Shown: positions 1-64,000 of the stretch, one piece after another
How the letters are laid out: each line of letters begins with the position of its first letter
Position numbering within the stretch: the stretch's first letter is position 1
NCBI RefSeq assembly: GCF_001280565.1
Contig: NZ_LGRO01000001.1
Span: forward strand, 1,240,001-1,304,000
Length of the DNA: 64,000 nucleotides
Source: Sulfobacillus thermosulfidooxidans
GTDB lineage: Bacteria > Bacillota > Sulfobacillia > Sulfobacillales > Sulfobacillaceae
Direction of reading: 5' to 3'
Notes under the pieces: generated by a model
Told to the model about the DNA's origin: nothing
Databases searched by the model: none
What the model saw: the letters and a program-made list of their open reading frames with translations, nothing else
Position numbers and translations under genes: made by a program

Positions 1-130
1 GATTCCTTCCGTAATTTACATTGTCAAAGTCAGTAGACGTGTGACCTCTGCCCAAAAACATCGTTTGGGATTGCCCGCTCCTGCAGCACCTAAGAAACCA
101 AAATGACTGCCAACTATTTCATAACATTTC
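1..130. other. window edge, no supported gene
   Basis: This stretch lies downstream of the minus-strand MFS gene. A short minus-strand reading frame crosses it, but it has no family resemblance and no good ribosome site. I see no convincing terminator either. Confidence 0.4.
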
Positions 131-1432
131 TTAGGGTTTCTTTGCACTCTTCTTGACCCGTATGAGTTGTTCTCCTTCTCGGAAGCTAGGAGTCTTCTGA
201 TATGCATAGATGGCGATGTGCTGGGTTTCAGGCAAAAAGCTCCACGTCAAGATCGTGCCAATAGCCGCCATAGCCCCAAAGAAAATAAGTCCCGCGCCAG
301 GTCCCCACAACGCTGATAAAAAACTATAGCCCAATACCCCGGCAATTCCTCCGAGTCTGCCACTAGACTCCGCAATCGCTTGGGCAGAGGCGCGAATTTC
401 TGTCGGCATGCGCTCGGCTGTGGTAATAACTGTTGTCTTGTCAGGACCTACGGCACCTGCCGCATATGCCAAGACTAACAATATCCATGCCACCCCGACT
501 AAAGCCTGATCATGTCCTATATCTCCGTGCACTGCTACCAATAACATACCCAAAACAAGCAACGCAAACGCCCGACCCCAAAAACCCCATAATTGCAGAG
601 GGCGTCTTCCCACCCGGTCAATCATCCATACTGTTATAAGCGCTGCAGGAATGGTTACAGCTTTGACTATAACACTGTGCCATGCGGCTAAAGAGATGCT
701 CGTGCCAAATATGCTGACAAACATCCAGGGAAGAAAAATGGTAAGGCCTTGATCACTGACTTGATAGCTCAACCAGATGAGGGCTGATAGGCTTACGATC
801 TTGCGATACTGGGGAACGCTTAAAATATGAATCACATCATGCCATGAAGCGGCCCGGTGCAATGCCCATTCCAGTGATTCCGGTAGGAACCGACGCCACC
901 ATAATATGGGGATCACCAATAGAGCGCCAAATGCTAACGGTATACGCCATCCCCCTGGATAATTAATCGTTAAAGCGCCGAGACCATAGGCAAAAAGCAT
1001 GCCAAAGTTAGCGGCCCATAATGCCCACGCCATGATTCTTCCTCGGTCCTTTTGACCGATATATTCGACAAGATAGGGAAAAACTACGGCATATTCCGCT
1101 CCGACAGCAAGCCCCACAATCATTCGGCTGAGAATCAACCACGTCAAATCAGGACTGACAGCACTTAACACAGAGGCGATGCCGTATGCCAAAAAATCCA
1201 CCAGCAAAATTAAGCGGCGTCCCACGTAGTCGGCAGCAAATCCCGCTAATAAACTCCCAAGCATCATGCCAATAAAAGCTGACGAACCTAACAATGCCAT
1301 ACCAGAGGATGATACATGCCAAATTTGTACAACTTTCGGCAAAGCTACGGAAATAGCGGCCACGTCATAAGTGCCAATAAACACCCCGGCGCTCACCGCA
1401 ATAATAACACGACGGTTACTATCCACGTCCAT
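131..1432 (-). CDS. MFS transporter, metabolite:H+ symporter type
   Basis: A 433-residue polytopic membrane protein of the major facilitator superfamily with about 12 predicted membrane segments. The loop after the second segment carries the MFS signature ADYVGRRLI (about residues 67-75), and the second half has the matching DRVGRRPL repeat (about 272-279). It resembles the sugar/aromatic-acid symporter branch, but the substrate cannot be read from the sequence. The ATG start follows AAGGTGAGGG at good spacing. The promoter contains a Fur-type operator (1464-1482), so metal-responsive expression is likely and the substrate may be linked to iron or another metal; that part is inference. Confidence 0.85.
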   Translation of the reverse strand: MDVDSNRRVIIAVSAGVFIGTYDVAAISVALPKVVQIWHVSSSGMALLGSSAFIGMMLGSLLAGFAADYVGRRLILLVDFLAYGIASVLSAVSPDLTWLILSRMIVGLAVGAEYAVVFPYLVEYIGQKDRGRIMAWALWAANFGMLFAYGLGALTINYPGGWRIPLAFGALLVIPILWWRRFLPESLEWALHRAASWHDVIHILSVPQYRKIVSLSALIWLSYQVSDQGLTIFLPWMFVSIFGTSISLAAWHSVIVKAVTIPAALITVWMIDRVGRRPLQLWGFWGRAFALLVLGMLLVAVHGDIGHDQALVGVAWILLVLAYAAGAVGPDKTTVITTAERMPTEIRASAQAIAESSGRLGGIAGVLGYSFLSALWGPGAGLIFFGAMAAIGTILTWSFLPETQHIAIYAYQKTPSFREGEQLIRVKKSAKKP

Positions 1433-1452
1433 CCCTCACCTTCTTACTCTCC

Positions 1453-1484
1453 ATATTATAGATGATAATGCTTCTCATTATCAA
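1453..1484 (-). promoter_or_regulatory. sigma-A type promoter of the MFS gene
   Basis: Read on the minus strand, TTGATA is followed after 18 bases by a perfect TATAAT, about 20 bases before the ATG. Both hexamers are close to consensus. The Fur-type palindrome covers the -35 box and most of the spacer, so a bound repressor would block RNA polymerase. Confidence 0.7.
1464..1482. promoter_or_regulatory. Fur-family operator (Fur box)
   Basis: GATAATGCTTCTCATTATC is a 19-base inverted repeat with perfect 7-base arms around a 5-base centre. Both arms are identical to those of the classical Fur consensus GATAATGATAATCATTATC. It sits over the -35/spacer of the promoter of the MFS transporter. Fur, PerR, Zur and MntR sites can look alike, so the metal sensed is not certain. 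Confidence 0.7.
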
Positions 1485-1493
1485 AAGAATAAG

Positions 1494-1529
1494 ATGCCGA
1501 CTTTTCCTCATTGAAGAAAAAGCCGGCAT
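1494..1529 (-). terminator. hairpin terminator after the HAD gene
   Basis: On the minus strand a 14-base stem (ATGCCGGCTTTTTC pairing with GGAAAAGTCGGCAT, with G-U pairs) closes an 8-base loop and is followed by CTTATTCTTTT. It lies about 70 bases past the stop of the HAD gene and just upstream of the MFS promoter, separating the two units. Confidence 0.65.
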
Positions 1530-1598
1530 GTTCTTCAGCTTATTTATCCAGGGGCTTGGTTTGGACTAGGGATTCACCCCAAACTTGCCATCCCTCAC

Positions 1599-2348
1599 TC
1601 ATTGAGTCAACCATTCTTCAAGTTGCTTAGGATTCAGGCAATAACGTCCCCAACCGTGAGGGCCTCGCCCAAAGGCCGGATTTTTGTAGGTTCCAATACC
1701 TGTCAAGACGCCTAAGGCATCTGGGAAACTTTGATGGTAAGTCCAAATATTCATAGTGACAACAGTTGGAATACCCGCTTGTCTTGCAGCCATTAAACCG
1801 ACGGCAGAGTCTTCAAAGGCCACGGCCTCATCTGGAGCCACTCCTAAGCGCTGTAAACATTCGTGGTAAACGCACGGATGCGGTTTTTTCTGTACCACAT
1901 GATCGCCGGCTACGACGACCGGAAAAATCTTCCGCCACTGCGGACCAAAATGTGTTATCAGCAACGCCTCGACATTGGCATATTGCGTCGTCGTTGCTAT
2001 CGCCACCGGAATATGCTGTTCGTAACACGCCGAAATTAGGGATCGAACGCCAATACGGAGTGGAATAGCGCCGGCCCGAACTCTTTGAATAAAAAGCGAT
2101 GTCTTGACCTGGTGGATTTCAGCAATTTGCGCAGCGGACAGGGGAACCCGTTCGGGATGCAGCATTTGATAATAGGCTAAACGTTCTTGTCCTCCGGGTA
2201 TTTTTAACAACTCTCGATACAATGATATGGACCACCTAAATGGCAACTTCCACTGTTGAAATACATGATTAAATGCCCACAGATGGCCATCTAATTCAGT
2301 GTCTGCCAAAGTGCCGTCGACATCAAATATCACACTTTTAAGAACCAT
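1599..2348 (-). CDS. HAD-superfamily hydrolase, CbbY/Gph-like
   Basis: A 249-residue cytoplasmic haloacid-dehalogenase phosphatase of the CbbY/phosphoglycolate phosphatase type. Motif I is FDVDGTLADTE at residues 8-18 with the nucleophile Asp and the acid/base Asp two residues later. Motif II is the IATTT stretch near residue 117, motif III Lys lies in KKPHP near 154, and motif IV is FEDSAVG near 178. The all-helical cap occupies the region after motif I. It follows the formate-THF ligase gene by 6 bases and is probably cotranscribed with it. In autotrophs such enzymes remove phosphoglycolate or xylulose bisphosphate, but the substrate here is not determined. Confidence 0.85.
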   Translation of the reverse strand: MVLKSVIFDVDGTLADTELDGHLWAFNHVFQQWKLPFRWSISLYRELLKIPGGQERLAYYQMLHPERVPLSAAQIAEIHQVKTSLFIQRVRAGAIPLRIGVRSLISACYEQHIPVAIATTTQYANVEALLITHFGPQWRKIFPVVVAGDHVVQKKPHPCVYHECLQRLGVAPDEAVAFEDSAVGLMAARQAGIPTVVTMNIWTYHQSFPDALGVLTGIGTYKNPAFGRGPHGWGRYCLNPKQLEEWLTQ

Positions 2349-2354
2349 AAGGCA

Positions 2355-3995
2355 TCACTCTATCCCTGTGATCATGCCGTCATCACCGACATGAACCCGG
2401 TATGCCGCAGGATCTTTAGGCAATCCTGGCATACGAATCATATCTCCTGCTAATGGCACAATATACCCCGCCCCACGAGCAATATCGATATCACGTATCG
2501 TCACACGAAATCCTTCAGGGCGTCCAAGAAGTTTGGGGTTGTCACTTAAAGAGTATTGAGTTTTGGCAATGCACACCCGCAAATGGTCTTCTCCCCAAGT
2601 ATGCAAACGATCCAATGTTTTTAAGGCGGCTGGGGCGTAATCCACGCCGATTCCCCCATAAATTGAGGTAACAATTTTTTCGATTTTCTCTTCTAATGAT
2701 TCGGTCTCTTCGTAAAGCGGAGCGAAGTGACTGTTCGATTCATCCAACTGCTGCATCACCAGGTGTGCTAGATGTTCTCCTCCGAATCCTCCCTGCCCAA
2801 AAACATCAGCCAAGGCCGCAGGAACACCCTGATCAGCTAACTCTTTCAGTAACCACTCGATTTCTTCAGGGGTATCCGCAGGAAACTGATTAATTGCCAC
2901 CACCATCGGCAGTCCAAAATGACGCAAATTCTCAAGGTGCTTATTCAAATTGGCCATACCCGCATGTAATGCGTGCAAATTAGGGCGATTAATCTCTTTT
3001 AATGATTGTCCACCGTGATAGCGGAGAGCACGCAAGGTCACGACCACTACAGCCAGGTCCGGCGACAAATTCGCTTCAGGAGCTTTAATGTCAAGAAATT
3101 TTTCTGCCCCCAAATCCGCTCCAAAACCAGCCTCTGTAATAACCACGTCCGAGAATCGCAAACCCGCTTCTGTGGCCACAATGCTATTACATCCGTGTGC
3201 AATATTGGCAAAAGGACCACCGTGCATAATAACGGGCGTCTGTTCACGCGTTTGAACCAAATTGGGCATCATAGCCTCATCCAAAATAGCAGTCAATGCA
3301 TCCTCAGCACCAAGATCAGCCACAGTAATCATATCATGGCCTTGACTCGCAATGACCATTTTACTAAGCCGTGTTTTAAGGTCCGCTAAATCACGGGCCA
3401 AGGTCAGAACGGCCATTACTTCGGAGGCTGCTGTAATATCAAAGCCGGTTTCGCGCACCACACCTTGTCCCGGTCCGCCAAGTCCGACAATGACATGGCG
3501 TAAAGCGCGGTCATTGACATCTAGAACACGTTTCCATAAAACGCGCTTAGGATCCAGTTGAAGACGACTGCCGTGGAATAATTCATTGTCAATGAGGGCC
3601 GCTAAAAGATTATGGGCGGCTGTAATCGCATGAAAGTCACCAGTAAAATGAAGATTGATGGCGGTCGAGGGTTCCACCCGGGATGCGCCTCCACCTGTTG
3701 CACCGCCTTTCATACCAAAAGTTGGTCCCATAGAAGGTTCACGCAGCACGGCTGTAGCGTTAACGCCTATCCGGTGAAGCGCTTGAGATAAACCTACAGA
3801 CATGGTTGTTTTGCCTTCTCCTGCGGGCGTCGGATTGATCGAGGTGACCAGGACTAATTTCGCACGACGGGGTTGTTGATAAACAATGTCCAATGGAATT
3901 TTGGCTTTAAACGTACCATATTGGATAATGTCGGATACGGATAATCCGATTTTCGTAGCAATTTCGGTAATCGGCTTCAAATCTTGACTCATCAT
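2355..3995 (-). CDS. fhs: formate--tetrahydrofolate ligase
   Basis: ATP-dependent ligation of formate to tetrahydrofolate, giving 10-formyl-THF for purine and one-carbon metabolism. The P-loop-like segment TSINPTPAGEGKTT and the family signature GMKGGATGGGASRV are both present, and the C-terminus ends in the usual RMPGLPKDPAAY region. I place the start at the ATG giving MMSQDLKPITEIA, matching the usual N-terminus (KPIxEIA) and preceded by AGGGGC; an upstream in-frame GTG would add 12 residues. The length of about 546 residues is normal. The HAD gene follows within 6 bases. Confidence 0.93.
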   Translation of the reverse strand: MMSQDLKPITEIATKIGLSVSDIIQYGTFKAKIPLDIVYQQPRRAKLVLVTSINPTPAGEGKTTMSVGLSQALHRIGVNATAVLREPSMGPTFGMKGGATGGGASRVEPSTAINLHFTGDFHAITAAHNLLAALIDNELFHGSRLQLDPKRVLWKRVLDVNDRALRHVIVGLGGPGQGVVRETGFDITAASEVMAVLTLARDLADLKTRLSKMVIASQGHDMITVADLGAEDALTAILDEAMMPNLVQTREQTPVIMHGGPFANIAHGCNSIVATEAGLRFSDVVITEAGFGADLGAEKFLDIKAPEANLSPDLAVVVVTLRALRYHGGQSLKEINRPNLHALHAGMANLNKHLENLRHFGLPMVVAINQFPADTPEEIEWLLKELADQGVPAALADVFGQGGFGGEHLAHLVMQQLDESNSHFAPLYEETESLEEKIEKIVTSIYGGIGVDYAPAALKTLDRLHTWGEDHLRVCIAKTQYSLSDNPKLLGRPEGFRVTIRDIDIARGAGYIVPLAGDMIRMPGLPKDPAAYRVHVGDDGMITGIE

Positions 3996-4200
3996 CACTA
4001 ATCGGCCCCTATATGCTGTATTTAACACCACCGTTACTATACCCTAAGATGGCAATCGTTGACGAATTCTTGTAAGGAGAGCACTTTTAAATTTGCGGTG
4101 TCTTGGTCGGTGCGTGCGGTTAGGTCTTTCTAAAATGGGAATAATGACGCAAGATGCCATAATGAAGAGGTTCACGACATGGCAAAGGAGGTCATAGCGC

Positions 4201-4584
4201 ATGCTAACTCTAGATTTATCCGTCCTCATTGCTGCCATTGTGAATGCCTTGGCTCATGAAAGTGCGCACGGCATCGTCGCTCGTCACCTGGGTGGTCATT
4301 GGGTAGGCCTTCGTTGGCGTTCTGGCCGCTTATCGACGGCGATTGATATGACGGGTCTTAATGTGAAGGCCCATCGCCAAATTGCCATGGCAGGAGTTCT
4401 GGTCGACTTGGCGATGGCCCTCGTATCCAGTTTATTGTGGTTCCACTATGGCTTATCATGGGCCAAAGGACCAGTTATATGGACCAGTATCAGCGCGTGC
4501 ATTAATGGATGTCCACTGATTCCCCACTCGGATGGCTGGCAGATAATTTTTGGAGGACGCCGTCTCGCCAATCCCAAGGGTTAA
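4201..4584 (+). CDS. miniature M50-like membrane metalloprotease homologue
   Basis: A 127-residue protein with two or three hydrophobic segments. HESAH at residues 19-23 is an HExxH zinc motif inside the first segment. Near the C-terminus NGCPLIPHSDG (102-112) matches the NxxPxxPxxDG pattern that supplies the third zinc ligand in site-2 (M50) proteases. The order and membrane placement fit M50, but it is well short of known members and has no PDZ or CBS domain. The start is supported by AAAGGAGGT upstream. Its last 83 bases overlap the convergent dehydrogenase gene. Protease activity is inference. Confidence 0.6.
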   Translation: MLTLDLSVLIAAIVNALAHESAHGIVARHLGGHWVGLRWRSGRLSTAIDMTGLNVKAHRQIAMAGVLVDLAMALVSSLLWFHYGLSWAKGPVIWTSISACINGCPLIPHSDGWQIIFGGRRLANPKG

Positions 4585-5578
4585 TATGTTCTTCGGGGAG
4601 TAATTGATGCAATAAAGGCTCGTGATTTACGAACCGTTGCACATTATCTAAGGCTCCCTTAATCATTTTCAGTAACGCTTGGCGGGTTACACCAGATACA
4701 TGGGGGGAAAAGAGAACCCGATGGCGAATAAGCTCAGGCAGATGCAATAAAGGACTATTGGGATCAATAGGCTCGGATTCAAACACATCTAATGCTGCCC
4801 CGGCAATTTTTTGATCAATAAGAGCCTGCGCCAAGGCCTTTTCATCTACTACGGGTCCCCGTCCCACGTTAATCACAATAGCTGTTGGCTTCATCATGTC
4901 GAATTGTGCACTCGAGGCTAAGTGGTACGTATCCTCAGTCAAAGGCACAGTCAACACAACAATATCCGATGATCGCCAAATATCCTCCGCCGATACATAT
5001 TGAACCCCATATTGACGTTCCCAATCCGGCACAGGATGTCTTTGATGATAGAGAACGTGTACATCAAAGGGCAGTGACAATCGCGCTAACGCTTTCCCAA
5101 TATACCCAAAACCATAAATACCCAGGGTCAATCCGTTGAGATCACGAATTTGTCCTGTAAGATATTGGCGTTCCGAAAACCGGGCTTGTGTGACCATCTG
5201 ATGGGCAGCTCCCATATTTCTCAGCAAATACATGGCGGACATTAAAACATGTTCTGCCACAGCATGAGCATTATGACCTGGATTATGAGCTGCCACAATT
5301 CCCCGTTTTCGTAATTCTGCCATGTCCAGATTGTTATATCCCGACCCAAGGGTCTGAACAAATTGAAGATGACGCCAGGGTGTTAAAGTATGACTATTAA
5401 CTGGATTGCCGGCGGCAATCATGCAAACGGCCTGATCATAAATTCCCACCCTTTGTGACGCCGCAATATCATCCACAAACCGAACATCCAATAGCGGAAA
5501 ATGGCTGACCATTTGCCGGATGAGAGGTTGTTGGGCGAAAGAGATGACCAAGGGTCGGTTTTGTTCGCGGTAAGTCAT
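4502..5578 (-). CDS. D-2-hydroxyacid dehydrogenase
   Basis: A 358-residue NAD(P)-dependent dehydrogenase of the D-isomer-specific family (glycerate/phosphoglycerate/2-ketoacid reductase relatives). The nucleotide-binding glycine motif is GIYGFGYIGKA (about 153-163). The catalytic Arg lies in NVGRGPVVDE, the Glu in the DVFESEP region, and the His in LFSPHVSG, all in the expected order. The substrate is not identifiable. The ATG at 5578 is the natural start. The C-terminal tail runs past the family's usual end and overlaps the convergent M50-like gene. Confidence 0.87.
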   Translation of the reverse strand: MTYREQNRPLVISFAQQPLIRQMVSHFPLLDVRFVDDIAASQRVGIYDQAVCMIAAGNPVNSHTLTPWRHLQFVQTLGSGYNNLDMAELRKRGIVAAHNPGHNAHAVAEHVLMSAMYLLRNMGAAHQMVTQARFSERQYLTGQIRDLNGLTLGIYGFGYIGKALARLSLPFDVHVLYHQRHPVPDWERQYGVQYVSAEDIWRSSDIVVLTVPLTEDTYHLASSAQFDMMKPTAIVINVGRGPVVDEKALAQALIDQKIAGAALDVFESEPIDPNSPLLHLPELIRHRVLFSPHVSGVTRQALLKMIKGALDNVQRFVNHEPLLHQLLPEEHINPWDWRDGVLQKLSASHPSGESVDIH

Positions 5579-5653
5579 TAACCACTCGCCTCACAATCAT
5601 TTATCATGGCTCGATTGTAGCATCTTTTCCCTTGGTCTCTTGCACAATCTCAA

Positions 5654-5881
5654 TTAGAGAGATTTGCCGATTAGCTGATGCATGGCCTCAGTCAATTTCG
5701 GTTCTTGATGCGCTTTGAACGTTTCATGAATCAATTCTTTGAGTTGTTTTTCGTCCAACGTACCAACATATTCGAGATTGCCTAATTCGAGGTCATGATC
5801 CTTATTGTCATTATCCACTAAAATGCTATGGACTTCGAAGTTTGGAAATTTTCCCGTAAACCGGAACTCTTTAATTTTCAT
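5654..5881 (-). CDS. small conserved-looking hypothetical protein (75 aa)
   Basis: A 75-residue acidic protein beginning MKIKEFRFTGKFPNFEV. The start is set by a strong AAGGAGGT ten bases upstream; a longer open frame exists upstream but lacks a ribosome site. There is no membrane segment, no cysteine and no motif I recognise. The N-terminal half looks beta-rich and the C-terminal half helical. It is transcribed divergently from the XRE regulator at 6008, so the two may share a control region. Confidence 0.6.
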   Translation of the reverse strand: MKIKEFRFTGKFPNFEVHSILVDNDNKDHDLELGNLEYVGTLDEKQLKELIHETFKAHQEPKLTEAMHQLIGKSL

Positions 5882-6007
5882 CACATGCCATACCTCCTTT
5901 TTACTTTTAGCTTGGCTCCTGGGACAGCGATTATGCAAAAGCTGGCCGTGACCTATCCGCGAATGATACACTATCGATATCTTAAGGAGGGCCGCAAACT
6001 CACGAGA

Positions 6008-6796
6008 ATGGCTGAACCTTATTCCGTCGGGCATCGGATACGATTTTATCGCGAACACTTGGGATGGTCACAAACACAATTAGCACGCAAAGTTGCACTA
6101 TCACAAAAACAGCTTTCGCGGATTGAACAATCCCAAGTCATGGACTTATCCCGTGATTTGGTCATTCTTATTGGACGAGCGTTAAAACAGCCACTCATCA
6201 ATGGCGAGTTGAATCAATGGCTGTATCATTTCGGTTATCGCGGTTATGTTGAACCTTTGTTGGATTTACCGGACGAATACCGTTTATGGCTATCCCGTTT
6301 TGATCCCTTTCCTGCCGCCCTTTTAGATATCGGGTGGTTTCTTAGGGATTGGAACATGACGATGGCGCGTCTTTTTCAGGTGCCACAGGGAGCCTTACAG
6401 GGTCTGGAACGAAATTTAATTGTGCAATTATTTGCTCCCGATGCTCTTTTGGCCGAACAGTGGCCAAAAGAATTGTTGACACGGATGTTGCATCGTCTCC
6501 TCGTACAATGGCAACCCTATGAAAATGAACCCTGGCTTACCCGCTTAAAAGACGATATTTCTCGGCGAACAAAGATACCGTGGGAGACACTGATTAATAC
6601 CTATTGCCAGGCGCTAATGGGAACTATTCCGTCCACATCTGAAGTCGTCGTTCTAAGAGCTCATGATGATCATCGGATTTTGCGTTTTCGTTCCAATTTG
6701 GTGCCTGTTCCTAATCGCCCTGATCTGATTATTACGCATTACTATCCGATTGATGTGGTCACAGAAAAATGGTGTTGGCAAGACTTTAGCGGGTAG
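6008..6796 (+). CDS. XRE-family regulator with MmyB-like ligand domain
   Basis: A 262-residue DNA-binding protein. Residues about 8-60 form a lambda-Cro-type helix-turn-helix (GWSQTQLARKVALSQKQLSRIEQ). The remainder contains WFLRDWNMTMARLFQV and RNLIVQLFAPDALL, which match the PAS-like ligand domain of MmyB-type regulators, including the RNLL..F segment. I use the ATG at 6008 because it directly precedes the HTH; the ribosome site AAGGAGG is 17 bases away, longer than usual, and an open frame extends upstream to 5828, so the start is uncertain. The next gene, 69 bases downstream on the same strand, is the candidate selenoprotein, a plausible target. Confidence 0.75.
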   Translation: MAEPYSVGHRIRFYREHLGWSQTQLARKVALSQKQLSRIEQSQVMDLSRDLVILIGRALKQPLINGELNQWLYHFGYRGYVEPLLDLPDEYRLWLSRFDPFPAALLDIGWFLRDWNMTMARLFQVPQGALQGLERNLIVQLFAPDALLAEQWPKELLTRMLHRLLVQWQPYENEPWLTRLKDDISRRTKIPWETLINTYCQALMGTIPSTSEVVVLRAHDDHRILRFRSNLVPVPNRPDLIITHYYPIDVVTEKWCWQDFSG

Positions 6797-6865
6797 ATGA
6801 CGGTCAGATTGTCAAAAGCTTTCGTGCGAAAAATCAAGGCATTTAGAACAAGGAGATATATATCC

Positions 6866-7504
6866 ATGTTTCTTGATCCCCAACAAGAAAAAACCGTGAT
6901 GGACAGTCTTTCAACATTACCGAATCCGGTAATTCTTACCGTACACAGCGAGCAATGGGAAAGTGCAAAAACGCAAGCTACCCTCGACTTGGTTAATTAT
7001 ACCGTGAGTCTCATGCCCCAAAAAATTATGCGCCAACTGGCTACGACCGATCAGGCACAAGTTTTTGATCCCACTGTGACTATTAGCAATGGCCTAGGCC
7101 GTACCTTTGGCATCCAATTTGTGGGAGCGCCTAGTGGCATGGAATATGCTGCTTTTATTGAATCCATTGCCGCATTTAGCCGGCTTTCACCGCCTGATCA
7201 CCCGTCATGGGAACGTCTACTGCATGAAATCCAGCGACCGGTGATGGCTAAAATCTTTGTCTCTCCGACGTGAACCCGGTGTCCCCATGTCGTGAACATG
7301 GCCATTGCATTTGCTATCCGGCAACCCTTGATCCATGCTCAAATCATTCAAGTGGAAGACTTTCCCGAGTTGGCACAAAAACACCACGTTATGGGAGTTC
7401 CCACAACGTGGTGCGAACCCGGACCCTATGTCTTTACCGGTACGGTATCTCCAGAATATTTCGCGGCTTACCTCATTCAAGCATCGATGTCTGCGTCTCC
7501 TTAA
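6866..7504 (+). CDS. candidate selenoprotein: two-domain glutaredoxin-like disulfide oxidoreductase (in-frame UGA)
   Basis: If the TGA at 7271-7273 is read through, one 212-residue protein results, the normal size of the tandem-thioredoxin-fold protein disulfide oxidoreductase (PDO) family. Domain 1 (about 1-108) ends in FGIQFVGAPSGMEY, the PDO cis-Pro region, but has lost its CxxC. Domain 2 (about 125-212) has KIFVSPT, then UGA-T-R-C-P at 136-140, where the family has the TCPYCP active site, and VMGVPT (175-180) with the cis-Pro. The UGA therefore replaces exactly the nucleophilic first Cys, giving UxxC. Frames before and after are identical (6866 and 7292 are in phase). The start ATG follows AAGGAG by 10 bases. 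The alternative is a nonsense mutation. The 3' end overlaps the convergent DMT gene by 32 bases. Confidence 0.7.
7276..7306 (+). promoter_or_regulatory. candidate bacterial SECIS hairpin
   Basis: Immediately after the UGA the message can form CCAUGU/ACAUGG (7285-7290 with 7296-7301), a perfect 6-bp stem closing the loop CGUGA, with a weaker lower stem GGUG/CAUU (7278-7281 with 7303-7306). The loop begins 17 bases after the UGA and has G as its second base, followed by U. As I recall the published bacterial SECIS model, it requires a short stem, a small apical loop with G in its first two positions, and a UGA-to-loop distance of about 16-37. All are met. SelB binding is not shown. Confidence 0.55.
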
Positions 7505-8378
7505 CGGTCACAGGCACGGTGCGAGAGAAACCCGCTCCGATGGCGCCGGCCACCACAATCAATCCTCCCTCTAATTGTGTGGCACTTAATGTCTCATGTA
7601 ACAATAGTACAGCCAGCAAGGCTGTAAAAACGGGAAGTAAATTCATGTAAGGCGCCGCTGTGCCACTGCCAAGCCGGTTAACTCCTGCACTCCACATCAT
7701 AAATGCTACCACCGATGCCATGGTACTCACATATAACAGAGCTAAGCTACTGTTTATGCTCAACGTCACCGGATGAGTAGACAAATTCCATATGCCCAAC
7801 AACGCAGAGGGAATTGCTCCCCACACCGCTGCCCCTGTAGTTAACACCAAGGGAGAAAATCGGTAACGGTAACGTCTGCCCAGCGCCGTATAAATTCCCC
7901 ACGACAATGCAGCAAAAATCAGTATAACGGCCCCAAAAATGCTGCCCGTTTGAGTACTAGCCCCTCCACCTAGCAACAAGATTTCACCACCAATCGAGAC
8001 CGCGACCATTAGCCATTGCCACAAGCGGACTTTGTCCCGTGCAATGACAAACCCGGCAACCAGGACCGCAAGCGGTGTAAATCCTGACAGTAAACCCGCT
8101 TCTCCCGCAGGCACCATCGTTAATCCCCAATAAGTTAAACTCGAAAACAAAAACATACCAATAAAGCCTAAAAGCAAGAAGGCTTTCCATTCCTGTAGCA
8201 AGGGCACAATTTCACCGCGTTTCCGGACGATGAGCCATAAGACGACCGCCGAAATAATCCAGCGGACGCCATTGAGGGTAAATGGCCCCATGCTAAAACG
8301 TAAAACCCGACCGGCTAAATAATTACCGGCCCATAAAATATTAGCCATAATCAAATAAAGAATAAATTTCCACCGCAT
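7473..8378 (-). CDS. DMT-family (EamA) transporter
   Basis: A 301-residue protein with about ten membrane segments arranged as two EamA repeats, typical of RhaT/YdcZ-type drug/metabolite exporters. Hallmarks include the N-terminal ANILWAGNYLAGR segment and the second-repeat motif SVVAFMMWSAGVNRLGSGTAAPYMNLLPVF. The start overlaps the preceding gene's stop in a TAATG arrangement (8376-8380), suggesting translational coupling. Its 3' end overlaps the end of the candidate selenoprotein gene on the other strand. The substrate is unknown. Confidence 0.85.
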   Translation of the reverse strand: MRWKFILYLIMANILWAGNYLAGRVLRFSMGPFTLNGVRWIISAVVLWLIVRKRGEIVPLLQEWKAFLLLGFIGMFLFSSLTYWGLTMVPAGEAGLLSGFTPLAVLVAGFVIARDKVRLWQWLMVAVSIGGEILLLGGGASTQTGSIFGAVILIFAALSWGIYTALGRRYRYRFSPLVLTTGAAVWGAIPSALLGIWNLSTHPVTLSINSSLALLYVSTMASVVAFMMWSAGVNRLGSGTAAPYMNLLPVFTALLAVLLLHETLSATQLEGGLIVVAGAIGAGFSRTVPVTVKETQTSMLE

Positions 8379-8683
8379 TATTCAGCCACCTTATGGCGTA
8401 CATAAACGCGCCGAATACCTGAATGCCAGACTTCAACAGGAGGCCCTCCCGGATTCACATACACTTCTCCGGTCGGTTCGTAACCTGGTGGAGGGTCATC
8501 TAAAACGCGTTCATAACGTGCTTTCCATCCTATCGTGAAGGCCAAAAAGACGATGCCGACAGGCACCAAATAGTACCCGATTTGAGGTACCCCAATAGCA
8601 AAAAAAATGATTCCGCCCACAATGGCCAAGGCCCCAGCGCCGCGGACAATAATTTGATCAACAAACATGTCGCTTTGGTCCAC
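8378..8683 (-). CDS. small two-helix membrane protein, unknown
   Basis: A 101-residue protein with two adjacent hydrophobic helices (about residues 13-50) followed by a soluble tail rich in Pro and Gly (DDPPPGYEPTGEVYV). I do not recognise the family. It is coupled to the downstream DMT transporter by a one-base start/stop overlap, so it may be an accessory or co-expressed protein. No cysteines or metal motifs are visible. Confidence 0.6.
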   Translation of the reverse strand: MDQSDMFVDQIIVRGAGALAIVGGIIFFAIGVPQIGYYLVPVGIVFLAFTIGWKARYERVLDDPPPGYEPTGEVYVNPGGPPVEVWHSGIRRVYVRHKVAE

Positions 8684-8712
8684 CTTTCTGCATGATATGC
8701 CATGTCATGCCG

Positions 8713-9069
8713 TTACTTGACAACTTTCCCGGGCCATTTCATCATGCCCCCCACCATATTGCGAACGGTGAAGCCTTCAGCACGCAATAACCGGGCTGCT
8801 TGTGCACTCCGGCGACCTGAGTGGCACACGGTGATGATGGTGGCATCCTTTTTCAATTCATGCAGGCGCTTATTTAACTCCATCAAAGGAATCAATTGGG
8901 CTCCTTTTATATGACCACTACGGTACTCATGCTGTTGGCGAACATCGAGGATGACAACCTTCTCACCTTGTTCGAGTAACGCGATCACTTCTTCGGGCAT
9001 TATCGTAGCGGGGACACGGGGTGTTGTATTTTCCCGACGCTTGCCGATGAGCCATTCTAACATGTCCAT
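8713..9069 (-). CDS. rhodanese-domain sulfurtransferase
   Basis: A 118-residue single-domain rhodanese. The CH2A-like box is LDVRQQHEYRSGHIKGA, and the active-site loop is VCHSGRRSAQAA (Cys at about residue 82), followed by the C-terminal GGMMKWPG motif. The N-terminal 25 residues begin with a hydrophobic stretch but are too short for a confident signal. It would carry persulfide sulfur in the cytoplasm. It lies between the small membrane protein and cysteine synthase on the same strand. Confidence 0.88.
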   Translation of the reverse strand: MDMLEWLIGKRRENTTPRVPATIMPEEVIALLEQGEKVVILDVRQQHEYRSGHIKGAQLIPLMELNKRLHELKKDATIITVCHSGRRSAQAARLLRAEGFTVRNMVGGMMKWPGKVVK

Positions 9070-9163
9070 CCATCCTTTCTTTCCGGTATTCCATCTGCTC
9101 TTTCGCTATGAAATCTTTAAATATCATTGTATCATTCAAGCAAGCGACTTTTAACCGCTCCTA

Positions 9164-10120
9164 TCATTGAAAAAATCCATCGCCATGTCCATGACCATGG
9201 AAAATGCTGCTGAGATAATTACGCCCTGTATCCGGCGCAAGAGCCACGATTAAAGCGCCGGGATTTAATTCCCGAGCAATCTTTAAGGCAACATGTACCA
9301 TAGCTCCCGAAGAACCTCCCGCCAAAATTCCTTCCTCCCGCGCTAATCGCCTTGTCATGTCAAAAGCTTCTTCGTCAGAGACCGCTATCCAGCGGTCAAC
9401 CACACGCATGTCCAGGGTTTGGGGATAATAATCCTCCCCCATACCTTCTAACTTAAATGGTGCTACAGGCCCCGTAAAAATCGAACCGACCGGATCCGCA
9501 CCAATTACTAAGATGTTCGGATCTTTTTCTTTCAAATAGCGCCCAATGCCTGTAATCGTTCCACCAGTACCCGCTCCAGCCACAACGGCACGCACCTGTC
9601 CTTCAGTTTGTTCCCAAATCTCAGGACCAGTCGATAAATAATGGGCATGGGGATTGGCCTCTTGTTCAAACTGGCCCATATAACATCCCCCTGGAATTTC
9701 TTCTGCTAACCGTTTTGCCACATTTTGGTAGTTGTTTTCGTCGTCACGACCAACATCTGGGACAATTTTCACTTCGGCTCCGTAAGCTTTAAGAATCGCA
9801 ATTTTATCTGCGCTCATCTTATCTGGCACAACAAACAAGGCGCGGTAGCCCTTGACGGCTGCCACCATTGCTAAAGCAATGCCTGTGTTACCCGCGGTGG
9901 CTTCGATTACGGTTCCCCCGGGTTTTAGGCGGTGTTCTCGTTCTGCCACCTCGATTAACGCCGGCGCAATGCGGTCTTTAATGCTACCTCCAGGATTTAC
10001 GGCTTCAAATTTAATGGCAATACGAACGCCATTCTCCGGTACGATCCGTTGTAATGCGATCAGGGGCGTATGCCCTATCGCCCCGAGGATATTCGGTAAG
10101 ATGCTGCCCTTATCAGGCAT
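9164..10120 (-). CDS. cysK: cysteine synthase / PLP-dependent beta-synthase
   Basis: A 318-residue PLP enzyme of the O-acetylserine sulfhydrylase/cystathionine beta-synthase fold. The Schiff-base Lys is in GGSIKDRIAP (about residue 47), the substrate loop is EATAGNTGIALA, and the phosphate-binding glycine loop is GAGTGGTITGIGRYL. The C-terminus has AGGSSGA. It makes cysteine from O-acetylserine and sulfide, although CBS-type activity cannot be excluded. The C-terminal tail ends in an unusual His/Gly-rich stretch (FHGHGHGDG). It lies 94 bases upstream of the rhodanese gene. Confidence 0.9.
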   Translation of the reverse strand: MPDKGSILPNILGAIGHTPLIALQRIVPENGVRIAIKFEAVNPGGSIKDRIAPALIEVAEREHRLKPGGTVIEATAGNTGIALAMVAAVKGYRALFVVPDKMSADKIAILKAYGAEVKIVPDVGRDDENNYQNVAKRLAEEIPGGCYMGQFEQEANPHAHYLSTGPEIWEQTEGQVRAVVAGAGTGGTITGIGRYLKEKDPNILVIGADPVGSIFTGPVAPFKLEGMGEDYYPQTLDMRVVDRWIAVSDEEAFDMTRRLAREEGILAGGSSGAMVHVALKIARELNPGALIVALAPDTGRNYLSSIFHGHGHGDGFFQ

Positions 10121-10257
10121 GTGTTGATTTCCCCCTTCATGTTCTCTCCCATTATACGAAATTTCCTTTTCGTGTTTGGGATTTATAGCAAAGCAGAAGG
10201 ACTTTTCGCGACCATTGCCGAATAGCCATCATAATTGTTAGAAAGGCGGCGGAACTC

Positions 10258-11508
10258 GTGCAACATCCTCAGCCCGTAAAACCGCGCTTGTCCTTGTCAC
10301 AAAATCTAGCCTTGAGCTTCTATTGGTTAACGTCAAACATTCAATGGACCGCTCTGATCATTATTGTGGTGCCCCGCGCGGTTTTATATATTGTGGGTCG
10401 TAGTGCATCCACTAGTGTTTTGTCTTCGCTTGTCGTATTAGGGTCTATCATTGCCACCTTCGTACAGCCGTGGGCAGGTTGGATTAGCGATCGTGTACGC
10501 CATGCATGGGGCAGGCGTCGCCCGTATATTTTATGGGGCACAGCAGGCAATGTGCTCGGGCTGATTATTATGGCGTACTCCGGGCATTCCTTACTCCTAT
10601 TTGCCTTGGGTTACTTAATGGTGCAATTTTTCTCAAATCTTGCTCAAGCAGCGTATCAGGCTCTCATTCCCGACTTGGTATCGGAAGAACAACGAGGATT
10701 AGCATCAGGATGGATGGGATTCATGACGCAACTAGCTATCATTTTTGGGGCGTTAGCCCCCAATTATTTTGGGGATCCAGCCATTTACTGGATCCTTTCG
10801 GCCCTATTAGTGCTCGGTTGGGGTGTGACACAGTTTGGCGTTCATGAGATGGACTCGCGTCAGTTTGTGGTTCCCCGAGTAACTTTTGCTCAAGGACTTC
10901 GCCAATTATGGATCTCTCCTCGCGCATTTCCGGATTTTTGGTGGGTATTTGTCACACGGCTTATGATCATGTTAGGCTTTGCCACTTTGGAGAATTATTT
11001 GTTTTATTATCTCAAATTTACCGTTGGTCTTAACGATCCGGAATCCACTGTCTTTCGGTTATTGGCACTATTAACTTTAGGGTCATTAATTTCTGTGCTT
11101 ACCGCCGGATGGCTATCGGATCGAGTGCATAAACGCCGAATACTCGTATTTGTAGGAGGATTGTTAATGGGGGCGACAGCCTTAACGTTTGTTTTCACCC
11201 ACAGCATGTTTCTCATTTTAGCCATGGGCTTAGTTTTTGGCGTGGGTTATGGGATTTATTTGTCGACAGATTGGGCATTGGCAGTCGATGTATTACCGCC
11301 GGGACCAACCCAGGGACGTAGCATGGGATTATGGCAAGCGTCTTTTAATTTGGGCCAAGTTGGCGCTGGGTTTATTGCTGGCCTCTTAATCGGTTCTTTA
11401 TCCCATGTTATGCCCTTGGGCCAGGCCTACCGCTTGCTCTTTTTAATCACGTTTCTTTATTTTGGAACCGGTTCTGTACTCATTTACCGCGTGCGCACAG
11501 CCGCATAA
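10258..11508 (+). CDS. MFS transporter, GPH/SLC45-like
   Basis: A 416-residue MFS protein with about 12 membrane segments. The cytoplasmic loop SDRVRHAWGRRRPYI (about 81-95) is the RxxxGRRRP signature of the sucrose/GPH-type branch, and the second half carries SDRVHKRRIL. The GTG start at 10258 is preceded by a GGCGG-type ribosome site. The substrate is possibly a glycoside or sugar, by family resemblance only. It is divergent from cysK. Confidence 0.82.
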   Translation: MQHPQPVKPRLSLSQNLALSFYWLTSNIQWTALIIIVVPRAVLYIVGRSASTSVLSSLVVLGSIIATFVQPWAGWISDRVRHAWGRRRPYILWGTAGNVLGLIIMAYSGHSLLLFALGYLMVQFFSNLAQAAYQALIPDLVSEEQRGLASGWMGFMTQLAIIFGALAPNYFGDPAIYWILSALLVLGWGVTQFGVHEMDSRQFVVPRVTFAQGLRQLWISPRAFPDFWWVFVTRLMIMLGFATLENYLFYYLKFTVGLNDPESTVFRLLALLTLGSLISVLTAGWLSDRVHKRRILVFVGGLLMGATALTFVFTHSMFLILAMGLVFGVGYGIYLSTDWALAVDVLPPGPTQGRSMGLWQASFNLGQVGAGFIAGLLIGSLSHVMPLGQAYRLLFLITFLYFGTGSVLIYRVRTAA

Positions 11509-11596
11509 AATTGCCCAAACCCAAGAAAAATTAGCAGGAGTTTTGATAGCTCCTCACGAATTACTTATCCATTGTTATGCTATTGGAGGGACCGTA

Positions 11597-11896
11597 ATGG
11601 CCACACGGAAACGAACGTCACAACATCTTGTGATTATGATGATGACGGCAACCCTCCTTACTTCCGTGCATCATATTGTGCCGTCAGGAAATAGCCGCAC
11701 ACCCCGCCGATTATTAGCATATTCAACCCAAAACCAACCAGGGCTCTACACGATTGAATTGCACAACGACACGGCTATTTCCAATATTTACTTGCTGCAA
11801 GCGGGAACAACCGTACGTTTAGCCGGCGTCTTAAAGGGCCATACCATAAGCGCTACGCGCATCGACGTGCTTATCCATGATAAGATGAGTCAGTGA
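11597..11896 (+). CDS. small secreted hypothetical protein
   Basis: A 99-residue protein starting at an ATG with TTGGAGGG just upstream; a longer open frame reaching back into the MFS gene is not favoured. The N-terminus has basic residues (ATRKRTSQH), then the hydrophobic LVIMMMTATLLTSV, which looks like a Sec signal peptide or anchor. The remaining part looks beta-rich (LYTIELHNDTAI, TTVRLAGVLKG). No family was recognised. It is followed 31 bases later by the DHH gene. Confidence 0.6.
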   Translation: MATRKRTSQHLVIMMMTATLLTSVHHIVPSGNSRTPRRLLAYSTQNQPGLYTIELHNDTAISNIYLLQAGTTVRLAGVLKGHTISATRIDVLIHDKMSQ

Positions 11897-11927
11897 TGCA
11901 CAGGAACGACGACGGAGGAAGGATAGC

Positions 11928-12815
11928 ATGACACAGCGTGGATGGCTTATAACGCACAAAAACTGTCTAGATGGGGCCACTGCTGCCATCGTCGGCGAAC
12001 AGTCTGGTTTGACTCCGATTTTCATCGAGCCGGACCGCGTCCTGGACGGATTGGCCATGATTGCCGATGATGCTCCGATCTACTTGGCTGATGTGTCTCT
12101 TAAACCTGAGCACTATCAAGGAGTATCGTCTCGTATCGCAAAACTATTGGATCATCATCAATCAGCCTTGCCACTCAGCCATTACCCCAATGTACTGATT
12201 GACCTGAGTAAATCTGGATCCCATCTTTTTTACACATTCGCCGTGGATCAAGGATGGTTAAGGCCTACACCCGAGTGGGAACGGCTCGTATACACGGTCG
12301 AGCGATATGATTTGTGGAAACCTGCGCATGAACCCGGTCAAAATCTTAACCGACTATTTCATACATTGGGCTATGATTGGTATCGGGAACGGTTTGCCGC
12401 AGGTTGGAACCCCTATCAGTCTCATGAGCAAGCGCTGCTGGCGGATCTCATCTTCCGCGAAAAACAATACATGAGAGAGCAACTCAAGCGTTCTGTGAAA
12501 ATCTGGTCGCCACTACCGATGGTTGCTATTGCACTTAGTGAAGAAGGAGCAACCAATGAACTTGCCCACCGGTTATTGGCTGAAGGAGCTGCTCTTGTGG
12601 TTTTTATCAAGCCCGATGGCCGTTTATCCGCCCGCAGTGATGTACGGGTCGATGCGGCCAAACTGATGGAAGATGTATTTTCCGGTGGAGGTCATGCCCG
12701 TGCTGCCGGCGGACGGCTCGATCTGCCAGGACCTTATGACCAAGAAACAGCCCGAGCCGTCCTGGAACGGATTGCGAACTATTTGCGTCTTAACTCTGAG
12801 AGACTGTCAAAATAA
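11928..12815 (+). CDS. DHH-family phosphoesterase
   Basis: A 295-residue phosphoesterase of the DHH/DHHA1 type, related to oligoribonuclease NrnA and RecJ-like enzymes. The N-terminal THKNCLDGATAA (9-20) supplies the first metal ligands, LADVSLKP an Asp, and LLDHHQSA the DHH triad. The C-terminal DHHA1 substrate motif is GGGHARAAGG. It probably hydrolyses short oligonucleotides or cyclic-dinucleotide products. GGAGGAAGG precedes the ATG. The 3' end overlaps the convergent oxidoreductase by 26 bases. Confidence 0.85.
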   Translation: MTQRGWLITHKNCLDGATAAIVGEQSGLTPIFIEPDRVLDGLAMIADDAPIYLADVSLKPEHYQGVSSRIAKLLDHHQSALPLSHYPNVLIDLSKSGSHLFYTFAVDQGWLRPTPEWERLVYTVERYDLWKPAHEPGQNLNRLFHTLGYDWYRERFAAGWNPYQSHEQALLADLIFREKQYMREQLKRSVKIWSPLPMVAIALSEEGATNELAHRLLAEGAALVVFIKPDGRLSARSDVRVDAAKLMEDVFSGGGHARAAGGRLDLPGPYDQETARAVLERIANYLRLNSERLSK

Positions 12816-13782
12816 TCTTCCCGACATTTTGGTTGGTCACCATGTACTGGTGGGCTAGGCCGGCCTGTTCTAAAGAGAAGGTTTTATCAATCACCGCCCG
12901 TAATTGACCCGTGGCAAAAAACGCCATGGTTCTTTCTTGAAATTCCTGAATCAAGTGCATTTTGTCATAATCGGGACGCGACCGTAAAACCGTTCCACGA
13001 ATATTGAGACGGCGACTTAAGACCTCTCGGAGGTTGACTGATGCATCACCACCGCTTAAAGTCCCGATTATGACAAGTACGCCTCCCGTTTTCAAACTCG
13101 CCAAATTACGGGATAAATAATCTTGGCCGATAAAATCTAATACGGCGTCGACGCCAGCTCCGTGAGACCATTCACGCACCTCTTCGACGAAATCTCGTTC
13201 CCGGTAGTTAATCGCTCGTTCCGCACCAAAGCCTAACACGCGTTGAACCTTCGCCGCGGATCCCACTGTGGTGGCCACGTGTAAACCGGCCTGGTGAGCT
13301 AGTTGTATCGCGGCGGAACCGACCCCTCCAGCGCCGGCATGAATTAAGACCTTTTGGCCCATGGTTAGCCGAGCCTTATCAAATAATGCGTCATACGCGG
13401 TCAGAAAGGCTTCGGGTATCCCTGCCGCTTCAATATCGCTTAACTCCTGAGGAATGATCCAAGCGTTGTCCTGAGGACAGGCAACGTACTCGGCGTAGGC
13501 TCCCCCTGAAACGAGGGCCATCACCCGATCACCTTCATGAAAACGGGTTACGCGTCGGCCGACTTGCACAACAACTCCCGCACATTCCAAACCCGGGATT
13601 TGGAATTCGGGCTTAGGATCTGGAGGTGGATACAACCCTTGGCGCTCCAATAAGTCAGCGCGGTTGACACCAGCAGCGTGAATGCGAATTAAAATGTCAC
13701 CAGGTCCGCATTCAGGAATGGGAATCTCTTGAACCTGTAAGACTTCCGGACCTCCAAATTCATTTAAAACAATGGCCTTCAC
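12790..13782 (-). CDS. NADPH:quinone oxidoreductase (zinc-free MDR family)
   Basis: A 330-residue medium-chain dehydrogenase/reductase. The N-terminal substrate domain has GVNRADLLERQGLYPPP, characteristic of quinone oxidoreductases of the PIG3/QOR group, and lacks the catalytic zinc cysteines. The NADPH-binding motif is AGAGGVGSAAIQLA (about 148-161). It likely reduces quinones or enones in the cytoplasm. The ATG at 13782 follows GAGGAGGAATTTAGGT. Confidence 0.87.
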   Translation of the reverse strand: MKAIVLNEFGGPEVLQVQEIPIPECGPGDILIRIHAAGVNRADLLERQGLYPPPDPKPEFQIPGLECAGVVVQVGRRVTRFHEGDRVMALVSGGAYAEYVACPQDNAWIIPQELSDIEAAGIPEAFLTAYDALFDKARLTMGQKVLIHAGAGGVGSAAIQLAHQAGLHVATTVGSAAKVQRVLGFGAERAINYRERDFVEEVREWSHGAGVDAVLDFIGQDYLSRNLASLKTGGVLVIIGTLSGGDASVNLREVLSRRLNIRGTVLRSRPDYDKMHLIQEFQERTMAFFATGQLRAVIDKTFSLEQAGLAHQYMVTNQNVGKIILTVSQS

Positions 13783-13979
13783 CTAAATTCCTCCTCATCT
13801 TGCCGCCGTACACCAGTGGTTGGTTAACGCTAAACCGCATAGTAATCTACTCTACGATTTTGCCCTTTTGTTGCCGCACATAGTTCCTCTTCTTATTGAG
13901 GGTAGAAACTTCTTGATCAAAATCCTTTACAATGCTAAGAAGAACAAAATCATAATACAGAATTTATCAGGAGGATGCC

Positions 13980-15155
13980 ATGTCCTTTTCTGCCCTGGTC
14001 CTGGTGATGGCTGTCGCCACCGGAGCAAGTGTCGCCAATCTTTATTATAATCAGCCTTTGCTGGCTTTGATGGCCCGAACCTTTCATGTGGGCCCGGCCG
14101 CTATAGGCGTTGTGCCCATGCTGACACAAATTGGATACGCGACTGGCCTTTTGCTGTTCGTTCCATTAGCCGATTTATGGGAACGGAAAAAATTAATCGC
14201 CGGATTATTTGGACTAACCGCTGTGACCTTGGAAATTGTATCGGTGCTGCCACAGTTTTCAGCATTTTTGATAGCCAATTTTGCGTTGGGAGCGGTAACG
14301 GTTGTACCGCAAGTGATCGTACCTGTAGCCGCAGATATAGCTCCCGACAGTCAACGAGGTCGCGTAGTAGGGATTGTTATGAGCGGATTACTGATCGGAG
14401 TTTTATCTGCTCGCATGATTAGCGGCGTAATCGGAGATTGGTTAGGATGGCAGGCCGTCTACCGGTTCGCTGGTATTTTAATGATGATGTTTGTGATCGT
14501 CGTGATAACCATTTTCCCCATCTCTAGGCCACACACGCGACCTTTAACCTACAGAAAATTGCTGTACTCTTTAGGTCCCATCATCCTGAGAGAACCTGAA
14601 TTGGTCAAAGCGTCTTTAACGGGTGCTGCACTTTTTGGAACTTTTAGTGCATTTTGGACCACATTAACATTTCGTTTAAATACAACGCCTTATCATTATA
14701 CGGCGTCTATCATTGGGTTGTTTGGCTTACTCGGCATTGCGGGGGCCAGTATCGCCCCTATTGCAGGCCGCCTGGCTGACAAACGTGATCCGCGTATCAC
14801 CATTACTGTGGCTATAGTCGTAGTGACCCTGTCGTGGCTATTGATGTGGCCGTTGTCATCTCATCTGTGGGCCCTCATCCTTGGCATTATTCTCCTGGAT
14901 TTAGGCGTCCAAGCCGGACAAATCTCGAATCAGTACCGAATTTATGCGCTGCGTCCTGATGCCAGAGCCCGGGTTAATACCATATATATGGCCACTTATT
15001 TTTTAGGTGGTTCCGTGGGTTCGGGAGTAGCCAGTTTAGCTTGGGCCCATGCACACTGGACAGGAGTAACTTTCACCGCGCTAGGCCTTCTTAGTGTGGC
15101 GATAATTACTCACATTGCCAGCCTGAGACGGCTTCCTCTGATGAAATCGGTATGA
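13980..15155 (+). CDS. MFS transporter, 12 TM
   Basis: A 391-residue MFS protein starting MSFSALVLVMAVATGASVANLYYNQPLL, the NxYYxQPLL opening shared by a common bacterial MFS family (YgaY/YtbD-like). The signature loop is PLADLWERKKLIA (about 64-76), and the second half has GRLADKRDPR. AGGAGG lies 7 bases before the ATG. The substrate is unknown. Confidence 0.85.
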   Translation: MSFSALVLVMAVATGASVANLYYNQPLLALMARTFHVGPAAIGVVPMLTQIGYATGLLLFVPLADLWERKKLIAGLFGLTAVTLEIVSVLPQFSAFLIANFALGAVTVVPQVIVPVAADIAPDSQRGRVVGIVMSGLLIGVLSARMISGVIGDWLGWQAVYRFAGILMMMFVIVVITIFPISRPHTRPLTYRKLLYSLGPIILREPELVKASLTGAALFGTFSAFWTTLTFRLNTTPYHYTASIIGLFGLLGIAGASIAPIAGRLADKRDPRITITVAIVVVTLSWLLMWPLSSHLWALILGIILLDLGVQAGQISNQYRIYALRPDARARVNTIYMATYFLGGSVGSGVASLAWAHAHWTGVTFTALGLLSVAIITHIASLRRLPLMKSV

Positions 15156-15212
15156 AGAGGACGCCGAACATGATACAATGAGCGGCGAAAATATGTCTTT
15201 GGAGTGAAAACT

Positions 15213-15887
15213 TTGACAGCCAAATTCTTTCGTTTTTTGAGCATTGTAGGTGTATCCAGCACTTTAGCCACTATAACTGCCGGGTGTGGGCAACAAGCAG
15301 CCAAAACTCCCACGCACCCCAAGCAAGTAGCCAGCGGGCGAAATTTGCGGTGGAATGCACCACCCAAAATGTTTATAAATCCAAATAAACATTATTCAGC
15401 AACAGTTGATACCACGGCAGGAAGTTTTGTCATTACGTTATTTGCTAAGCAAGACCCGGTAGCCGTAAATAATTTCGTGTTCCTAGCCGACCACAACTTT
15501 TTCAATGGTGATGAAATCTTTCGTGTGATTAAACCCTTCATGTTTCAAACAGGTGATCCGTTAAACAACGGAACAGGCGGTCCTGGGTACCAGTGGAATG
15601 GAGAAAAACCGACGTTTCCTTATCAACCAGGCATCGTCGCGATGGCTAATGCCAACAATCCGAACACCAATGGTAGTCAGTTTTTCGTCTGTACTGGGCC
15701 TGAAAGCACCAGTTTAAATCAAGATCCCATTTACACAGAACTCGGACGCGTCACCAAAGGGTGGAATGTTGTTCAAAAAATTGCCAGCGGACCCGTGAAA
15801 ACCAATCCCATGACTGGTGAGGATTCATTACCCATTCATCCCTATTACATTACTTCCGTGACCATTTCCGTCGGCGGATCACAATAA
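15213..15887 (+). CDS. lipoprotein peptidyl-prolyl cis-trans isomerase (cyclophilin type)
   Basis: An exported cyclophilin of about 224 residues. The N-terminus is a signal peptide with a lipobox-like TITAGC, so it is probably a lipid-anchored foldase outside the membrane. The cyclophilin core shows FVITLFAKQDPVAVNNFV, then GDEIFRVIKPFMFQTGDP, NTNGSQFFVC and LGRVTKGWNVV. I favour the TTG at 15213, which is 8 bases after TTTGGAG; a GTG at 15204 overlaps that ribosome site. Confidence 0.88.
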   Translation: MTAKFFRFLSIVGVSSTLATITAGCGQQAAKTPTHPKQVASGRNLRWNAPPKMFINPNKHYSATVDTTAGSFVITLFAKQDPVAVNNFVFLADHNFFNGDEIFRVIKPFMFQTGDPLNNGTGGPGYQWNGEKPTFPYQPGIVAMANANNPNTNGSQFFVCTGPESTSLNQDPIYTELGRVTKGWNVVQKIASGPVKTNPMTGEDSLPIHPYYITSVTISVGGSQ

Positions 15888-15908
15888 TTCACGGAGCAAA
15901 GGACGGAC

Positions 15909-16394
15909 ATGTGGGTGAATGCTAAACAACCTATTCGCGTATTATTTGTCTGCGCCGGAAACATTTGCCGTTCTCCAATGGCGGAAGCTATTTTCCGGGC
16001 CAAAGTGCAGGAAAAAGGGTTAGCGGATCAATTTGTTATTGATTCCGCGGGAACCGGTTCATGGCATGTTGGGGAATTACCACATAAGGGAACGCAGGCG
16101 ATATTGAAATCACATCATATCGCCTTTGACGGCATTCGCGCCCGCCAAATAAAGGCCAATGATGCCCGAAATTTCGATTGGATTTTGGTCATGGATCAAG
16201 ACAATTGGAACGATGTGAAAGCCTTGATGCCAGAAGCCCAAAATGTTCATAAGGTCCTCGAGTTTTCCTCTAGCGCTGAGCGCAATGTCCCCGATCCGTT
16301 TTTTACGGGGGGATTTGAGCACGTTTATGCTTTATTAGAAGAAGCGCTCGACAACTTTTTACAAGTGGCCATCGATCGGGCACGGCAGAATTAA
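15909..16394 (+). CDS. low-molecular-weight protein-tyrosine phosphatase
   Basis: A 161-residue phosphatase with the P-loop VCAGNICRSPMAE (CX5R, about 14-26), the DSAGTGSWHVG segment and the general acid in VPDPFFTG. It removes phosphate from tyrosine or arginine residues in the cytoplasm. It follows the PPIase gene by 21 bases and may be cotranscribed. The 3' end overlaps the convergent SRAP gene by 36 bases. Confidence 0.92.
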   Translation: MWVNAKQPIRVLFVCAGNICRSPMAEAIFRAKVQEKGLADQFVIDSAGTGSWHVGELPHKGTQAILKSHHIAFDGIRARQIKANDARNFDWILVMDQDNWNDVKALMPEAQNVHKVLEFSSSAERNVPDPFFTGGFEHVYALLEEALDNFLQVAIDRARQN

Positions 16395-16991
16395 GTCGGG
16401 ACTATCATTGTGGGCGTCATTAAGCTTCTTCGAAACGGGATAAACATGCCATGAATTTGACTCGACCGTTAACGATTGGTAAGCATCACTTTGACGAGCT
16501 AACCATAAAGGCACCTGTTCGTCTGTTAAGACCCATGGCATCCGGTCATGAATAGGGCGGATGACACCATCCGCTTGGGTGGTTAAAAGAACGACATGCC
16601 AAGAATCGCGCGCTGGTGAAGCGATTAAAATGCTCGCAATGGCAAAAACTCTGTCTAAAGTAAAGCGGAAAGGTTGACGTGTCGACCTTTCCCATTCATA
16701 AAATCCATCCGCCGGAACAATCACTCTTTGGTGGTGATAGCCCTCACGAAAAAGAGGTTTGTTATACACTGATTCACGGCGAGCATTAATCAACAATGAA
16801 TGATGAACAGACACACCCCAGTGCACCCATGCCGCTTTCCATTGCCCATTTACGCGTTGACCAATCGTCAACACATTCTGAGTTGGAGCAACATTAAAGC
16901 GTGGAGTCCATGGAGGATTAAGGTCGTGTTCGACCGGCCATCTATCTGTTAAATCTTGCCAAGAAAATGTCGCACTAAACCGTCCGCACAT
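16359..16991 (-). CDS. SOS-response-associated peptidase (SRAP/YedK)
   Basis: A 210-residue SRAP-domain protein, the bacterial HMCES homologue that forms a thiazolidine crosslink with abasic sites in single-stranded DNA. After Met removal the catalytic Cys is residue 2 (MCGRFS). NARRESV, GFYEWE (Glu) and the HDRMPWVL segment (His) are present. The length is typical. Its 3' end overlaps the phosphatase gene. Confidence 0.92.
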   Translation of the reverse strand: MCGRFSATFSWQDLTDRWPVEHDLNPPWTPRFNVAPTQNVLTIGQRVNGQWKAAWVHWGVSVHHSLLINARRESVYNKPLFREGYHHQRVIVPADGFYEWERSTRQPFRFTLDRVFAIASILIASPARDSWHVVLLTTQADGVIRPIHDRMPWVLTDEQVPLWLARQSDAYQSLTVESNSWHVYPVSKKLNDAHNDSPDLILPCPIDGHL

Positions 16992-17128
16992 GCTAGACTC
17001 TTCCTTAAAGGATCGTAAGTCACGTCGCTCAATGATGCATGTATTATGCCAAACAAATCGATTTCAAAATCCGTCTTGCCTCCATGTTACACTAGAAGGC
17101 GGAAAAGCCCAAGATGTGGAGGTGAATC

Positions 17129-17971
17129 ATGAAAATATCGTCTGAATGTGCAGCATGTGTCTACTTGCAACTCATGCGAACCTTGGACCATCAAAAAGTG
17201 AATAACCATGTGGCCATTCAAGCTCAAGTCATGAGTCGCTTAGCTTCCCAATGGGAAACATTAGACAATCCTGGCATCGCCGTTTATCTCATGTATGAAA
17301 TTGCGCAGAAAAACAACAAGGTGAAAGATCCCTACCGCGAAGACAAACGACTCGCAAACAGCATGGCTGAGACATACTGGCAGCAGCGTCCCATCCCCAT
17401 AGATGATTTGGAGCGTCGATTTTTATATGCGGCAGCTGCCAATATTATTGATGCCGGATTAGGTGACAATACCCAGCGTCTTTTCCTGCAATTAGATCGG
17501 GCGATCCAACAAGGATTTGCACGCAATGACATTCAAAAATTTGTTCAGGCCATACCCGCATCAGGGAAAATCCTCTATATTAGCGATAATGCAGGGGAAA
17601 TTGTTTTTGACCGCGAATTAATTCGGAGTTTACGCCATAAGGGATGGCATGTCAGTATTCTGGTGCGACATCATACTTTTTTAAATGATGTCACACGTGA
17701 TGATGTCGAGGAAATGGGTTTGTCTAGCGTGGCTGATACCGTGCTGGATTTCGGAGAGGATTTTACCATGTGGAAATTATCTGATGAGGACCTTCAAGCA
17801 TGGCAAGAAAAATATGACGGGGTCATCATTAAAGGGATTGCGAATCTCGAAGCCTTATCCCACCGAAATCTCCAGGTCCCAGCGCTATTTTTATACCGCG
17901 CGAAGTGTCCTCCTTCCGCTCGGCTCGCAGGGGTTGAGGGCAACACCAATGTGGCATGGTTGAAGGAATAA
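17129..17971 (+). CDS. DUF89 / ARMT1-like damage-control phosphatase
   Basis: A 280-residue metal-dependent phosphatase of the DUF89 family. The N-terminus carries SSECAACVYLQLM with a Cys pair, as in bacterial and archaeal members. The metal site is ILYISDNAGEIVFDREL (Asp and Asn, about 150-166), with GIANLEAL near the C-terminus. Members hydrolyse damaged phosphometabolites such as phosphopantetheine or fructose-1-phosphate derivatives. GGAGGTGAATC precedes the ATG. Confidence 0.85.
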   Translation: MKISSECAACVYLQLMRTLDHQKVNNHVAIQAQVMSRLASQWETLDNPGIAVYLMYEIAQKNNKVKDPYREDKRLANSMAETYWQQRPIPIDDLERRFLYAAAANIIDAGLGDNTQRLFLQLDRAIQQGFARNDIQKFVQAIPASGKILYISDNAGEIVFDRELIRSLRHKGWHVSILVRHHTFLNDVTRDDVEEMGLSSVADTVLDFGEDFTMWKLSDEDLQAWQEKYDGVIIKGIANLEALSHRNLQVPALFLYRAKCPPSARLAGVEGNTNVAWLKE

Positions 17972-18092
17972 ATTCCCTCAATTTGGGAAATCCTATAAAG
18001 ACGATTTGGTGCTTTTTGGACCACTCCGGAATCCCATACGCTTGCGCATAATTCGTGGTACAATTTAGTCTTGTGTACAGGACCGATACGAA

Positions 18093-18878
18093 GTGACTGA
18101 GGTATTACATCAAGAAAAGGATTGGATGCCAATGCAAACGCGGACTGAAAAACCAGCCATAGGTTTTACCCCCCGTCAGCGATGGATTACTGGCATTCTT
18201 GCCATTTTGGGCGCAATCTTTGTGGCCTTGTCCGTTGCTTTGCATGCACGAATCCACAGTCGAATTAGCACGATTGCAATTAACGAAAAACAACCGGTTA
18301 AAGTCCTTGTAGGAGTTCGGGGGACAGCTACGGCACCAGCCTTTATTGGTTTTTTAGCTGTGGTTAAGCCAAACAGTCAAATTCTTACCGTGATTCCGTT
18401 GTCAGGTGATAAACCTATTTTGGGTCCTAACGGAAAAATGATGCCGTTATATAGCGCTATTAGTGGTGAAAGTCCTCAAGTGGTCACAAAAATGGTATCT
18501 GAAGCCACCGGGATACCGATTCACCATTATTTTTATTTTACGACGAATGATTTATTGATGGTTATGAACGCCCTATATTATCATAGCGATCATCATTGGC
18601 CGAAATTATTGACGCCCACTTCAATGCTAGCAACCTTTGGATATCCTGATGGTGTGTCCAGTCCCCAAGGCCAGGTCAAATTATTGTCAAAAATGGTGGA
18701 TACATTGCCTGAGGTCAATCCACTGGTCGCCGGTGAACTCTTGGCTATGACGAAGAATTCCACCACCAATTTAACGGCATATCAAGTCTTTTCCCTAGCC
18801 AATTACATTCGTGGCGACGCATTACAATTAGGCTCGATAAAGCAACTAAAACATTCCGTCAGGAGGTCGCATGGCTAA
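18093..18878 (+). CDS. LytR-CpsA-Psr (LCP)-like membrane-anchored protein
   Basis: A 261-residue protein with one N-terminal membrane anchor (about 30-50) and an extracytoplasmic domain. ILTVIPLSGDKPI resembles the LCP core (usually DxxxxxSIPRDT) and VSEATGIPIHHYFYF matches the LCP segment with I/V-x-HY. The usual Arg residues for pyrophosphate binding are largely replaced, so it may be a divergent or inactive relative. The GTG start at 18093 is tentative, with ATGs at 18126 and 18132 possible. It overlaps the next gene by 8 bases. Confidence 0.6.
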   Translation: MTEVLHQEKDWMPMQTRTEKPAIGFTPRQRWITGILAILGAIFVALSVALHARIHSRISTIAINEKQPVKVLVGVRGTATAPAFIGFLAVVKPNSQILTVIPLSGDKPILGPNGKMMPLYSAISGESPQVVTKMVSEATGIPIHHYFYFTTNDLLMVMNALYYHSDHHWPKLLTPTSMLATFGYPDGVSSPQGQVKLLSKMVDTLPEVNPLVAGELLAMTKNSTTNLTAYQVFSLANYIRGDALQLGSIKQLKHSVRRSHG

Positions 18879-20103
18879 AGACCTGACATCCGACTCGGCA
18901 GTCATTGTCAATCCCAAAGCCCAACTTACACACTTGACACCGCATGTGAAATGGCCTGTTGTCCGGTTGCTGCTTTGGCTTTTTCTCATTTCTCGGGCGT
19001 TTTTTATGGAAATTGGCGGCTTAGCTTATATCTATTTGCCACATGCCTGGATTGAGTCGCCCCCAGGCACACTGCCACCCACCGGTCAATTGCTTTATCA
19101 TGTGACCTTCGGTTTGTGGGCTCACTGGGATGGATTATGGTATTTATCCATTGCCAATTTTGGCTATACTAACCGTCCCACTGCTACGGCCTTTTTTCCC
19201 CTGTATCCGTTCCTCATCCACATTTTCGGAGGCGGCGTTGTTGCGGGCGTTCTCATTAGCTTAGTATCATTTTCTTTTACGTTGTGGTTTTTGTTTCGTT
19301 TGACCCAATTGGAGTTTGGTCCCCAGATTGCTTGGGATACGGTATTGGTCTTGGCTTTCTTCCCTACGGCGTTTTATGCGAATGCTGTCTACTCGGAACC
19401 ATTATTCATGGCACTTGCAATAGGATCCTTATATTTTGCGAGAACGCGCCGCTACTTTATCGCTGGACCACTAGCGATGGGAGCAACACTCGTAAGCATG
19501 TATGGTCTTCTCTTGTCCGCCCCGTTTTTGTTGCTCCTTTGGAAACAAGAACACCACCGAATTAAACCCTTGTGGCATACTTTATGGGCACCTTTAGGTT
19601 TAGCCATCTACATGGTGTTTCTTCTCATTCGCTTTGGTGATCCGTTGGTCTTTGAACATGCGCAAAGCAATTGGGGAAGACATTTTGAATGGTTCGGGGC
19701 TACATTGTGGGTCGCGACGATAAAAGCCTGGAAGGTTCTGGGACAGGCTCTCAATATCCATCAATTATTTGCGACGGGCATGCCTTCGTTGGATGCCAGC
19801 AATTTTTATAATTGGTTGTTTGCCATTTTTCTCATCGCCATGTTAGTTTTATCACTAAAATATTTGCCCACTTATTTGTGGCTGTATGAACTTTTAGCCA
19901 TCGCCGTCCCCTTTTCCTATCCTGCCACGGGGAACCCGCTCATGTCCTTGCCGCGTCTCGTGATGGAAGCCTTCCCGGTATTTATCGCCTTGGGATTATT
20001 TATTAACCAAAGTCGGCTCCGGCGTGTGATATATTTTGCGGTTGCATTGCCCCTGGGTATCTTGTTTGTCGCATTATTTGCTACGGCTCACTGGGTGGCA
20101 TAG
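18871..20103 (+). CDS. PIG-V-like membrane mannosyltransferase family protein
   Basis: A 410-residue multipass protein with about 9-10 membrane segments. The first extracytoplasmic loop has HWDGLWYLSIANFGYTNRP, and FFPLYPFLIHIF and ANAVYSEPLFMAL follow; these are hallmarks of PIG-V-like GT-C transferases. It would move a sugar from a polyprenyl carrier on the outer face of the membrane. AGGAGGTCGC precedes the ATG, which lies inside the end of the LCP-like gene, so the two act together, perhaps in cell-wall glycan attachment (inference). Confidence 0.75.
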   Translation: MAKDLTSDSAVIVNPKAQLTHLTPHVKWPVVRLLLWLFLISRAFFMEIGGLAYIYLPHAWIESPPGTLPPTGQLLYHVTFGLWAHWDGLWYLSIANFGYTNRPTATAFFPLYPFLIHIFGGGVVAGVLISLVSFSFTLWFLFRLTQLEFGPQIAWDTVLVLAFFPTAFYANAVYSEPLFMALAIGSLYFARTRRYFIAGPLAMGATLVSMYGLLLSAPFLLLLWKQEHHRIKPLWHTLWAPLGLAIYMVFLLIRFGDPLVFEHAQSNWGRHFEWFGATLWVATIKAWKVLGQALNIHQLFATGMPSLDASNFYNWLFAIFLIAMLVLSLKYLPTYLWLYELLAIAVPFSYPATGNPLMSLPRLVMEAFPVFIALGLFINQSRLRRVIYFAVALPLGILFVALFATAHWVA

Positions 20104-20114
20104 CTCAAAAAAAA

Positions 20115-20136
20115 AACACCGCGTGTCCGCGGTGTT
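20115..20136 (-). terminator. rho-independent terminator of the TauE-HesB unit
   Basis: AACACCGCG and CGCGGTGTT form a perfect 9-bp stem around TGTC. On the minus strand it is followed by ten Ts. The stem includes the stop codon of the HesB-family gene. No T-tract exists on the plus strand, so it serves the minus-strand operon only. Confidence 0.85.
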
Positions 20137-20455
20137 AATGGCTTCCACAACTACAACCATTTTGAGCATGGGGATTAGTCAAAACAAAGCCTTCTTGCAT
20201 GGAATCCACTTGATAATCCAACACGCCTCCATCGATATATGGCCGGCTATTAGCATCCACGACCAAGGTCACTCCAGCTGCCTGGAACTGCTCGTCATCG
20301 GCCGATACGTGTTCTTCCCACGCCATACGGTAGCCGATACGACCACACCCACAAGCCTGTTGAGCGCTCACCCTGACATAATCCGCTTTCTTATCCGTGC
20401 CTAATTCCGCCAGTTTAGCAACCGCTTGAGGTGTCACTTCAATTTGTAAACTCAT
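20135..20455 (-). CDS. HesB/IscA-family iron-sulfur carrier-like protein
   Basis: A 106-residue protein of the A-type Fe-S carrier fold. The start MSLQIEVTPQAV follows AGGAGGG. Cysteines lie in SAQQACGCGRIGYRM and in the C-terminal NGCSCGSH, which matches the CxC tail of IscA/ErpA, though the first cluster CGCG is richer than the usual single Cys. VDANSRPYIDGGVLDY is the standard HesB core. It starts inside the end of the TauE gene (17-base overlap), suggesting translational coupling. Confidence 0.8.
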   Translation of the reverse strand: MSLQIEVTPQAVAKLAELGTDKKADYVRVSAQQACGCGRIGYRMAWEEHVSADDEQFQAAGVTLVVDANSRPYIDGGVLDYQVDSMQEGFVLTNPHAQNGCSCGSH

Positions 20456-21266
20456 TCCATAGCCCTCCTTTAATCCCATCATAAAGGGCTAGTGAAGGGG
20501 TGTAAAGGCCAAACCAATTTTGTTGTAATAAAAAGAGACCAGCTGCCAACACAATGACGGTGGTAATCCACCCTGTCCGTGATGATGGCTGTCTAAAGTG
20601 GAACCACACCCGGGAGATCATCAGCCCCGTAAGAGATCCCAGAAGGAAAGGAATGAGCACTCGCCAATCGATGCTAGCTCGCACCATATTACGTATCGCC
20701 GTGGTTAAGGCAAAACTCGCAATCGTTAATGTCGAACTGCTCACAGCAATATTTTGCGGTAATCCACTCATTAACATGCTCGGGAGTGCTAAGAAAACGC
20801 CATTGACCCCAAAGTATCCGGCTAGGAATCCAACGCCCCCACCCAGCATGGCCAATCGCTTGCGATGAATCTTCCGAGTGCGGGCCAAAAACTTTGATAT
20901 GATGAGTGATAATAGGGTATTTATCACTAATAATAGGCCGATTAAAGCCAAACGAATATGCGTCGTCAGATCATGTGGTATCAGCTTTGTGATCGTCATC
21001 GTGAAAAGTCCAGGCACTGTAAACCACAATGCCGGCCTTATTGCACCCCGGTGCGCATCCCGGCGCACAAGAAACAGCGCCACAGTCAGCACGAACGTCA
21101 GTGCGGCCACTGTCCCGAATAATTCGGCATGGGTCAAACCAAACAAATAATGCAGCACAATGATTGACAATATGAGTGTGCCGCCTCCAGCCGCCGCTAA
21201 AAGGAAGCCAATGCCAAGACCGGTGGAAAAAGCGAGCACACTGGCAATAATGGCACCAGACAGCAC
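20439..21266 (-). CDS. TauE/SafE-family (sulfite/anion exporter) membrane protein
   Basis: A 275-residue protein with about eight membrane segments. The N-terminal segment with GIGFLLAAAGGGTLI and the second repeat segment VGFLAGYFGVNGVFLALPSML are characteristic of TauE/SafE permeases, which move sulfite, sulfoacetate or related anions. It uses a GTG start after GGAGG. Its coupling with a HesB-like Fe-S carrier is notable in a probable sulfur metaboliser, but the substrate is inferred only. Confidence 0.82.
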   Translation of the reverse strand: MLSGAIIASVLAFSTGLGIGFLLAAAGGGTLILSIIVLHYLFGLTHAELFGTVAALTFVLTVALFLVRRDAHRGAIRPALWFTVPGLFTMTITKLIPHDLTTHIRLALIGLLLVINTLLSLIISKFLARTRKIHRKRLAMLGGGVGFLAGYFGVNGVFLALPSMLMSGLPQNIAVSSSTLTIASFALTTAIRNMVRASIDWRVLIPFLLGSLTGLMISRVWFHFRQPSSRTGWITTVIVLAAGLFLLQQNWFGLYTPSLALYDGIKGGLWNEFTN

Positions 21267-21355
21267 CGGCGCATCCTCCCTGCATCTTCATGATTGAAGT
21301 GATGCACAATAGGATGCGCGGACATCTTGAAAATCATGTATTTGGAGGATAATCC

Positions 21356-22201
21356 GTGAAGAATGGACTACGTTTCTTAAAATTATTAATGGAACGCATG
21401 AGCCGAGACGATATGACGTCGTATGCAGCAGCCCTGGCGTATAAATTTTTGTTTGCGCTCTTTCCCTTGGTCCTGTTTTTAACAGCACTTTTAGGATTTA
21501 TGCATTTACCGACAACCATTACCGACATCGTAGGCCCTTTGAGTACTCTGGTGCCAGAATCAGTTTTAAGTTTGTTACGCAGCGCCATCGCCGTGGCCAT
21601 TCACCACGAAAATCCCACGGTACTGTCATTAGGTATTGTGGGGTTTGTATGGGGCATGTCGGGCGCTTTTATGGAACTCATTGATGCCTTTAATCATGCG
21701 TATGAATTGACCTATCCCTTCAAACGCGGCACTATTAAGCGGTATCTTTTAGCCGCAGGAACCGGAATTATCTTTGGTCTTCTTTTCGTTGCGACGCTTT
21801 TAGTAGCCACCGGGGGTACACTGTTTACCCACTGGTTACTCAATTCCGTGCTCCATTGGCCCATCGATCACGTTGCATCGTTCTTTCTGCATTGGTTCAT
21901 GTTGCTCATTCTCTTAGTGTTTAGTCTTGATATGTTATATACCATTTTGCCTGATCTCCATGTTCCCTTTAAGTTTATGAGTCCCGGGACCATCTTAGCT
22001 ACCACCGTCTTTATTGTGCTCGCCTGGGGCTTCTCCCTTTATACCAGCCATTTTGATTCTTACAATAAAATGTATGGGAGCTTGGGCACCGTCATTTTAC
22101 TGCTTCTCTATCTGTATTTGTTTGCCTTAGCCATATTACTCGGAGCAGAAGTGAATGCTCTTTTATATCATCAGCACCACAAATTTTCTCAGAAAAAGTG
22201 A
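21356..22201 (+). CDS. YihY/BrkB-family membrane protein
   Basis: A 281-residue protein of the YihY (formerly RNase BN-like/BrkB) family with six membrane segments. It has DDMTSYAAALAYKFLFALFPL near the N-terminus and YGSLGTVILLLLYLY, with LLGAEVNA at the C-terminus; these are the family's strongest motifs. Function is unknown. It starts with GTG after GGAGGATAATCC. The last 13 bases overlap the convergent DUF445 gene. Confidence 0.9.
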   Translation: MKNGLRFLKLLMERMSRDDMTSYAAALAYKFLFALFPLVLFLTALLGFMHLPTTITDIVGPLSTLVPESVLSLLRSAIAVAIHHENPTVLSLGIVGFVWGMSGAFMELIDAFNHAYELTYPFKRGTIKRYLLAAGTGIIFGLLFVATLLVATGGTLFTHWLLNSVLHWPIDHVASFFLHWFMLLILLVFSLDMLYTILPDLHVPFKFMSPGTILATTVFIVLAWGFSLYTSHFDSYNKMYGSLGTVILLLLYLYLFALAILLGAEVNALLYHQHHKFSQKK

Positions 22202-23403
22202 ATCAGCACTGCTAAAATTAACCCCACTAGTCCACCCACAATAGCCCCATTGACACGAATCCATTGAAGGTCCCGGCCAACATACCATTCGAGTTTATCA
22301 ATCCATTCTCGTTCGTCCATTTGATTGAGATTATCGCGAACGAGTCGGCCGATTACGGGATGATAACGTCGCAGGAGGGATACGGTTAGGCGTTTAATCA
22401 TATTTTCCAGTTGTGCTTGCTGTTCGGGATACGTACGCAATACATCAGCAATTTCATGCGAAAAATGACCGACACCTTCCCAGGTTTGCGCATCATGCAG
22501 ATGAGTTCGCACCTCCGTCATCAACCAATTCACGGCGCGGTCCCATGGCATATGACGGGCGAGGTCATTTTTAGCGGTTTCAATCCTTAACCGGAGATCA
22601 TGATCATCGCGTACCGTAATCATAATGCGCACAATGGCTAACTCAAATTGCTCAAATGCCTTTTCAGATTTTAACCAGTCAATTAGTTGTGTTTTAACGG
22701 TCACACTCAGATCTTTATAATCAACAGTCCCCAAAGATTCTAAGAGACCCAACACCAGTTTTTGCGTCGTTGTCTTAGTATATTTTTCCAGCATATCCTT
22801 TAGCCGATTTTCCATATCCTCGGTAAATTCCACACTATTTAATACATCGACAACATGGCGTGCTAAAAAGTTAAACAGAGCCCGGTCATTTTCCGATTGC
22901 ACTAACCATTTGATGAAGCGCACAATATAATCAGAAACTTGTAAGTCCTCAATTTTTTTGCTACTAAAAGATTTCAAATAGGCAGCAATCCGGTCTTCAG
23001 GGATGAAGTCCATTATTTGATTCAGTGTTTCGGTAATTTGCTGCTGAGCGACAGGACTCAACGGTTTATCCAAAAACTCGACGATTTTTCTTCCAATCTG
23101 CAGTTTCTCAATATTCGCTTCAATAAATGAGACAGACAATAATTCTGTCTCCACTAATGTCGAAATAGCATCCACAATCCGGTCCCGGTTGGCGGAAATA
23201 ATTGAGGTATGCGGCAGCCATTTAATTCCTAGGGGATGACGAAACAAAGCGGTGACGGCATACCAATCCGCAACACCACCAGCCAAGCCCGCTAAGGCCA
23301 TCGACTCTAGATAAGGCGCCCAAAACTGGCGATGAAACGCCAGGGCAATCAAAAATAATGCCAAAGCAATTCCTAACGTGATATTGGCCCACCGTCGCTG
23401 CAC
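22189..23403 (-). CDS. DUF445 membrane protein (YheB-like)
   Basis: A 404-residue protein with a membrane helix at each end (about 8-40 and 380-404) and a long helical middle. The N-terminal GGVADWYAVTALFRHPLGIKWLPHTSII is the diagnostic DUF445 motif. The C-terminal WIRVNGAIVGGLVGLILAVL is also typical. It uses a GTG start after GGGAGGGAAC. Function is unknown. Confidence 0.88.
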   Translation of the reverse strand: MQRRWANITLGIALALFLIALAFHRQFWAPYLESMALAGLAGGVADWYAVTALFRHPLGIKWLPHTSIISANRDRIVDAISTLVETELLSVSFIEANIEKLQIGRKIVEFLDKPLSPVAQQQITETLNQIMDFIPEDRIAAYLKSFSSKKIEDLQVSDYIVRFIKWLVQSENDRALFNFLARHVVDVLNSVEFTEDMENRLKDMLEKYTKTTTQKLVLGLLESLGTVDYKDLSVTVKTQLIDWLKSEKAFEQFELAIVRIMITVRDDHDLRLRIETAKNDLARHMPWDRAVNWLMTEVRTHLHDAQTWEGVGHFSHEIADVLRTYPEQQAQLENMIKRLTVSLLRRYHPVIGRLVRDNLNQMDEREWIDKLEWYVGRDLQWIRVNGAIVGGLVGLILAVLIHFF

Positions 23404-23621
23404 ACTGTTCCCTCCCGCCTCATCTTACCGAACCCCGTCATAGAACGCAAAGCATGCCTTAGAGTTTTGAAGGCAAATCGCCCCTGCTTGCTAATTCTGC
23501 ATTGATTTTTGCTAGGTCTTCTCGCACAATGGACAAAGACACCAGCACCTGATCTGGCTACGCTAAGTTCACGCTGTTGTGTTACATATGAGAAGACCCA
23601 TGCTCAAAAAAGGAGGTCAAT

Positions 23622-24113
23622 ATGATGGTTGTTGATGTTGTGGTAGAAATCCCTCGGGGCAGTCAAAATAAATATGAAGTGGATCATGAAACAGGTCGCA
23701 TTCGGTTAGATCGGGTATTATATTCCCCGTTTCACTATCCAACCGAATATGGATTTGTAGAAAATACTTTGGGCGAAGATGGAGATCCCATTGACGTGAT
23801 GGTACTCATGTCCCAAAGTACATTCCCTGGCTGTATTATTCGGGCCCGCATCGTGGGACTGTTAGAGATGCGGGATGAAAACGGCATTGATAACAAGATT
23901 TTGGCGGTCGCCGCTGATGATCCCCGCATGGATTACATTGAAACCCTTTCCGATGTGCCTGCCCACACTTTAAAAGAAATTGCCCATTTCTTTGCAACAT
24001 ACAAGGAGCTCGAGGGCGGTAAGGAATCGCATGTTGGCGGATGGCGGGACCATGAAGATGGAGAACGTGTGCTAAAGGAAAGTCAAGAGCGTTTTGCCAA
24101 AACCCAGCACTAA
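23622..24113 (+). CDS. ppa: inorganic pyrophosphatase (family I)
   Basis: A 163-residue soluble pyrophosphatase that hydrolyses PPi to phosphate and pulls biosynthesis forward. It has EIPRGSQNKYEVD at the N-terminus, YPTEYGFVENTLGEDGDPIDVMVL with the catalytic Asp cluster (DGDPIDV), and VAADDPRMDYIETLSDV. The length is typical. AAAGGAGGTCAAT precedes ATGATG. Confidence 0.95.
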   Translation: MMVVDVVVEIPRGSQNKYEVDHETGRIRLDRVLYSPFHYPTEYGFVENTLGEDGDPIDVMVLMSQSTFPGCIIRARIVGLLEMRDENGIDNKILAVAADDPRMDYIETLSDVPAHTLKEIAHFFATYKELEGGKESHVGGWRDHEDGERVLKESQERFAKTQH

Positions 24114-24129
24114 CGGCAAATTGAAGCAT

Positions 24130-25254
24130 CTAGGGTTTTCCCATGCTGGGAAACACTAAAGGAACCAACAACCTGGCAGACACTAATAAGTCTTCGGTCA
24201 TTTTTTCAATGTCCGCTAAGACCGCTGCCAGGTCTAACCAGTCCCCTGCCGAAACACGAATTTCTTCTAATAACAGGCGTTGTAATTTTGACGCCTGTTT
24301 CAGTGTTTTTTCAAGTTGGTAAGCAGCATCCGGATGTACTCCGACAATTATGCGAATATAAGTCTGCAAGGCTGTTCCCATCAACGCTAATAAGTCCGCC
24401 AGTTGAGTCGCAATCGATTTTGGTAGCGCCAAATACGGATCCTGGGTATCGCGCTCCACGGTCACAAACAAACTCCGGGCAATGCCCCGGACTTGAGACA
24501 AAGTATGTTCTAACACGATAGCCACTTGGCGAAGGGTTTTAAGCCGCCGGCGCCTTCTCACCATTAACACGTTCCATTTCAAACTTTTCTCGGCACGACG
24601 AATGGCATCGCGTACCGTTTCGAGGGACTCATCAACATGGCGGGCTCGGAGCAAATGCCGATTGGCTTCAGCCGCACTTAAGCCATCTATTAAATCTTGA
24701 CGAATAGCTACAACAACGTCGGCAACCGCGTGCGCTAGCGTAATAATAGCGGATTCTGCTGCCTTCGTAGCATCGGGAGGCCAAATTAACGCATTGACTA
24801 AAATCGCCACCATCACACCAATCGCCGTATCGACAACTCGCACCCAGGCATAACCCGACGCCGAACGTCCCACAGTCATCACCAATAATGCTGTGATAGC
24901 GGCTTGCGGAATGCCTTGAGGTCCCATATGTAACCGCGTGGCCAAAAAAACGGCAATATAGACGACAATGCCAACGGACAAGGCAGACAAACGGAAAAAA
25001 TGCCCTGCAAAGATCGCAACAGCTATGCCTGCTCCGACACCCGCAACCCGTTGCATCCCCTTAGATATGGAATCTGCGACACTGACTTGTAAAGACAAAA
25101 TCGCGGCCAATGGGGCAAAATAGGGGCGAGGCGTCCTAAACAACCACTGAGCTAAATACCACGATGTTCCGGCTGCCATTCCCGTTTTTAAAACTTGTGC
25201 ATCAATTCCGGTGGCTAATAATCTCCGTAATGAAGACCATAGGTGCTGACTCAT
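24130..25254 (-). CDS. FUSC/aromatic-acid exporter family membrane protein
   Basis: A 374-residue protein. The N-terminal half has about six membrane segments, with FRTPRPYFAPLAAILSLQ and GVGAGIAVAIFAGHFF resembling the ArAE_1 (DUF939)/FUSC repeat. The C-terminal half is a long helical cytoplasmic domain. It probably exports organic acids. It lies tail-to-tail with ppa. A larger FUSC protein is encoded at 49805. Confidence 0.8.
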   Translation of the reverse strand: MSQHLWSSLRRLLATGIDAQVLKTGMAAGTSWYLAQWLFRTPRPYFAPLAAILSLQVSVADSISKGMQRVAGVGAGIAVAIFAGHFFRLSALSVGIVVYIAVFLATRLHMGPQGIPQAAITALLVMTVGRSASGYAWVRVVDTAIGVMVAILVNALIWPPDATKAAESAIITLAHAVADVVVAIRQDLIDGLSAAEANRHLLRARHVDESLETVRDAIRRAEKSLKWNVLMVRRRRRLKTLRQVAIVLEHTLSQVRGIARSLFVTVERDTQDPYLALPKSIATQLADLLALMGTALQTYIRIIVGVHPDAAYQLEKTLKQASKLQRLLLEEIRVSAGDWLDLAAVLADIEKMTEDLLVSARLLVPLVFPSMGKP

Positions 25255-25283
25255 AGTTGTAGCATGAGGTTCTCGTTAATTCT

Positions 25284-26633
25284 CTATGCAGACAGCGCAT
25301 CTTGCCACATTTTTGCAACCTGCAACAACTTTCCCTCGTGCCCATAGTTCCCCACGATTTGCGCCGAGGCTGCAAAACCCTGATCGTTATGGCCGACAGG
25401 CATGGTCAAAGCCGGTAATCCTAGCAGATTAAATGGCGACGTCATCCACACCAATAAGTTCCTGACATCGACTGGGTGCTCGTCATAGCCACGCACTTCT
25501 TGGGCGGTGAGATCAGGCGGATAAATGGGAACCGTGGGTAAAATCATAACATCGTAACGATCTAATAACTTTTGGTAAATGTCTTGCAATTCCTGACGAG
25601 CACGCAAGCCCTCGATATACTGCACCGCAAGATAGGAAGCACGCGAGATTAAGCGTTCGCGAACATCTGGCTGATAATCTAAAGGCCGTTCCTGTAACCA
25701 TTTCCAATGATAATTGGCCGCTTCGGCGCCAATAATAACAAGTTGAGCGGCCCGAATACGCTCCAATTCAGGCAAGGGAACGATATCGATATGAACACCC
25801 GGGATTAAGGATAACCTCTCAAGGGCGTGTTCAAACCGGTGCTGTAAGTCTTGGTCTACTGCCATACCAAGAGGACCACTGGGCACGAGAATGTTTAATG
25901 ACGGGCACTGAGCCATCATGTGTTCTTGAAACCGCTCTTCAGGAAATAGAAGATCCAAAAACAACGCAATGTCCTCTATATCCTTGGCCATGGGTCCCAC
26001 ATGATCTAAAGTCCATGACAAAGGAATAACGCCTTGTCGGCTAATCCGGTCGTACGTCGGTTTTAATCCAATAATTCCACACAAGGCCGCAGGAATCCGC
26101 ACAGATCCTCCGGTATCCGTTCCTAAGGCAAGGGGCATGAGCTCGGTAGCGACCACGACTGCTGAGCCGCCACTCGATCCGCCAGCCATTTTCGAAGCGT
26201 CTAGAGGGTGTCGAACAGGCCCATAAAATGAACTCGTGCTGGTTGGACCAAAAGCAAATTCGTGAAGGTTGAGTTTGCCTAAATCGAGATTAGCACCCAT
26301 CAGGCGTAGCTGTGAAACAATAACGGCATCATGATTAGGGCGATAATTTTGAAGAATTTGTGATCCGGCTGTCGTCGGCATATTTGCGGTTTCAAACAAG
26401 TCTTTAAGGCCAACAATTATACCATCTAAGACACTCAAAGTTGTGCCGCTGCGGTAGCGTCGCCACGATGCTTCAGCGGTCGTCCTGGCCCGCTCGATAT
26501 CTAAATGGATGAATGCATTTGTCCGTTGTTGCACCTGATGAATCTTATCTGTCAACTGGTCTAGCCAGGACACAGGATCATGCTGTCCCGTTACAAATGC
26601 TTGATGGATTGCCTTAATTTGAGATGGCATCAT
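25284..26633 (-). CDS. amidase-signature enzyme (AtzE/GatA-like)
   Basis: A 449-residue amidase-signature hydrolase with the Ser-cisSer-Lys triad: Lys in VGLKDLFETANMPTT, cis-Ser in GGSSGGSAV, and the nucleophile in GTDTGGSVRIPAALCG. The start is placed at ATGATG (26628-26633), which overlaps the stop of the small upstream gene (ATGA); a longer open frame to 26666 is less likely. The pairing with a small partner suggests an AtzE-AtzG or GatA-GatC-like complex. The substrate is unknown, and the enzyme need not be the tRNA amidotransferase because no gatB is nearby. Confidence 0.85.
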   Translation of the reverse strand: MMPSQIKAIHQAFVTGQHDPVSWLDQLTDKIHQVQQRTNAFIHLDIERARTTAEASWRRYRSGTTLSVLDGIIVGLKDLFETANMPTTAGSQILQNYRPNHDAVIVSQLRLMGANLDLGKLNLHEFAFGPTSTSSFYGPVRHPLDASKMAGGSSGGSAVVVATELMPLALGTDTGGSVRIPAALCGIIGLKPTYDRISRQGVIPLSWTLDHVGPMAKDIEDIALFLDLLFPEERFQEHMMAQCPSLNILVPSGPLGMAVDQDLQHRFEHALERLSLIPGVHIDIVPLPELERIRAAQLVIIGAEAANYHWKWLQERPLDYQPDVRERLISRASYLAVQYIEGLRARQELQDIYQKLLDRYDVMILPTVPIYPPDLTAQEVRGYDEHPVDVRNLLVWMTSPFNLLGLPALTMPVGHNDQGFAASAQIVGNYGHEGKLLQVAKMWQDALSA

Positions 26634-26812
26634 CGCACCCCTTGCCGAGAGATTCGCGGGGACCACGGCTCATAGGGATTAAGAGCCCTCGGAGTTAATC
26701 CATGAAGAAGAATATCCATCCCAGAAGCCTTCCAAAGAGGCTGCAAACATGCCTCGGTATCGAGTAATAGAATGTCCCGTAACATCGTCCGAACGGTCTT
26801 TTCGTCATCCAC
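26630..26812 (-). CDS. small GatC/AtzG-like partner of the amidase
   Basis: A 60-residue protein starting with GTG. The length, position directly upstream of an amidase, and the C-terminal ALNPYEPWSPRI resemble the small GatC-like subunits (AtzG, DUF4089) that wrap around AtzE-type amidases. Its TGA stop overlaps the amidase ATG (ATGA), indicating coupled translation. The ribosome site is weak. Similarity is by pattern and context only. Confidence 0.5.
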   Translation of the reverse strand: MDDEKTVRTMLRDILLLDTEACLQPLWKASGMDILLHGLTPRALNPYEPWSPRISRQGVR

Positions 26813-26941
26813 CGTTTTCCATCAACTCCCCGAATGTCTTGATGATTTTGATAGTTTTAGTATACAATGCCAATGCTTAGCGACAGCCCGCGCCCGCGTA
26901 AAATTATTTGATTTATGGAAAGTCACAAATGAGCAGGAAGG

Positions 26942-27382
26942 ATGACAACAATGAAATGGACGGAGGATCTCATTGGACGATGTTCATCCCCCAAAACTTA
27001 TCACATCGATCGGGAGATGCTGAAACAATTTTCCCAATCCCTCGAACTCACCTATCCCCCATATTTCGATAAAGAAGCCGCGCAGTCGGAAGGATACCGG
27101 GATATCATTGCCCCACCGACCTTTGCTTTTACTTTAACCGCGGGGGAAATTCCTGGGTTTGAACTTCCGGCTGCCGGAATTATTCACGGTGAGCAACAAT
27201 TCGAATATGCTCTTCCTCTCACAGCGGGAGATGAAATACAAGTCGTAGCCTGCGTCGACAACCTGAAAAAGCGGGGATCAACCGTTTTTCTAACCTTAAA
27301 GACTGTCGCACACAATCTTCTGGGTGACATGGTGTTTGTGTCCCGCTCGTTGTTCATTATTACTCTAAAGGAGCCGGTCTAA
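26942..27382 (+). CDS. MaoC-like dehydratase, N-terminal subunit (HadA-type)
   Basis: A 146-residue hot-dog protein of the FAS1/MaoC N-terminal dehydratase type. It has YFDKEAAQSEGYRDIIAPPTFAF, the substrate-tunnel segment of HadA/C-like subunits, and HGEQQFEYALPLTAGDEI. It lacks the catalytic Asp-His motif, which is in the next gene, so the two form a heterodimer. A TAATG overlap links the genes. Start positions at 26942 or the ATG three codons later are possible. Confidence 0.8.
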   Translation: MTTMKWTEDLIGRCSSPKTYHIDREMLKQFSQSLELTYPPYFDKEAAQSEGYRDIIAPPTFAFTLTAGEIPGFELPAAGIIHGEQQFEYALPLTAGDEIQVVACVDNLKKRGSTVFLTLKTVAHNLLGDMVFVSRSLFIITLKEPV

Positions 27383-27777
27383 TGATCCCAGAAAAACTTG
27401 GCCCATGGACAAAAATCATAACCCGTGAACAACTTATTCGATATGCGGCTGCGTCGGGAGACTTTAATCCCATTCATTATGACACCGAGATCGCAAAACA
27501 GTACAATCTCCCTGGTGTCATTGTTCACGGCATGCTCAACATGGGATTATTCGACAATCTTTTAACACCGCTTTATGCTCAAGGGTTTGTCCTGAAGGAA
27601 TTTTCTGCGCGTTTCCGTCAAATTGTCCGTCCCAATGAATCCCTGATCTTTTCAGGAACCGTCAAGCGTATCGATGACGAAACGCTTCATGTCGCCTTAA
27701 ACATCCAAGTATCTGATGCCGACAAGCCCGCTGTCATCGGTCAGGCAATTTTACGCCGTTTAACACGCCAGTCTTGA
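27382..27777 (+). CDS. MaoC-like enoyl hydratase/dehydratase, catalytic subunit (HadB-type)
   Basis: A 131-residue MaoC hot-dog protein. It has the (R)-hydratase motif AASGDFNPIHYDTEIAKQY (catalytic Asp and His about 31-37), then GVIVHGMLNMGLF. It would hydrate enoyl-CoA or dehydrate 3-hydroxyacyl substrates together with the preceding subunit. The 3' end overlaps the convergent CPBP-type gene by 37 bases. Confidence 0.85.
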   Translation: MIPEKLGPWTKIITREQLIRYAAASGDFNPIHYDTEIAKQYNLPGVIVHGMLNMGLFDNLLTPLYAQGFVLKEFSARFRQIVRPNESLIFSGTVKRIDDETLHVALNIQVSDADKPAVIGQAILRRLTRQS

Positions 27778-28541
27778 TAAAGAGAATGGGCTAAGCCCAA
27801 GAGAATCAGCCCAATTGCTAAAAGCGGCCACAATAGATGGGTCGTGAAGCGGTTAGGGGGAGCAAAGGTCGAAATCATGGCGATTACGTCCATCAAGATA
27901 TGCGCGATAAGGGGAACAAGGATGTCACCCGTGGCCATCATATATACCGTCCATGGCAAAACACTGAAAGAGATAGTCCACATTGTCCATGCACCCCAGA
28001 ATGGGACATGCCATAATCCAAATAAGGCCGCACTTAAAACTGCGACACCCAATCGATTTCCTGGCGACACCGGTCGAAGAAATTTCCAAAGCCACGCCAT
28101 GGATCCGATTAACAAAAGATTTTCAACGGGAAGAACCAGAGGAAATTGCCACAATAAATGAATAGCAATTGGCCAATTCATATGTTTCATGCCCTGGGCT
28201 TGTGGATTGAAGCCCAAAATACGCTGGGCCGCCTCTCCTAATCCTATGCTGGCAATGAGCAATAAGACCGATTGCGCTATTGTCGCATCTGTCCAGTGAA
28301 TCGTTTTGAGTAATTTCGGTACATAAGGCCAGCTCAACGCTGTAAACAACACCGCTCCATATCCATAACCCGCCATGCTGCTTTTTGTAACATTGCCCAA
28401 GATCAACACCGCGCAACCACCCATTACAGTGGCAAGAAATACACGCCAGGCTGCAATGGATGCCATGGGTTGGAGAAAGGTCTGGGCCGGCGGAGTGAAT
28501 ACGCCTGGCCAAAATTTCTCAAGTAATCGCAGTTTCTTCAC
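27741..28541 (-). CDS. CPBP-family (CAAX protease-like) membrane protein, degenerate motif
   Basis: A 266-residue protein with seven or eight membrane segments. FGLWHVPFWGAW matches the second CPBP motif (FxxxH) and LIAHILMDVIAM the third (HxxxN/D). The first motif, normally EExxxR, reads VENLLLIG here and lacks the second Glu and the Arg. It may therefore be a non-proteolytic member. It starts with GTG. Confidence 0.68.
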   Translation of the reverse strand: MKKLRLLEKFWPGVFTPPAQTFLQPMASIAAWRVFLATVMGGCAVLILGNVTKSSMAGYGYGAVLFTALSWPYVPKLLKTIHWTDATIAQSVLLLIASIGLGEAAQRILGFNPQAQGMKHMNWPIAIHLLWQFPLVLPVENLLLIGSMAWLWKFLRPVSPGNRLGVAVLSAALFGLWHVPFWGAWTMWTISFSVLPWTVYMMATGDILVPLIAHILMDVIAMISTFAPPNRFTTHLLWPLLAIGLILLGLAHSLYQDWRVKRRKIA

Positions 28542-28641
28542 AATAATTCACCCTGTACATGCATAATCGATCCGTCACGATTCTATGCCAATAAACTACC
28601 TAAACCTTCATGTTGTCCATCCGACAAAGAAATCAACCACA

Positions 28642-28830
28642 GTGAACTGCTCCCGTCTTCGCTTCGCATAGCGGCGAGAGCTTCTTGCTTCATCGACCAC
28701 CGCCTGCCGAAGCAGGTCTTACATGATTTCCACAGGCGTCAATTCGGCCCGTTCCCTGCCTATGTGATACAGACCAGTTAGCTGACTGGCCGTAGGATTT
28801 CTAACCCTCGATGTAGAATGTTGATCGCTC
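28642..28830 (-). ncRNA. possible omegaRNA / right-end RNA of the tnpB remnant
   Basis: In IS605-type elements the guide (omega) RNA covers the tnpB 3' end and right end. This stretch holds the matching hairpin-rich region, ending at 28642 next to what would be the guide (28622-28641). With tnpB broken, any RNA would be orphaned unless served in trans. Transcription is not shown. Confidence 0.35.
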
Positions 28831-29250
28831 AGTTGACATCTCGGTCCATCTCCCGTCCGCATGTCGGGCACTTGTGCATACGAATCGATAGGTCTTTTTT
28901 TACCAAGGTTCCGCAACCTCCACTACAGAGTTGCGTGGTGTGATGAGGTGACACTTTAATTAGTTGCTTTCCTGCGTTTTGTGCCTTGTGCTCTAAGTAG
29001 GCTCCGAGTTTACCCCATCCTGCATTCGCAATGGATTGTGCCAGACGATGATTTTTCATCATCCCTTTCACTGGCGAATCCTCCATGCACCCCAGCTCGT
29101 AACGGTCTACCAATGATCGGCTGACCTTGTGCCAATGGTCCTTGCGCTGGTTCGCCACATGGTCGTAGACATGTTGGATTCCGCAGAAAGAACGGCGTCG
29201 TCGGCAGTATTTTTCCCTACTACTACCAGAACCGCCTCTACTGATCATCT
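28778..29250 (-). pseudogene. tnpB: TnpB (RuvC-like, IS605 OrfB) fragment
   Basis: The minus frame encodes ANQRKDHWHKVSRSLVDRYE, then the RuvC Glu region (LGCMED), KNHRLAQSIANAGWGKL, the zinc finger with CxxxC and CPTC, and DRDVN-AIN with the final RuvC Asp. The N-terminal half with the first catalytic Asp is absent. A TGA interrupts the frame between DVN and AINILHRGLEILRP (28829-28831). Truncated and stopped, it is not a functional transposon nuclease. Confidence 0.8.
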
Positions 29251-29253
29251 CGT

Positions 29254-29757
29254 TCAATGATTGTATTGGGCAATCCATGACAATGTGTCTATTATATTTA
29301 TTGGTTTTGTTGTATCGACACGAAGCACAGGACAAATAGCCAGGGGTTCCCCAGCTTTAGCTATCCATTCAGAAAAATCTATACCCCCACTGAAATGGCC
29401 TTCATGGCGTGAATGTAGCTGTCTGGCATGAAACCGCTGTTCAGCAATCTCCGGAGGGCAAGCACAATAAATTTCCACCATCGGGCCATTCAACTCAGCT
29501 AAATCCCTGGGCGCCAGATGGCGATCAAACACACTATCAAGAATGGCATGAGGCAATGTTCTTGCAAGACGGTACATTAATGTAATGCTGATAATGCCGA
29601 GCTTACGAGACCATTCCCGGTCGCCTACACCCAACGCATCAAACAATATCTCTTTGAACTGATCTTTTTCAAGAATCGGCCACTGTAAAGCGTGACCTAA
29701 GGCTGCTGCTAATGTGCTCTTTCCTGAGCCGGGTAGGCCGTTGACGAGGATATACAT
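29254..29757 (-). CDS. P-loop kinase / AAA-type small ATPase (zeta-toxin-like fold)
   Basis: A 167-residue protein with a Walker A motif LVNGLPGSGKSTLAAALG at 4-21 and an LID-type Arg region (EQRFHARQLHSRHEGHF). It resembles the family of small predicted kinases annotated as AAA ATPases or chloramphenicol phosphotransferase/zeta-like. The substrate is unknown. I start it at the ATG giving MYILVNG, with GAGAGGTGATCGG upstream; a longer open frame lacks a site. The tnpB remnant begins at its 3' end. Confidence 0.75.
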   Translation of the reverse strand: MYILVNGLPGSGKSTLAAALGHALQWPILEKDQFKEILFDALGVGDREWSRKLGIISITLMYRLARTLPHAILDSVFDRHLAPRDLAELNGPMVEIYCACPPEIAEQRFHARQLHSRHEGHFSGGIDFSEWIAKAGEPLAICPVLRVDTTKPINIIDTLSWIAQYNH

Positions 29758-30150
29758 CCGATCACCTCTCCAGGAATTAGTAGTAGACGTTAAGGGACTA
29801 TTGATGGAAACTAATATGGGCACACGATTCTTCTGAAGACTCCTATGTCTTAGGTTTTTATACAGACAAGACAGCAATGCACTTGCGCCCGTAGATCAGA
29901 AGAGTCAACATTGATTTCAATCAACTTTGGACCTATGGCTGGCTCGCAGTTATAAAATGGCTTATTAGGGATGCGCTGGGCTCTGACTCATGGCCACGCG
30001 AATTTCCCCGACCACCGCTTGGTTTTCGCGGCGAATCATGGGAGGATCGGGAATCTCAACGGTAACACTCAAGGAACATCGTCATTACAAGGATTAGCGC
30101 ACAGTAAAGAGGATTGTGGTATCTTCTCCGCCACCTTTCCACGAAAGGTA
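29758..30150. other. intergenic region between kinase and aldo/keto reductase
   Basis: No supported gene. A short minus-strand frame of about 36 codons (near 29955-30090) reads like protein sequence (VEIPDPPMIRRENQAVVGEI) but has no start or ribosome site and may be a gene remnant. A plus-strand frame of 61 codons has no family resemblance. Confidence 0.4.
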
Positions 30151-30184
30151 AATTAAAGGGGCTGTCCCGAAAAGGTTCAGCCCC
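30151..30184 (-). terminator. terminator of the aldo/keto reductase gene
   Basis: GGGGCTG (30158-30164) pairs with CAGCCCC (30178-30184) in a perfect 7-bp stem. On the minus strand it is followed by TTTAATTT, about 16 bases past the stop codon. Confidence 0.7.
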
Positions 30185-30200
30185 GCTCAGAGAACCGGAA

Positions 30201-31154
30201 TTACTGCAAAATCTGATCGATATGTTTTAATACATCCAAGGGTAACTGGACATCGACCGCCTTAACATTCTCTACCACCTGTTCGGGTTTTGAGGCTCCA
30301 ATCAAGGCGCTAGAAATAGCAGGTTGGCGTAGTACCCAAGCTAAAGCTAATTGGCTTAAAGATATTCCCAAATCGTTAGCCACGGACAACAAATCTTCCA
30401 CTTTGGCAAAATTTTCGTCAGTCAGATACCGAGTAATGAAATGACTAATTTTTTCAGTCGTTGCCCGCGAACCCGGAGGCAATGGCTGGCCTTTGCGGTA
30501 TTTTCCCGTCAAGAGTCCTTGAGCTAATGGAGAAAATACGACTACGCCAAGCCCATATTGTTCGCATAACGGTAAAACGGCTTGTTCGATATATCGGTTA
30601 AACATATTATAAACGGGTTGACTGGCGCGCAGGGGATGTGTTCCTAATACACTTTGCACTTGCACGGCCTCAGCAATTTTCTCCGCTGGCCATTCACTAA
30701 TTCCACCGTAACGCACTTTACCTTGCCGTACAAAGTCGTCAATAGTGCTCACAATTTCTTCCATTTCGGTGTCCGGATCATACCGGTGACAGTAAAAAAT
30801 ATCGACATAATCCGTGTTGAGGGCTTTTAAGCTCTGCTCTAATTGACTAGTTAGGTGCTTTCGGCTGAGGCCCCGATCATTGACTCCCGGTCCCACCGGC
30901 CAGAATGCTTTAGTCGTCAGCACATAGGAATCACGGGGAAAGGGTTGCAAGGCCTTGGCCAAAAATCGCTCGGCCTCGTGCGGAGTACTACCATACACAT
31001 TGGCGCAGTCAAAATGATTAATACCGAGCTCATAAGCCTGATGAACACAGGCTTCAGCTGTATTCTGTTCCGTGACTGTCCCATAAGTCAGCCAACTTCC
31101 TAAGGCAATCTCTGAGACTTTGATTCCGGCCCTTCCTAATCGTCGATACTTCAT
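30201..31154 (-). CDS. aldo/keto reductase (potassium-channel beta/YghZ-like)
   Basis: A 317-residue TIM-barrel NADPH reductase. Catalytic residues are seen in HFDCANVYG (Asp and Tyr), LTTKAFWPVG (Lys) and FYCHRYDPDTEME (His). The cofactor loop is LIGASKPEQVVENV near the C-terminus. It resembles the AKR group that includes the Kv beta subunits and YghZ. The substrate is unknown. It is followed by a terminator and preceded by the RF3 gene 33 bases upstream. Confidence 0.92.
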   Translation of the reverse strand: MKYRRLGRAGIKVSEIALGSWLTYGTVTEQNTAEACVHQAYELGINHFDCANVYGSTPHEAERFLAKALQPFPRDSYVLTTKAFWPVGPGVNDRGLSRKHLTSQLEQSLKALNTDYVDIFYCHRYDPDTEMEEIVSTIDDFVRQGKVRYGGISEWPAEKIAEAVQVQSVLGTHPLRASQPVYNMFNRYIEQAVLPLCEQYGLGVVVFSPLAQGLLTGKYRKGQPLPPGSRATTEKISHFITRYLTDENFAKVEDLLSVANDLGISLSQLALAWVLRQPAISSALIGASKPEQVVENVKAVDVQLPLDVLKHIDQILQ

Positions 31155-31187
31155 TGAACAATCCCCCTTAAATGTCGACCAATCCGC

Positions 31188-32759
31188 TTATGACAAATAT
31201 GGTGAAACCAATAGCGACGACTCGTGCAATCGCATATTTGGATGTTTTTCTTGCAAGCGTGCTAGGGTATATTCGTCTTCTACGAGGAGTACAGGTTGTT
31301 CATCGGCGTCTAACACCACCCGTGCCCTATCAAAACGGCCTAGTTCGGGTAATGGGCCTTCTATCCACCGTGCAATGGAATAGTTCAGGGGACGAATGGT
31401 AATATCGACCCCATATTCCATTTTCATCCGGTATTCCAAAACTTCAAATTGCAGTGGTCCGACTACGCCTAAATAGATTTGGGGCCCTAAATCCATGGGA
31501 TGGAAGACCTGAATCAATCCTTCTTCCGTTAATTCGCTGAGACCGCGTTGATATTGTTTGTGTTTCAGGGCATATTTGAGTTCGATTTCGGCAAAGTGTT
31601 CGGGGCTAAACCGGGGAAACCCAGTAAATTCAAACTGTTCGCCTTCCGTCAAGGTATCCCCGATATGGAAAAGGCCAGGATCATGTAACCCAATCACATC
31701 ACCCGCAAAAGCTTCTTCCACAATGAACCGGTCTTGTGCTAAAAATTGCTGGGGTTGGCTTAATCGAATGATCCGTCCCGAACGGATATGGTTGACCGCC
31801 ATGCCCCTTTCAAAACGTCCCGAGACTATGCGAACAAAAGCAATGCGGTCGCGATGCTGGGGATTCATATTGGCCTGAATCTTAAATACAAAACCGCTAA
31901 AGCCGTCACGAGCTGGATCGATGAGGCCTATCGTACTAGGACGAGGTGTTGGAGGCGGCGCAAGCTTCAAAAACGTGTCCAGAAAGGACTTGACACCGAA
32001 ATTCGCAATGGCACTTCCAAAAAACACGGGGCTCAACAGTCCTTGCGTGACCTTCTGTTCGGAAAAAGGCTCTCCGGCATCCATAATTAACTCTAAGGCC
32101 TCTTCCAAGGCGTGCCGTTGATCTTCGGGAATTTGATCCTGCATAGCGGCGTAATCCACAATCCGGTAATCCTGGTTCGCTCGGTCAAAATGTTCAAACC
32201 GCTGATGATGAATATCATAAATGCCGCGGAAATCTAATCCCATGCCTACAGGCCAATTCATGGGATATGTTTGGATCCCCAAGACTTGCTCAATTTCTTG
32301 AAGAAGATCCCAGGGATCCCGCCCCTCCCGATCTAACTTGTTAATGAACGTAAAGACCGGAATGTGACGGCTCGAGGCAACTTGAAAAAGTTTCACCGTC
32401 TGTGGTTCCACACCTTTGGCCGCATCAATTACCATGACCACACTATCCGCGGCTAAAAGCGTACGATATGTATCTTCACTAAAGTCTTGGTGGCCAGGAG
32501 TGTCCAACAAGTTCACCCGATATCCGTTGTAATGAAACTGCAAAACGGTCGATGTGACAGAAATTCCCCGTTGTTGCTCAATGGCCATCCAATCGGAACG
32601 GGCATGAGCTTGTTGCCGGCGAGCTTTTACCGCCCCAGCTTCACGGATGGCACCACCAAACAAGAGAAGTTTTTCAGTCAAAGTTGTTTTTCCAGCATCC
32701 GGATGTGAAATGATGGCAAATGTTCGCCCAGACACAATGTTATCTTGCAACGTGCTCAC
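31188..32759 (-). CDS. prfC: peptide chain release factor 3
   Basis: A 523-residue translational GTPase that recycles RF1/RF2 after termination. G1 is AIISHPDAGKTTLTEKLLLF, G3 DTPGHQDFSEDTYR, and G4 NKLDREGRDPWDLL; domain II and the RF3 C-terminal domain follow (DITIRPLNYSIARWIEGP). The length is normal. It uses a GTG start after AGGAGCGGG. Confidence 0.95.
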   Translation of the reverse strand: MSTLQDNIVSGRTFAIISHPDAGKTTLTEKLLLFGGAIREAGAVKARRQQAHARSDWMAIEQQRGISVTSTVLQFHYNGYRVNLLDTPGHQDFSEDTYRTLLAADSVVMVIDAAKGVEPQTVKLFQVASSRHIPVFTFINKLDREGRDPWDLLQEIEQVLGIQTYPMNWPVGMGLDFRGIYDIHHQRFEHFDRANQDYRIVDYAAMQDQIPEDQRHALEEALELIMDAGEPFSEQKVTQGLLSPVFFGSAIANFGVKSFLDTFLKLAPPPTPRPSTIGLIDPARDGFSGFVFKIQANMNPQHRDRIAFVRIVSGRFERGMAVNHIRSGRIIRLSQPQQFLAQDRFIVEEAFAGDVIGLHDPGLFHIGDTLTEGEQFEFTGFPRFSPEHFAEIELKYALKHKQYQRGLSELTEEGLIQVFHPMDLGPQIYLGVVGPLQFEVLEYRMKMEYGVDITIRPLNYSIARWIEGPLPELGRFDRARVVLDADEQPVLLVEDEYTLARLQEKHPNMRLHESSLLVSPYLS

Positions 32760-32822
32760 AATATTCCCGCTCCTTCTGATGATTACCGGTAAATTATATC
32801 ATCCTAAACGCCGCTTCACACA

Positions 32823-32850
32823 TCGACAACAAGCAAAAGTGGTTTACAAT
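32823..32850 (+). promoter_or_regulatory. putative aconitase promoter
   Basis: TCGACA and TACAAT are separated by 16 bases, about 48 bases before the TTG start of aconitase. One mismatch from each consensus box. It lies in the divergent gap with prfC. Confidence 0.45.
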
Positions 32851-32898
32851 AGTCATGGCTCTTTCTGTCTACAGAGTTCAAAATCGAGGTGACAGACA

Positions 32899-35604
32899 TT
32901 GAAAGACAGGCAGCATGATGAATTTAATGCCCGCGTTAAGACGGATTTCGAAGGCCTCCCGATTATTTATTATCGTCTTGATGCACTAAACTCAGAAAAT
33001 TCGACCTCCATTAATACTCTTCCTTTTTCCGTAAAAATCTTGTTGGAATCTTTATTACGACAAATGGATGGTCATCAAATCACCAAAGACGATGTCTTGC
33101 GTCTAGCTCACTGGGATCCGCTTAATCCTTCCGCTAGTGGTGACATTCCTTTTAAACCGGCTCGAGTTGTGTTACAAGATTTCACAGGGGTGCCGGCAGT
33201 TGTCGATTTAGCCACCATGCGTGATGAGGCATTTCGTCTTCACAAAGATCCCACCCAGATCAATCCTTTGATCCCAGTTGATTTAGTCATAGACCATTCG
33301 GTTCAAGTCGATGCGTTCGGAACACCCACCGCATTGCAAATTAATACAGAACGAGAATTTCAACGGAACAATGAACGATATCGCCTGTTGAAATGGGCGC
33401 AAAAAGCCTTTCGCAATTTCCGCGTGGTTCCTCCGGGTACGGGCATTGTTCATCAAGTAAATTTAGAATATCTCGCGTCGGTCGTGGCCCAGCGTGAGGA
33501 CGAGGACGGGATTCTGGTCTTTCCGGATTCCGTAGTCGGTACCGACTCTCATACCACCATGATTAACGGTTTGGGTGTTCTAGGTTGGGGTGTTGGCGGC
33601 ATTGAAGCCGAAGCCAATATGTTAGGTCAGCCCCTGTCATTTGTGGCCCCTGCCGTGATCGGATTCCGATTAACGGGTCAACTCCGTGAAGGGGTTACCG
33701 CTACCGATTTGGCCTTGACGATTACCCAGATTCTCCGCCGGCATGGCGTTGTCGGCAAATTTGTAGAATTTTTTGGTCCTGGTGTGGCGCAAATGAGTAT
33801 TGCCGATCGTGCCACGGTTGCCAACATGGCGCCAGAATATGGGGCGACCATGGGATTTTTCCCGGTCGATGATGAAACCATCCGGTATTTACGACAAACC
33901 GGACGGGATGATCAGCATGTCCGTCTCACTGAATGGTATCTTAAAGAACAAGGACTCTTCCGCACAAAGGATGCGCCAGATCCTCAATTCTCAGAAGTCA
34001 TCGAACTGGATCTGGCCGATGTTCGCGCCAGTTTGGCAGGTCCCAAACGTCCCCAAGACCGCGTTGATCTCACCGAAATGCCTGAAGCCTTTGAACAATC
34101 CCTTCGCCAAGATGTTAGCCAACGAGGATTCGGTCTGACCCCCGATCAAACCCGCAAAACCGCTACCATTACCTGGGAAGATGGACATCAAGAAACGATT
34201 GGTCAAGGCTCTGTGGTAATAGCCGCCATTACTAGCTGCACCAATACCTCTAATCCTTCTGTCATGATCGGCGCAGGACTGCTGGCCAAAAAAGCTGTCG
34301 AACGTGGCCTAAAGGTCAAATCTTATGTCAAAACATCTCTAGCCCCTGGTTCGCGTGTCGTTACAGCCTACTTAAAAGCTGCTGGCTTATTACCCTTTTT
34401 GGAACAATTAGGCTTTGACATTGTCGGTTATGGTTGCACCACGTGCATCGGGAATAGTGGGCCCTTACCCCCTTTAGTCTCTCAAGCGATTCAAGAACAT
34501 GATTTAACAGTGGCCGCTGTCTTAAGCGGAAACCGCAACTTTGAAGGCCGTGTGCATCCTTTAGTCAAGGCCAATTATTTAGCGTCGCCTCCTCTGGTGG
34601 TGGCCTATGCCTTAGCGGGCACCATGCGGATTAATTGGCATGACGATCCATTAGGTTATGACGCCGAAAACCACCCCGTATTCCTCCGCGATATTTGGCC
34701 CAGTAATCACGAAATTCAAGATACGCTGGCAAAAGCACTCCAGCCCTTGTTGTTTACTGAACAATATGAGGAAGTGTTTGGGGCCAACCCATTATGGAAT
34801 CAGTTACCCGAAATCTCAGGCAGCACCTATTCATGGGATCAATCCTCAACCTATATTCAAAAACCTCCGTTTTTCGACGTGCAGGAAAGACTCAGCGGGG
34901 ATATTCATAATGCCCGTATTCTTGCCATTTTCGGCGACTCGGTGACAACCGATCATATTTCCCCGGCCGGTAACATCCCCGTTGATAGTCCTGCCGGACA
35001 GTATCTTTTGTCCCATCAGGTGGCTCCGCATGATTTCAATTCGTACGGATCACGACGCGGTAATCACGAGGTGATGATGCGCGGGACGTTTGCCAATATC
35101 CGGATTCATAATCTCATGGTGCCAGGCAGTGAAGGCGGAATTACCCGCGTCTACCCATCTGGTGAGGTGCTACCGATTTTTGACGCGGCCATGACTTATA
35201 AGGCTCAAGGGATCCCTCTGGTCGTTATTGCGGGTAAAGAATATGGAGCGGGAAGTTCCCGGGACTGGGCAGCGAAAGGTCCCAAATTGCTGGGCGTGCA
35301 CGCGGTAATTGCTGAAAGTTTTGAGCGCATTCACCGAAGCAATCTCGTTGGTATGGGCATTTTGCCCTTGCAATTTATGCCGGGTGAATCCGCCCAATCA
35401 TGGGCATTGACTGGAGACGAAACATTGGATGTCATCTTGCCGTCTCCGCTTACCCCAGGAGCCAGAGTCAGCGTGAACATTTACTCACCGCACACGCAAA
35501 CTCCAAAGAGCTTTGCGGTCATCTCCCGGTTAGACACACCCGTAGAAATTGAGTATTTCCACAACAATGGTATCCTTCAAACCGTATTAAATCATCTGGC
35601 CTAA
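32899..35604 (+). CDS. acnA: aconitate hydratase A
   Basis: A 901-residue monomeric aconitase of the IRP1/AcnA type, interconverting citrate and isocitrate in the TCA cycle. The [4Fe-4S] ligands are Cys in [14 protein letters not shown] and in [12 protein letters not shown]. The C-terminal swivel domain has [15 protein letters not shown] and [17 protein letters not shown] with active-site Ser and Arg. Translation starts at TTG after GAGGTGAC. Confidence 0.96.
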
Positions 35605-35616
35605 CATCTGAAAACC

Positions 35617-35646
35617 CCGGCGAAGACCCTTATCCGTCTTCGCCGG
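35617..35646 (-). terminator. terminator at the GNAT gene end
   Basis: CCGGCGAAGAC and GTCTTCGCCGG form a perfect 11-bp stem around an 8-base loop. On the minus strand it is followed by GGTTTTC. It overlaps the stop of the acetyltransferase gene and may also help end acnA transcription from the other side. Confidence 0.6.
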
Positions 35647-36544
35647 ATGCATAAGAATGGACTTCGGTAAATTGATATTGATTGACCTCACGCACCATCT
35701 GAAAACCCGTTTGCTGGTAGACACGATTAGCAGCTGGATTAGCCTTGTCAGCAAATAAATAAATGTGAGTATATCCGAACTCTAAAAGTTTTTGACAACT
35801 CAATGCAACAAGGCGGCTCGCATAGCCGTAGTTGCGCCAACATGGCGGAGTATAAACTGGGGCGATACGAATCCCATGCGGCGTAGGATGAGCATAGCCC
35901 ACAACGCTCCGGGGCATCCCAGCGTCTTTTAATATGAAAAACCCTCCGTCACGGATAGAATTTCGTAATCGATTTTGAACGAGTGTCCTGGCCTGTTCCA
36001 AACTCGAAACGAATTCCGGCATCGCTTCCCGTTCAAACTCATGAATCCATGATACCAACCATTCTACATCGTCTTGATCTGTCAGCTGAACCATCTCTTC
36101 CCCATCAGCCAGGGATTGAGCATGCAAGGAAGCTGCCGTTAATTCATAAATCTGTTCACGTATCAACAGCTGAGATTGACAAGCCATCAGCTTCGTCCAT
36201 GTTTCACTAAATATTTTGGCCACGGCTGCAGGTCCAAGGACTCCGGGCAAATCAATATGATCATGATACAGTTCCCGGGCTAGCTCAGCGACCGCTTGTT
36301 CGTCGCGAAAATCGGATAAAACCAGTTGATGGCCTTCTGTGCGCAATGCCACCCCACAAACGGCGCCGCTCTCATTCTCAATACTTACCCAATAAGCTTT
36401 CTCTGCAATTAAGGGATCCCTACTCAACTGACCGATTAATCCCCATAGCAAATTATGCGCGGCTTCTGATTCCAGTAAATAGTCCCGGACGCGGCAGGTA
36501 AAGTCAGGGAAAGATATTTCTCGGGGCCCTTGAAGTTTTCTCAT
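35630..36544 (-). CDS. GNAT-family N-acetyltransferase
   Basis: A 304-residue protein with the acetyl-CoA-binding GNAT fold in its C-terminal half. Motif A is IRIAPVYTPPCWRNYGYASRLVALSCQ (about 229-255; given in part) with an RxxGxG/A-like RNYGYAS, and motif B is IYLFADKANPAANRVYQQTGFQMV. The N-terminal half may be a degenerate second GNAT domain. The substrate is unknown. Confidence 0.85.
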   Translation of the reverse strand: MRKLQGPREISFPDFTCRVRDYLLESEAAHNLLWGLIGQLSRDPLIAEKAYWVSIENESGAVCGVALRTEGHQLVLSDFRDEQAVAELARELYHDHIDLPGVLGPAAVAKIFSETWTKLMACQSQLLIREQIYELTAASLHAQSLADGEEMVQLTDQDDVEWLVSWIHEFEREAMPEFVSSLEQARTLVQNRLRNSIRDGGFFILKDAGMPRSVVGYAHPTPHGIRIAPVYTPPCWRNYGYASRLVALSCQKLLEFGYTHIYLFADKANPAANRVYQQTGFQMVREVNQYQFTEVHSYASGEDG

Positions 36545-36754
36545 AATCCATCCTCACTTTCTCCGCAAGCGAGCAATCCTCATTACTGGGGTCTCAGATC
36601 GTCGTGTCAAAAAATGACGTTATTTAATTCTCACCACGTGCCCAAGATAAGCTGTGTTCCGGCATTTCTCGCCCCAGAAAGTTCAGGAGGTCTTGTGATG
36701 TGTGTATCCCAGCACAATGTCTTTGACATCCCCAGAGAAAGGATGACGCACAGT

Positions 36755-37609
36755 CTAAAAATCCTCGCTAATGGACTTAGTCCGAAAACCTCTTTCATCA
36801 CACGCGTCTTTGTCACCAGTGGGCTCAAAAAAAACTGTCGTCAACGAAACGGCTGAAAATTCCTCTTCCTCGGCAAGAATTTCCGCACAGTATGAAGGAA
36901 TAGCGCCAGCCAAGACCCGCAAGGGCAATTCTCCTCCTTCAGGAGCAGCTTGCTCTCGCCAGACTTCTGGAGCATTCCATAGAATCTCCCACTGCCCTAA
37001 CCCAAACGCTTCTTTTGCCACCCTGAGATATTGGCGAGCATCGTCGGGATAACTCGACATATCCTGATTCCACAAATCCAAGCGATGAATCAACGATCCT
37101 GTCGCCAGGACCAAAAGATGAAATTTCTTGGCCAATTGGTGAATTTGTTGTCCTAATGCCTCGTGGGCGACCGGGCCTAATTCCGGGCAAATGGAAATCG
37201 GGACCACAGGAATATTTGCGGCAGGGAACAGGTGATATAACGGTGCCCATGCCCCGTGATCTAGTCCCCATTGGTCTGTGATTGCGATCGGAATTTGTGC
37301 TTGCCGTGATAATTGCTCTAATGCCTGCACCACATCAGCGGCGCCGGGCGGTGTATAATGCACCTGATAAAATGAAGACGGAAATCCTGCAAAATCAAAG
37401 ATTTGCCGCAAAGGCGAAGAGTTTACAAGACCAAAACCTGTTCCTGTCACAAAATGCGGCGAAATAACGACAACCGCGTCAATAGGTGACAAACCTTGAA
37501 TACGCTGACCCAGATCTTTCAATGCCTGTTCCGTCGCCTCGTGACGAATTCCCAGATCGCCAATCAAGGTTGGCGTGTTTGGTGCATAAATTCCGCCTAA
37601 AAGGGCCAT
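36755..37609 (-). CDS. class III extradiol dioxygenase-like protein (DODA/LigB type)
   Basis: A 284-residue member of the LigB/DODA superfamily. VVISPHFVTG gives one metal His region, WGLDHGAWAPLYHLFP is the diagnostic DODA segment with the catalytic His, and VLATGSLIHRL follows. In this family the enzymes cleave catecholic rings with Fe(II) or Zn. The N-terminal first His ligand is normally near residue 10-15, where this protein has GGIYAPNTPTL, so metal binding may be incomplete and activity is uncertain. Confidence 0.7.
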   Translation of the reverse strand: MALLGGIYAPNTPTLIGDLGIRHEATEQALKDLGQRIQGLSPIDAVVVISPHFVTGTGFGLVNSSPLRQIFDFAGFPSSFYQVHYTPPGAADVVQALEQLSRQAQIPIAITDQWGLDHGAWAPLYHLFPAANIPVVPISICPELGPVAHEALGQQIHQLAKKFHLLVLATGSLIHRLDLWNQDMSSYPDDARQYLRVAKEAFGLGQWEILWNAPEVWREQAAPEGGELPLRVLAGAIPSYCAEILAEEEEFSAVSLTTVFFEPTGDKDACDERGFRTKSISEDF

Positions 37610-37673
37610 TAGATGCCACCTCTTTTCCCGGCGGATCGGTAGAGAACCATTGGCCCATGATCCCCTGCCGATC

Positions 37674-39041
37674 CTATTTTATGGCCTTAAGAATTCGCTC
37701 CTTTAGAATATATGGGTCATTAACCGCCGGATCGTCATCAACCCACATCTGTACTTGTTTGAGCCATTTCCCGACCTCGGGACCCGGGGAGAGATTGAGC
37801 CAGCGCATAATATCCTTGCCATTGATGGCTAAGCGTCTTCGCGAAGAGGAATGAATGAAAGCCTCATTCCAGCGGCGTTTCACCATCTCTTCAGAGACCC
37901 AATGATCTTGATATCCGGCTCCAATAATATCCATTTTGCGTAAGATCCACAATTGTTGAACGTGCTCGTCTCCCCATTCTCGGGCAATACGCCTCAACGT
38001 TTTCGCTTGTACGTTTTCCCAGGGATACATGTGATGAGCAATTAATGCGGTAACGCTTGCAATCGTTTTGTGATCGAAATGCAGCGATTCCAACAGGTTT
38101 TTGGCCAAAACCGCGCCTTTTTCAGCGTGACCATAAAAATGTCCTTGTCCATTTGCATCCAGCGTATAGGTCCATGGTTTGCCAATATCATGTAAGAGCC
38201 CGGCTAACCGCAATAAAGGCGTCGGACCTTCCCCTGCAGTATACAATAAATGGTGGTTTAACATATACCGGTGATAGGGATTTCGCTGAACAAATCCTTG
38301 CGTCATGCGCCAGTGGGGCCATATGACTGCCAATAAGCCCAAGCGCTCCGCTTTCCACAACGCCCGCGCAAAATGCACAGACTGTAACAGACGCCATAAC
38401 TCGTCTCGTTGGCGCTCGACGCTGATCCGTGTCAATTGCGGCCATAAGTGTCCTATTGCATACTCCAGAGATGGTGCCAGTTGAAATGGTTGGCCGTGGT
38501 GATCCATGCCCACAAAGCGCAGGGCCCGCCAGATTCGTAAAGGATCCTCAGACAATCGACGGTGGGCATCCCCTACACAGGTAATAATTCCCCGCTTCAA
38601 ATCGTCCTGCCCTCCATATGGGTCAATCAGACGCCCTTCCCAGGTGAGGGCGAGGGCATTCATCGTAAAGTCCCGCCGCGCTAGATCCTCTTCAATATCA
38701 TCGGTCCAGACGACTTGTTCAGGATGACGCCCATCATGATAGCGCCCTTCCCGTCGCAAAGTTGTATGCTCGATAATACAATGCGGTGAATGTGGATCAT
38801 ACAAGCTCACTGTGCCAAACCGTAGTCCCGTGGCAATCACTCGCCACCCATGCTGATGCGCCCAGTCCATTACCTGTTCGGGCGTCCTTGAAGACGCCAG
38901 GTCGTAATCATGCGGCCTCACACCGCGCAACAAATCCCTTACAGCGCCTCCGACTAAATATGTCGGCACATGAGGTGTCTGTAATTGCGACCATAAGCGT
39001 CTAACCATTAATGGAATTTGCTTGCGCCATGGCTGCTCCAT
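37674..39041 (-). CDS. cca: CCA-adding enzyme / tRNA nucleotidyltransferase
   Basis: A protein of about 455 residues with the class II nucleotidyltransferase head YLVGGAVRDLLRG followed by HDYDLASS (DxD metal site), the RRDFTMNALAL motif, and the RNA-binding neck EDPLRIWRALRF. A C-terminal HD domain (LLHDIGKPWTY, IAHHMYPWE) follows, so it may also have phosphohydrolase activity. I start at the ATG at 39041 after GAGGGGC; a longer frame upstream lacks conserved sequence. Confidence 0.88.
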   Translation of the reverse strand: MEQPWRKQIPLMVRRLWSQLQTPHVPTYLVGGAVRDLLRGVRPHDYDLASSRTPEQVMDWAHQHGWRVIATGLRFGTVSLYDPHSPHCIIEHTTLRREGRYHDGRHPEQVVWTDDIEEDLARRDFTMNALALTWEGRLIDPYGGQDDLKRGIITCVGDAHRRLSEDPLRIWRALRFVGMDHHGQPFQLAPSLEYAIGHLWPQLTRISVERQRDELWRLLQSVHFARALWKAERLGLLAVIWPHWRMTQGFVQRNPYHRYMLNHHLLYTAGEGPTPLLRLAGLLHDIGKPWTYTLDANGQGHFYGHAEKGAVLAKNLLESLHFDHKTIASVTALIAHHMYPWENVQAKTLRRIAREWGDEHVQQLWILRKMDIIGAGYQDHWVSEEMVKRRWNEAFIHSSSRRRLAINGKDIMRWLNLSPGPEVGKWLKQVQMWVDDDPAVNDPYILKERILKAIK

Positions 39042-39164
39042 GGTGCCCCTCCTCACCTTCGTCATCCGCCTTATCATCTTATCCGCTAACGTTTCCCTAT
39101 TCCAGATTTTCTTTAATTCTGAACCTAATCCCTGTCCACCCCTGTAATGTTCACAGAAAATCTT

Positions 39165-39180
39165 TATCACCCGGGTGATA
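39165..39180. promoter_or_regulatory. 16-bp perfect palindrome upstream of the RND gene
   Basis: TATCACCCGGGTGATA is fully self-complementary and lies in the divergent gap between cca and the RND permease, 117 bases before the latter. It looks like an operator for a dimeric repressor. No regulator gene is adjacent. Confidence 0.45.
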
Positions 39181-39296
39181 GAGCGTTTGCAGTTTTGCTA
39201 AAAATCTTGTAACATTCATTTGATTTGTTGTACTAACGGATTATTTCAAGATATTGCCCCGTCCATTGGTCCGACAGGGTTGAAGGAGGGTCTATT

Positions 39297-42200
39297 ATTT
39301 ACCGACTGACGAAGGCCGCACTGAATAATGTCACTTTTATTATACTGTTGGTGGTTATAGGTATTACCGGAGGCATCTGGTCACTATTTCAAATGCCAAT
39401 AGAAAGTTTTCCCAGTATTAATGCACCCGTTGTCAATATTGTAACACAATATCCTTCAGCACCGCCGAAAACCGTCGCTCAAGACGTCACAGCGCCCATC
39501 GAAGAAGCGTTAATTGGGCTGCCTAACATCTCTTCAGTTAATTCGACATCGAGTGAGGGCTATTCGGTGGTCACGGCAGAATTTAATGTCGGCGTCAACA
39601 CCTCGCAAACCGACAGTGCCGTAACGCGTGCATTACAAGGTATTGCCTTACCTCAAGGCGCCTTGACGCCGACCATTAATACATTAGATTTAAATGCCTT
39701 ACCCATTATGATTCTGTCATTATCCGGCCCCTCATTGTCTCAATTAGGACACATTGCGAACCATATCATAGCGCCCGCGCTATCTTCCGTGAGTGGTGTA
39801 TCTTCTGTGACGGTGGCTGGCGTTGATAGTCCTGCTATTCAAATTACTTTGAATCCCCAAGCGCTCCAGGCACATCATTTAAGTCCGGAAGAAATTTCTA
39901 CGGATGTGCAAGACGCGTTAAAAACCTTTCCGTTAGGGCAAGCTGTCATGAATAATAAAGGGATTTCCGTTGTGGCCGTTCCTTCTGCCCATACGCCAGA
40001 ACAACTGGCTAACTTGCCGATTGTCGCCACAAATCCGTCGCTGGAAGACACATCCACGATGCCTCATGGGAAGCTATCAGCGAATCCGTTGACCCTAAAA
40101 AGTGTAGCCACCATCAACACCGTAAAAGCTCCAGCGAGTACGATCAGCCGTCTTGATGGTCATCCCAGTGTCACCCTGAATGTAATCGAAACCTCTGATG
40201 CGAACACCGTCGACGTCGCGCATAATGTTTTGCAACAAATTAACACCTTACAATCTCAGTTGCCCAAAGGTGTGACACTATCTGTCCTTCAAAATCAAGC
40301 TACCAACATTAAAGCCTCGGTCAACGGCATGGCTCGTGAAGCGATTTTAGGGGCGATTTTGGCCGTCATTGTGATTGCTTTCTTCTTATGGAATGGCCGC
40401 TCGACTTTGGTTGCGGTTGTCGCCATCCCCTTGTCCATCTTTATTAGTATGATTGTGCTTCATGCCATAGGCATCACCTTGAATATGATGACTTTGGGCG
40501 GCATGGCCGTGGCCGTGGGGCGTGTGGTGGATGATAGTATCGTAATGTTGGAAAGCGTTTACCGAAGAATGCAAGCTACCGGGCAACGGGGAGCTGACGC
40601 CATCATTCACGGGGCCAAAGAAGTGGCTTCTGCCATTACCGCATCGACTCTGACCACGATTGGCGTGTTTTTCCCCATTGGCCTGGTAAGTGGGATTGTC
40701 GGCGAGTTTTTCCGGCCCTTTGCCTTTACGGTGGTTTTTTCCCTCATTGCCTCGTGGTTTGTAGCTCTAGTGGTCAATCCCATACTCATTCATGTCTTTT
40801 TGGGTAAAGGACAGATAGAAACGAAGCATGAATGGGCTCCCGCCCGCCTTTACCGCAAAATTCTTAGGTGGAGCCTTCATCACCCCCTAGTAGTGTTATC
40901 TTCCGCGGCTATTTTGCTGGTAGGAAGTCTCGGATTAGTTCCCACCATTGGTACCGCCTTTTTACCGCCGACGTCGACGCCTTCGCTTAATGCCAAAATG
41001 GTGTTACCCGCTGGTACCACTCTGACCGCGACCAATGCGGATAGTCTGCAGGTTGAAAAGGTGATTCGCCATTTGCCAGGAGTCCTCCAATATCAAACAA
41101 CGGTAGGAGCCCCCACCAAAGCCTCCAAATCCATCGTGCAAAGCAATGTCGCCAATTTCTTTATCAGTTTAGCAAAGGCGGCCAATCCTCAAAATCTGGC
41201 CACCGAGTTGGATAATCGCTTAAATGCCCTGCATTTACCCGGGGCCACGTTTGCCGTCGCTCCCGGCAGTTCCTTTGGAGGTGGGTCAAGCACCAATCAA
41301 CTGCAAGTCTTAGTGCAATCATCCAATCCTGCGCATTTAGCAGCAGCCAGTCAAACAGTTGCCCGAATTATGCAGCAACAACCGGGGGTGAGTCAGGTCC
41401 AAAATCAATTAGCGACCAATCAACCAGAAATTAGCGTGCAGGTTAAGCCTTCCGCCGCCAGGGCCTTAGGCTTGACATCATCCGATATTTTGGGCCAAAT
41501 CTCCCCGTATTTTGTGAACAGTCCAGTAGGAACCCTGTCTTCGGTTCAAAATGCGGCAATTCCTGTTTATCTCCAACTGCCTCATCATTCGACCATGACT
41601 TTATCCGATTTCAAGGATGTGCCCATTCAAACTCCTCTTGGCCATAGTGTTCCTTTAAGCCATGTGGCCACCGTATCGATGCAATCGGTCCAAACCACGA
41701 TTACTCAAACTAATGGCATTCCCACGGCCACAGTGTCTGCCGTGATCACCGCTCAAAATGTGGGAAAGGTTAGCCACTTAATCGCACACGCCATTGCCAA
41801 AGCCCATCTTCCTTCGGGCGTTTCGACAGTCATGGGAGGAGTGTCGCAATTACAAGCACAGGCATTTAGCCAGTTAGGCGAGGCCATTATTGCCGCTATC
41901 GTGTTAGTTTATCTGATTATGGTCCTAGCGTTTGGCGGCGCCTTAGCCCCCTTGGCAATTTTGTTTTCCTTACCCTTGGCCGTCATCGGTGCCCTCTTGG
42001 GTTTATATCTCAGTCATCAACCTTTAGGCATTCCGGCCCTCATTGGATTTTTGATGTTAATTGGTATTGTGGTCACCAATGCGATTGTGCTGGTTGATCT
42101 CGTCCAGCAGCACCGCCGCGAGGGCATGGCATTAGATGACGCCCTGCTCCAAGCTGGTTCAACCCGTCTTCGTCCCATTCTTATGACCGCCTTAGCCACT

Positions 42201-42389
42201 ATTGGCGCGCTCTTACCTTTAGCACTCGGTGCCAATGAAGGAAGTCTCATCTCGGCCTCTTTAGCGGTCGTGGTCATTGGTGGCCTATTCACATCAACCC
42301 TACTAACCTTAGTCGTCGTTCCCATTATGTACCGGATTTTACATCGATCACGACAAAATCCTGGAGATTCCCAAATCAAAACCGCCTAA
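39297..42389 (+). CDS. RND efflux permease (AcrB/SwrC-like), apparent ATT start
   Basis: About 1030 residues, with the twelve-segment RND layout and two large extracytoplasmic domains. The N-terminus reads IYRLTKAALNN, then the first membrane helix and FQMPIESFPSINAPVV, as in SwrC/HAE1 pumps. GGMAVAVGRVVDDSIVMLE (charged Asp pair in segment 4) and the second-half LMLIGIVVTNAIVLVDL confirm the family. No ATG, GTG or TTG lies between GAAGGAGGG (39282-39290) and the conserved N-terminus, so ATT at 39297 is the likely start; a TTG at 39348 would delete half of the first helix. There is no membrane-fusion or outer-membrane partner, as usual in Gram-positives. Lipid or drug export is likely. Confidence 0.85.
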   Translation: MYRLTKAALNNVTFIILLVVIGITGGIWSLFQMPIESFPSINAPVVNIVTQYPSAPPKTVAQDVTAPIEEALIGLPNISSVNSTSSEGYSVVTAEFNVGVNTSQTDSAVTRALQGIALPQGALTPTINTLDLNALPIMILSLSGPSLSQLGHIANHIIAPALSSVSGVSSVTVAGVDSPAIQITLNPQALQAHHLSPEEISTDVQDALKTFPLGQAVMNNKGISVVAVPSAHTPEQLANLPIVATNPSLEDTSTMPHGKLSANPLTLKSVATINTVKAPASTISRLDGHPSVTLNVIETSDANTVDVAHNVLQQINTLQSQLPKGVTLSVLQNQATNIKASVNGMAREAILGAILAVIVIAFFLWNGRSTLVAVVAIPLSIFISMIVLHAIGITLNMMTLGGMAVAVGRVVDDSIVMLESVYRRMQATGQRGADAIIHGAKEVASAITASTLTTIGVFFPIGLVSGIVGEFFRPFAFTVVFSLIASWFVALVVNPILIHVFLGKGQIETKHEWAPARLYRKILRWSLHHPLVVLSSAAILLVGSLGLVPTIGTAFLPPTSTPSLNAKMVLPAGTTLTATNADSLQVEKVIRHLPGVLQYQTTVGAPTKASKSIVQSNVANFFISLAKAANPQNLATELDNRLNALHLPGATFAVAPGSSFGGGSSTNQLQVLVQSSNPAHLAAASQTVARIMQQQPGVSQVQNQLATNQPEISVQVKPSAARALGLTSSDILGQISPYFVNSPVGTLSSVQNAAIPVYLQLPHHSTMTLSDFKDVPIQTPLGHSVPLSHVATVSMQSVQTTITQTNGIPTATVSAVITAQNVGKVSHLIAHAIAKAHLPSGVSTVMGGVSQLQAQAFSQLGEAIIAAIVLVYLIMVLAFGGALAPLAILFSLPLAVIGALLGLYLSHQPLGIPALIGFLMLIGIVVTNAIVLVDLVQQHRREGMALDDALLQAGSTRLRPILMTALATIGALLPLALGANEGSLISASLAVVVIGGLFTSTLLTLVVVPIMYRILHRSRQNPGDSQIKTA

Positions 42390-42414
42390 GGTGATGATTG
42401 AACGCCACAAGCTC

Positions 42415-42460
42415 CCCTCACCGGAAACCTCGATCACGTTCGGTGAGGGTTTGTTCTTTT
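42415..42460 (+). terminator. terminator of the RND gene
   Basis: CCCTCACCG (42415-42423) pairs with CGGTGAGGG (42441-42449) in a perfect 9-bp stem, followed by TTTGTTCTTTTC on the plus strand. It lies 26 bases past the stop codon, between two convergent units. Confidence 0.75.
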
Positions 42461-43386
42461 CATTTTCTTTCCATGGCACACTCCCAGACTAATAAGGTGT
42501 CGACTTTTTGTCCGGGCTCTAAGAGGCGCCAGCCCGTGAACTTTGCTGGGTAGGCCAAATGAGGAGCATTGTGGACCCAGGTATACGGTTCAACGCTGAT
42601 GAAGTCGGCGGTTTCATGAGGCCTATATAAAACCCAGTGACGAAACGGTGAAAACGCGTGCAGCCAAATCTTTTGATGCCGCTCGGCATCCTCAAGTTCC
42701 ACCACATGGTGTTGAGGCGTATGGACCGTATAACACACATCGCACACCAGGTCCCTTGGGTTCCACCGCGACGTCAAAAATTCAGCATGGGCCAGTTCGC
42801 CGGCCATGGCCAAACGGACAGGCATTAAGTCCGGACCCATAATCCAAGGGCGCCCGGGCGGCAGCGATAATTGCCATGGAGTCTTAAGACAAATATTGAG
42901 GTGATATCCAAAACCAAAAGGAACCACACGTCGACCGAAATTGGTAAATGAGGCGCGCATCATAAAAAACTGTTGCGCTAAGGCATATTCCACGCGGACC
43001 ATTAAAGGTTGGTGCATGTAATGGGTGAGGACGGATAGGGTGTCGGGAGAGGGGCTCAGAACACAATGGGTCGACGATCTGATTTGGATGTCAAAAGGCT
43101 GATTCCATAAGAAACCGTGTAAATGATTGGGTCCCGCCGTGTCATTACGAGGCCATTGCCAGTGTTCGTCCCCATAGCTTAATTGGCCGTTTGCTATGCG
43201 CCCAGCAGGAAACAATAAAGGCATCCCGAATAAATAGGGTTCCAGATCGAGTTTTTGCGAAGTCAAAGGCCCCCGGATTAATGATTGTTGACTGGGTACG
43301 TGAATCAGTTGCCCTATAGTGGCCCCCCATTGTGGCCACACGGTGACGGCCCAATAGGAATTTTCGAGATGAACGAGGTCCATCAT
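42460..43386 (-). CDS. aldose 1-epimerase family protein (mutarotase)
   Basis: A 308-residue beta-sandwich protein of the galactose mutarotase superfamily. The active-site His is in AGPNHLHGFLWNQPF; GFGYHLNICLKTPW gives a second His, and a Glu in FISVEPYTWVHNAPH fits the catalytic acid position. It is the last gene of the gal operon and would equilibrate alpha/beta galactose for galactokinase. It starts 23 bases after galK. Confidence 0.82.
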   Translation of the reverse strand: MMDLVHLENSYWAVTVWPQWGATIGQLIHVPSQQSLIRGPLTSQKLDLEPYLFGMPLLFPAGRIANGQLSYGDEHWQWPRNDTAGPNHLHGFLWNQPFDIQIRSSTHCVLSPSPDTLSVLTHYMHQPLMVRVEYALAQQFFMMRASFTNFGRRVVPFGFGYHLNICLKTPWQLSLPPGRPWIMGPDLMPVRLAMAGELAHAEFLTSRWNPRDLVCDVCYTVHTPQHHVVELEDAERHQKIWLHAFSPFRHWVLYRPHETADFISVEPYTWVHNAPHLAYPAKFTGWRLLEPGQKVDTLLVWECAMERK

Positions 43387-43409
43387 TCATCCATCATCTT
43401 CTTTCTGGT

Positions 43410-44555
43410 TCATAAGACCTTATGCAGCCCGTCGGCGGGGCGGGGAACGGTCAATACGCGGGGTAATGTCCAACGTTGCTCTCGGTAACGCCGGGTCAAC
43501 ACAGATTCAATAGCCGTGTATTGGTCACTATCGCCAAGGGCAACGACTGAGCCGCCAAATCCAGCTCCCGTCATGCGAGCCCCTACTCCCATGTCTTGTA
43601 ACCAGGCCACGGTTTCATCCAATACCGGTGTCGAGACCATGAAATCTCGCGACAAGGACTGGTGACTATCCCATAATAACTGATTGACCTGATTCCAATC
43701 GCCCCGTTCTGCCGCTGCGATAGTCGATTGTACTCGCTGATTTTCCCTGACAATATGCCGCGTACGTGCTTGCAAAACAGGGTCAGTCAGTTGATCGATA
43801 TCGTGCGCTGATGCAAAACGTAGGCAAGGTATTCCCAATATGTCTTGCGCTCGCTGCGTTTCCTTAACACGCTCATGATAGCCACTTCCTGCTAAAGTTC
43901 TCGGTGTTCGCGTATCAATGATAAAAAGCAATTTACCGGCTTGGGCATAATGAAAGGCAACCGGCTGTCCCTCTTCCGCAAGGGCATCGACGAATATGGC
44001 ACAATCTCTTTGCCCACGCACTATAGCCAGCGGATCCAAAATTCCTGACTCAACACCTAAATAGACATTCTCGACTTGGCGGGCGAGACGGATCAGCGTC
44101 TTAGCATCATAAGGATGTTCGGTGAGATCGGATAGGGCGGCTAATAGGGCTAAGGACAAAGAGGCCGACGACGAGAGGCCACTAGCCACAGGCAGGGTAG
44201 ACATCAAGAGAATATTCGCACCCGTATTCACACCTAATAAATCCCATACTCCCACAACAAAGCCCAACAAACCGGACAACGGCTTGTTTTTGGCCAGTTG
44301 AGATACGGCGTTAAGGGAAAGATCAACCCGCTGATCATGAAGATAGTCGCTATATACGTGAATTTCCTCATCCGGTCGTAAACGAGCGGCAATCCACGTG
44401 CTGTAAGGCACCGCGATCGGAAGAGCGAAGCCGCCTTGATAATCGGTGTGGTCGCCAATCAGGTTGACGCGTCCAGGAGATTCCCACACACTTTGAGGCG
44501 ATTCCCCAAATAACTGGGCGAAGTGATTGACGAAGGTTTTTTCTCTTACTGGCAC
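43410..44555 (-). CDS. galK: galactokinase
   Basis: A 381-residue GHMP kinase that phosphorylates galactose at C1. The galactose-binding signature reads GRVNLIGDHTDYQGG (usual GEHTDY, here Asp for Glu). The ATP loop is PVASGLSSSASLSLALL and motif 3 GARMTGAGFGGSVV. The GTG start abuts the stop of galT. The length is normal. Confidence 0.92.
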   Translation of the reverse strand: MPVREKTFVNHFAQLFGESPQSVWESPGRVNLIGDHTDYQGGFALPIAVPYSTWIAARLRPDEEIHVYSDYLHDQRVDLSLNAVSQLAKNKPLSGLLGFVVGVWDLLGVNTGANILLMSTLPVASGLSSSASLSLALLAALSDLTEHPYDAKTLIRLARQVENVYLGVESGILDPLAIVRGQRDCAIFVDALAEEGQPVAFHYAQAGKLLFIIDTRTPRTLAGSGYHERVKETQRAQDILGIPCLRFASAHDIDQLTDPVLQARTRHIVRENQRVQSTIAAAERGDWNQVNQLLWDSHQSLSRDFMVSTPVLDETVAWLQDMGVGARMTGAGFGGSVVALGDSDQYTAIESVLTRRYREQRWTLPRVLTVPRPADGLHKVL

Positions 44556-45452
44556 TTAATTCATCCTCTTTTCTTGATGAATCCGGTGGAAAATCGGTTC
44601 GAGGGAGGTCGCGACAAATTCTGGAGTCATGTCGACAACGAAAGCATCCATTGCAAGCTCTGATCCCGCCAAATACTTAATTTTTCCCGACCCGCGATCA
44701 ATCGGAAGAAAATCCCAGCGAAAATGGTAGCAGGAATCCTTCTGTACATCCTGGTACAAGGCCATCACCAACGCTGTGCGAAGTCCAAAATAGGTATCAT
44801 AGGTGCGCACAATATGCTGCATCATCCGCACACCTTCACAGATTTCTTCGTCAGTTAATTCCGCTATATGTGGCACATGGCGCTTAGGCACTAGCCACAA
44901 TTGATAAGGCATACGCAGAGCATAAGGAACCTCTATGCGCCAGAACTCATTGGCGGCGATGAGGGGACCATGCGGTTTGTGAGCATCACACAATGGGCAG
45001 ACTGACATAAATTGCCGCTGTTCCCGCTGTAACCGCGGGGGAATATACGGATATGCATAAATTTGGCCATGAGGATGAGCAATACTAGCGCCTACCTTAC
45101 CACCCCGATTTTCAAAAACGACGATGGCTTGGACATTCGGGTCTTGCCTCAATAGTGTTGTCCGATCCATCCACACATGCCAAATTAAAGTGGCATGCTC
45201 CGGCGACACATAGGCTAAATCATCGTGATGGTGCGGAGAATAAACCACGACCTCGGATGCGCCCGGCGCATGAAATGCTGGAAACTTATTCTCAAAGACT
45301 GCCACATCAAAAGGTACCGTTCCCACTTCAGTTCCCTCCCCTGGACAAAAGGGACAGCCCATCCGTTGCCCGGCCGTCAATGGGCGCTCCTGACGGTCGG
45401 CATTTAAACTGACCCATTCTTCCGTTAACGGATCTTGCCGCAAGACAATCAC
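44556..45452 (-). CDS. galT: galactose-1-phosphate uridylyltransferase
   Basis: A 298-residue HIT-superfamily enzyme that swaps UMP between UDP-glucose and galactose-1-phosphate. The catalytic motif is SIAHPHGQIY (HPH), and zinc cysteines are in GCPFCPGEG and CPLCDAH. It uses a GTG start after GGAGGG. It is somewhat shorter than the E. coli enzyme but complete at both ends. The upstream leader carries four TTGGGA repeats. Confidence 0.93.
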   Translation of the reverse strand: MIVLRQDPLTEEWVSLNADRQERPLTAGQRMGCPFCPGEGTEVGTVPFDVAVFENKFPAFHAPGASEVVVYSPHHHDDLAYVSPEHATLIWHVWMDRTTLLRQDPNVQAIVVFENRGGKVGASIAHPHGQIYAYPYIPPRLQREQRQFMSVCPLCDAHKPHGPLIAANEFWRIEVPYALRMPYQLWLVPKRHVPHIAELTDEEICEGVRMMQHIVRTYDTYFGLRTALVMALYQDVQKDSCYHFRWDFLPIDRGSGKIKYLAGSELAMDAFVVDMTPEFVATSLEPIFHRIHQEKRMN

Positions 45453-45464
45453 TCAGTTCCCTCC

Positions 45465-45488
45465 TTGGGATTGGGATTGGGATTGGGA
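45465..45488. repeat. TTGGGA hexanucleotide repeat, four copies
   Basis: Four exact TTGGGA units (TCCCAA on the transcribed side) lie between the epimerase-like gene and the ribosome site of galT. The last unit is directly adjacent to GGAGGG. Copy-number change would alter the leader length in steps of six but not the reading frame. Confidence 0.8.
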
Positions 45489-45505
45489 TAGGTATAATGG
45501 GGAGA

Positions 45506-46252
45506 TCATCTGGTCTCTTGAGACACACCCGGCACGAAAATTTCTACAGCGCCTGTCATGGCAGGACCCCCACTGGCGAGTGAACATGGCGACATCATCC
45601 CCTGGTTTATGGCCTGGTTTAAGCACTGCCCGACCTCTTTACACGCCCTGATGACATCCCATGAATTTGGGGACATGGTATCCGGTTCTTCCCCGCAAAA
45701 CGGCCAACGCAACAATGCGTATGGCCACAATTCGGTCTGTGCCACATAAACAATTTGGCGTTCGAGTTGACCCATGGCTTCGGCGAACGCCTTGTTGCGC
45801 ACAAGAGAACACCTGTTTGTGTCAGGAGTGATCATCAATAAGCCACCCGTTGCCAAGGATTTGACCATCGCCATCAACATTGAGCTCTCTGACAGGATTC
45901 GTTCAAACACAATGGCTGGATCGTTGATGTCGACCATATCCCATGGCGCCAAATGATAAATCGTGTGAATAGTATATTGATGGCTAATCAACTCCCACAC
46001 TTCCGGCGTTGTCCAGACAGGGGGCAAACACCAAATCGATGAATTCGCAATAGGCTTTGCTCCGACAAGAATTACTGGCTGAGACGAATCCAAAGAACAC
46101 GCCAGCTCTTGGGCTAAAATTTGAGATCCTGTTACAACCGTAGCGAGCGGTTTGATCCGGCTACGCGGTGCAATTGGCGGCATTGCCGTGTAATACCATC
46201 TTTTTCGTCCATCCTCATGATTTTTGGTTTCACATCTCCATAATGTCGTCAC
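45506..46252 (-). CDS. degenerate NAD-epimerase-like (GalE-like) protein
   Basis: A 248-residue protein with the look of an extended SDR fold: VVTGSQILAQELACSL at the position of VTGGAGFIG, IYHLAPWDMVDINDPAIVFE like the conserved HLAA..D..P..F/Y.NV segment, and LMITPDTNRCSLVRNKAFAEAM where the active site YxxxK would be. The GxxGxxG glycines are lost and the catalytic Tyr is replaced by Leu, keeping only the Lys. It sits where galE would be expected, between the DeoR regulator and galT, yet is unlikely to be an epimerase. The GTG start is tentative. Confidence 0.5.
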   Translation of the reverse strand: MTTLWRCETKNHEDGRKRWYYTAMPPIAPRSRIKPLATVVTGSQILAQELACSLDSSQPVILVGAKPIANSSIWCLPPVWTTPEVWELISHQYTIHTIYHLAPWDMVDINDPAIVFERILSESSMLMAMVKSLATGGLLMITPDTNRCSLVRNKAFAEAMGQLERQIVYVAQTELWPYALLRWPFCGEEPDTMSPNSWDVIRACKEVGQCLNQAINQGMMSPCSLASGGPAMTGAVEIFVPGVSQETR

Positions 46253-46266
46253 ACATCCCGCCCTTC

Positions 46267-47085
46267 TTATGCCTCTTCGGATGTATCAGGATTATGGGCA
46301 TTTTCTATTTCTCCTGAATTGACCGGAGCCAGAATGATCTCCACGCCTTTTTCTGCTACCTGCGGAGCAAAAAGGCGAGACGATGGACTCTCGCAAGTAA
46401 TGATCGTATCGATTTCCTCGATGGGAGCGATATGCGCTAAGGCTTTGATTCCCCATTTGGTGGGATCCATGACAACGGCCACTCGCTCAGCATGATGAAT
46501 AAACACGCGGTCAATAGCGGCCTCTTGAATATTCGGCGTGCTCATTCCTTCTTCTATATCCAGACCATGAACGCCCAAAAACAACAAATCCGTGTGTAAA
46601 TGGCGGGCTGTATATTCCGCAAAAGGTCCCACCAAGGCGTCAGACGGCGTCCGAAAATTGCCTCCGGTCAAAATAATGTGAGACCATCCCTGTTGTTGCA
46701 ATTCCAATGCAATATTGGTGGAATTGGTCACAAACGTCAAATGGCGAAATCCCCGCAAAGCATGAGCAATGGCCCAGGTTGTGGTGCCCGCAGAAAAACC
46801 AATGGTCATCCCTGACTCAATCAATTGAATCGCTTGCCTGGCAATAGCTTGTTTTTCAGCTTGATAAAGCCGGCGCTTGACCTCGAACGCCAATTCCGTG
46901 GCACTGCGCTTAACCTCAATGCCTCCTGTAACATGTTCCAACAAACGGTGCTGCTGTAATACTCGCAGGTCCCGTCGAATCGTCATCTCCGAAACGCCCA
47001 GTTCCCGGGCGAGATCTTTGACCGAACCACTCCCATGTTTGGCAATCCAGGTTAACACTTTTTCTTGTCGTTCCCGGGGTCTCAA
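46267..47085 (-). CDS. DeoR/GlpR-family transcriptional regulator of the gal operon
   Basis: A 272-residue repressor. The N-terminal winged helix has RQEKVLTWIAKHGSGSVKDL (given in part) and LGVSEMTIRRDLRVLQQ, the DeoR signature; the C-terminal sugar-phosphate-sensing domain has IGFSAGTTTWAIAHAL and FLGVHGLDIEEGMS. The start is placed at a TTG eight bases after AAGGAGG; an upstream ATG is in frame but lies before that ribosome site. It heads the gal cluster and is probably autoregulated through the repeats at 47123-47160. Confidence 0.88.
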   Translation of the reverse strand: MRPRERQEKVLTWIAKHGSGSVKDLARELGVSEMTIRRDLRVLQQHRLLEHVTGGIEVKRSATELAFEVKRRLYQAEKQAIARQAIQLIESGMTIGFSAGTTTWAIAHALRGFRHLTFVTNSTNIALELQQQGWSHIILTGGNFRTPSDALVGPFAEYTARHLHTDLLFLGVHGLDIEEGMSTPNIQEAAIDRVFIHHAERVAVVMDPTKWGIKALAHIAPIEEIDTIITCESPSSRLFAPQVAEKGVEIILAPVNSGEIENAHNPDTSEEA

Positions 47086-47122
47086 AGGTTTTTGCCTCCT
47101 TCGTGATATCATAGCATTTTTC

Positions 47123-47160
47123 TCACAGATAATCACAGATTTTTGTTATTTAATGTGATT
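47123..47160. promoter_or_regulatory. candidate DeoR operator with repeated TCACAGAT
   Basis: TCACAGAT occurs twice (47123-47130, 47133-47140) with a 10-base period, one helical turn, and an inverted TGTGATT lies at 47154-47160 opposite AATCACA at 47131-47137. On the minus strand a TATGAT -10-like box follows near 47104. The placement fits an autoregulated DeoR-type promoter. It could also serve the divergent glycosyltransferase gene. Confidence 0.45.
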
Positions 47161-47258
47161 CAAAGTATGACGTCAGGCAATAGTTGATCCTTTTTGGTAT
47201 CATAAGGCCATTATGGCGAATTCACGGCATCTTGCATGATGACTGGAGGACAAAAACG

Positions 47259-48341
47259 TTGAAATTTTGGTTACTCACCACAGAATTCCCCCCTTTTTTC
47301 GGCGGTGGGATTGCTACTTATGCGGGTTTAACCGCTCAGATTTTTAAGGACCATGGACATGAAGTTACGGTCGTGGTATATGATGAGCAAGCACAAGGCC
47401 GGAAGGAAATGGTTATCGAGGGAATTCGTGTCATCCGGTTTTCGTCGTTATTGGCCGATTCCCATCTCATGCTCGGATTTGCTGCCAAACTCAGTTATTC
47501 TTATGCGAAGATTGTCGAAGATTTGATTATCCGTGAAGGCCCTCCGGATTTCATCGAGAGTCAGGAGTATTTAGGTATTGGTGCGCATTTATTACAGCGT
47601 AAACGCACTTTGGATCCGCTGTTTGTGAACATTCCTGTAATCATAACGGCTCACAATCCCAAATTTCTTCTAGATCCCATTGACCGTGCCCCCACCTATC
47701 AATTTCCCGATTATTGGACGGGTGAGTTAGAGCGCTTTAGTTTACGGGCCGCTGATGGGGTTATCTCCCCTTCGGCTTTTTTACGAACAGCGTTAACCCA
47801 AAGTCTTCCTGATCTTCGGGTGACAGTCATTCCAAATCCTTATCGCTTGCCCTCACAACCTCTCAACACCTCACGCCAAAAACGGCTATTATATGTCGGC
47901 CGGCTGCAGTTTTTTAAAGGAATTTTAGACTTGTTGGAAGCTTTAGTGCCCTTATGGAATAATGGATTTGCCTGGCCCCTGGATATTGTCGGCAATGACA
48001 GCCCTTATTATCTCAAAGCTACCCGTTTTAAGTCCTATATCCAAAAGCGATATGAATCTTATTTACGAAAAGATTTAATCCATTTGCACCCGGCCATGCC
48101 GCCGGAAAAACTCGGGGTTCTTTATGCGCAAGCTGGCTGTGTGATTTTGCCTTCACGTTTTGACAATTTGCCATACGTTTTGTTAGAAGCGATGAGTTAT
48201 GAATGCGTGGTGGTAGCGACCCGAAGTGGAGGGCAAAGCGAAGTCATCGTTGACGGTGAAAGTGGCTTTTTGTGTCAGGCAGAACAATTGGGGCACACAA
48301 TTAAAAAGCCACGGAACTTTCTTCGGACCAGCAAGCCATAA
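47259..48341 (+). CDS. glycosyltransferase family 4 part of a split GT4-GT2 gene
   Basis: A 360-residue frame with the GT4 (GT-B) fold. It has TTEFPPFFGGGIATYAGLTA at the N-terminus, LLYVGRLQFFKGILDLLEAL in the donor domain, and the E-x7-E-like region LPSRFDNLPYVLLEAMSYECVVVATRSGG. The start is a TTG after GGAGG. The frame ends abnormally after GHTIKKPRNFLRTSKP: the expected last GT4 helix is encoded in the -1 frame (ATELSSDQQAIIGQQARIRV) and runs straight into the next frame. The intact product would be a 684-residue bifunctional enzyme. Confidence 0.75.
   Translation: MKFWLLTTEFPPFFGGGIATYAGLTAQIFKDHGHEVTVVVYDEQAQGRKEMVIEGIRVIRFSSLLADSHLMLGFAAKLSYSYAKIVEDLIIREGPPDFIESQEYLGIGAHLLQRKRTLDPLFVNIPVIITAHNPKFLLDPIDRAPTYQFPDYWTGELERFSLRAADGVISPSAFLRTALTQSLPDLRVTVIPNPYRLPSQPLNTSRQKRLLYVGRLQFFKGILDLLEALVPLWNNGFAWPLDIVGNDSPYYLKATRFKSYIQKRYESYLRKDLIHLHPAMPPEKLGVLYAQAGCVILPSRFDNLPYVLLEAMSYECVVVATRSGGQSEVIVDGESGFLCQAEQLGHTIKKPRNFLRTSKP
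48303..48310 (+). other. frame-change site in the GT4-GT2 gene
   Basis: Reading ATT AAA AAG then slipping back one base gives GCC ACG GAA and restores homologous sequence. The five-A run (48303-48307) may be a one-base deletion from six As, or a slippery site; the heptamer T AAA AAG is close to, but not, the canonical A AAA AAG. Confidence 0.55.
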
Positions 48342-48364
48342 TAGGACAGCAGGCTAGAATTCGG

Positions 48365-49312
48365 GTGGCTGAATGGACCGATCCCGCATCCATTTACGAA
48401 AAGAAAATGGACTATCTCCTCTCGCTGCGGCGTTCAGAACCGCCGCGGTCCTTTCCCGTCATCCGCCCTACTCCCTTGTCCGAACTTAAACCGGTCTCCA
48501 AACAAGGATACCTAAGCATTGTCATTCCCTTTTATAACTTGGGGTCTTATCTTCTCGAAACTTTAGATAGTCTCATGCAGCTTCCCTCATCGTTGATTAA
48601 AGAAATCATTGTCGTCGATGACGGCTCAACGGATGGGGTCAGTATTGCTGCCTTACGCAAGGCTGCCCGTACATATCCCGATACGACAATTTATCGCACA
48701 CCGAACCAAGGTCTCGCTAGGGCCCGCAATTTTGGCGCTTCAAAAGCGACCGGAACCTTTTTGGCCTTTCTTGATGCTGATGATAAAGTCGATCCCCGAT
48801 ATTATCCGCGGGCCATCAAAATTTTGCAGCACTATGATAACGTCAGTTTTGTCGGTTGTTGGGCACAATATTTTGGAGCCGATCAGCATATTTGGCCAAC
48901 GTGGAATCCTGAACCGCCCTATGCCCTTTTCCATAATCCTCTTAATACGAGTGCCTTAGTGTATCTTCGCGACCATTTCCTAGCCTATGGCCAAAATGAT
49001 CCCGACATGGAATATGGAATGGAAGACTACGAAAGTCTGATCCGGATGTTACGTCACGGCTGTCACGGCGTAGCCATACCCGAACCTTATTTCTTTTATC
49101 GGGTACGCCCCCATTCCATGTCGCGTGAATTTAACCAGGCTAATCAACAATATTTATACCGATTGATTGTGCAAAAAAACCGGGATCTATATGTGCAATA
49201 TGCGGAGGATCTCTTTTTTCTGTTTAATGCTAATGGTCCGCAGTATTCCGTGGATAATCCCACAGTCCCCCCTCCCCATATGGGTTTCTTGCATGAGAAG
49301 CCCTCAACATAG
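48365..49312 (+). CDS. glycosyltransferase family 2 part of the split GT4-GT2 gene
   Basis: A 315-residue open frame (nominal GTG start) containing a GT-A domain: LSIVIPFYNLGSYLLETLDS, EIIVVDDGSTDG, NQGLARARNFGASKATGTFL and the metal-binding FLDADDKVDP; EYGMEDYESLIRML gives the acceptor-site ED motif. There is no ribosome site before the GTG, and the first 40 residues are the missing C-terminal end of the GT4 domain. It is therefore best read as the second half of one gene after the frame change. Confidence 0.78.
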   Translation: MAEWTDPASIYEKKMDYLLSLRRSEPPRSFPVIRPTPLSELKPVSKQGYLSIVIPFYNLGSYLLETLDSLMQLPSSLIKEIIVVDDGSTDGVSIAALRKAARTYPDTTIYRTPNQGLARARNFGASKATGTFLAFLDADDKVDPRYYPRAIKILQHYDNVSFVGCWAQYFGADQHIWPTWNPEPPYALFHNPLNTSALVYLRDHFLAYGQNDPDMEYGMEDYESLIRMLRHGCHGVAIPEPYFFYRVRPHSMSREFNQANQQYLYRLIVQKNRDLYVQYAEDLFFLFNANGPQYSVDNPTVPPPHMGFLHEKPST

Positions 49313-49804
49313 CCTCTACAATTCTTAAAAAAGAGAGTGGTAGTAATCTCTGGATGCAAAAAATCCCCAGCAGGCATGCTTGGGTCCTAGGGAGGGAAGT
49401 AACCTCGGATTGCAAAAGACTATTTGAGTACAACGAGCTTATCCCTAATCTCCACAAGTGATCGAAGTCATTTTTTCTCTTTGCGCCGCCGTCAACGCTA
49501 ATTTTAAGAAAGATTAGCGAGAAATTATGGAGAGTGGCGCCAGTGTTTGCGGAAAAACCAAGCGGTAATACCACCGCCATAGCAAATACTGCCGCATAAT
49601 CAATTGTGCCTGCGAAATATTTTTGAGCGCAAATTGTAACAACCGTCGTTCCAAGACGTGAATAATTTGACGAAAATTCCCTCGGTACTTCGTAAGCGTT
49701 CTCCTTTACCGGTAAAACAGGCATGGTTTAGCGATAATTGTACAATTATTATGCCATATTTCGATGCCATTCGTCTTAAATTTGATGCTGAAAAATACAG
49801 GAAA
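49313..49804. other. intergenic region, mostly no gene
   Basis: AT-rich stretch between the glycosyltransferase and the large FUSC gene. Apart from the possible permease fragment at 49550-49724 I see no coding signal, repeat or clear terminator. Confidence 0.4.
49550..49724 (-). pseudogene. possible membrane permease fragment
   Basis: A minus-strand frame reads TTVVTICAQKYFAGTIDYAA and then a hydrophobic run, resembling the C-terminal end of a binding-protein-dependent ABC permease. It is far too short for a gene, has no ribosome site and loses resemblance after about 60 codons. It may be a relic, or chance. Confidence 0.2.
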
Positions 49805-51904
49805 TCATAAGGGAAACATGCGCATCATCGTTCCAATCGGACTGTAAAGCGCCTGCGCCACGAACGCTTCGTGGGTCTCCAAGGTCTTCGGGTCACGCCC
49901 GGGTTGCAGGTCCAGGTAACGTTTTATCAGCGTCGCTGGAATGTGTCTCGGATCGGTTCGTAAAGTCTGTTCGATACCTTCAAGTATTTCCACGAAAGAC
50001 CTCGTTAGGGCCGTCAGCTCCCCCGCCTGTTTCGTCTTATCTTGCACCCGTAACGATTTTTGCACACAATATGTATGAAAAATCTGCAGCGCTTCACCAA
50101 ATCGATGAAGCGCCGTCAATAAGCCTGAGGCAGCTTCAACATCGACTGGCCTTTTGTCCCGTCGACTCAAAACATGATTCAGAGAGGACAACGCATTAGT
50201 GCGCGCCAGTTGTATTTGCAAACGATAAAAAGCCGTTTGATCCAACGTTAAAATAGTGCTTTCACAGTGCATAATTAGGAATTGAAAATACAGGCGCTGA
50301 CTTTGAACCAGGTCGGCTATCGCTGCGGCCACCGAGGTTTTTTGCCAACGGGGCCATAATAAATACGAGGCTAAGGCCAATGCCGTACCAATAAGCGTAT
50401 CGATAACCCGTTCTTGTACGGTTTTAACAGGTGATAAGTGATCAAAAAATGACAGGAGCACAACAATCTCTGCCGTCATAAAGGCACTAAATAATGTGTA
50501 ATTGTAGGAAAATACCGTATACAACCCCACGGCAAACACGACCAAAAAGATTAAGGTCAAGATGAGCGGATGCAGGGGCAACGCGATTAACCCAGTAGCC
50601 AGCACGACGCCACCAATCGTCCCTAGAACACGCGCCACGCCCCGAACCACGGTCGAAAAGAAATCGGGTTTCAGAATGACTAATGTTGTTAACGGCACCC
50701 AGTACCCCCGTGACAATGCCAATGTCCCATAAAGCCATACTGCAAATCCCAAAATCACCGCCATTCTCAGGGCATGACGAAATGCTGCCGAATGCCCCGT
50801 CAGATTTGCTTTCAACGTGGTCACCATCATCGCGATCGGTTCAATAATCGGCTCAACTGGAACGTCGAGAACGGTATTGCCATCCTCAAGAATATTATTC
50901 GGCGGCGCTTTAGCTAATGTCACCAGGTCTTCTACCGCCTGTGTAACATGATTTTTAGGGGAGAAGGGGCCTAGAGGCACTAAGCTCCAAGACACGGGTG
51001 AGCGGGAATCTAGCCTTTGGCCCATGAGAGGATGTCTCATAAAAGGACGATTAAGACGCACATTTTTAGATTTGCGGCGAAGTTCTTGGGCCGCAATCTC
51101 AAGACTTGAGATAATGCTTTTCATGTTACGAGGAACAATAGGAACAACAGCCGTTCCATCTCGGACTTTAGTCTCCAAAATTTGATCCACAAACAACAAA
51201 CGGATTTGTTGTACCTGACGTAGCACATCCCACAAATATTGCCGGTAACGGGGCGAAATCAGGGAATCTCGCACTTGACCTTCGGCCATAGCCAAGGCAT
51301 AAGACAGGTTTAAGTCATATTGCCGGGTGGGATGTTGGATATAGTCGGTCAGTGCCTTGATGACGGCCACCACACTATCCGTTTCGGTGGCCTGAGGCAC
51401 AATCATCGCCAACACTATCATTAATATCAGTTGCAACATGCCGCCGGCGATAACTAGTAATGTTTGAATGCCCGCGAAATACGGCGTGGCTGGAAATCCT
51501 GAAAAAATGACTAATCCTATCGTTGCTAATGTTCCTACTTGTGTGGCCTGCGGAGACAATGCGACCATCATGCCCGCTAGAAATCCGCTAACCATCGTCA
51601 CAATCATAATGCCCATAAGGGAATGCCCCACGACACTCCCTAAGAACGAAGCAAGGCCAATCCATAATACTGCGAAGGTCATCGTCCGCAATCTTTGGCG
51701 GATTGTGCCTGATAAACCGGCCAGGCCCGAAACTAAAGCTCCCACAGCCATCACAACGGCCGTTGAAACATGGCCCGTCAATGTCCCCACAAGCAGCGGC
51801 AAAACAATGCCAAGGGCATTACGAAATCCTGCCGTAACGTGCAACTGGGCCGGGTCATGCGTAGCCAAATTGCTCAAAATACGCTTGGTATTGATTGTGT
51901 TCAC
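49805..51904 (-). CDS. FUSC-family transporter (YccS/ArAE-like), full length
   Basis: A 699-residue protein with two blocks of about six membrane segments (residues about 20-180 and 385-520), each followed by a helical cytoplasmic domain. The second block has LSRGYWVPLTTLVILKPDFF, GVARVLGTIGGVVLATGLIA and TLIGTALALASYLLWPRW, hallmark FUSC motifs. It likely exports aromatic or other organic acids. It starts with GTG after AGGAGATTGG. Confidence 0.85.
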   Translation of the reverse strand: MNTINTKRILSNLATHDPAQLHVTAGFRNALGIVLPLLVGTLTGHVSTAVVMAVGALVSGLAGLSGTIRQRLRTMTFAVLWIGLASFLGSVVGHSLMGIMIVTMVSGFLAGMMVALSPQATQVGTLATIGLVIFSGFPATPYFAGIQTLLVIAGGMLQLILMIVLAMIVPQATETDSVVAVIKALTDYIQHPTRQYDLNLSYALAMAEGQVRDSLISPRYRQYLWDVLRQVQQIRLLFVDQILETKVRDGTAVVPIVPRNMKSIISSLEIAAQELRRKSKNVRLNRPFMRHPLMGQRLDSRSPVSWSLVPLGPFSPKNHVTQAVEDLVTLAKAPPNNILEDGNTVLDVPVEPIIEPIAMMVTTLKANLTGHSAAFRHALRMAVILGFAVWLYGTLALSRGYWVPLTTLVILKPDFFSTVVRGVARVLGTIGGVVLATGLIALPLHPLILTLIFLVVFAVGLYTVFSYNYTLFSAFMTAEIVVLLSFFDHLSPVKTVQERVIDTLIGTALALASYLLWPRWQKTSVAAAIADLVQSQRLYFQFLIMHCESTILTLDQTAFYRLQIQLARTNALSSLNHVLSRRDKRPVDVEAASGLLTALHRFGEALQIFHTYCVQKSLRVQDKTKQAGELTALTRSFVEILEGIEQTLRTDPRHIPATLIKRYLDLQPGRDPKTLETHEAFVAQALYSPIGTMMRMFPL

Positions 51905-52164
51905 ATTCCAATCTCCTGTGTCATGTCCTCCTGTATGATACCAGAACCGTACAACAACCCCTACCGACCCGAATCACTATTGGATGTCTAGGTTATAAAC
52001 ACAAAAACGAGCTCTGTGGGCCCATCGATTTTCGGATGAGACGTCTGGGACAAGGTTGAGAGTTAGCGTATCATATTAAACACGGGAATGGATTTGACAT
52101 GATACGAATTTCCCGAATCTTATCCTGTCGAAACTTTTCAAGTGGCAAAGGCGGCCCATAGCTA

Positions 52165-52731
52165 ATGGCTAAGAAATTTAGAACATTATGGTTCTGGCAA
52201 TCTCCCCAAAATGTCTATCGCGGGTTCGGACTTGTGCTCATGCTTATCATCATCGGGCTTTGGAGGCTGCGACGATTCATGGGCCTTTTCTATATCCATG
52301 TGCTGTTCGCGAGTCTCTGGCTCGGAACTGACACATTCGTCACCCTTTTTCTGATTCCGGGATTCTTACAAACCCCTTTGCCCGCGCAAACCGCTTTTTT
52401 CCGGTGGTTTTTGCCGCGTATGATGACTTTCAATCCATCGGTTGCCCTTCTCACTGTGATAAGCGGTGTCGCTTTAGTCACCAATACCACGCGAACCGGG
52501 GCTCTCCTGACGAATCCGTACATTATTGGACTGGGTGTTTTATTGACCATAATGTTCGTGATTGGCTTTTTAAAAATTCGCCCAGCCAATCAAAAAATCC
52601 TACAGTTATGCCAAGAGCCCTCGGCAAATACTCAGGCTATTGCTGCCTTACATCGCCAGGTCTTACCGTTTATGCGCATGCAAATCACATTATTAGCACT
52701 CATTTTCGGGGTCATGATCGTCATCCCATGA
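52165..52731 (+). CDS. DUF2269-like/unknown four-helix membrane protein
   Basis: A 188-residue protein with about four membrane segments. FYIHVLFASLWLGTDTFVTL and the later RRQVLPFMRMQ-like end (HRQVLPFMRMQITLL) recall small integral membrane proteins of the DUF2269/CopD-like kind with intramembrane His. The true start may be the ATG at 52279, which has GGAGG 12 bases upstream. Function is unknown. Confidence 0.55.
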   Translation: MAKKFRTLWFWQSPQNVYRGFGLVLMLIIIGLWRLRRFMGLFYIHVLFASLWLGTDTFVTLFLIPGFLQTPLPAQTAFFRWFLPRMMTFNPSVALLTVISGVALVTNTTRTGALLTNPYIIGLGVLLTIMFVIGFLKIRPANQKILQLCQEPSANTQAIAALHRQVLPFMRMQITLLALIFGVMIVIP

Positions 52732-53022
52732 TGGGGATTCATATGGATGGTGATATAAAAATTTCAGATATGGTGGTGACTGTGCCTAAGCATTTATGAT
52801 TATTTTTCTCTCCCCTTCTTCCATCTCGTTCTGGTTTATCACTTGCCATGAGCAAACGCTCTTCAGGAAAATGTCCCTCTGTACTCCATTGCCCCGATTC
52901 GCAGCCCGTCCTAAAGATTGGCGCAATACTGGTGTTCTTTACCCCTTGGCGACCATCATGGTATAGTCAAAAGATAATTGATTTCGCCAAGGGATATATC
53001 AGGAGTATCAGGAGACAGTGGA

Positions 53023-54309
53023 TTGAGCACACATTATGATGTCATTGTGATTGGTGGCGGTCCTAGTGGATTAATGGCCGCGATTACGGCCCAAAACGCT
53101 GGGGCCACGACTCTATTAGTGGAAAAAGGACACAAGCTGGGACGCAAATTAGCCATATCTGGGGGAGGACGATGCAATGTCACCAACGCCAAGCCCTTGG
53201 ATGAATTGATAAAAAACATTCCGGGTAACGGCCGATTTATGTATTCTGCCTTATCACAGTTCAGTAATCGCGAAATTATCCAATTTTTTGAAGACCTCGG
53301 CATAGCCTTAAAAGAAGAAGACCGCGGACGCGTCTTTCCACAATCCAACAAGGCCTCCACGGTCGTCAAGGCCCTGGTCGACCAGCTGTTAACGGCAGGT
53401 GTCAAAATTCTCCAAGACAGCCCAGTCGCAGCCTTACAGGCACGCGACGGGATGATTGATGGAATTGAGTTAGTTTCCGGTTCCCTTCTACACGCCAAGG
53501 CTGTCGTCGTGGCAACCGGTGGTGCCAGCGTACCCGCTACCGGCAGTACCGGCGACGCTTATCCGTGGGCTCGTGCGTTGGGACATCACATAGTCGATCC
53601 CTATCCCACAGAAGTTCCCCTCACCAGTAATGCCGCCGTCATCATTCAGCGACGATTGCAGGGCTTATCATTACAAAATGTTATGGTGCGTCTAACCGAC
53701 CATAACAAAACCTTAACCACCGAATCCGGTGATTTACTCTTTAGTCACTTCGGTTTAACCGGACCGGTGGCATTACGGCTGAGTCATTATGTGTCCACGG
53801 CCTTGCGCCACAATCCACATGCCGCAATGATCGCCTGGATTGATTTAGCGCCTCATGAGCTTACCGATAACCTGACAACCGCGTTTTACCACGCCAGACA
53901 TCAAGTTCCCAAGCGGCAAGTGAAGACTATGATGAACCAAACCTGGCCGGAACGGTTAACCGAGGTCTTATTAGAAAGCGCCGAGATTTCAAGCTCGCTT
54001 CCTCTCGCTCAATTATCTAATGTCCAAATTCAAGCCCTGGTGCACACCATCAAGAACTTTCCCGTAACCATAACAGGCACCCTCCCTTTGGAAAAAGCCA
54101 CCGTCACAGGTGGGGGCGTGTCAATTAAAGATATTGATCCCCGCACAATGGCCTCTAAACGATGCCGCGGACTCTATTTTGCGGGAGAAGTGATTGACGT
54201 CCACGCTCACACCGGTGGTTACAATATTACTGTGGCTTTTTCCACGGGCTACGTTGCTGGCCAGCATGCTGCGTTGTTTGCCCAATCCCAAGATGCCGCG
54301 TCGTCATAA
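53023..54309 (+). CDS. HI0933/BaiN-family flavoprotein
   Basis: A 428-residue FAD/NAD(P)-dependent oxidoreductase of the HI0933 family. The dinucleotide fold is YDVIVIGGGPSGLMAAITAQ at the N-terminus; KLGRKLAISGGGRCNVTN is the family signature, and the C-terminus has GLYFAGEVIDVHAHTGGYN. I place the start at a TTG (53023) nine bases after AGGAG, directly before the FAD motif. The next gene is convergent, one base away. Confidence 0.88.
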   Translation: MSTHYDVIVIGGGPSGLMAAITAQNAGATTLLVEKGHKLGRKLAISGGGRCNVTNAKPLDELIKNIPGNGRFMYSALSQFSNREIIQFFEDLGIALKEEDRGRVFPQSNKASTVVKALVDQLLTAGVKILQDSPVAALQARDGMIDGIELVSGSLLHAKAVVVATGGASVPATGSTGDAYPWARALGHHIVDPYPTEVPLTSNAAVIIQRRLQGLSLQNVMVRLTDHNKTLTTESGDLLFSHFGLTGPVALRLSHYVSTALRHNPHAAMIAWIDLAPHELTDNLTTAFYHARHQVPKRQVKTMMNQTWPERLTEVLLESAEISSSLPLAQLSNVQIQALVHTIKNFPVTITGTLPLEKATVTGGGVSIKDIDPRTMASKRCRGLYFAGEVIDVHAHTGGYNITVAFSTGYVAGQHAALFAQSQDAASS

Positions 54310-54310
54310 G

Positions 54311-54862
54311 TTACTCGGATGAAGGGCCCCAAAATTGTGCCAAGAAAATATCCCGCCCTGACGCACGGCGATACCGTTGATAGTGTTCGGGATGGGTTTG
54401 ATAAAAATCTTGATGATAAGCCTCAGCGGGATAAAATTGTCCAGCAGGCAGGATCGGAACAACAATGGGAGCCGGAAACCGGCCACTCGCCTTCAAACGG
54501 GCTTTGGATTGCTCGGCTAACTCACGCTGTTGGGCATTATGATAAAAAATGGCCGGACGATAAGACGGACCACGATCGTAAAACTGACCTTGATTATCCG
54601 TTGGGTCAATTTGGCGCCAAAATGCTTCTAAGAGTTGGTCGTATGTGATTTTACGCGGATCAAACGTGATTTGGACCGCTTCATAGTGACCTGTGGTTCC
54701 TGAACAAACTTCTTCATAAGTAGGATTTGCCGTTGTTCCCCCGGTATATCCGGAAACGACTTCGAGGACTCCAGGCATTTGATCAAAGGGATGTACCATA
54801 CACCAAAAGCATCCACCCGCAAAAGTCGCAACGCTCACGGGTTGCATGTCGCTCGCTGCCAT
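54311..54862 (-). CDS. msrA: peptide methionine-S-sulfoxide reductase A
   Basis: A 183-residue MsrA that repairs oxidised methionine. The catalytic motif is [13 protein letters not shown] (Cys about 17), with [22 protein letters not shown] (given as pattern) and HAEAYHQ-like [13 protein letters not shown]. The resolving Cys arrangement (GCFWC) and the full length are normal. Here the catalytic Cys is an ordinary Cys, unlike the UGA at 7271. Confidence 0.94.
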
Positions 54863-54976
54863 CTACACCGCTCCTCTCTTCTGACGCCTTGTGTTTTTGA
54901 GTATAGCACGGATGCTGACCAACAAATTTCTGGCAATCACCAAGACATTCGGCGGTGAAAGCTCTATCCTGATGAC

Positions 54977-55579
54977 CTAGACCACTGTTTTCAAAAGAGG
55001 CGAAAAGACCTCTTGAAAGAGGGATAATCCGCGAATAAACCATGCTCGTAATTCCTCAAGATTATCATCATGAATCCGCCCAGGTCGATACAAGGCAATC
55101 CGGCATGCACGTCGGTGATCATGATCTTCCCACGTCAAGGCCCGCGGAAAATGCTGTTCGATGTCATGACGCTGAGCTTTTAAAGCCTCAAAAACGCGGT
55201 GATTGGCGACTTTATCTCCCGTATCAATCGAGAGTTCGATTCGGATTCGGCCATCACGTCCAAAAGATAAGGTATAACTAATGCCCTTATGTCCAGAGGC
55301 AAAACTATACCAAGACTGGGGCAATGGGGTGCGTTCGATTCCCATATCGTGAATCACTGACGCCCAAAACTCTTTATATTTTTCCGCACGCGACCCAGGC
55401 GCTGAATGATCCCGCAATTCCTCTTCAATCAAATACTGGATTGCTTCATCCATCGATAAGTTCAACTGACTAAGATACACACGAAATTGGTGTGCGGTCC
55501 CTTTGGGAAGGCTAATGACTATCTCTTCGTGCTCCTGTGCCTGCTGAAAACGAGCGTATCGCTTTAAATAACCGGCCAT
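54977..55579 (-). CDS. DUF4268-like protein
   Basis: A 200-residue soluble protein beginning MAGYLKRYARF, start chosen by AAGGAAGAGG; an in-frame ATG nine codons upstream is possible. The middle and end (YKEFWASVIHDM, IRIELSIDT, LTWEDHDHRRACRIALYR) match the DUF4268 pattern found in restriction- or DNA-related proteins. The N-terminal part has a short helical ribbon-helix-helix-like stretch (EIVISLPKGTAHQFRVYLSQ). Function is unknown. Confidence 0.65.
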   Translation of the reverse strand: MAGYLKRYARFQQAQEHEEIVISLPKGTAHQFRVYLSQLNLSMDEAIQYLIEEELRDHSAPGSRAEKYKEFWASVIHDMGIERTPLPQSWYSFASGHKGISYTLSFGRDGRIRIELSIDTGDKVANHRVFEALKAQRHDIEQHFPRALTWEDHDHRRACRIALYRPGRIHDDNLEELRAWFIRGLSLFQEVFSPLLKTVV

Positions 55580-55606
55580 ATCCTCTTCCTTTTCGACATC
55601 AAACAT

Positions 55607-55994
55607 TTCATATCCAAAAACAACTTCTTCTTATAATAATTTATATTATATGATTCTATATATAATGTTGTTATCATCTCTTTGTTTTTTCTATGATTAT
55701 CATGTGATTATTGTAATGACTTGTCGCTTCCGAAAGACTCATGACAACGCCCTCATAACCACCTTCTGGCAGAATAGGGCTCTCACATTGGCTGGACACT
55801 CATAAATCTGCAACTTACTCGAAAATTCATGAATCCCGTGGATTGACACAATCTCACAGCACAAATTGACCCAGTATGACCTTGGTCACGTTATGGATCT
55901 TGATAAGTTGCGACCTATGATTTCTCTTCCGCTTAGCCATGGCCTTATGGTCATTTTTGTTATTAACACTGTTAGAATAACCTTTTTACTCCTC
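55607..55994. other. AT-rich intergenic region left of the insertion sequence
   Basis: About 390 bases with no supported gene. The part next to the DUF4268-like gene is very AT-rich and probably contains its promoter. No clear terminator or repeat other than the IS end at 55995. Confidence 0.45.
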
Positions 55995-56010
55995 TTCCGC
56001 ACGTGATGGG
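55995..56010 (+). repeat. left terminal inverted repeat of the IS
   Basis: TTCCGCACGTGATGGG, matching the right end at 14 of 16 positions. It lies 15 bases beyond the transposase stop. Confidence 0.75.
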
Positions 56011-56025
56011 TGAAAGCCGTGGAAT

Positions 56026-57702
56026 TTATCCCGAGGGTCTAGGGGGCACCTGCGTGTAAATCGTGTCCGTAAAACCTAATGCGGCCAAAATGGCCGCCAC
56101 CGATTGGGTATGAACCGCCGGAACAAAGAGTTGACGGGTCTGGGCATCCAGCGGCACGACAATCAGTCCGCGCAGATGATGTAACACCTCCTGCCCGGTG
56201 GGCCGCGCCAACAGACCGCGAGTCGGCGTGGGAAGGGGCGGGGCCTGCCGGGCCCGACGTTCGATGAGACTGAGCACCAACGCGGCGAGCAAGAGCACAT
56301 AACCTAGGGCTTCCACCCGTTCCGGCTTGTGCACATAGAGCGCATCCACAAAGGCCGGGTCTTTTAAAAAGCGAAAACGGTGTTCGATGACCGTCTGGCC
56401 TTTGTATTCTTCGAGTAATCGGCGGGCATCAAAGGAGGAGGCCGGCAGATTGGTGATTAAGACAAACGTCGCCGCCCGGTCCTGTGCCGCCTGCACGCGT
56501 TGCGCATCGACTGCCCCAATGGTGGGATGGACCCGGTATACCGTGGTGGTAGCCGGTTCGGAGGCATCGTGGCGGGGACGCCCGCGGGTCGTGCGTTTGG
56601 GGACCTGCGTTTCCGCGACAACCGTCGCCTCGACATGATGCCATTGGGCGGTGGCCCGCCAAGCGGCCACGGCCGCTTCGGCATCATGAGCACAGGCAAA
56701 CACGGTCTCCGCGAGGCGAGTCGCCGCCCGGGTTAACTGGTTATGGGCCCGTTCGACCTGGCGGGCAATGGTGTGAGCTTTCCGCTCAGCTAGATGATCA
56801 GAGCGATAAACCACGAGCCGATAGGATCGGCCCTCAATTTCGCCGGTCTGTTCGGCAGCCGCATAGGTGGCCGCATCGGCCCGCTCCCCGATTTTGCCGA
56901 GGGGAACCCAGGCGTTGGCCGCCAAGGCGGCCGTCTTCGCATCGTGCGCGGCTCGAAATGTCTCCGGACAACGCGAGAGAAAGCGGAGTGAACGGTCAGC
57001 CATTGCCTTTAAGTTAGGACCTGTGATGAGAGCGGAATCGGCCACGTAGACCAGTTGTTGCAGTTGCTGAGGCGAAAAGTAATCGTCTAAGGCCGCAATC
57101 ATCTCGGCATTGAGGGTTTTATCACTCAGATTCCCGTCTTGCACCGTGCCTACCACCGGAATGCCTTCTCGGGTCCCCAACAGCGTCAGGAGAATTTGAC
57201 GCAGATCGGGACGATGATCCTTGGAATGGCCATAGGTGGGATGCACTCCGGTCTCGGATCCGGTGTCCGGATACGTGCCATAGACCGAGCGGGTCGTACT
57301 ATCCCAGTGGACAAACACCGGACTATCGGGCGTCCACACGTGGTCGTGCAAGAGCGCTCGCGTTGCAACGGCACTGAAGACGGTGGCGCCACCGGCAGCG
57401 GCGACTTTATCCAGAGCCCGTCCGAGGGCATCATCCGTAAAATCGGCCGCGGTGCGGCCGGATCCAAACAACAAGGGCACATCGGTTAACTGAAATTGCT
57501 CATGGACGCGATACAGAGGTCGACGAGCGGTCAGCAAATTGACGACGAGCGCGAAAATCCGTTCGCCGGGCGACAGGTGGCAACGCTGCGAATCCCACGC
57601 AACGGTCTGATTTATGGCCTCGACGAATCCAATTTCCTCACAGAGGGCTCGGATGACCGGTCCAGCCCCCACAACAACAGGTGTCGGCATGGGTGTGTTC
57701 AT
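56026..57702 (-). CDS. IS1634-family DDE transposase
   Basis: A 558-residue transposase. The N-terminus has the DUF4277-like region (VIRALCEEIGFVEAINQ, CHLSPGERIFALVVNLL). The DDE residues are in HWDSTTRSVYG, YVADSALITGPNL and LLEEYKGQTVIEHRFRFLK with the YREK-like Y-2-R-3-E analogue. It is intact, so the element may be active. Codon use is strongly GC-biased relative to flanking genes. Confidence 0.9.
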   Translation of the reverse strand: MNTPMPTPVVVGAGPVIRALCEEIGFVEAINQTVAWDSQRCHLSPGERIFALVVNLLTARRPLYRVHEQFQLTDVPLLFGSGRTAADFTDDALGRALDKVAAAGGATVFSAVATRALLHDHVWTPDSPVFVHWDSTTRSVYGTYPDTGSETGVHPTYGHSKDHRPDLRQILLTLLGTREGIPVVGTVQDGNLSDKTLNAEMIAALDDYFSPQQLQQLVYVADSALITGPNLKAMADRSLRFLSRCPETFRAAHDAKTAALAANAWVPLGKIGERADAATYAAAEQTGEIEGRSYRLVVYRSDHLAERKAHTIARQVERAHNQLTRAATRLAETVFACAHDAEAAVAAWRATAQWHHVEATVVAETQVPKRTTRGRPRHDASEPATTTVYRVHPTIGAVDAQRVQAAQDRAATFVLITNLPASSFDARRLLEEYKGQTVIEHRFRFLKDPAFVDALYVHKPERVEALGYVLLLAALVLSLIERRARQAPPLPTPTRGLLARPTGQEVLHHLRGLIVVPLDAQTRQLFVPAVHTQSVAAILAALGFTDTIYTQVPPRPSG

Positions 57703-57772
57703 AAGAGATTACTTCGCCACGCGATACCCAATCTCCTTTGCGATCAGCCCAAAAAAAATAATTTTTTTTGTT

Positions 57773-57788
57773 CCCGCCACGTGCGGAA
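57773..57788 (-). repeat. right terminal inverted repeat of the IS
   Basis: Plus-strand CCCGCCACGTGCGGAA is the inverted partner of the left end. It lies 70 bases upstream of the transposase start. Confidence 0.75.
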
Positions 57789-57921
57789 AGTAAGTTTTTA
57801 TATTGTTACAAACAAATTTTATTCCATCTATCTATTATCCTTACATATTCCTTTGGATAATCAAAGACCTTAGTCTTTTCCTTATCCTCTTAGGTTTGCC
57901 CCAACGATCAACAATTTAAGA

Positions 57922-59049
57922 TCAAGTGCCCAAGCGGTTTATCCGAAACAGCGACAAATCATCTTCTATTGTCTCTTGCATCACCATATGAACAAGCCAT
58001 TGACCAACCAGCGGTGCATATTTAAAACCGCGACCCGAGAATCCCGCTCCTATAACAATCTTTTGAGTGCCTGGCCAATAATCAATATAAAAATTTTGAT
58101 CCGGTGTGATACTCATAATACACGGCTCATGATGGATCAAAGGAGCCCGGTCAATCCCGGGCCAAATCGGCCTAATTTGGTCATTCACCGTCAGAATGTC
58201 CTCCACCGATATGGCACTACCGGACTTCTCATCCGCTTTTAGCAGTATATTGGCAATGATTTTGGTTCCCCCCTGATTCTGGGTCTGTGGAAAAAATGCA
58301 ATGCGAACTTTTTCGCGGAGGTCAATGTTGACCATTGAGGCGAGAGGTAACAAGGCTTTAGGAACCCAGAGCATTAGCTGACGAGACAGAGTGATAGGAA
58401 GCCCCAAATCCCATTGAGATACCCACGGCCCGGGAGTCACAATCGCTCGGGCCGCCATATAATCAGTTTCTGCGGTGTTAATCTCAACATGATCCGAATG
58501 GGCTTTAACTGCTAGCACCTTCTTATTAAATTGCCATTGAATATTGTGCTCCTGTCCCCAGGTTATCAGGGCTCTTATGAAAGGTTCTACCTGAATGATT
58601 CCGGCACTTTGTTCCTCAATTCCCACCACATGACGGGAAATGGATAACTGAGGAAAGCGTGAACGGAGGCTAGAGGGTCCCAAGATTTTACAGGGAACTT
58701 GCAAGTTCTCAGCCCATGTTTGCAGTTGGGCTATTCGGGGATCGCCTTCATCAAAAATTGTCACAGCCCCCTTCACGTCCAGAAGATGGAAGGGAGCAAA
58801 TGCCTGATCCATAGACCGCCATAATTCCCAGGTTCTTTTTATCCAAGGCAAATACTGTCTACTCGGTTCTTGATAGATATATTCGATGGCGCGGCTCAGA
58901 CCATGAGATGAACCGTAACGGTGCGGGGGATGATGCTGGTCAAATGCAATGACGTGCAAGCCTTTTTGCCGTGCCCAATAAGCCGCGAAAAGGCCGATTA
59001 TTCCGGCTCCAATAATCGCCACATCAAATCCTTTGTTCGTCTTCATCAT
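57922..59049 (-). CDS. sarcosine oxidase / N-methyl amino acid oxidase type flavoprotein
   Basis: A protein of about 375 residues of the monomeric sarcosine oxidase (MSOX/MTOX) family, which oxidises N-methyl amines to aldehyde and peroxide. The FAD fold is FDVAIIGAGIIGLFAAYWAR. HHEPCIMSITPDQNFYIDYW carries the Cys that binds FAD covalently in MSOX. GAGFSGRGFKYAPLVGQ is the C-terminal motif. The start is chosen at ATGATGAAG after AGGGTGA; an upstream ATG at 59067 lacks a ribosome site. Confidence 0.85.
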   Translation of the reverse strand: MMKTNKGFDVAIIGAGIIGLFAAYWARQKGLHVIAFDQHHPPHRYGSSHGLSRAIEYIYQEPSRQYLPWIKRTWELWRSMDQAFAPFHLLDVKGAVTIFDEGDPRIAQLQTWAENLQVPCKILGPSSLRSRFPQLSISRHVVGIEEQSAGIIQVEPFIRALITWGQEHNIQWQFNKKVLAVKAHSDHVEINTAETDYMAARAIVTPGPWVSQWDLGLPITLSRQLMLWVPKALLPLASMVNIDLREKVRIAFFPQTQNQGGTKIIANILLKADEKSGSAISVEDILTVNDQIRPIWPGIDRAPLIHHEPCIMSITPDQNFYIDYWPGTQKIVIGAGFSGRGFKYAPLVGQWLVHMVMQETIEDDLSLFRINRLGT

Positions 59050-59332
59050 CGTCACCCTGTCCGACATGGATAGTTTTACTCGGCTCTGTCCCTAGCCACA
59101 GCCTTCGACATAACCGAAAACATGTACTCCCGCCTACTCTAACATCCGCGACATCTTCAGACAACGCGGAGTCCTTCGTCGTCATTTCTGCGTCTCCAAC
59201 GATAGCCCTATTCAACCGGCACTGCTGCCAAAAGAAAGACGATGACGCGCCGAATATCTCTGGGCGCTCAAAGGGATTTTAGTTTATCATGAAATTAATG
59301 TCGTCATTTTAGAAGACATGGAGGAAGGCGTT

Positions 59333-59659
59333 ATGTCAGACTGGACGTTTCTCACCAATCATTCTCAGGTTCTCTTGTGTTTGGCTCGCAATGACAAGAA
59401 CCCGTTGACGGCCAGAGAAATTGCAACCATTGTCGGTATCACGGAGCGGGCGGTTCAAAGAATTCTCGACGATTTGGAAGAGGAGGGCTATATTAGTCGG
59501 TTTCGGGACGGTCGACGTAATCGTTGCGAAATTCATCCTGAACTCCCCATGCGCCATCCTGCCCAGCGCGGACGCGCCGTTAAAGATCTGTTGGCCATCT
59601 TGGCCCTATCCGAAAATGGTCACGAACTGCCGTTGCACTATGCGCCTAGGGAAGAATAA
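59333..59659 (+). CDS. small winged-helix (MarR/ArsR-like) regulator
   Basis: A 108-residue DNA-binding protein with a MarR-type winged helix: HSQVLLCLARNDKNPLTARE, then REIATIVGITERAVQRILDDLEEEGYI as recognition helices and FRDGRRNRCEIHPEL as the wing. It has no ligand domain, and the C-terminal 30 residues are helical. ATG at 59333 follows GGAGGAAGG. It lies convergent to dabA, 292 bases away, and could control the inorganic-carbon genes (inference). Confidence 0.78.
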   Translation: MSDWTFLTNHSQVLLCLARNDKNPLTAREIATIVGITERAVQRILDDLEEEGYISRFRDGRRNRCEIHPELPMRHPAQRGRAVKDLLAILALSENGHELPLHYAPREE

Positions 59660-59810
59660 AACATCCATGCCATAACGCCGTGGCGTGACTAGAGGGTAGC
59701 ACATATTTTTACGCCAGCAAGAGAGACCGAAATAGGCAGCAAATCTCTCGGATTTTCTTTAATCGGCACGATAGGTGCCCCCATAATTCATTGTTAATGA
59801 CTTGGGATTA

Positions 59811-59871
59811 TAAGAGTTCGCAGGAAAATCCCCTGAAAGACCAAAAGAACGCCATATCCCGCGAACTCTTA
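59811..59871. repeat. 11-bp inverted repeat framing a 61-bp element
   Basis: TAAGAGTTCGC (59811-59821) and GCGAACTCTTA (59861-59871) are perfect inverted partners, with similarity extending further inward to about 19 bases. The middle contains the small hairpin CAGG/CCTG. It lies between the winged-helix gene and the end of dabA. It has no T-tract, so it is not a classical terminator; a processing site or miniature mobile element is possible. Confidence 0.5.
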
Positions 59872-59951
59872 ACAGAACCCGACTAAGACGTCAAGAGCCA
59901 AGACATCAGAACAGCGAGAGCCTAAGTTCCATGACCCCCCAGGGCCTTTAT

Positions 59952-62900
59952 TCAACGTGTGATCTCGAGAGCCTCAACATTTAGCTTCTCATACTGCCCA
60001 CTGCTTCGAATGCGCCAATAGGTACCGTCGCCGGGATCTCGGGCAACGACATATATCCATTCATTCACCACCAAGCGTGCGACCGACGCCTGACGCTCAA
60101 GAACTGCTACAATCCGAGAAGGCGGGGATTCGATAATCACGAGAAGCCGCATAGGCTCATGACGCAATTGGGCCCCATCCATCACAGATTGCCGAGGGAG
60201 ACCAGTTTGCAGATCACTCTGACTTCCTTGCATGACGCCAATGAGTCCGACAACATTTTGAGTGACTTTGCTGCCACTGCCATATCCGGGGTTGTGACAA
60301 GTCGAAAAGTAGTATTCCATATTGATCCAATACGCAACAATCATGGGGCCCGTCATGATGGCCTCCAGCGATTGTCCTTCTGCATCCTCTTCGAAATCAT
60401 AGGATTGCAAAAATACGCGTCCGTCCAAATTGATGTCCTCAGTAAGGGCACGCCGACCAATAATCATGGCCGCATTACCCGCTAATCCCCATTCCGGCTG
60501 CGTCTCTGCCCAATTTTCACTGCGATACTGAACCGTTTGCACCGCGCGGGATCCGTCAGGTCGACATAACGCTCCCGGCAGCGTTAGACACCGTTCCCGC
60601 GCATTTTGCACTCCCGCCTGATGTAACGCCTGGCGCAACTGGATAAATTCTTGACGATGTGAATGCGGAACGGCGTCCTGATCATAAAGAGTGACCTCAT
60701 CAGTAGTCGTATTATGCTCTCCCGCCAAAAATAGCGTATCGTCCGGTATCATAAGACCTTGCTGCCCGAGCAATCGGCGAACATCTGGATTATTGGCCAT
60801 CGTAGCGAGAGCCCTGGCATTAGCGCCTCCATGGTGTCCTCCAACGGCACCACAATTCAGAGCACTGGCATAGGGGTTATTTTCCGAATGGCTGCCATGC
60901 CCCATAAATAATACCAAACGGCTGAAATTCCGTGTGATTCCCATCACACTCAGGGCATTGCGGACCATCTGCGCTTGTGCTTCCAGGGAAAAACCTTGTG
61001 GCATGCCCTGAGCACTGTGAATGGGATCGCGGCCCCTTGAACCGTGTCCAAGGCTCAAAAATGTTTTAACGGGGGGATCCAGCCGTTCCCCAAGCCAACC
61101 GCGAACTTGACCGCTAGCCCGGGGCCACAATGTTTTGCTAACAGCTTTTACTCCCCATGTCCAACCGCTAGCCTCAATAAATGTGAACGGCGCCATCAAA
61201 TTGTACTTCAACACTGCAATGAGATGCTCCAGCCACTGCTTTGCCCAGAAAAAGCTCATATGCCGCTTGATGGACTTAAATTGGCCGGGCTGGGCTTCTT
61301 CGACGATTAGGGTATTCGATGACAACAAGGGCGGATAAAGATGGCGCTCCTCATGTTCCGAAAACGGACGAAAGCGAATAGGCACTCCAAAAAATCCAGC
61401 CGTTCCCAGCGTCTCATAAGGTCCCATCTCTTCGAGATGGCGACGAAATCCTTCCGAGCGCACATCGATACAAAATACGATATGGGCTATCGGACGATCC
61501 GTCTGAAGCCGTTGGACCGGTTTTGGCGTGGCCGATAATCTTTGTAACAACTTATGCCGAAAATGCTCCTCAAAGGCTTCAAGCCATATTTGGGCACGGG
61601 CCTCATCGTTAAAGAGCTTAATCCACCAAAGCAGTTCACTGAGGTCGCTCGTTGATAACTTTTTGACCTGGTCGAACTCCAAATGTAGGTCCTTGACGAC
61701 ACGAAACACGTGTTCTACCTGGCGGAATTGATCATAAATCAATCGTTCACGGTAAATTCCCGATGCAAGAAATTGCCATTCTTTCTCTGGGGTCTTCTGA
61801 CGCCGACGGTCTGTCCCTTCGCAGTGTTTGGCCAACAGGCGCTTCAAAGAAGGCGATGCCAACCAGGCTGTCCCTTCCCGTCTATTTTCTCGGCGGACAT
61901 AATATTCGGCACGATGTTTATGAAAATAGGTCGTGATATCAGGAAGAGATCCTTTTATGCCCCATGTCTGAGCACAGACAGTCTCGACCAAAACCGCTTC
62001 ATAGAACAGGCGAATCGCTAAATACTCTACAAGATTTGCTGGATATTTCGTTTGCCAGATATAATCGGATTGGGCGGCACGCCATTTAATGAAGCTCGCC
62101 CACCCAGGAAGCTGACCCAAATGACGGGATAAATATGCCGTCCAGTGTTCCCGAGCAATTCCCAGTTGCGTTAAAAGGGCGAGCAAAGCTTTCTCCGCGT
62201 CGTCAGGCAACTGCTGAATTTTTTGTGAAAAGTCACGAATCCCAAAAATCCGTCCCCAGAGATCGCGAGTGGCCAGTTCCTTCCACGTTTGATATAATCC
62301 CTTTTCTCGGCCGGGCATAGGCCAGGCCGCCTGACCCTCATCTAAAAATGCTGCACACCACTTGATAAGTTGCGCATTAATTTGCTCCACGGTATCCGTG
62401 TTAAGAAGGCTATCGCACCATTCTCCAAGGGTCATCTTCGGACCGATTTGATGGACATCGTCTTCTATGATTTGGGAAAAGACCGCATCCCATTTTTGCT
62501 CTGCAAAATGATGAAGGAAATCGTCGGCTGCGTTCTCTTTTGCCATGTCTAGCGAAAAAGAGGATGTTCGGGAGAGCTTGTCAACTAGAACACTCCAAAG
62601 CACGTTATCATTGTCTCCCGCAAGGTGTTGATTGTGACCAGTGGCTGAATCCCGATTCGTACCCTGTGGACTCCCGAGGAATGAAGAATACGAAACGGGG
62701 ACATATTGATCGCTAAGAGTCAAAAACAATCGGCGCATCCATTCACGCAGTCCCATGGTGATAAGCCGCGGTGTGCTCGCTTCGCGACCTAATTCTTGGG
62801 ACTGACGATGGTGCCACACTTCTAACGCGCGGTCAAGATCATCATCTGTGATGCGTCCGGATTGGTAAAATTCGCGAAATTGGTACTCAGAAAGATAACC

Positions 62901-63167
62901 TCGTCGTCCTAAGAGTTCAAAGCCCTGTTGCACTGCCTCATGAAAAGGTCGGTCATCCAGACCCATTAAGGGATTGCGGGCAATGAACGTGCGTATCGGC
63001 CATAAAGGTGCAATGATTTTCGCCGCCTCATCGACCATAGGGCCAACCGGGTGATAAATATCATCTTGTAACGTGTCCCTCGTTGTGGTCTTGATTGTTG
63101 ACCCACCTTTCCTTACTGGATTTGCCATCGGGTTGCCCATGGTGAACCGGCCTATTTTTGATACCAA
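59952..63167 (-). CDS. dabA: DabA-like (DUF2309) inorganic carbon transporter subunit
   Basis: A 1071-residue member of the UPF0753/DUF2309 family, the carbonic-anhydrase-like subunit of the DAB (DABs accumulate bicarbonate) system. The zinc/active-site Cys-Asp-Arg motif is HIVFCIDVRSEGFRRHLEE, and the second site is LFMGHGSHSENNPYASALNC followed by GGHHGGANARALA. WPIRTFIARNPLMGLDDRPF is the conserved N-terminal motif. The first 30 residues are not conserved and lack a ribosome site, so the true start is likely further in (for example the ATGs at 63140 or 63128). It is soluble and works with a DabB membrane partner. Confidence 0.87.
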   Translation of the reverse strand: MVSKIGRFTMGNPMANPVRKGGSTIKTTTRDTLQDDIYHPVGPMVDEAAKIIAPLWPIRTFIARNPLMGLDDRPFHEAVQQGFELLGRRGYLSEYQFREFYQSGRITDDDLDRALEVWHHRQSQELGREASTPRLITMGLREWMRRLFLTLSDQYVPVSYSSFLGSPQGTNRDSATGHNQHLAGDNDNVLWSVLVDKLSRTSSFSLDMAKENAADDFLHHFAEQKWDAVFSQIIEDDVHQIGPKMTLGEWCDSLLNTDTVEQINAQLIKWCAAFLDEGQAAWPMPGREKGLYQTWKELATRDLWGRIFGIRDFSQKIQQLPDDAEKALLALLTQLGIAREHWTAYLSRHLGQLPGWASFIKWRAAQSDYIWQTKYPANLVEYLAIRLFYEAVLVETVCAQTWGIKGSLPDITTYFHKHRAEYYVRRENRREGTAWLASPSLKRLLAKHCEGTDRRRQKTPEKEWQFLASGIYRERLIYDQFRQVEHVFRVVKDLHLEFDQVKKLSTSDLSELLWWIKLFNDEARAQIWLEAFEEHFRHKLLQRLSATPKPVQRLQTDRPIAHIVFCIDVRSEGFRRHLEEMGPYETLGTAGFFGVPIRFRPFSEHEERHLYPPLLSSNTLIVEEAQPGQFKSIKRHMSFFWAKQWLEHLIAVLKYNLMAPFTFIEASGWTWGVKAVSKTLWPRASGQVRGWLGERLDPPVKTFLSLGHGSRGRDPIHSAQGMPQGFSLEAQAQMVRNALSVMGITRNFSRLVLFMGHGSHSENNPYASALNCGAVGGHHGGANARALATMANNPDVRRLLGQQGLMIPDDTLFLAGEHNTTTDEVTLYDQDAVPHSHRQEFIQLRQALHQAGVQNARERCLTLPGALCRPDGSRAVQTVQYRSENWAETQPEWGLAGNAAMIIGRRALTEDINLDGRVFLQSYDFEEDAEGQSLEAIMTGPMIVAYWINMEYYFSTCHNPGYGSGSKVTQNVVGLIGVMQGSQSDLQTGLPRQSVMDGAQLRHEPMRLLVIIESPPSRIVAVLERQASVARLVVNEWIYVVARDPGDGTYWRIRSSGQYEKLNVEALEITR

Positions 63168-63295
63168 AGCATTGACATATGAAGTTTATGTCGTGAATAA
63201 TAAATCGTGATTATTATAACGAAGTAGCATAGCGAGAGGCAAGTACCGAGCACGCACCCCGGTCTTACGTCTCAGGCCAAGGAGATGGTGGCATT

Positions 63296-64000
63296 TTGGT
63301 TTCTGATATATTGTGGCAATGGGCCCATATTCTTGCGCTGATGATTCCCGTGTCTTTATTTGTGGCTATTGCCGTTCTGCGTCTAAGCGTGACACGGTCT
63401 AACTCTGCACGGTATCCCATTGCCTTTGCGGCGGTGGTTCTCTCGTTCATCCTATCGTTTGCAGTTTTCCTGGGTACCATTAAAGCCCCGATCATCATCA
63501 ACACATCTGTGTCTCTTCATCGGGTCCTCGTTTTGCCTTTTGGATTTTACATCGACCGGCTGACAGCGGTCATGCTCTTGTTAGTAACTTTAGTGAGCAT
63601 GCTCGTACACATCTATGCCATGCGTTATATGCGCGGCGAAAATTATGTTCACCGGTTTATTCCAGCTCTAACCGTGACCACCTTATCCACGGTGATGTTG
63701 GTTATGGCCAATAATCTTGTTATGCTTTATGGCTTCTGGGTGCTCACGGGGCTGTCGGTTATCTATCTTGTATCTTTAAATTGTTCGACCCCTTGGTTCT
63801 CGTGCCGGGCCACACGCCGCATGCTCGCAACATACGTGCTCGGTGACATAGCTTTCGGGCTTGGAGTCCTAGCCATCTCGGTAAGCTACGGCACGGCAAA
63901 TGAATTTGCTCTTTTTCACCTTCTCAGATCGTCAAAGACTCAACCGGTACCCGTGTTATCTCTCTCGAGCTCCGCTCTTTTAACCATCTCTACCCTGTTA
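63296..64000 (+). CDS. dabB: DabB-like proton-conducting membrane subunit (NuoL/MrpA family), cut by window end
   Basis: The frame is open from a TTG at 63296, eleven bases after AAGGAG, to the window end (235 codons). It has about seven hydrophobic segments so far. LPFGFYIDRLTAVMLLLVTLVSMLVHIYA and YMRGENYVHRFIPALTVTTLSTVMLVMANNLVMLYGFW match the start of the NuoL/MrpA proton-channel domain (motifs given in part: FYIDRLTAVM, MYMRGE-like RYMRGENY). Located divergent to dabA, 128 bases away, it is the probable DabB partner that couples cation flow to carbon capture. The C-terminus is outside the window. Confidence 0.8.
   Translation, partial: MVSDILWQWAHILALMIPVSLFVAIAVLRLSVTRSNSARYPIAFAAVVLSFILSFAVFLGTIKAPIIINTSVSLHRVLVLPFGFYIDRLTAVMLLLVTLVSMLVHIYAMRYMRGENYVHRFIPALTVTTLSTVMLVMANNLVMLYGFWVLTGLSVIYLVSLNCSTPWFSCRATRRMLATYVLGDIAFGLGVLAISVSYGTANEFALFHLLRSSKTQPVPVLSLSSSALLTISTLL

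Follow-up and report, generated by a model that had tools for sequence, protein, structure and literature searches.

An in-frame UGA in Sulfobacillus thermosulfidooxidans predicted to encode selenocysteine at the active site of an AhpF-N-terminal-domain/PDO-like oxidoreductase

Within a window of 64,000 nucleotides from the genome of Sulfobacillus thermosulfidooxidans, a gene on the plus strand (6866-7504) runs from an ATG at 6866 to a TAA at 7502-7504, and the sole in-frame stop codon before that end is a TGA at 7271-7273 (codon 136). When this TGA is translated as U, the gene encodes a two-domain thioredoxin-fold oxidoreductase of 212 residues, an assignment that draws on Pfam, TIGR02187 and a structural model. 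A Shine-Dalgarno sequence (AAGGAGAT, 6850-6858, plus strand) was identified by direct reading, and a purine-rich stretch matches its place in most orthologues of the genus. The TGA takes the place of the first cysteine in the CxxC motif of domain 2, in the context SPT-U-TRCP, just where the earlier note on this DNA had placed it. On the same strand it is followed by the codons for Cys139 (7280-7282), the resolving cysteine, which is invariant in the alignment, and Cys183 (7412-7414), which lies four residues past the cis-proline (P179) and is common to all genus orthologues. These two are the only cysteines of the protein; domain 1 has neither a cysteine nor a CxxC motif. Shortly 3' of the TGA there is a bSECIS-type hairpin (CCATGT-CGTGA-ACATGG, 7285-7301, plus strand), with a G in its apical loop at 7292, 18 nt past the UGA. 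Upstream, an MmyB-like XRE transcription regulator is encoded in the same direction (6008-6796, the start at 6008 being estimated), with matches to the Pfam families MLTR_LBD and HTH_31 over their cut-offs. Scans of the coding strand for promoter and terminator consensus sequences gave nothing above shuffled sequences. Calling the UGA as a plain stop would cut the protein before its active site.

Reading such a codon as selenocysteine involves dedicated machinery, and the earlier note had suggested searching the genome for selA, selB, selC and selD. All four are present in the assembly (3.83 Mb in three contigs, 99.98% complete): a tRNA-Sec with a UCA anticodon scores over the Rfam cut-off, and selA, selB and selD are matched with 557, 361 and 362 bits, respectively. 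The selD gene itself carries an in-frame UGA within the motif SGUGC, the usual selenocysteine site in SelD. There is no further UCA anticodon among the other tRNAs scanned, and UGA is the ordinary terminator for 19 of the 50 long open reading frames of the window; a UGA that encodes selenocysteine therefore needs a local signal.

These observations also bear on the possibility that the UGA is read as some other amino acid, whether by general read-through, as tryptophan, or as cysteine through a tRNA-Cys that resembles tRNA-Sec. A long-arm tRNA-Cys does exist in the genome, and cysteine at the UGA would preserve the active site too, but the anticodon of this tRNA is GCA and not UCA, UGA functions as a normal stop, and the genome combines a complete selenocysteine system with a bSECIS-type hairpin. 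We consider this explanation very improbable; partial insertion of cysteine at the UGA under low selenium is possible. The tRNA concerned is a second tRNA-Cys (L002:1501-1593; G000:C1:2157494) that scores over the Rfam tRNA-Sec cut-off. Its variable arm is long, its acceptor stem measures 8 bp, and it carries U73, as judged by eye. The selC*-type tRNA-Cys, described from anaerobes in the review PMC7609411, is similar to it. Matches that score like it are found in genomes G001, G003 and G004, and a normal tRNA-Cys is also present in the genome studied here (L102:1595-1669). In one draft genome (G006, 96% complete) the orthologue has the TGA, yet no tRNA-Sec scores above the cut-off; an assembly gap is the likely cause, and loss of the selenocysteine system a possible alternative.

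The two same-phase frames on either side of the TGA had been taken in the earlier note as parts of one protein, and several lines of evidence bear this out. Following the TGA, the frame stays open for 76 further codons, compared with a median extension of 10 codons for the TGA-terminated long open reading frames of the window, and the one other such frame that stays open simply runs on into the gene that follows it in phase; the interruption is therefore not a matter of chance. In that other case, on the minus strand at 1599-4031, formate-THF-ligase-like and HAD-like neighbours (named by inspection) share a phase with a TGA between them, and a candidate read-through gene was rejected there in favour of two genes. 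When the gene of interest is compared with its orthologue in G003, dN/dS is 0.06 after the TGA and 0.18 before it; values before the TGA for G002, G005 and G001 were saturated or misaligned by indels and were left out. The part downstream of the TGA is under purifying selection.

Such an arrangement might instead consist of two distinct genes, or the stop might be a deliberate one that yields a truncated one-domain product, and an open reading frame of 70 residues could, in theory, begin at a GTG (7292). The product of this downstream frame would be without half of a thioredoxin fold, including the first strand and the resolving cysteine, and the orthologues in G001 and G004 that have cysteine in place of the UGA are each encoded in one uninterrupted frame; we attach next to no weight to this explanation, and a single gene containing an internal UGA is the reading preferred here.

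Orthologues of this single gene were found in seven of eight genus genomes. The TGA is conserved in five of them (the present genome, G002, G003, G005 and G006), and G001 and G004 have TGC or TGT, so that the alignments called for in the earlier note, for cysteine at this position and for conservation of the UGA in relatives, both gave positive results. The homologous motifs with cysteine are CMRC (L014) and CTRC (L015). Two additional copies with TGA occur in G002, one perhaps without its start, and a single-sequence scan of the genome contigs returned two genus loci only. In a phylogenetic tree, the proteins form a clade of 22 members (support 100/100), 20 with selenocysteine and two with cysteine, which is separate from the classical seleno-PDO. 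Beyond the genus, all clade members examined have the TGA, both in the rest of the family and in a second family of the order. The two cysteine forms are a sister species pair (98/95) nested among the selenocysteine forms, and these relationships would most simply be explained by one change from selenocysteine to cysteine. They provide a clean natural experiment, in which the same genomic place holds either selenocysteine with a hairpin or cysteine without one.

The argument for the hairpin rests on covariation and on the joint evidence, since a single sequence proves nothing in this respect: folded singly, the hairpin is no more stable than shuffled sequences (z 0.2), and pairing is already favoured by the protein sequence, so that random synonymous codons give all six pairs in roughly 2-26% of trials, and in about 25% for the single sequence. 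Among 17 UGA homologues, all 102 of 102 pair cells are standard, with 13 cells changed on both sides and two stem pairs showing two-sided, compensatory changes; sliding the pairing partner by one to three bases leaves 15-35% of cells paired in the same sequences. Furthermore, all six pairs occur in exact register in 22 of 25 UGA sequences as opposed to none of five cysteine sequences, and the stem is broken in both cysteine orthologues. The three exceptions among the UGA sequences (L028, L030 and L034) are PDO of another branch, which may use a shifted hairpin instead. The stem codons (P-H-V-V-N-M) are identical in the five genus orthologues with UGA, and most other residue-conserved codons past the stem vary synonymously among them. 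The RNA structure thus constrains the choice of amino acids, to H..NM (CAT/ATG) or Q..HL (CAG/CTG).

A nonsense mutation or sequencing error in a decaying or misread gene would look the same if the TGA were alone in one isolated genome, but this explanation, which the earlier note had also argued against, is refuted by the same TGA in independent genomes that span several genera within the family and extend to a second family of the order, is opposed by the purifying selection past the TGA and the covarying hairpin, and retains virtually no probability. Selenocysteine at the nucleophilic position, as the earlier note proposed, is the reading on which the machinery, the exchange of UGA and cysteine, the hairpin and the selection agree. 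On this sequence evidence, the TGA at 7271-7273 almost certainly codes for selenocysteine at the active site. We are highly confident in the prediction that the gene encodes a selenoprotein, an AhpF-N-terminal-domain/PDO-like oxidoreductase with the domain-2 site Sec136-Thr-Arg-Cys139.

The 212-residue protein scores over the cut-off for Pfam Thioredoxin_3. It matches TIGR02187 along its full length (E 1.3e-32), with a score of 112.9 bits that lies below the curated cut-off of 185 bits. An AlphaFold2 model (pLDDT 91, pTM 0.88) has a two-domain thioredoxin fold, which resembles AhpF N-terminal domains as closely as it does PDO (Z 25.7-26.5 over about 200 residues). The description of the protein in the earlier note as a two-domain relative of PDO is therefore right with respect to the fold, but it does not extend to a two-site PDO. 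With PDO (1a8l, 2ayt) the protein shares the fold along the whole length (Z about 26), but PDO has CxxC in both domains, and here the first has been lost and the second is UxxC. In AhpF, the sole active site is located in the second sub-domain. The N-terminal domain of AhpF (1zyn, 4xvg, 6il7) is alike in fold (Z about 26) and in this single site, but the Sulfobacillus protein stands alone, without the flavin reductase part, and has selenocysteine for cysteine. It belongs to the PDO/AhpF-N-terminal-domain structural superfamily, with tandem thioredoxin folds and the active site in the second, and because domain 1 has neither CxxC nor cysteine, its sequence identifies it as a one-active-site form whose layout has more in common with the AhpF N-terminal domain than with the classical two-site PDO.

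The suggestion in the earlier note that a selenocysteine-containing PDO had not been described proved wrong. A selenocysteine form has been in the literature since 2006; it is listed as a 'homolog of AhpF, amino-terminal domain' in PMC1794560, and the 'Homolog of AhpF N-terminal domain (Grx-like domain protein), TIGR02187, UxxC' appears in PMC9312934 and PMC13188914. Published examples are from Carboxydothermus (ABB15282.1) and Symbiobacterium, and the NCBI name of the TIGR02187 model is PDO_seleno_TRX. The Sulfobacillus protein has in common with this family the two thioredoxin-fold domains and selenocysteine for the first cysteine of the domain-2 CxxC; it differs in its own well-supported clade, its cysteine-free domain 1, the motif UTRC in place of UPYC, and the extra Cys183 in the genus. 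Three paralogues in the same genome pass the TIGR02187 cut-off (202, 208 and 186 bits), and since the present protein remains below it, the view that this is a new, divergent branch within a selenoprotein family already described from 2006 onwards, and not a new kind, is well supported. Two of the paralogues are seleno-PDO with an in-frame TGA (UPYC and UPHC; L054:3353-4006, and L056, minus strand, about 3150-3815), and the third (L055) is a cysteine form with CRWC. A mention of selenocysteine-containing formate dehydrogenases (PMC4378227) was all that the literature search on Sulfobacillus selenoproteins yielded.

By analogy with these families, the protein most likely acts as a relay in disulfide or peroxide reduction, with Sec136 as nucleophile, Cys139 as resolver and partners that we infer. 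SelB and Sec-tRNA-Sec would recognize the hairpin, leading to insertion of selenocysteine at the UGA. The selenolate of Sec136 would then attack a disulfide or an oxidized (seleno)peroxiredoxin, in line with the established chemistry of the AhpF and PDO families, the resulting mixed selenosulfide would be resolved by Cys139, and the protein would be regenerated by a thioredoxin-reductase-like flavoenzyme. Domain 1, with its active site lost, may have a scaffold or docking function like that in AhpF.

The adjacent MmyB-like regulator probably controls expression of the gene. Six of seven genus genomes have it upstream, as do G008 and G009, in which much of the gene order around the two differs, and this retained position suggests regulation of the seleno gene. 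A more tentative proposal, which we think somewhat unlikely to hold in full, is that a lineage-specific selenocysteine subfamily (the Sulfobacillus family and one related family), with a degenerate domain 1 and a place beside the MmyB-like regulator across genera, might form a regulated seleno-redox module with a substrate of its own, as opposed to a generic PDO, and that Cys183 by the cis-proline might join the redox cycle in the genus. The gene order shared within the genus comprises the regulator, the seleno gene, an EamA transporter, a small uncharacterized protein, a rhodanese and a cysteine-synthase-like enzyme. The last two (rhodanese and PALP, 8713-10120 of the window, minus strand) are found near the seleno gene throughout the genus and partly beyond it, and these surroundings possibly represent a sulfur-metabolism neighbourhood.

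Follow-up and report, generated by a model that had tools for sequence, protein, structure and literature searches.

The window analysed here, a stretch of 64,000 nucleotides of Sulfobacillus thermosulfidooxidans DNA, contains an in-frame UGA closely followed by a short hairpin, and the question is whether this codon ends a gene or is read as selenocysteine (Sec), with the hairpin serving as a bacterial SECIS element (bSECIS). One continuous frame from 6866 to 7504 is obtained only when the UGA at 7271–7273 is read through, and mechanical ORF finding cuts the gene into two parts, 6797–7273 and 7292–7504. Ending the gene at the UGA is a frequent misannotation of selenoprotein genes, and the mechanical ORF calls did likewise here. 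Read through, the frame encloses the hairpin, in keeping with the original prediction, which had placed it within coding sequence. The features of the locus are as follows.

6866–7504, forward strand: putative selenoprotein gene, 212 codons with UGA as Sec, stop TAA at 7502–7504, homologous sequence both before and after the UGA
6850–6855, forward strand: Shine-Dalgarno-like AAGGAG in the sequence 10 nt 5' of the ATG at 6866
7271–7273, forward strand: UGA codon 136 (U of U-T-R-C), probably read as selenocysteine; of the 70 homologues, 59 have UGA here and the other 11 a Cys codon
7280–7282, forward strand: Cys139, predicted resolving partner of Sec136 (UxxC), invariant in 30/30 aligned proteins
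7285–7301, forward strand: probable bSECIS hairpin with a 6-bp stem, 7285–7290/7296–7301, kept in UGA homologues and absent from the Cys set
7291–7295, forward strand: apical loop CGUGA, its G column invariant in 59/59 UGA rows
7412–7414, forward strand: Cys183, shortly after the invariant Pro179; among 30 aligned proteins, found only in the 8 genus orthologues
6011–6796, forward strand: HTH/MmyB-like regulator (part of ORF 5828–6796), upstream neighbour; context, outside the element
7473–8378, reverse strand: EamA transporter, convergent neighbour; context

The start was identical in the relatives L018, L019 and L021, with AAGGAG at equal distance. The regulator gene also adjoined the homologues L018–L020, L022, L023, L027 and L029, and the EamA gene those at L018–L026, L028 and L030; this shared EamA neighbour supports orthology.

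The product resembled known thioredoxin-fold oxidoreductases. It matched Pfam Thioredoxin_3 above the cut-off and TIGR02187 (PDO_seleno_TRX) with 112.9 bits (E 1.3e-32), below the curated cut-off of 185, and profile matches were obtained to solved PDO and AhpF N-terminal structures (1a8l, E 8e-53). The structure model, based on an alignment of 30 sequences, had a pLDDT of 93.4 and two thioredoxin folds, and its fold matches were 2ywm, 6il7 and 1a8l. According to this model, residue 136 would immediately precede the helix 139–152, a stop at the UGA would drop the second domain past its first strand, and read-through would complete the second thioredoxin fold. Protein disulfide oxidoreductases carry a CxxC motif in each domain. 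The window protein has the two folds but not the two motifs: its only Sec/Cys residues are 136, 139 and 183, and the N-terminal domain is devoid of cysteine. It shares the overall fold of the archaeal and Aquifex protein disulfide oxidoreductases 1a8l and 2ywm (TM-score on query 0.85) and differs from them in the cysteine-free N-terminal domain, in the predicted replacement of Cys by Sec and in a sequence identity of only 22–26%.

A selenoprotein family termed “homolog of AhpF N-terminal domain (Grx-like)”, TIGR02187, with a UxxC motif, stands in the family list of PMC13188914, and an AhpF N-terminal-homologue selenoprotein is entered for Carboxydothermus and Symbiobacterium in the corresponding list of PMC1794560. 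The window protein is like this family in its related sequence, in UxxC and in the two thioredoxin folds of related solved structures, but differs in its score and in its position in a separate 23-gene clade of the tree described below. Two paralogues in the same genome, L057 (202.2 bits) and L067 (201.6 bits), pass the TIGR02187 cut-off, unlike the window protein. Since it falls below that cut-off, the protein was filed, on sequence grounds, as a divergent relative and a new selenoprotein of known kind, not as a TIGR02187 equivalog. The host genome (G000) carries further paralogues outside the window, namely the UGA genes L057 and L067 and the Cys gene L063.

The hairpin itself is formed by CCAUGU (7285–7290) and ACAUGG (7296–7301), begins 11 nt after the UGA and closes CGUGA exactly as predicted; the span originally given, 7276–7306, held this real hairpin together with short flanks outside the stem. 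The predicted spacing also stood, with 17 nt between the UGA and the loop and the first loop base as the 18th after the UGA, as did the G at loop position 2 with U after it. G7292 and U7293 are presumably the expected SelB-contact GU. This dinucleotide falls in a conserved Val codon, and because of this the conservation of the loop GU provides no independent evidence.

The bSECIS rules summarized in the Fig. 2 legend of PMC13188914 call for 16–37 nt from the UGA to the apical loop, a loop of 3–9 nt, a stem of 4–16 bp and a G at loop position 1 or 2 with G or U as the next base, and the hairpin obeys all of these rules for spacing (17 nt), loop, stem and G-then-G/U. Its coding position just after the UGA and its 17-nt spacing (PMC13188914, Fig. 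2A legend; the pertinent passage of PMC1088965), its 6-bp stem and 5-nt loop, and G then U at loop positions 2–3 are like the consensus in these sources. It differs from it in that the stem-loop is weak in isolation, at −5.3 kcal/mol. PMC13188914 sets an MFE limit of ≤ −7.5 kcal/mol, in a passage that leaves the folded stretch unspecified, and this value is reached only with flanks (−8.8 kcal/mol for 33 nt and −9.3 for 45 nt). The agreement with the published rules claimed at the outset was thus confirmed for the geometry; only the isolated stem-loop remains short of the energy limit.

Taken alone, the hairpin is unremarkable and not significant. The 45-nt MFE of −9.3 kcal/mol did not differ from that of dinucleotide shuffles (mean −9.18, z −0.05; 88 of 200 as good), and when the peptide was recoded synonymously 1000 times, the identical six pairs formed in 23.6% of cases (p 0.24). 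Among the 2317 UGA triplets of the window, 159 (6.9%) preceded a hairpin that fits the rules at −5.0 kcal/mol or below and 48 one at −7.5 or below, and a scan of the whole 64-kb window with 4227 Rfam families gave no match. The missing single-sequence significance and the weak isolated stem-loop were both counted against the SECIS reading, and the significance comes from the comparison of homologues.

For this comparison, the protein was searched for in 101 genomes (its own and 100 relatives), 66 of which gave a match, and 70 genes (59 UGA, 11 Cys) were taken from the first 111 matches listed, the duplicates L047 and L048 being left out. A contig scan with the protein yielded only two loci, which duplicated L020 and L021 and were excluded from every count, and a search of plasmid records produced six distant matches, none of them informative. 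An extra UAG within the matches L024–L026 proved to be the gene's own stop near its end.

Codon 136, the first position of (U/C)xxC, was TGC or TGT in the 11 Cys genes, and the state of the stem was associated with this codon: all six pairs were intact in 55/59 UGA genes versus 0/11 Cys genes (Fisher p 6e-10, relatedness ignored), the 17-mer having a mean energy of −8.4 kcal/mol in the former and −3.0 in the latter. Equal hairpins, sought in the Cys homologues as an observation that would refute the prediction, were thus not found among these 11, although four of them (L022, L064, L070 and L080) kept 5/6 pairs and L032 has a shifted hairpin. Compared with synonymous recoding, pairing had a median p of 0.07 in UGA genes and 0.67 in Cys genes; gene by gene, p fell below 0.05 in 7 of the 59 UGA genes, and the window gene was not one of them. 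The compensatory conservation anticipated for the stem was observed in the UGA set, with two-sided changes at 5/6 pairs, 96.9% paired cells versus 85.8% after shuffling and a covariation score of 0.450 versus 0.241, neither value being reached in any of 500 shuffles; sliding the partner strand by 1–3 columns lowered the score to at most 0.101. Unguided RNAalifold returned exactly the 7285–7290/7296–7301 stem for the UGA set and no structure for the Cys set, where compensation and covariation were likewise not found and the values resembled those of the set's own shuffles. The window hairpin is therein like known bSECIS elements, the six-pair stem being lost in Cys homologues, and the comparison supports, at the level of sequence, the bSECIS interpretation that the original prediction had put forward.

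The association was also considered against the tree of the 70 proteins, in which the Sec/Cys label requires at least six changes on supported branches. In six supported independent Sec/Cys contrasts, the six-pair stem followed the codon in five, opposed it in none and showed no difference in one; the sign test gave p 0.06, which is the minimum possible with five informative contrasts. When any rule-fitting hairpin at −5 kcal/mol was scored instead, the hairpin followed the codon in about four contrasts, with two showing no difference. A family with at least six such exchanges is a handy natural experiment on SECIS decay after a Sec-to-Cys change.

The exceptions were counted against the SECIS reading. 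Four of the 59 UGA genes (L036, L038, L042 and L071) are without the six-pair stem; L042 and L071 retain 4/6 pairs, and neither has a hairpin that fits the rules at −5 kcal/mol. Among the Cys genes, 3/11 (L032, L035 and L080) have a hairpin of some kind that fits the rules at −5 or better. In L036 and L038 the register is shifted and another hairpin forms, with GGCC around AGGTT; their Cys sibling L032 has this hairpin too, and it may possibly be a SECIS remnant or forerunner.

The genome that hosts the window gene has the complete set of genes for Sec insertion, selA, selB, selC and selD: SelA (E 8e-146), SelB (361 bits, above the cut-off, with SelB winged-helix domains), SelD (362 bits, with an in-frame TGA) and tRNA-Sec with a UCA anticodon (64.5 bits). 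The SelD gene (L089, G000:C1:2149778-2150713, forward strand) lies outside the window and, given its in-frame TGA, probably encodes a selenoprotein itself. Sec-containing formate dehydrogenases and a Sec peroxiredoxin are mentioned for Sulfobacillus in passages of PMC4378227 and PMC7409299, respectively, and in the portions of the literature covered, on Sulfobacillus selenocysteine and selenoproteins and on Sec protein disulfide oxidoreductases, no account of this gene was found.

We consider it almost certain that the hairpin is a bacterial SECIS and that UGA 136 is read as Sec in a two-thioredoxin-domain oxidoreductase, because the UGA stands at the place of a catalytic Cys, with homology on both sides, the covarying hairpin is tied to the UGA, and the genome has the full Sec-insertion gene set. 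It is very probably a working Sec signal and adds a well-founded case to a mechanism already known. In the established model of bacterial Sec insertion, as outlined in the relevant passages of PMC1088965 and PMC13188914, the hairpin is bound by SelB, which brings Sec-tRNA-Sec to the UGA. On this model, we infer SelB binding and Sec incorporation at the window element: the mRNA hairpin 11 nt after the UGA would be held by SelB carrying Sec-tRNA-Sec, and the ribosome would put selenocysteine at codon 136 rather than stopping. The product would be a stand-alone two-domain thioredoxin-fold oxidoreductase, kin of protein disulfide oxidoreductases and of the AhpF N-terminal domain, with Sec136 and Cys139 of the C-terminal domain as the likely redox pair; a thiol/selenol redox role would follow from established knowledge.

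Were the UGA an ordinary stop, or else a recent nonsense mutation or a sequencing error, the gene would be broken and the hairpin a fold formed by chance, and its lack of significance by itself fits this explanation; we nevertheless regard it as very improbable, given that 59 genes of many genera have UGA at this codon with conserved protein sequence beyond it, that a relative 88% identical has the same UGA and that the full Sec machinery is present. The variant of an error or fresh mutation is refuted by L018–L021, L049 and L050. Equally hard to credit is the idea that the stem is conserved merely through conservation of the peptide and takes no part in Sec insertion. Nearly a quarter of the synonymous recodings do allow six pairs, and the loop GU lies in the conserved Val codon, but the pairs survive changes of both codon and amino acid (HVVNM / QMVHL / RAVRL), they are lost in the Cys genes although the peptide stays similar, and the seven genus genes are identical at synonymous sites.

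A tRNA outside the window (L010 1501–1593, G000:C1:2157494-2157582, forward strand) deserves mention in its own right: it has a GCA anticodon and is called tRNA-Cys by ARAGORN, passes the Rfam tRNA-Sec gathering score as well (49.9 versus 47) and resembles the selC* tRNA-Cys class of PMC7609411 as far as that class is described in the pertinent section. Such a tRNA-Sec-like molecule with a Cys anticodon, together with the UCA-anticodon tRNAs of this type described in the same section, lends some plausibility to a UGA read as cysteine by a selC*-type tRNA-Cys instead of Sec. However, the GCA anticodon reads UGC/UGU, not UGA, a true UCA tRNA-Sec is present with SelA, SelB and SelD, and the hairpin tracks the UGA, which leaves this the least credible of the explanations considered.

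Within the genus clade, the element assigned here as a bSECIS appears frozen. Its 17-nt sequence is identical in 7/7 UGA genes, and of the codons with synonyms that encode a shared amino acid, 4/4 are identical inside the hairpin versus 7/31 outside; the clade thus has one sequence and a weak stem, whereas the sister clades vary with compensation. It is conceivable, if unlikely, that SelB of this clade reads the sequence besides the shape, or that the element also serves some regulatory purpose. L022 and L023 are Cys orthologues with the EamA and regulator genes likewise next to them; they have five and four pairs, respectively, and a different fold. Their genomes (G001 and G004) retain the UGA paralogues L053 and L055, so the stem decayed in genomes still holding UGA genes of the same kind.

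Elsewhere in the window, the ORF at 2355–4031 on the reverse strand has a terminal TGA followed by about 250 further open codons; this TGA is probably an ordinary stop.
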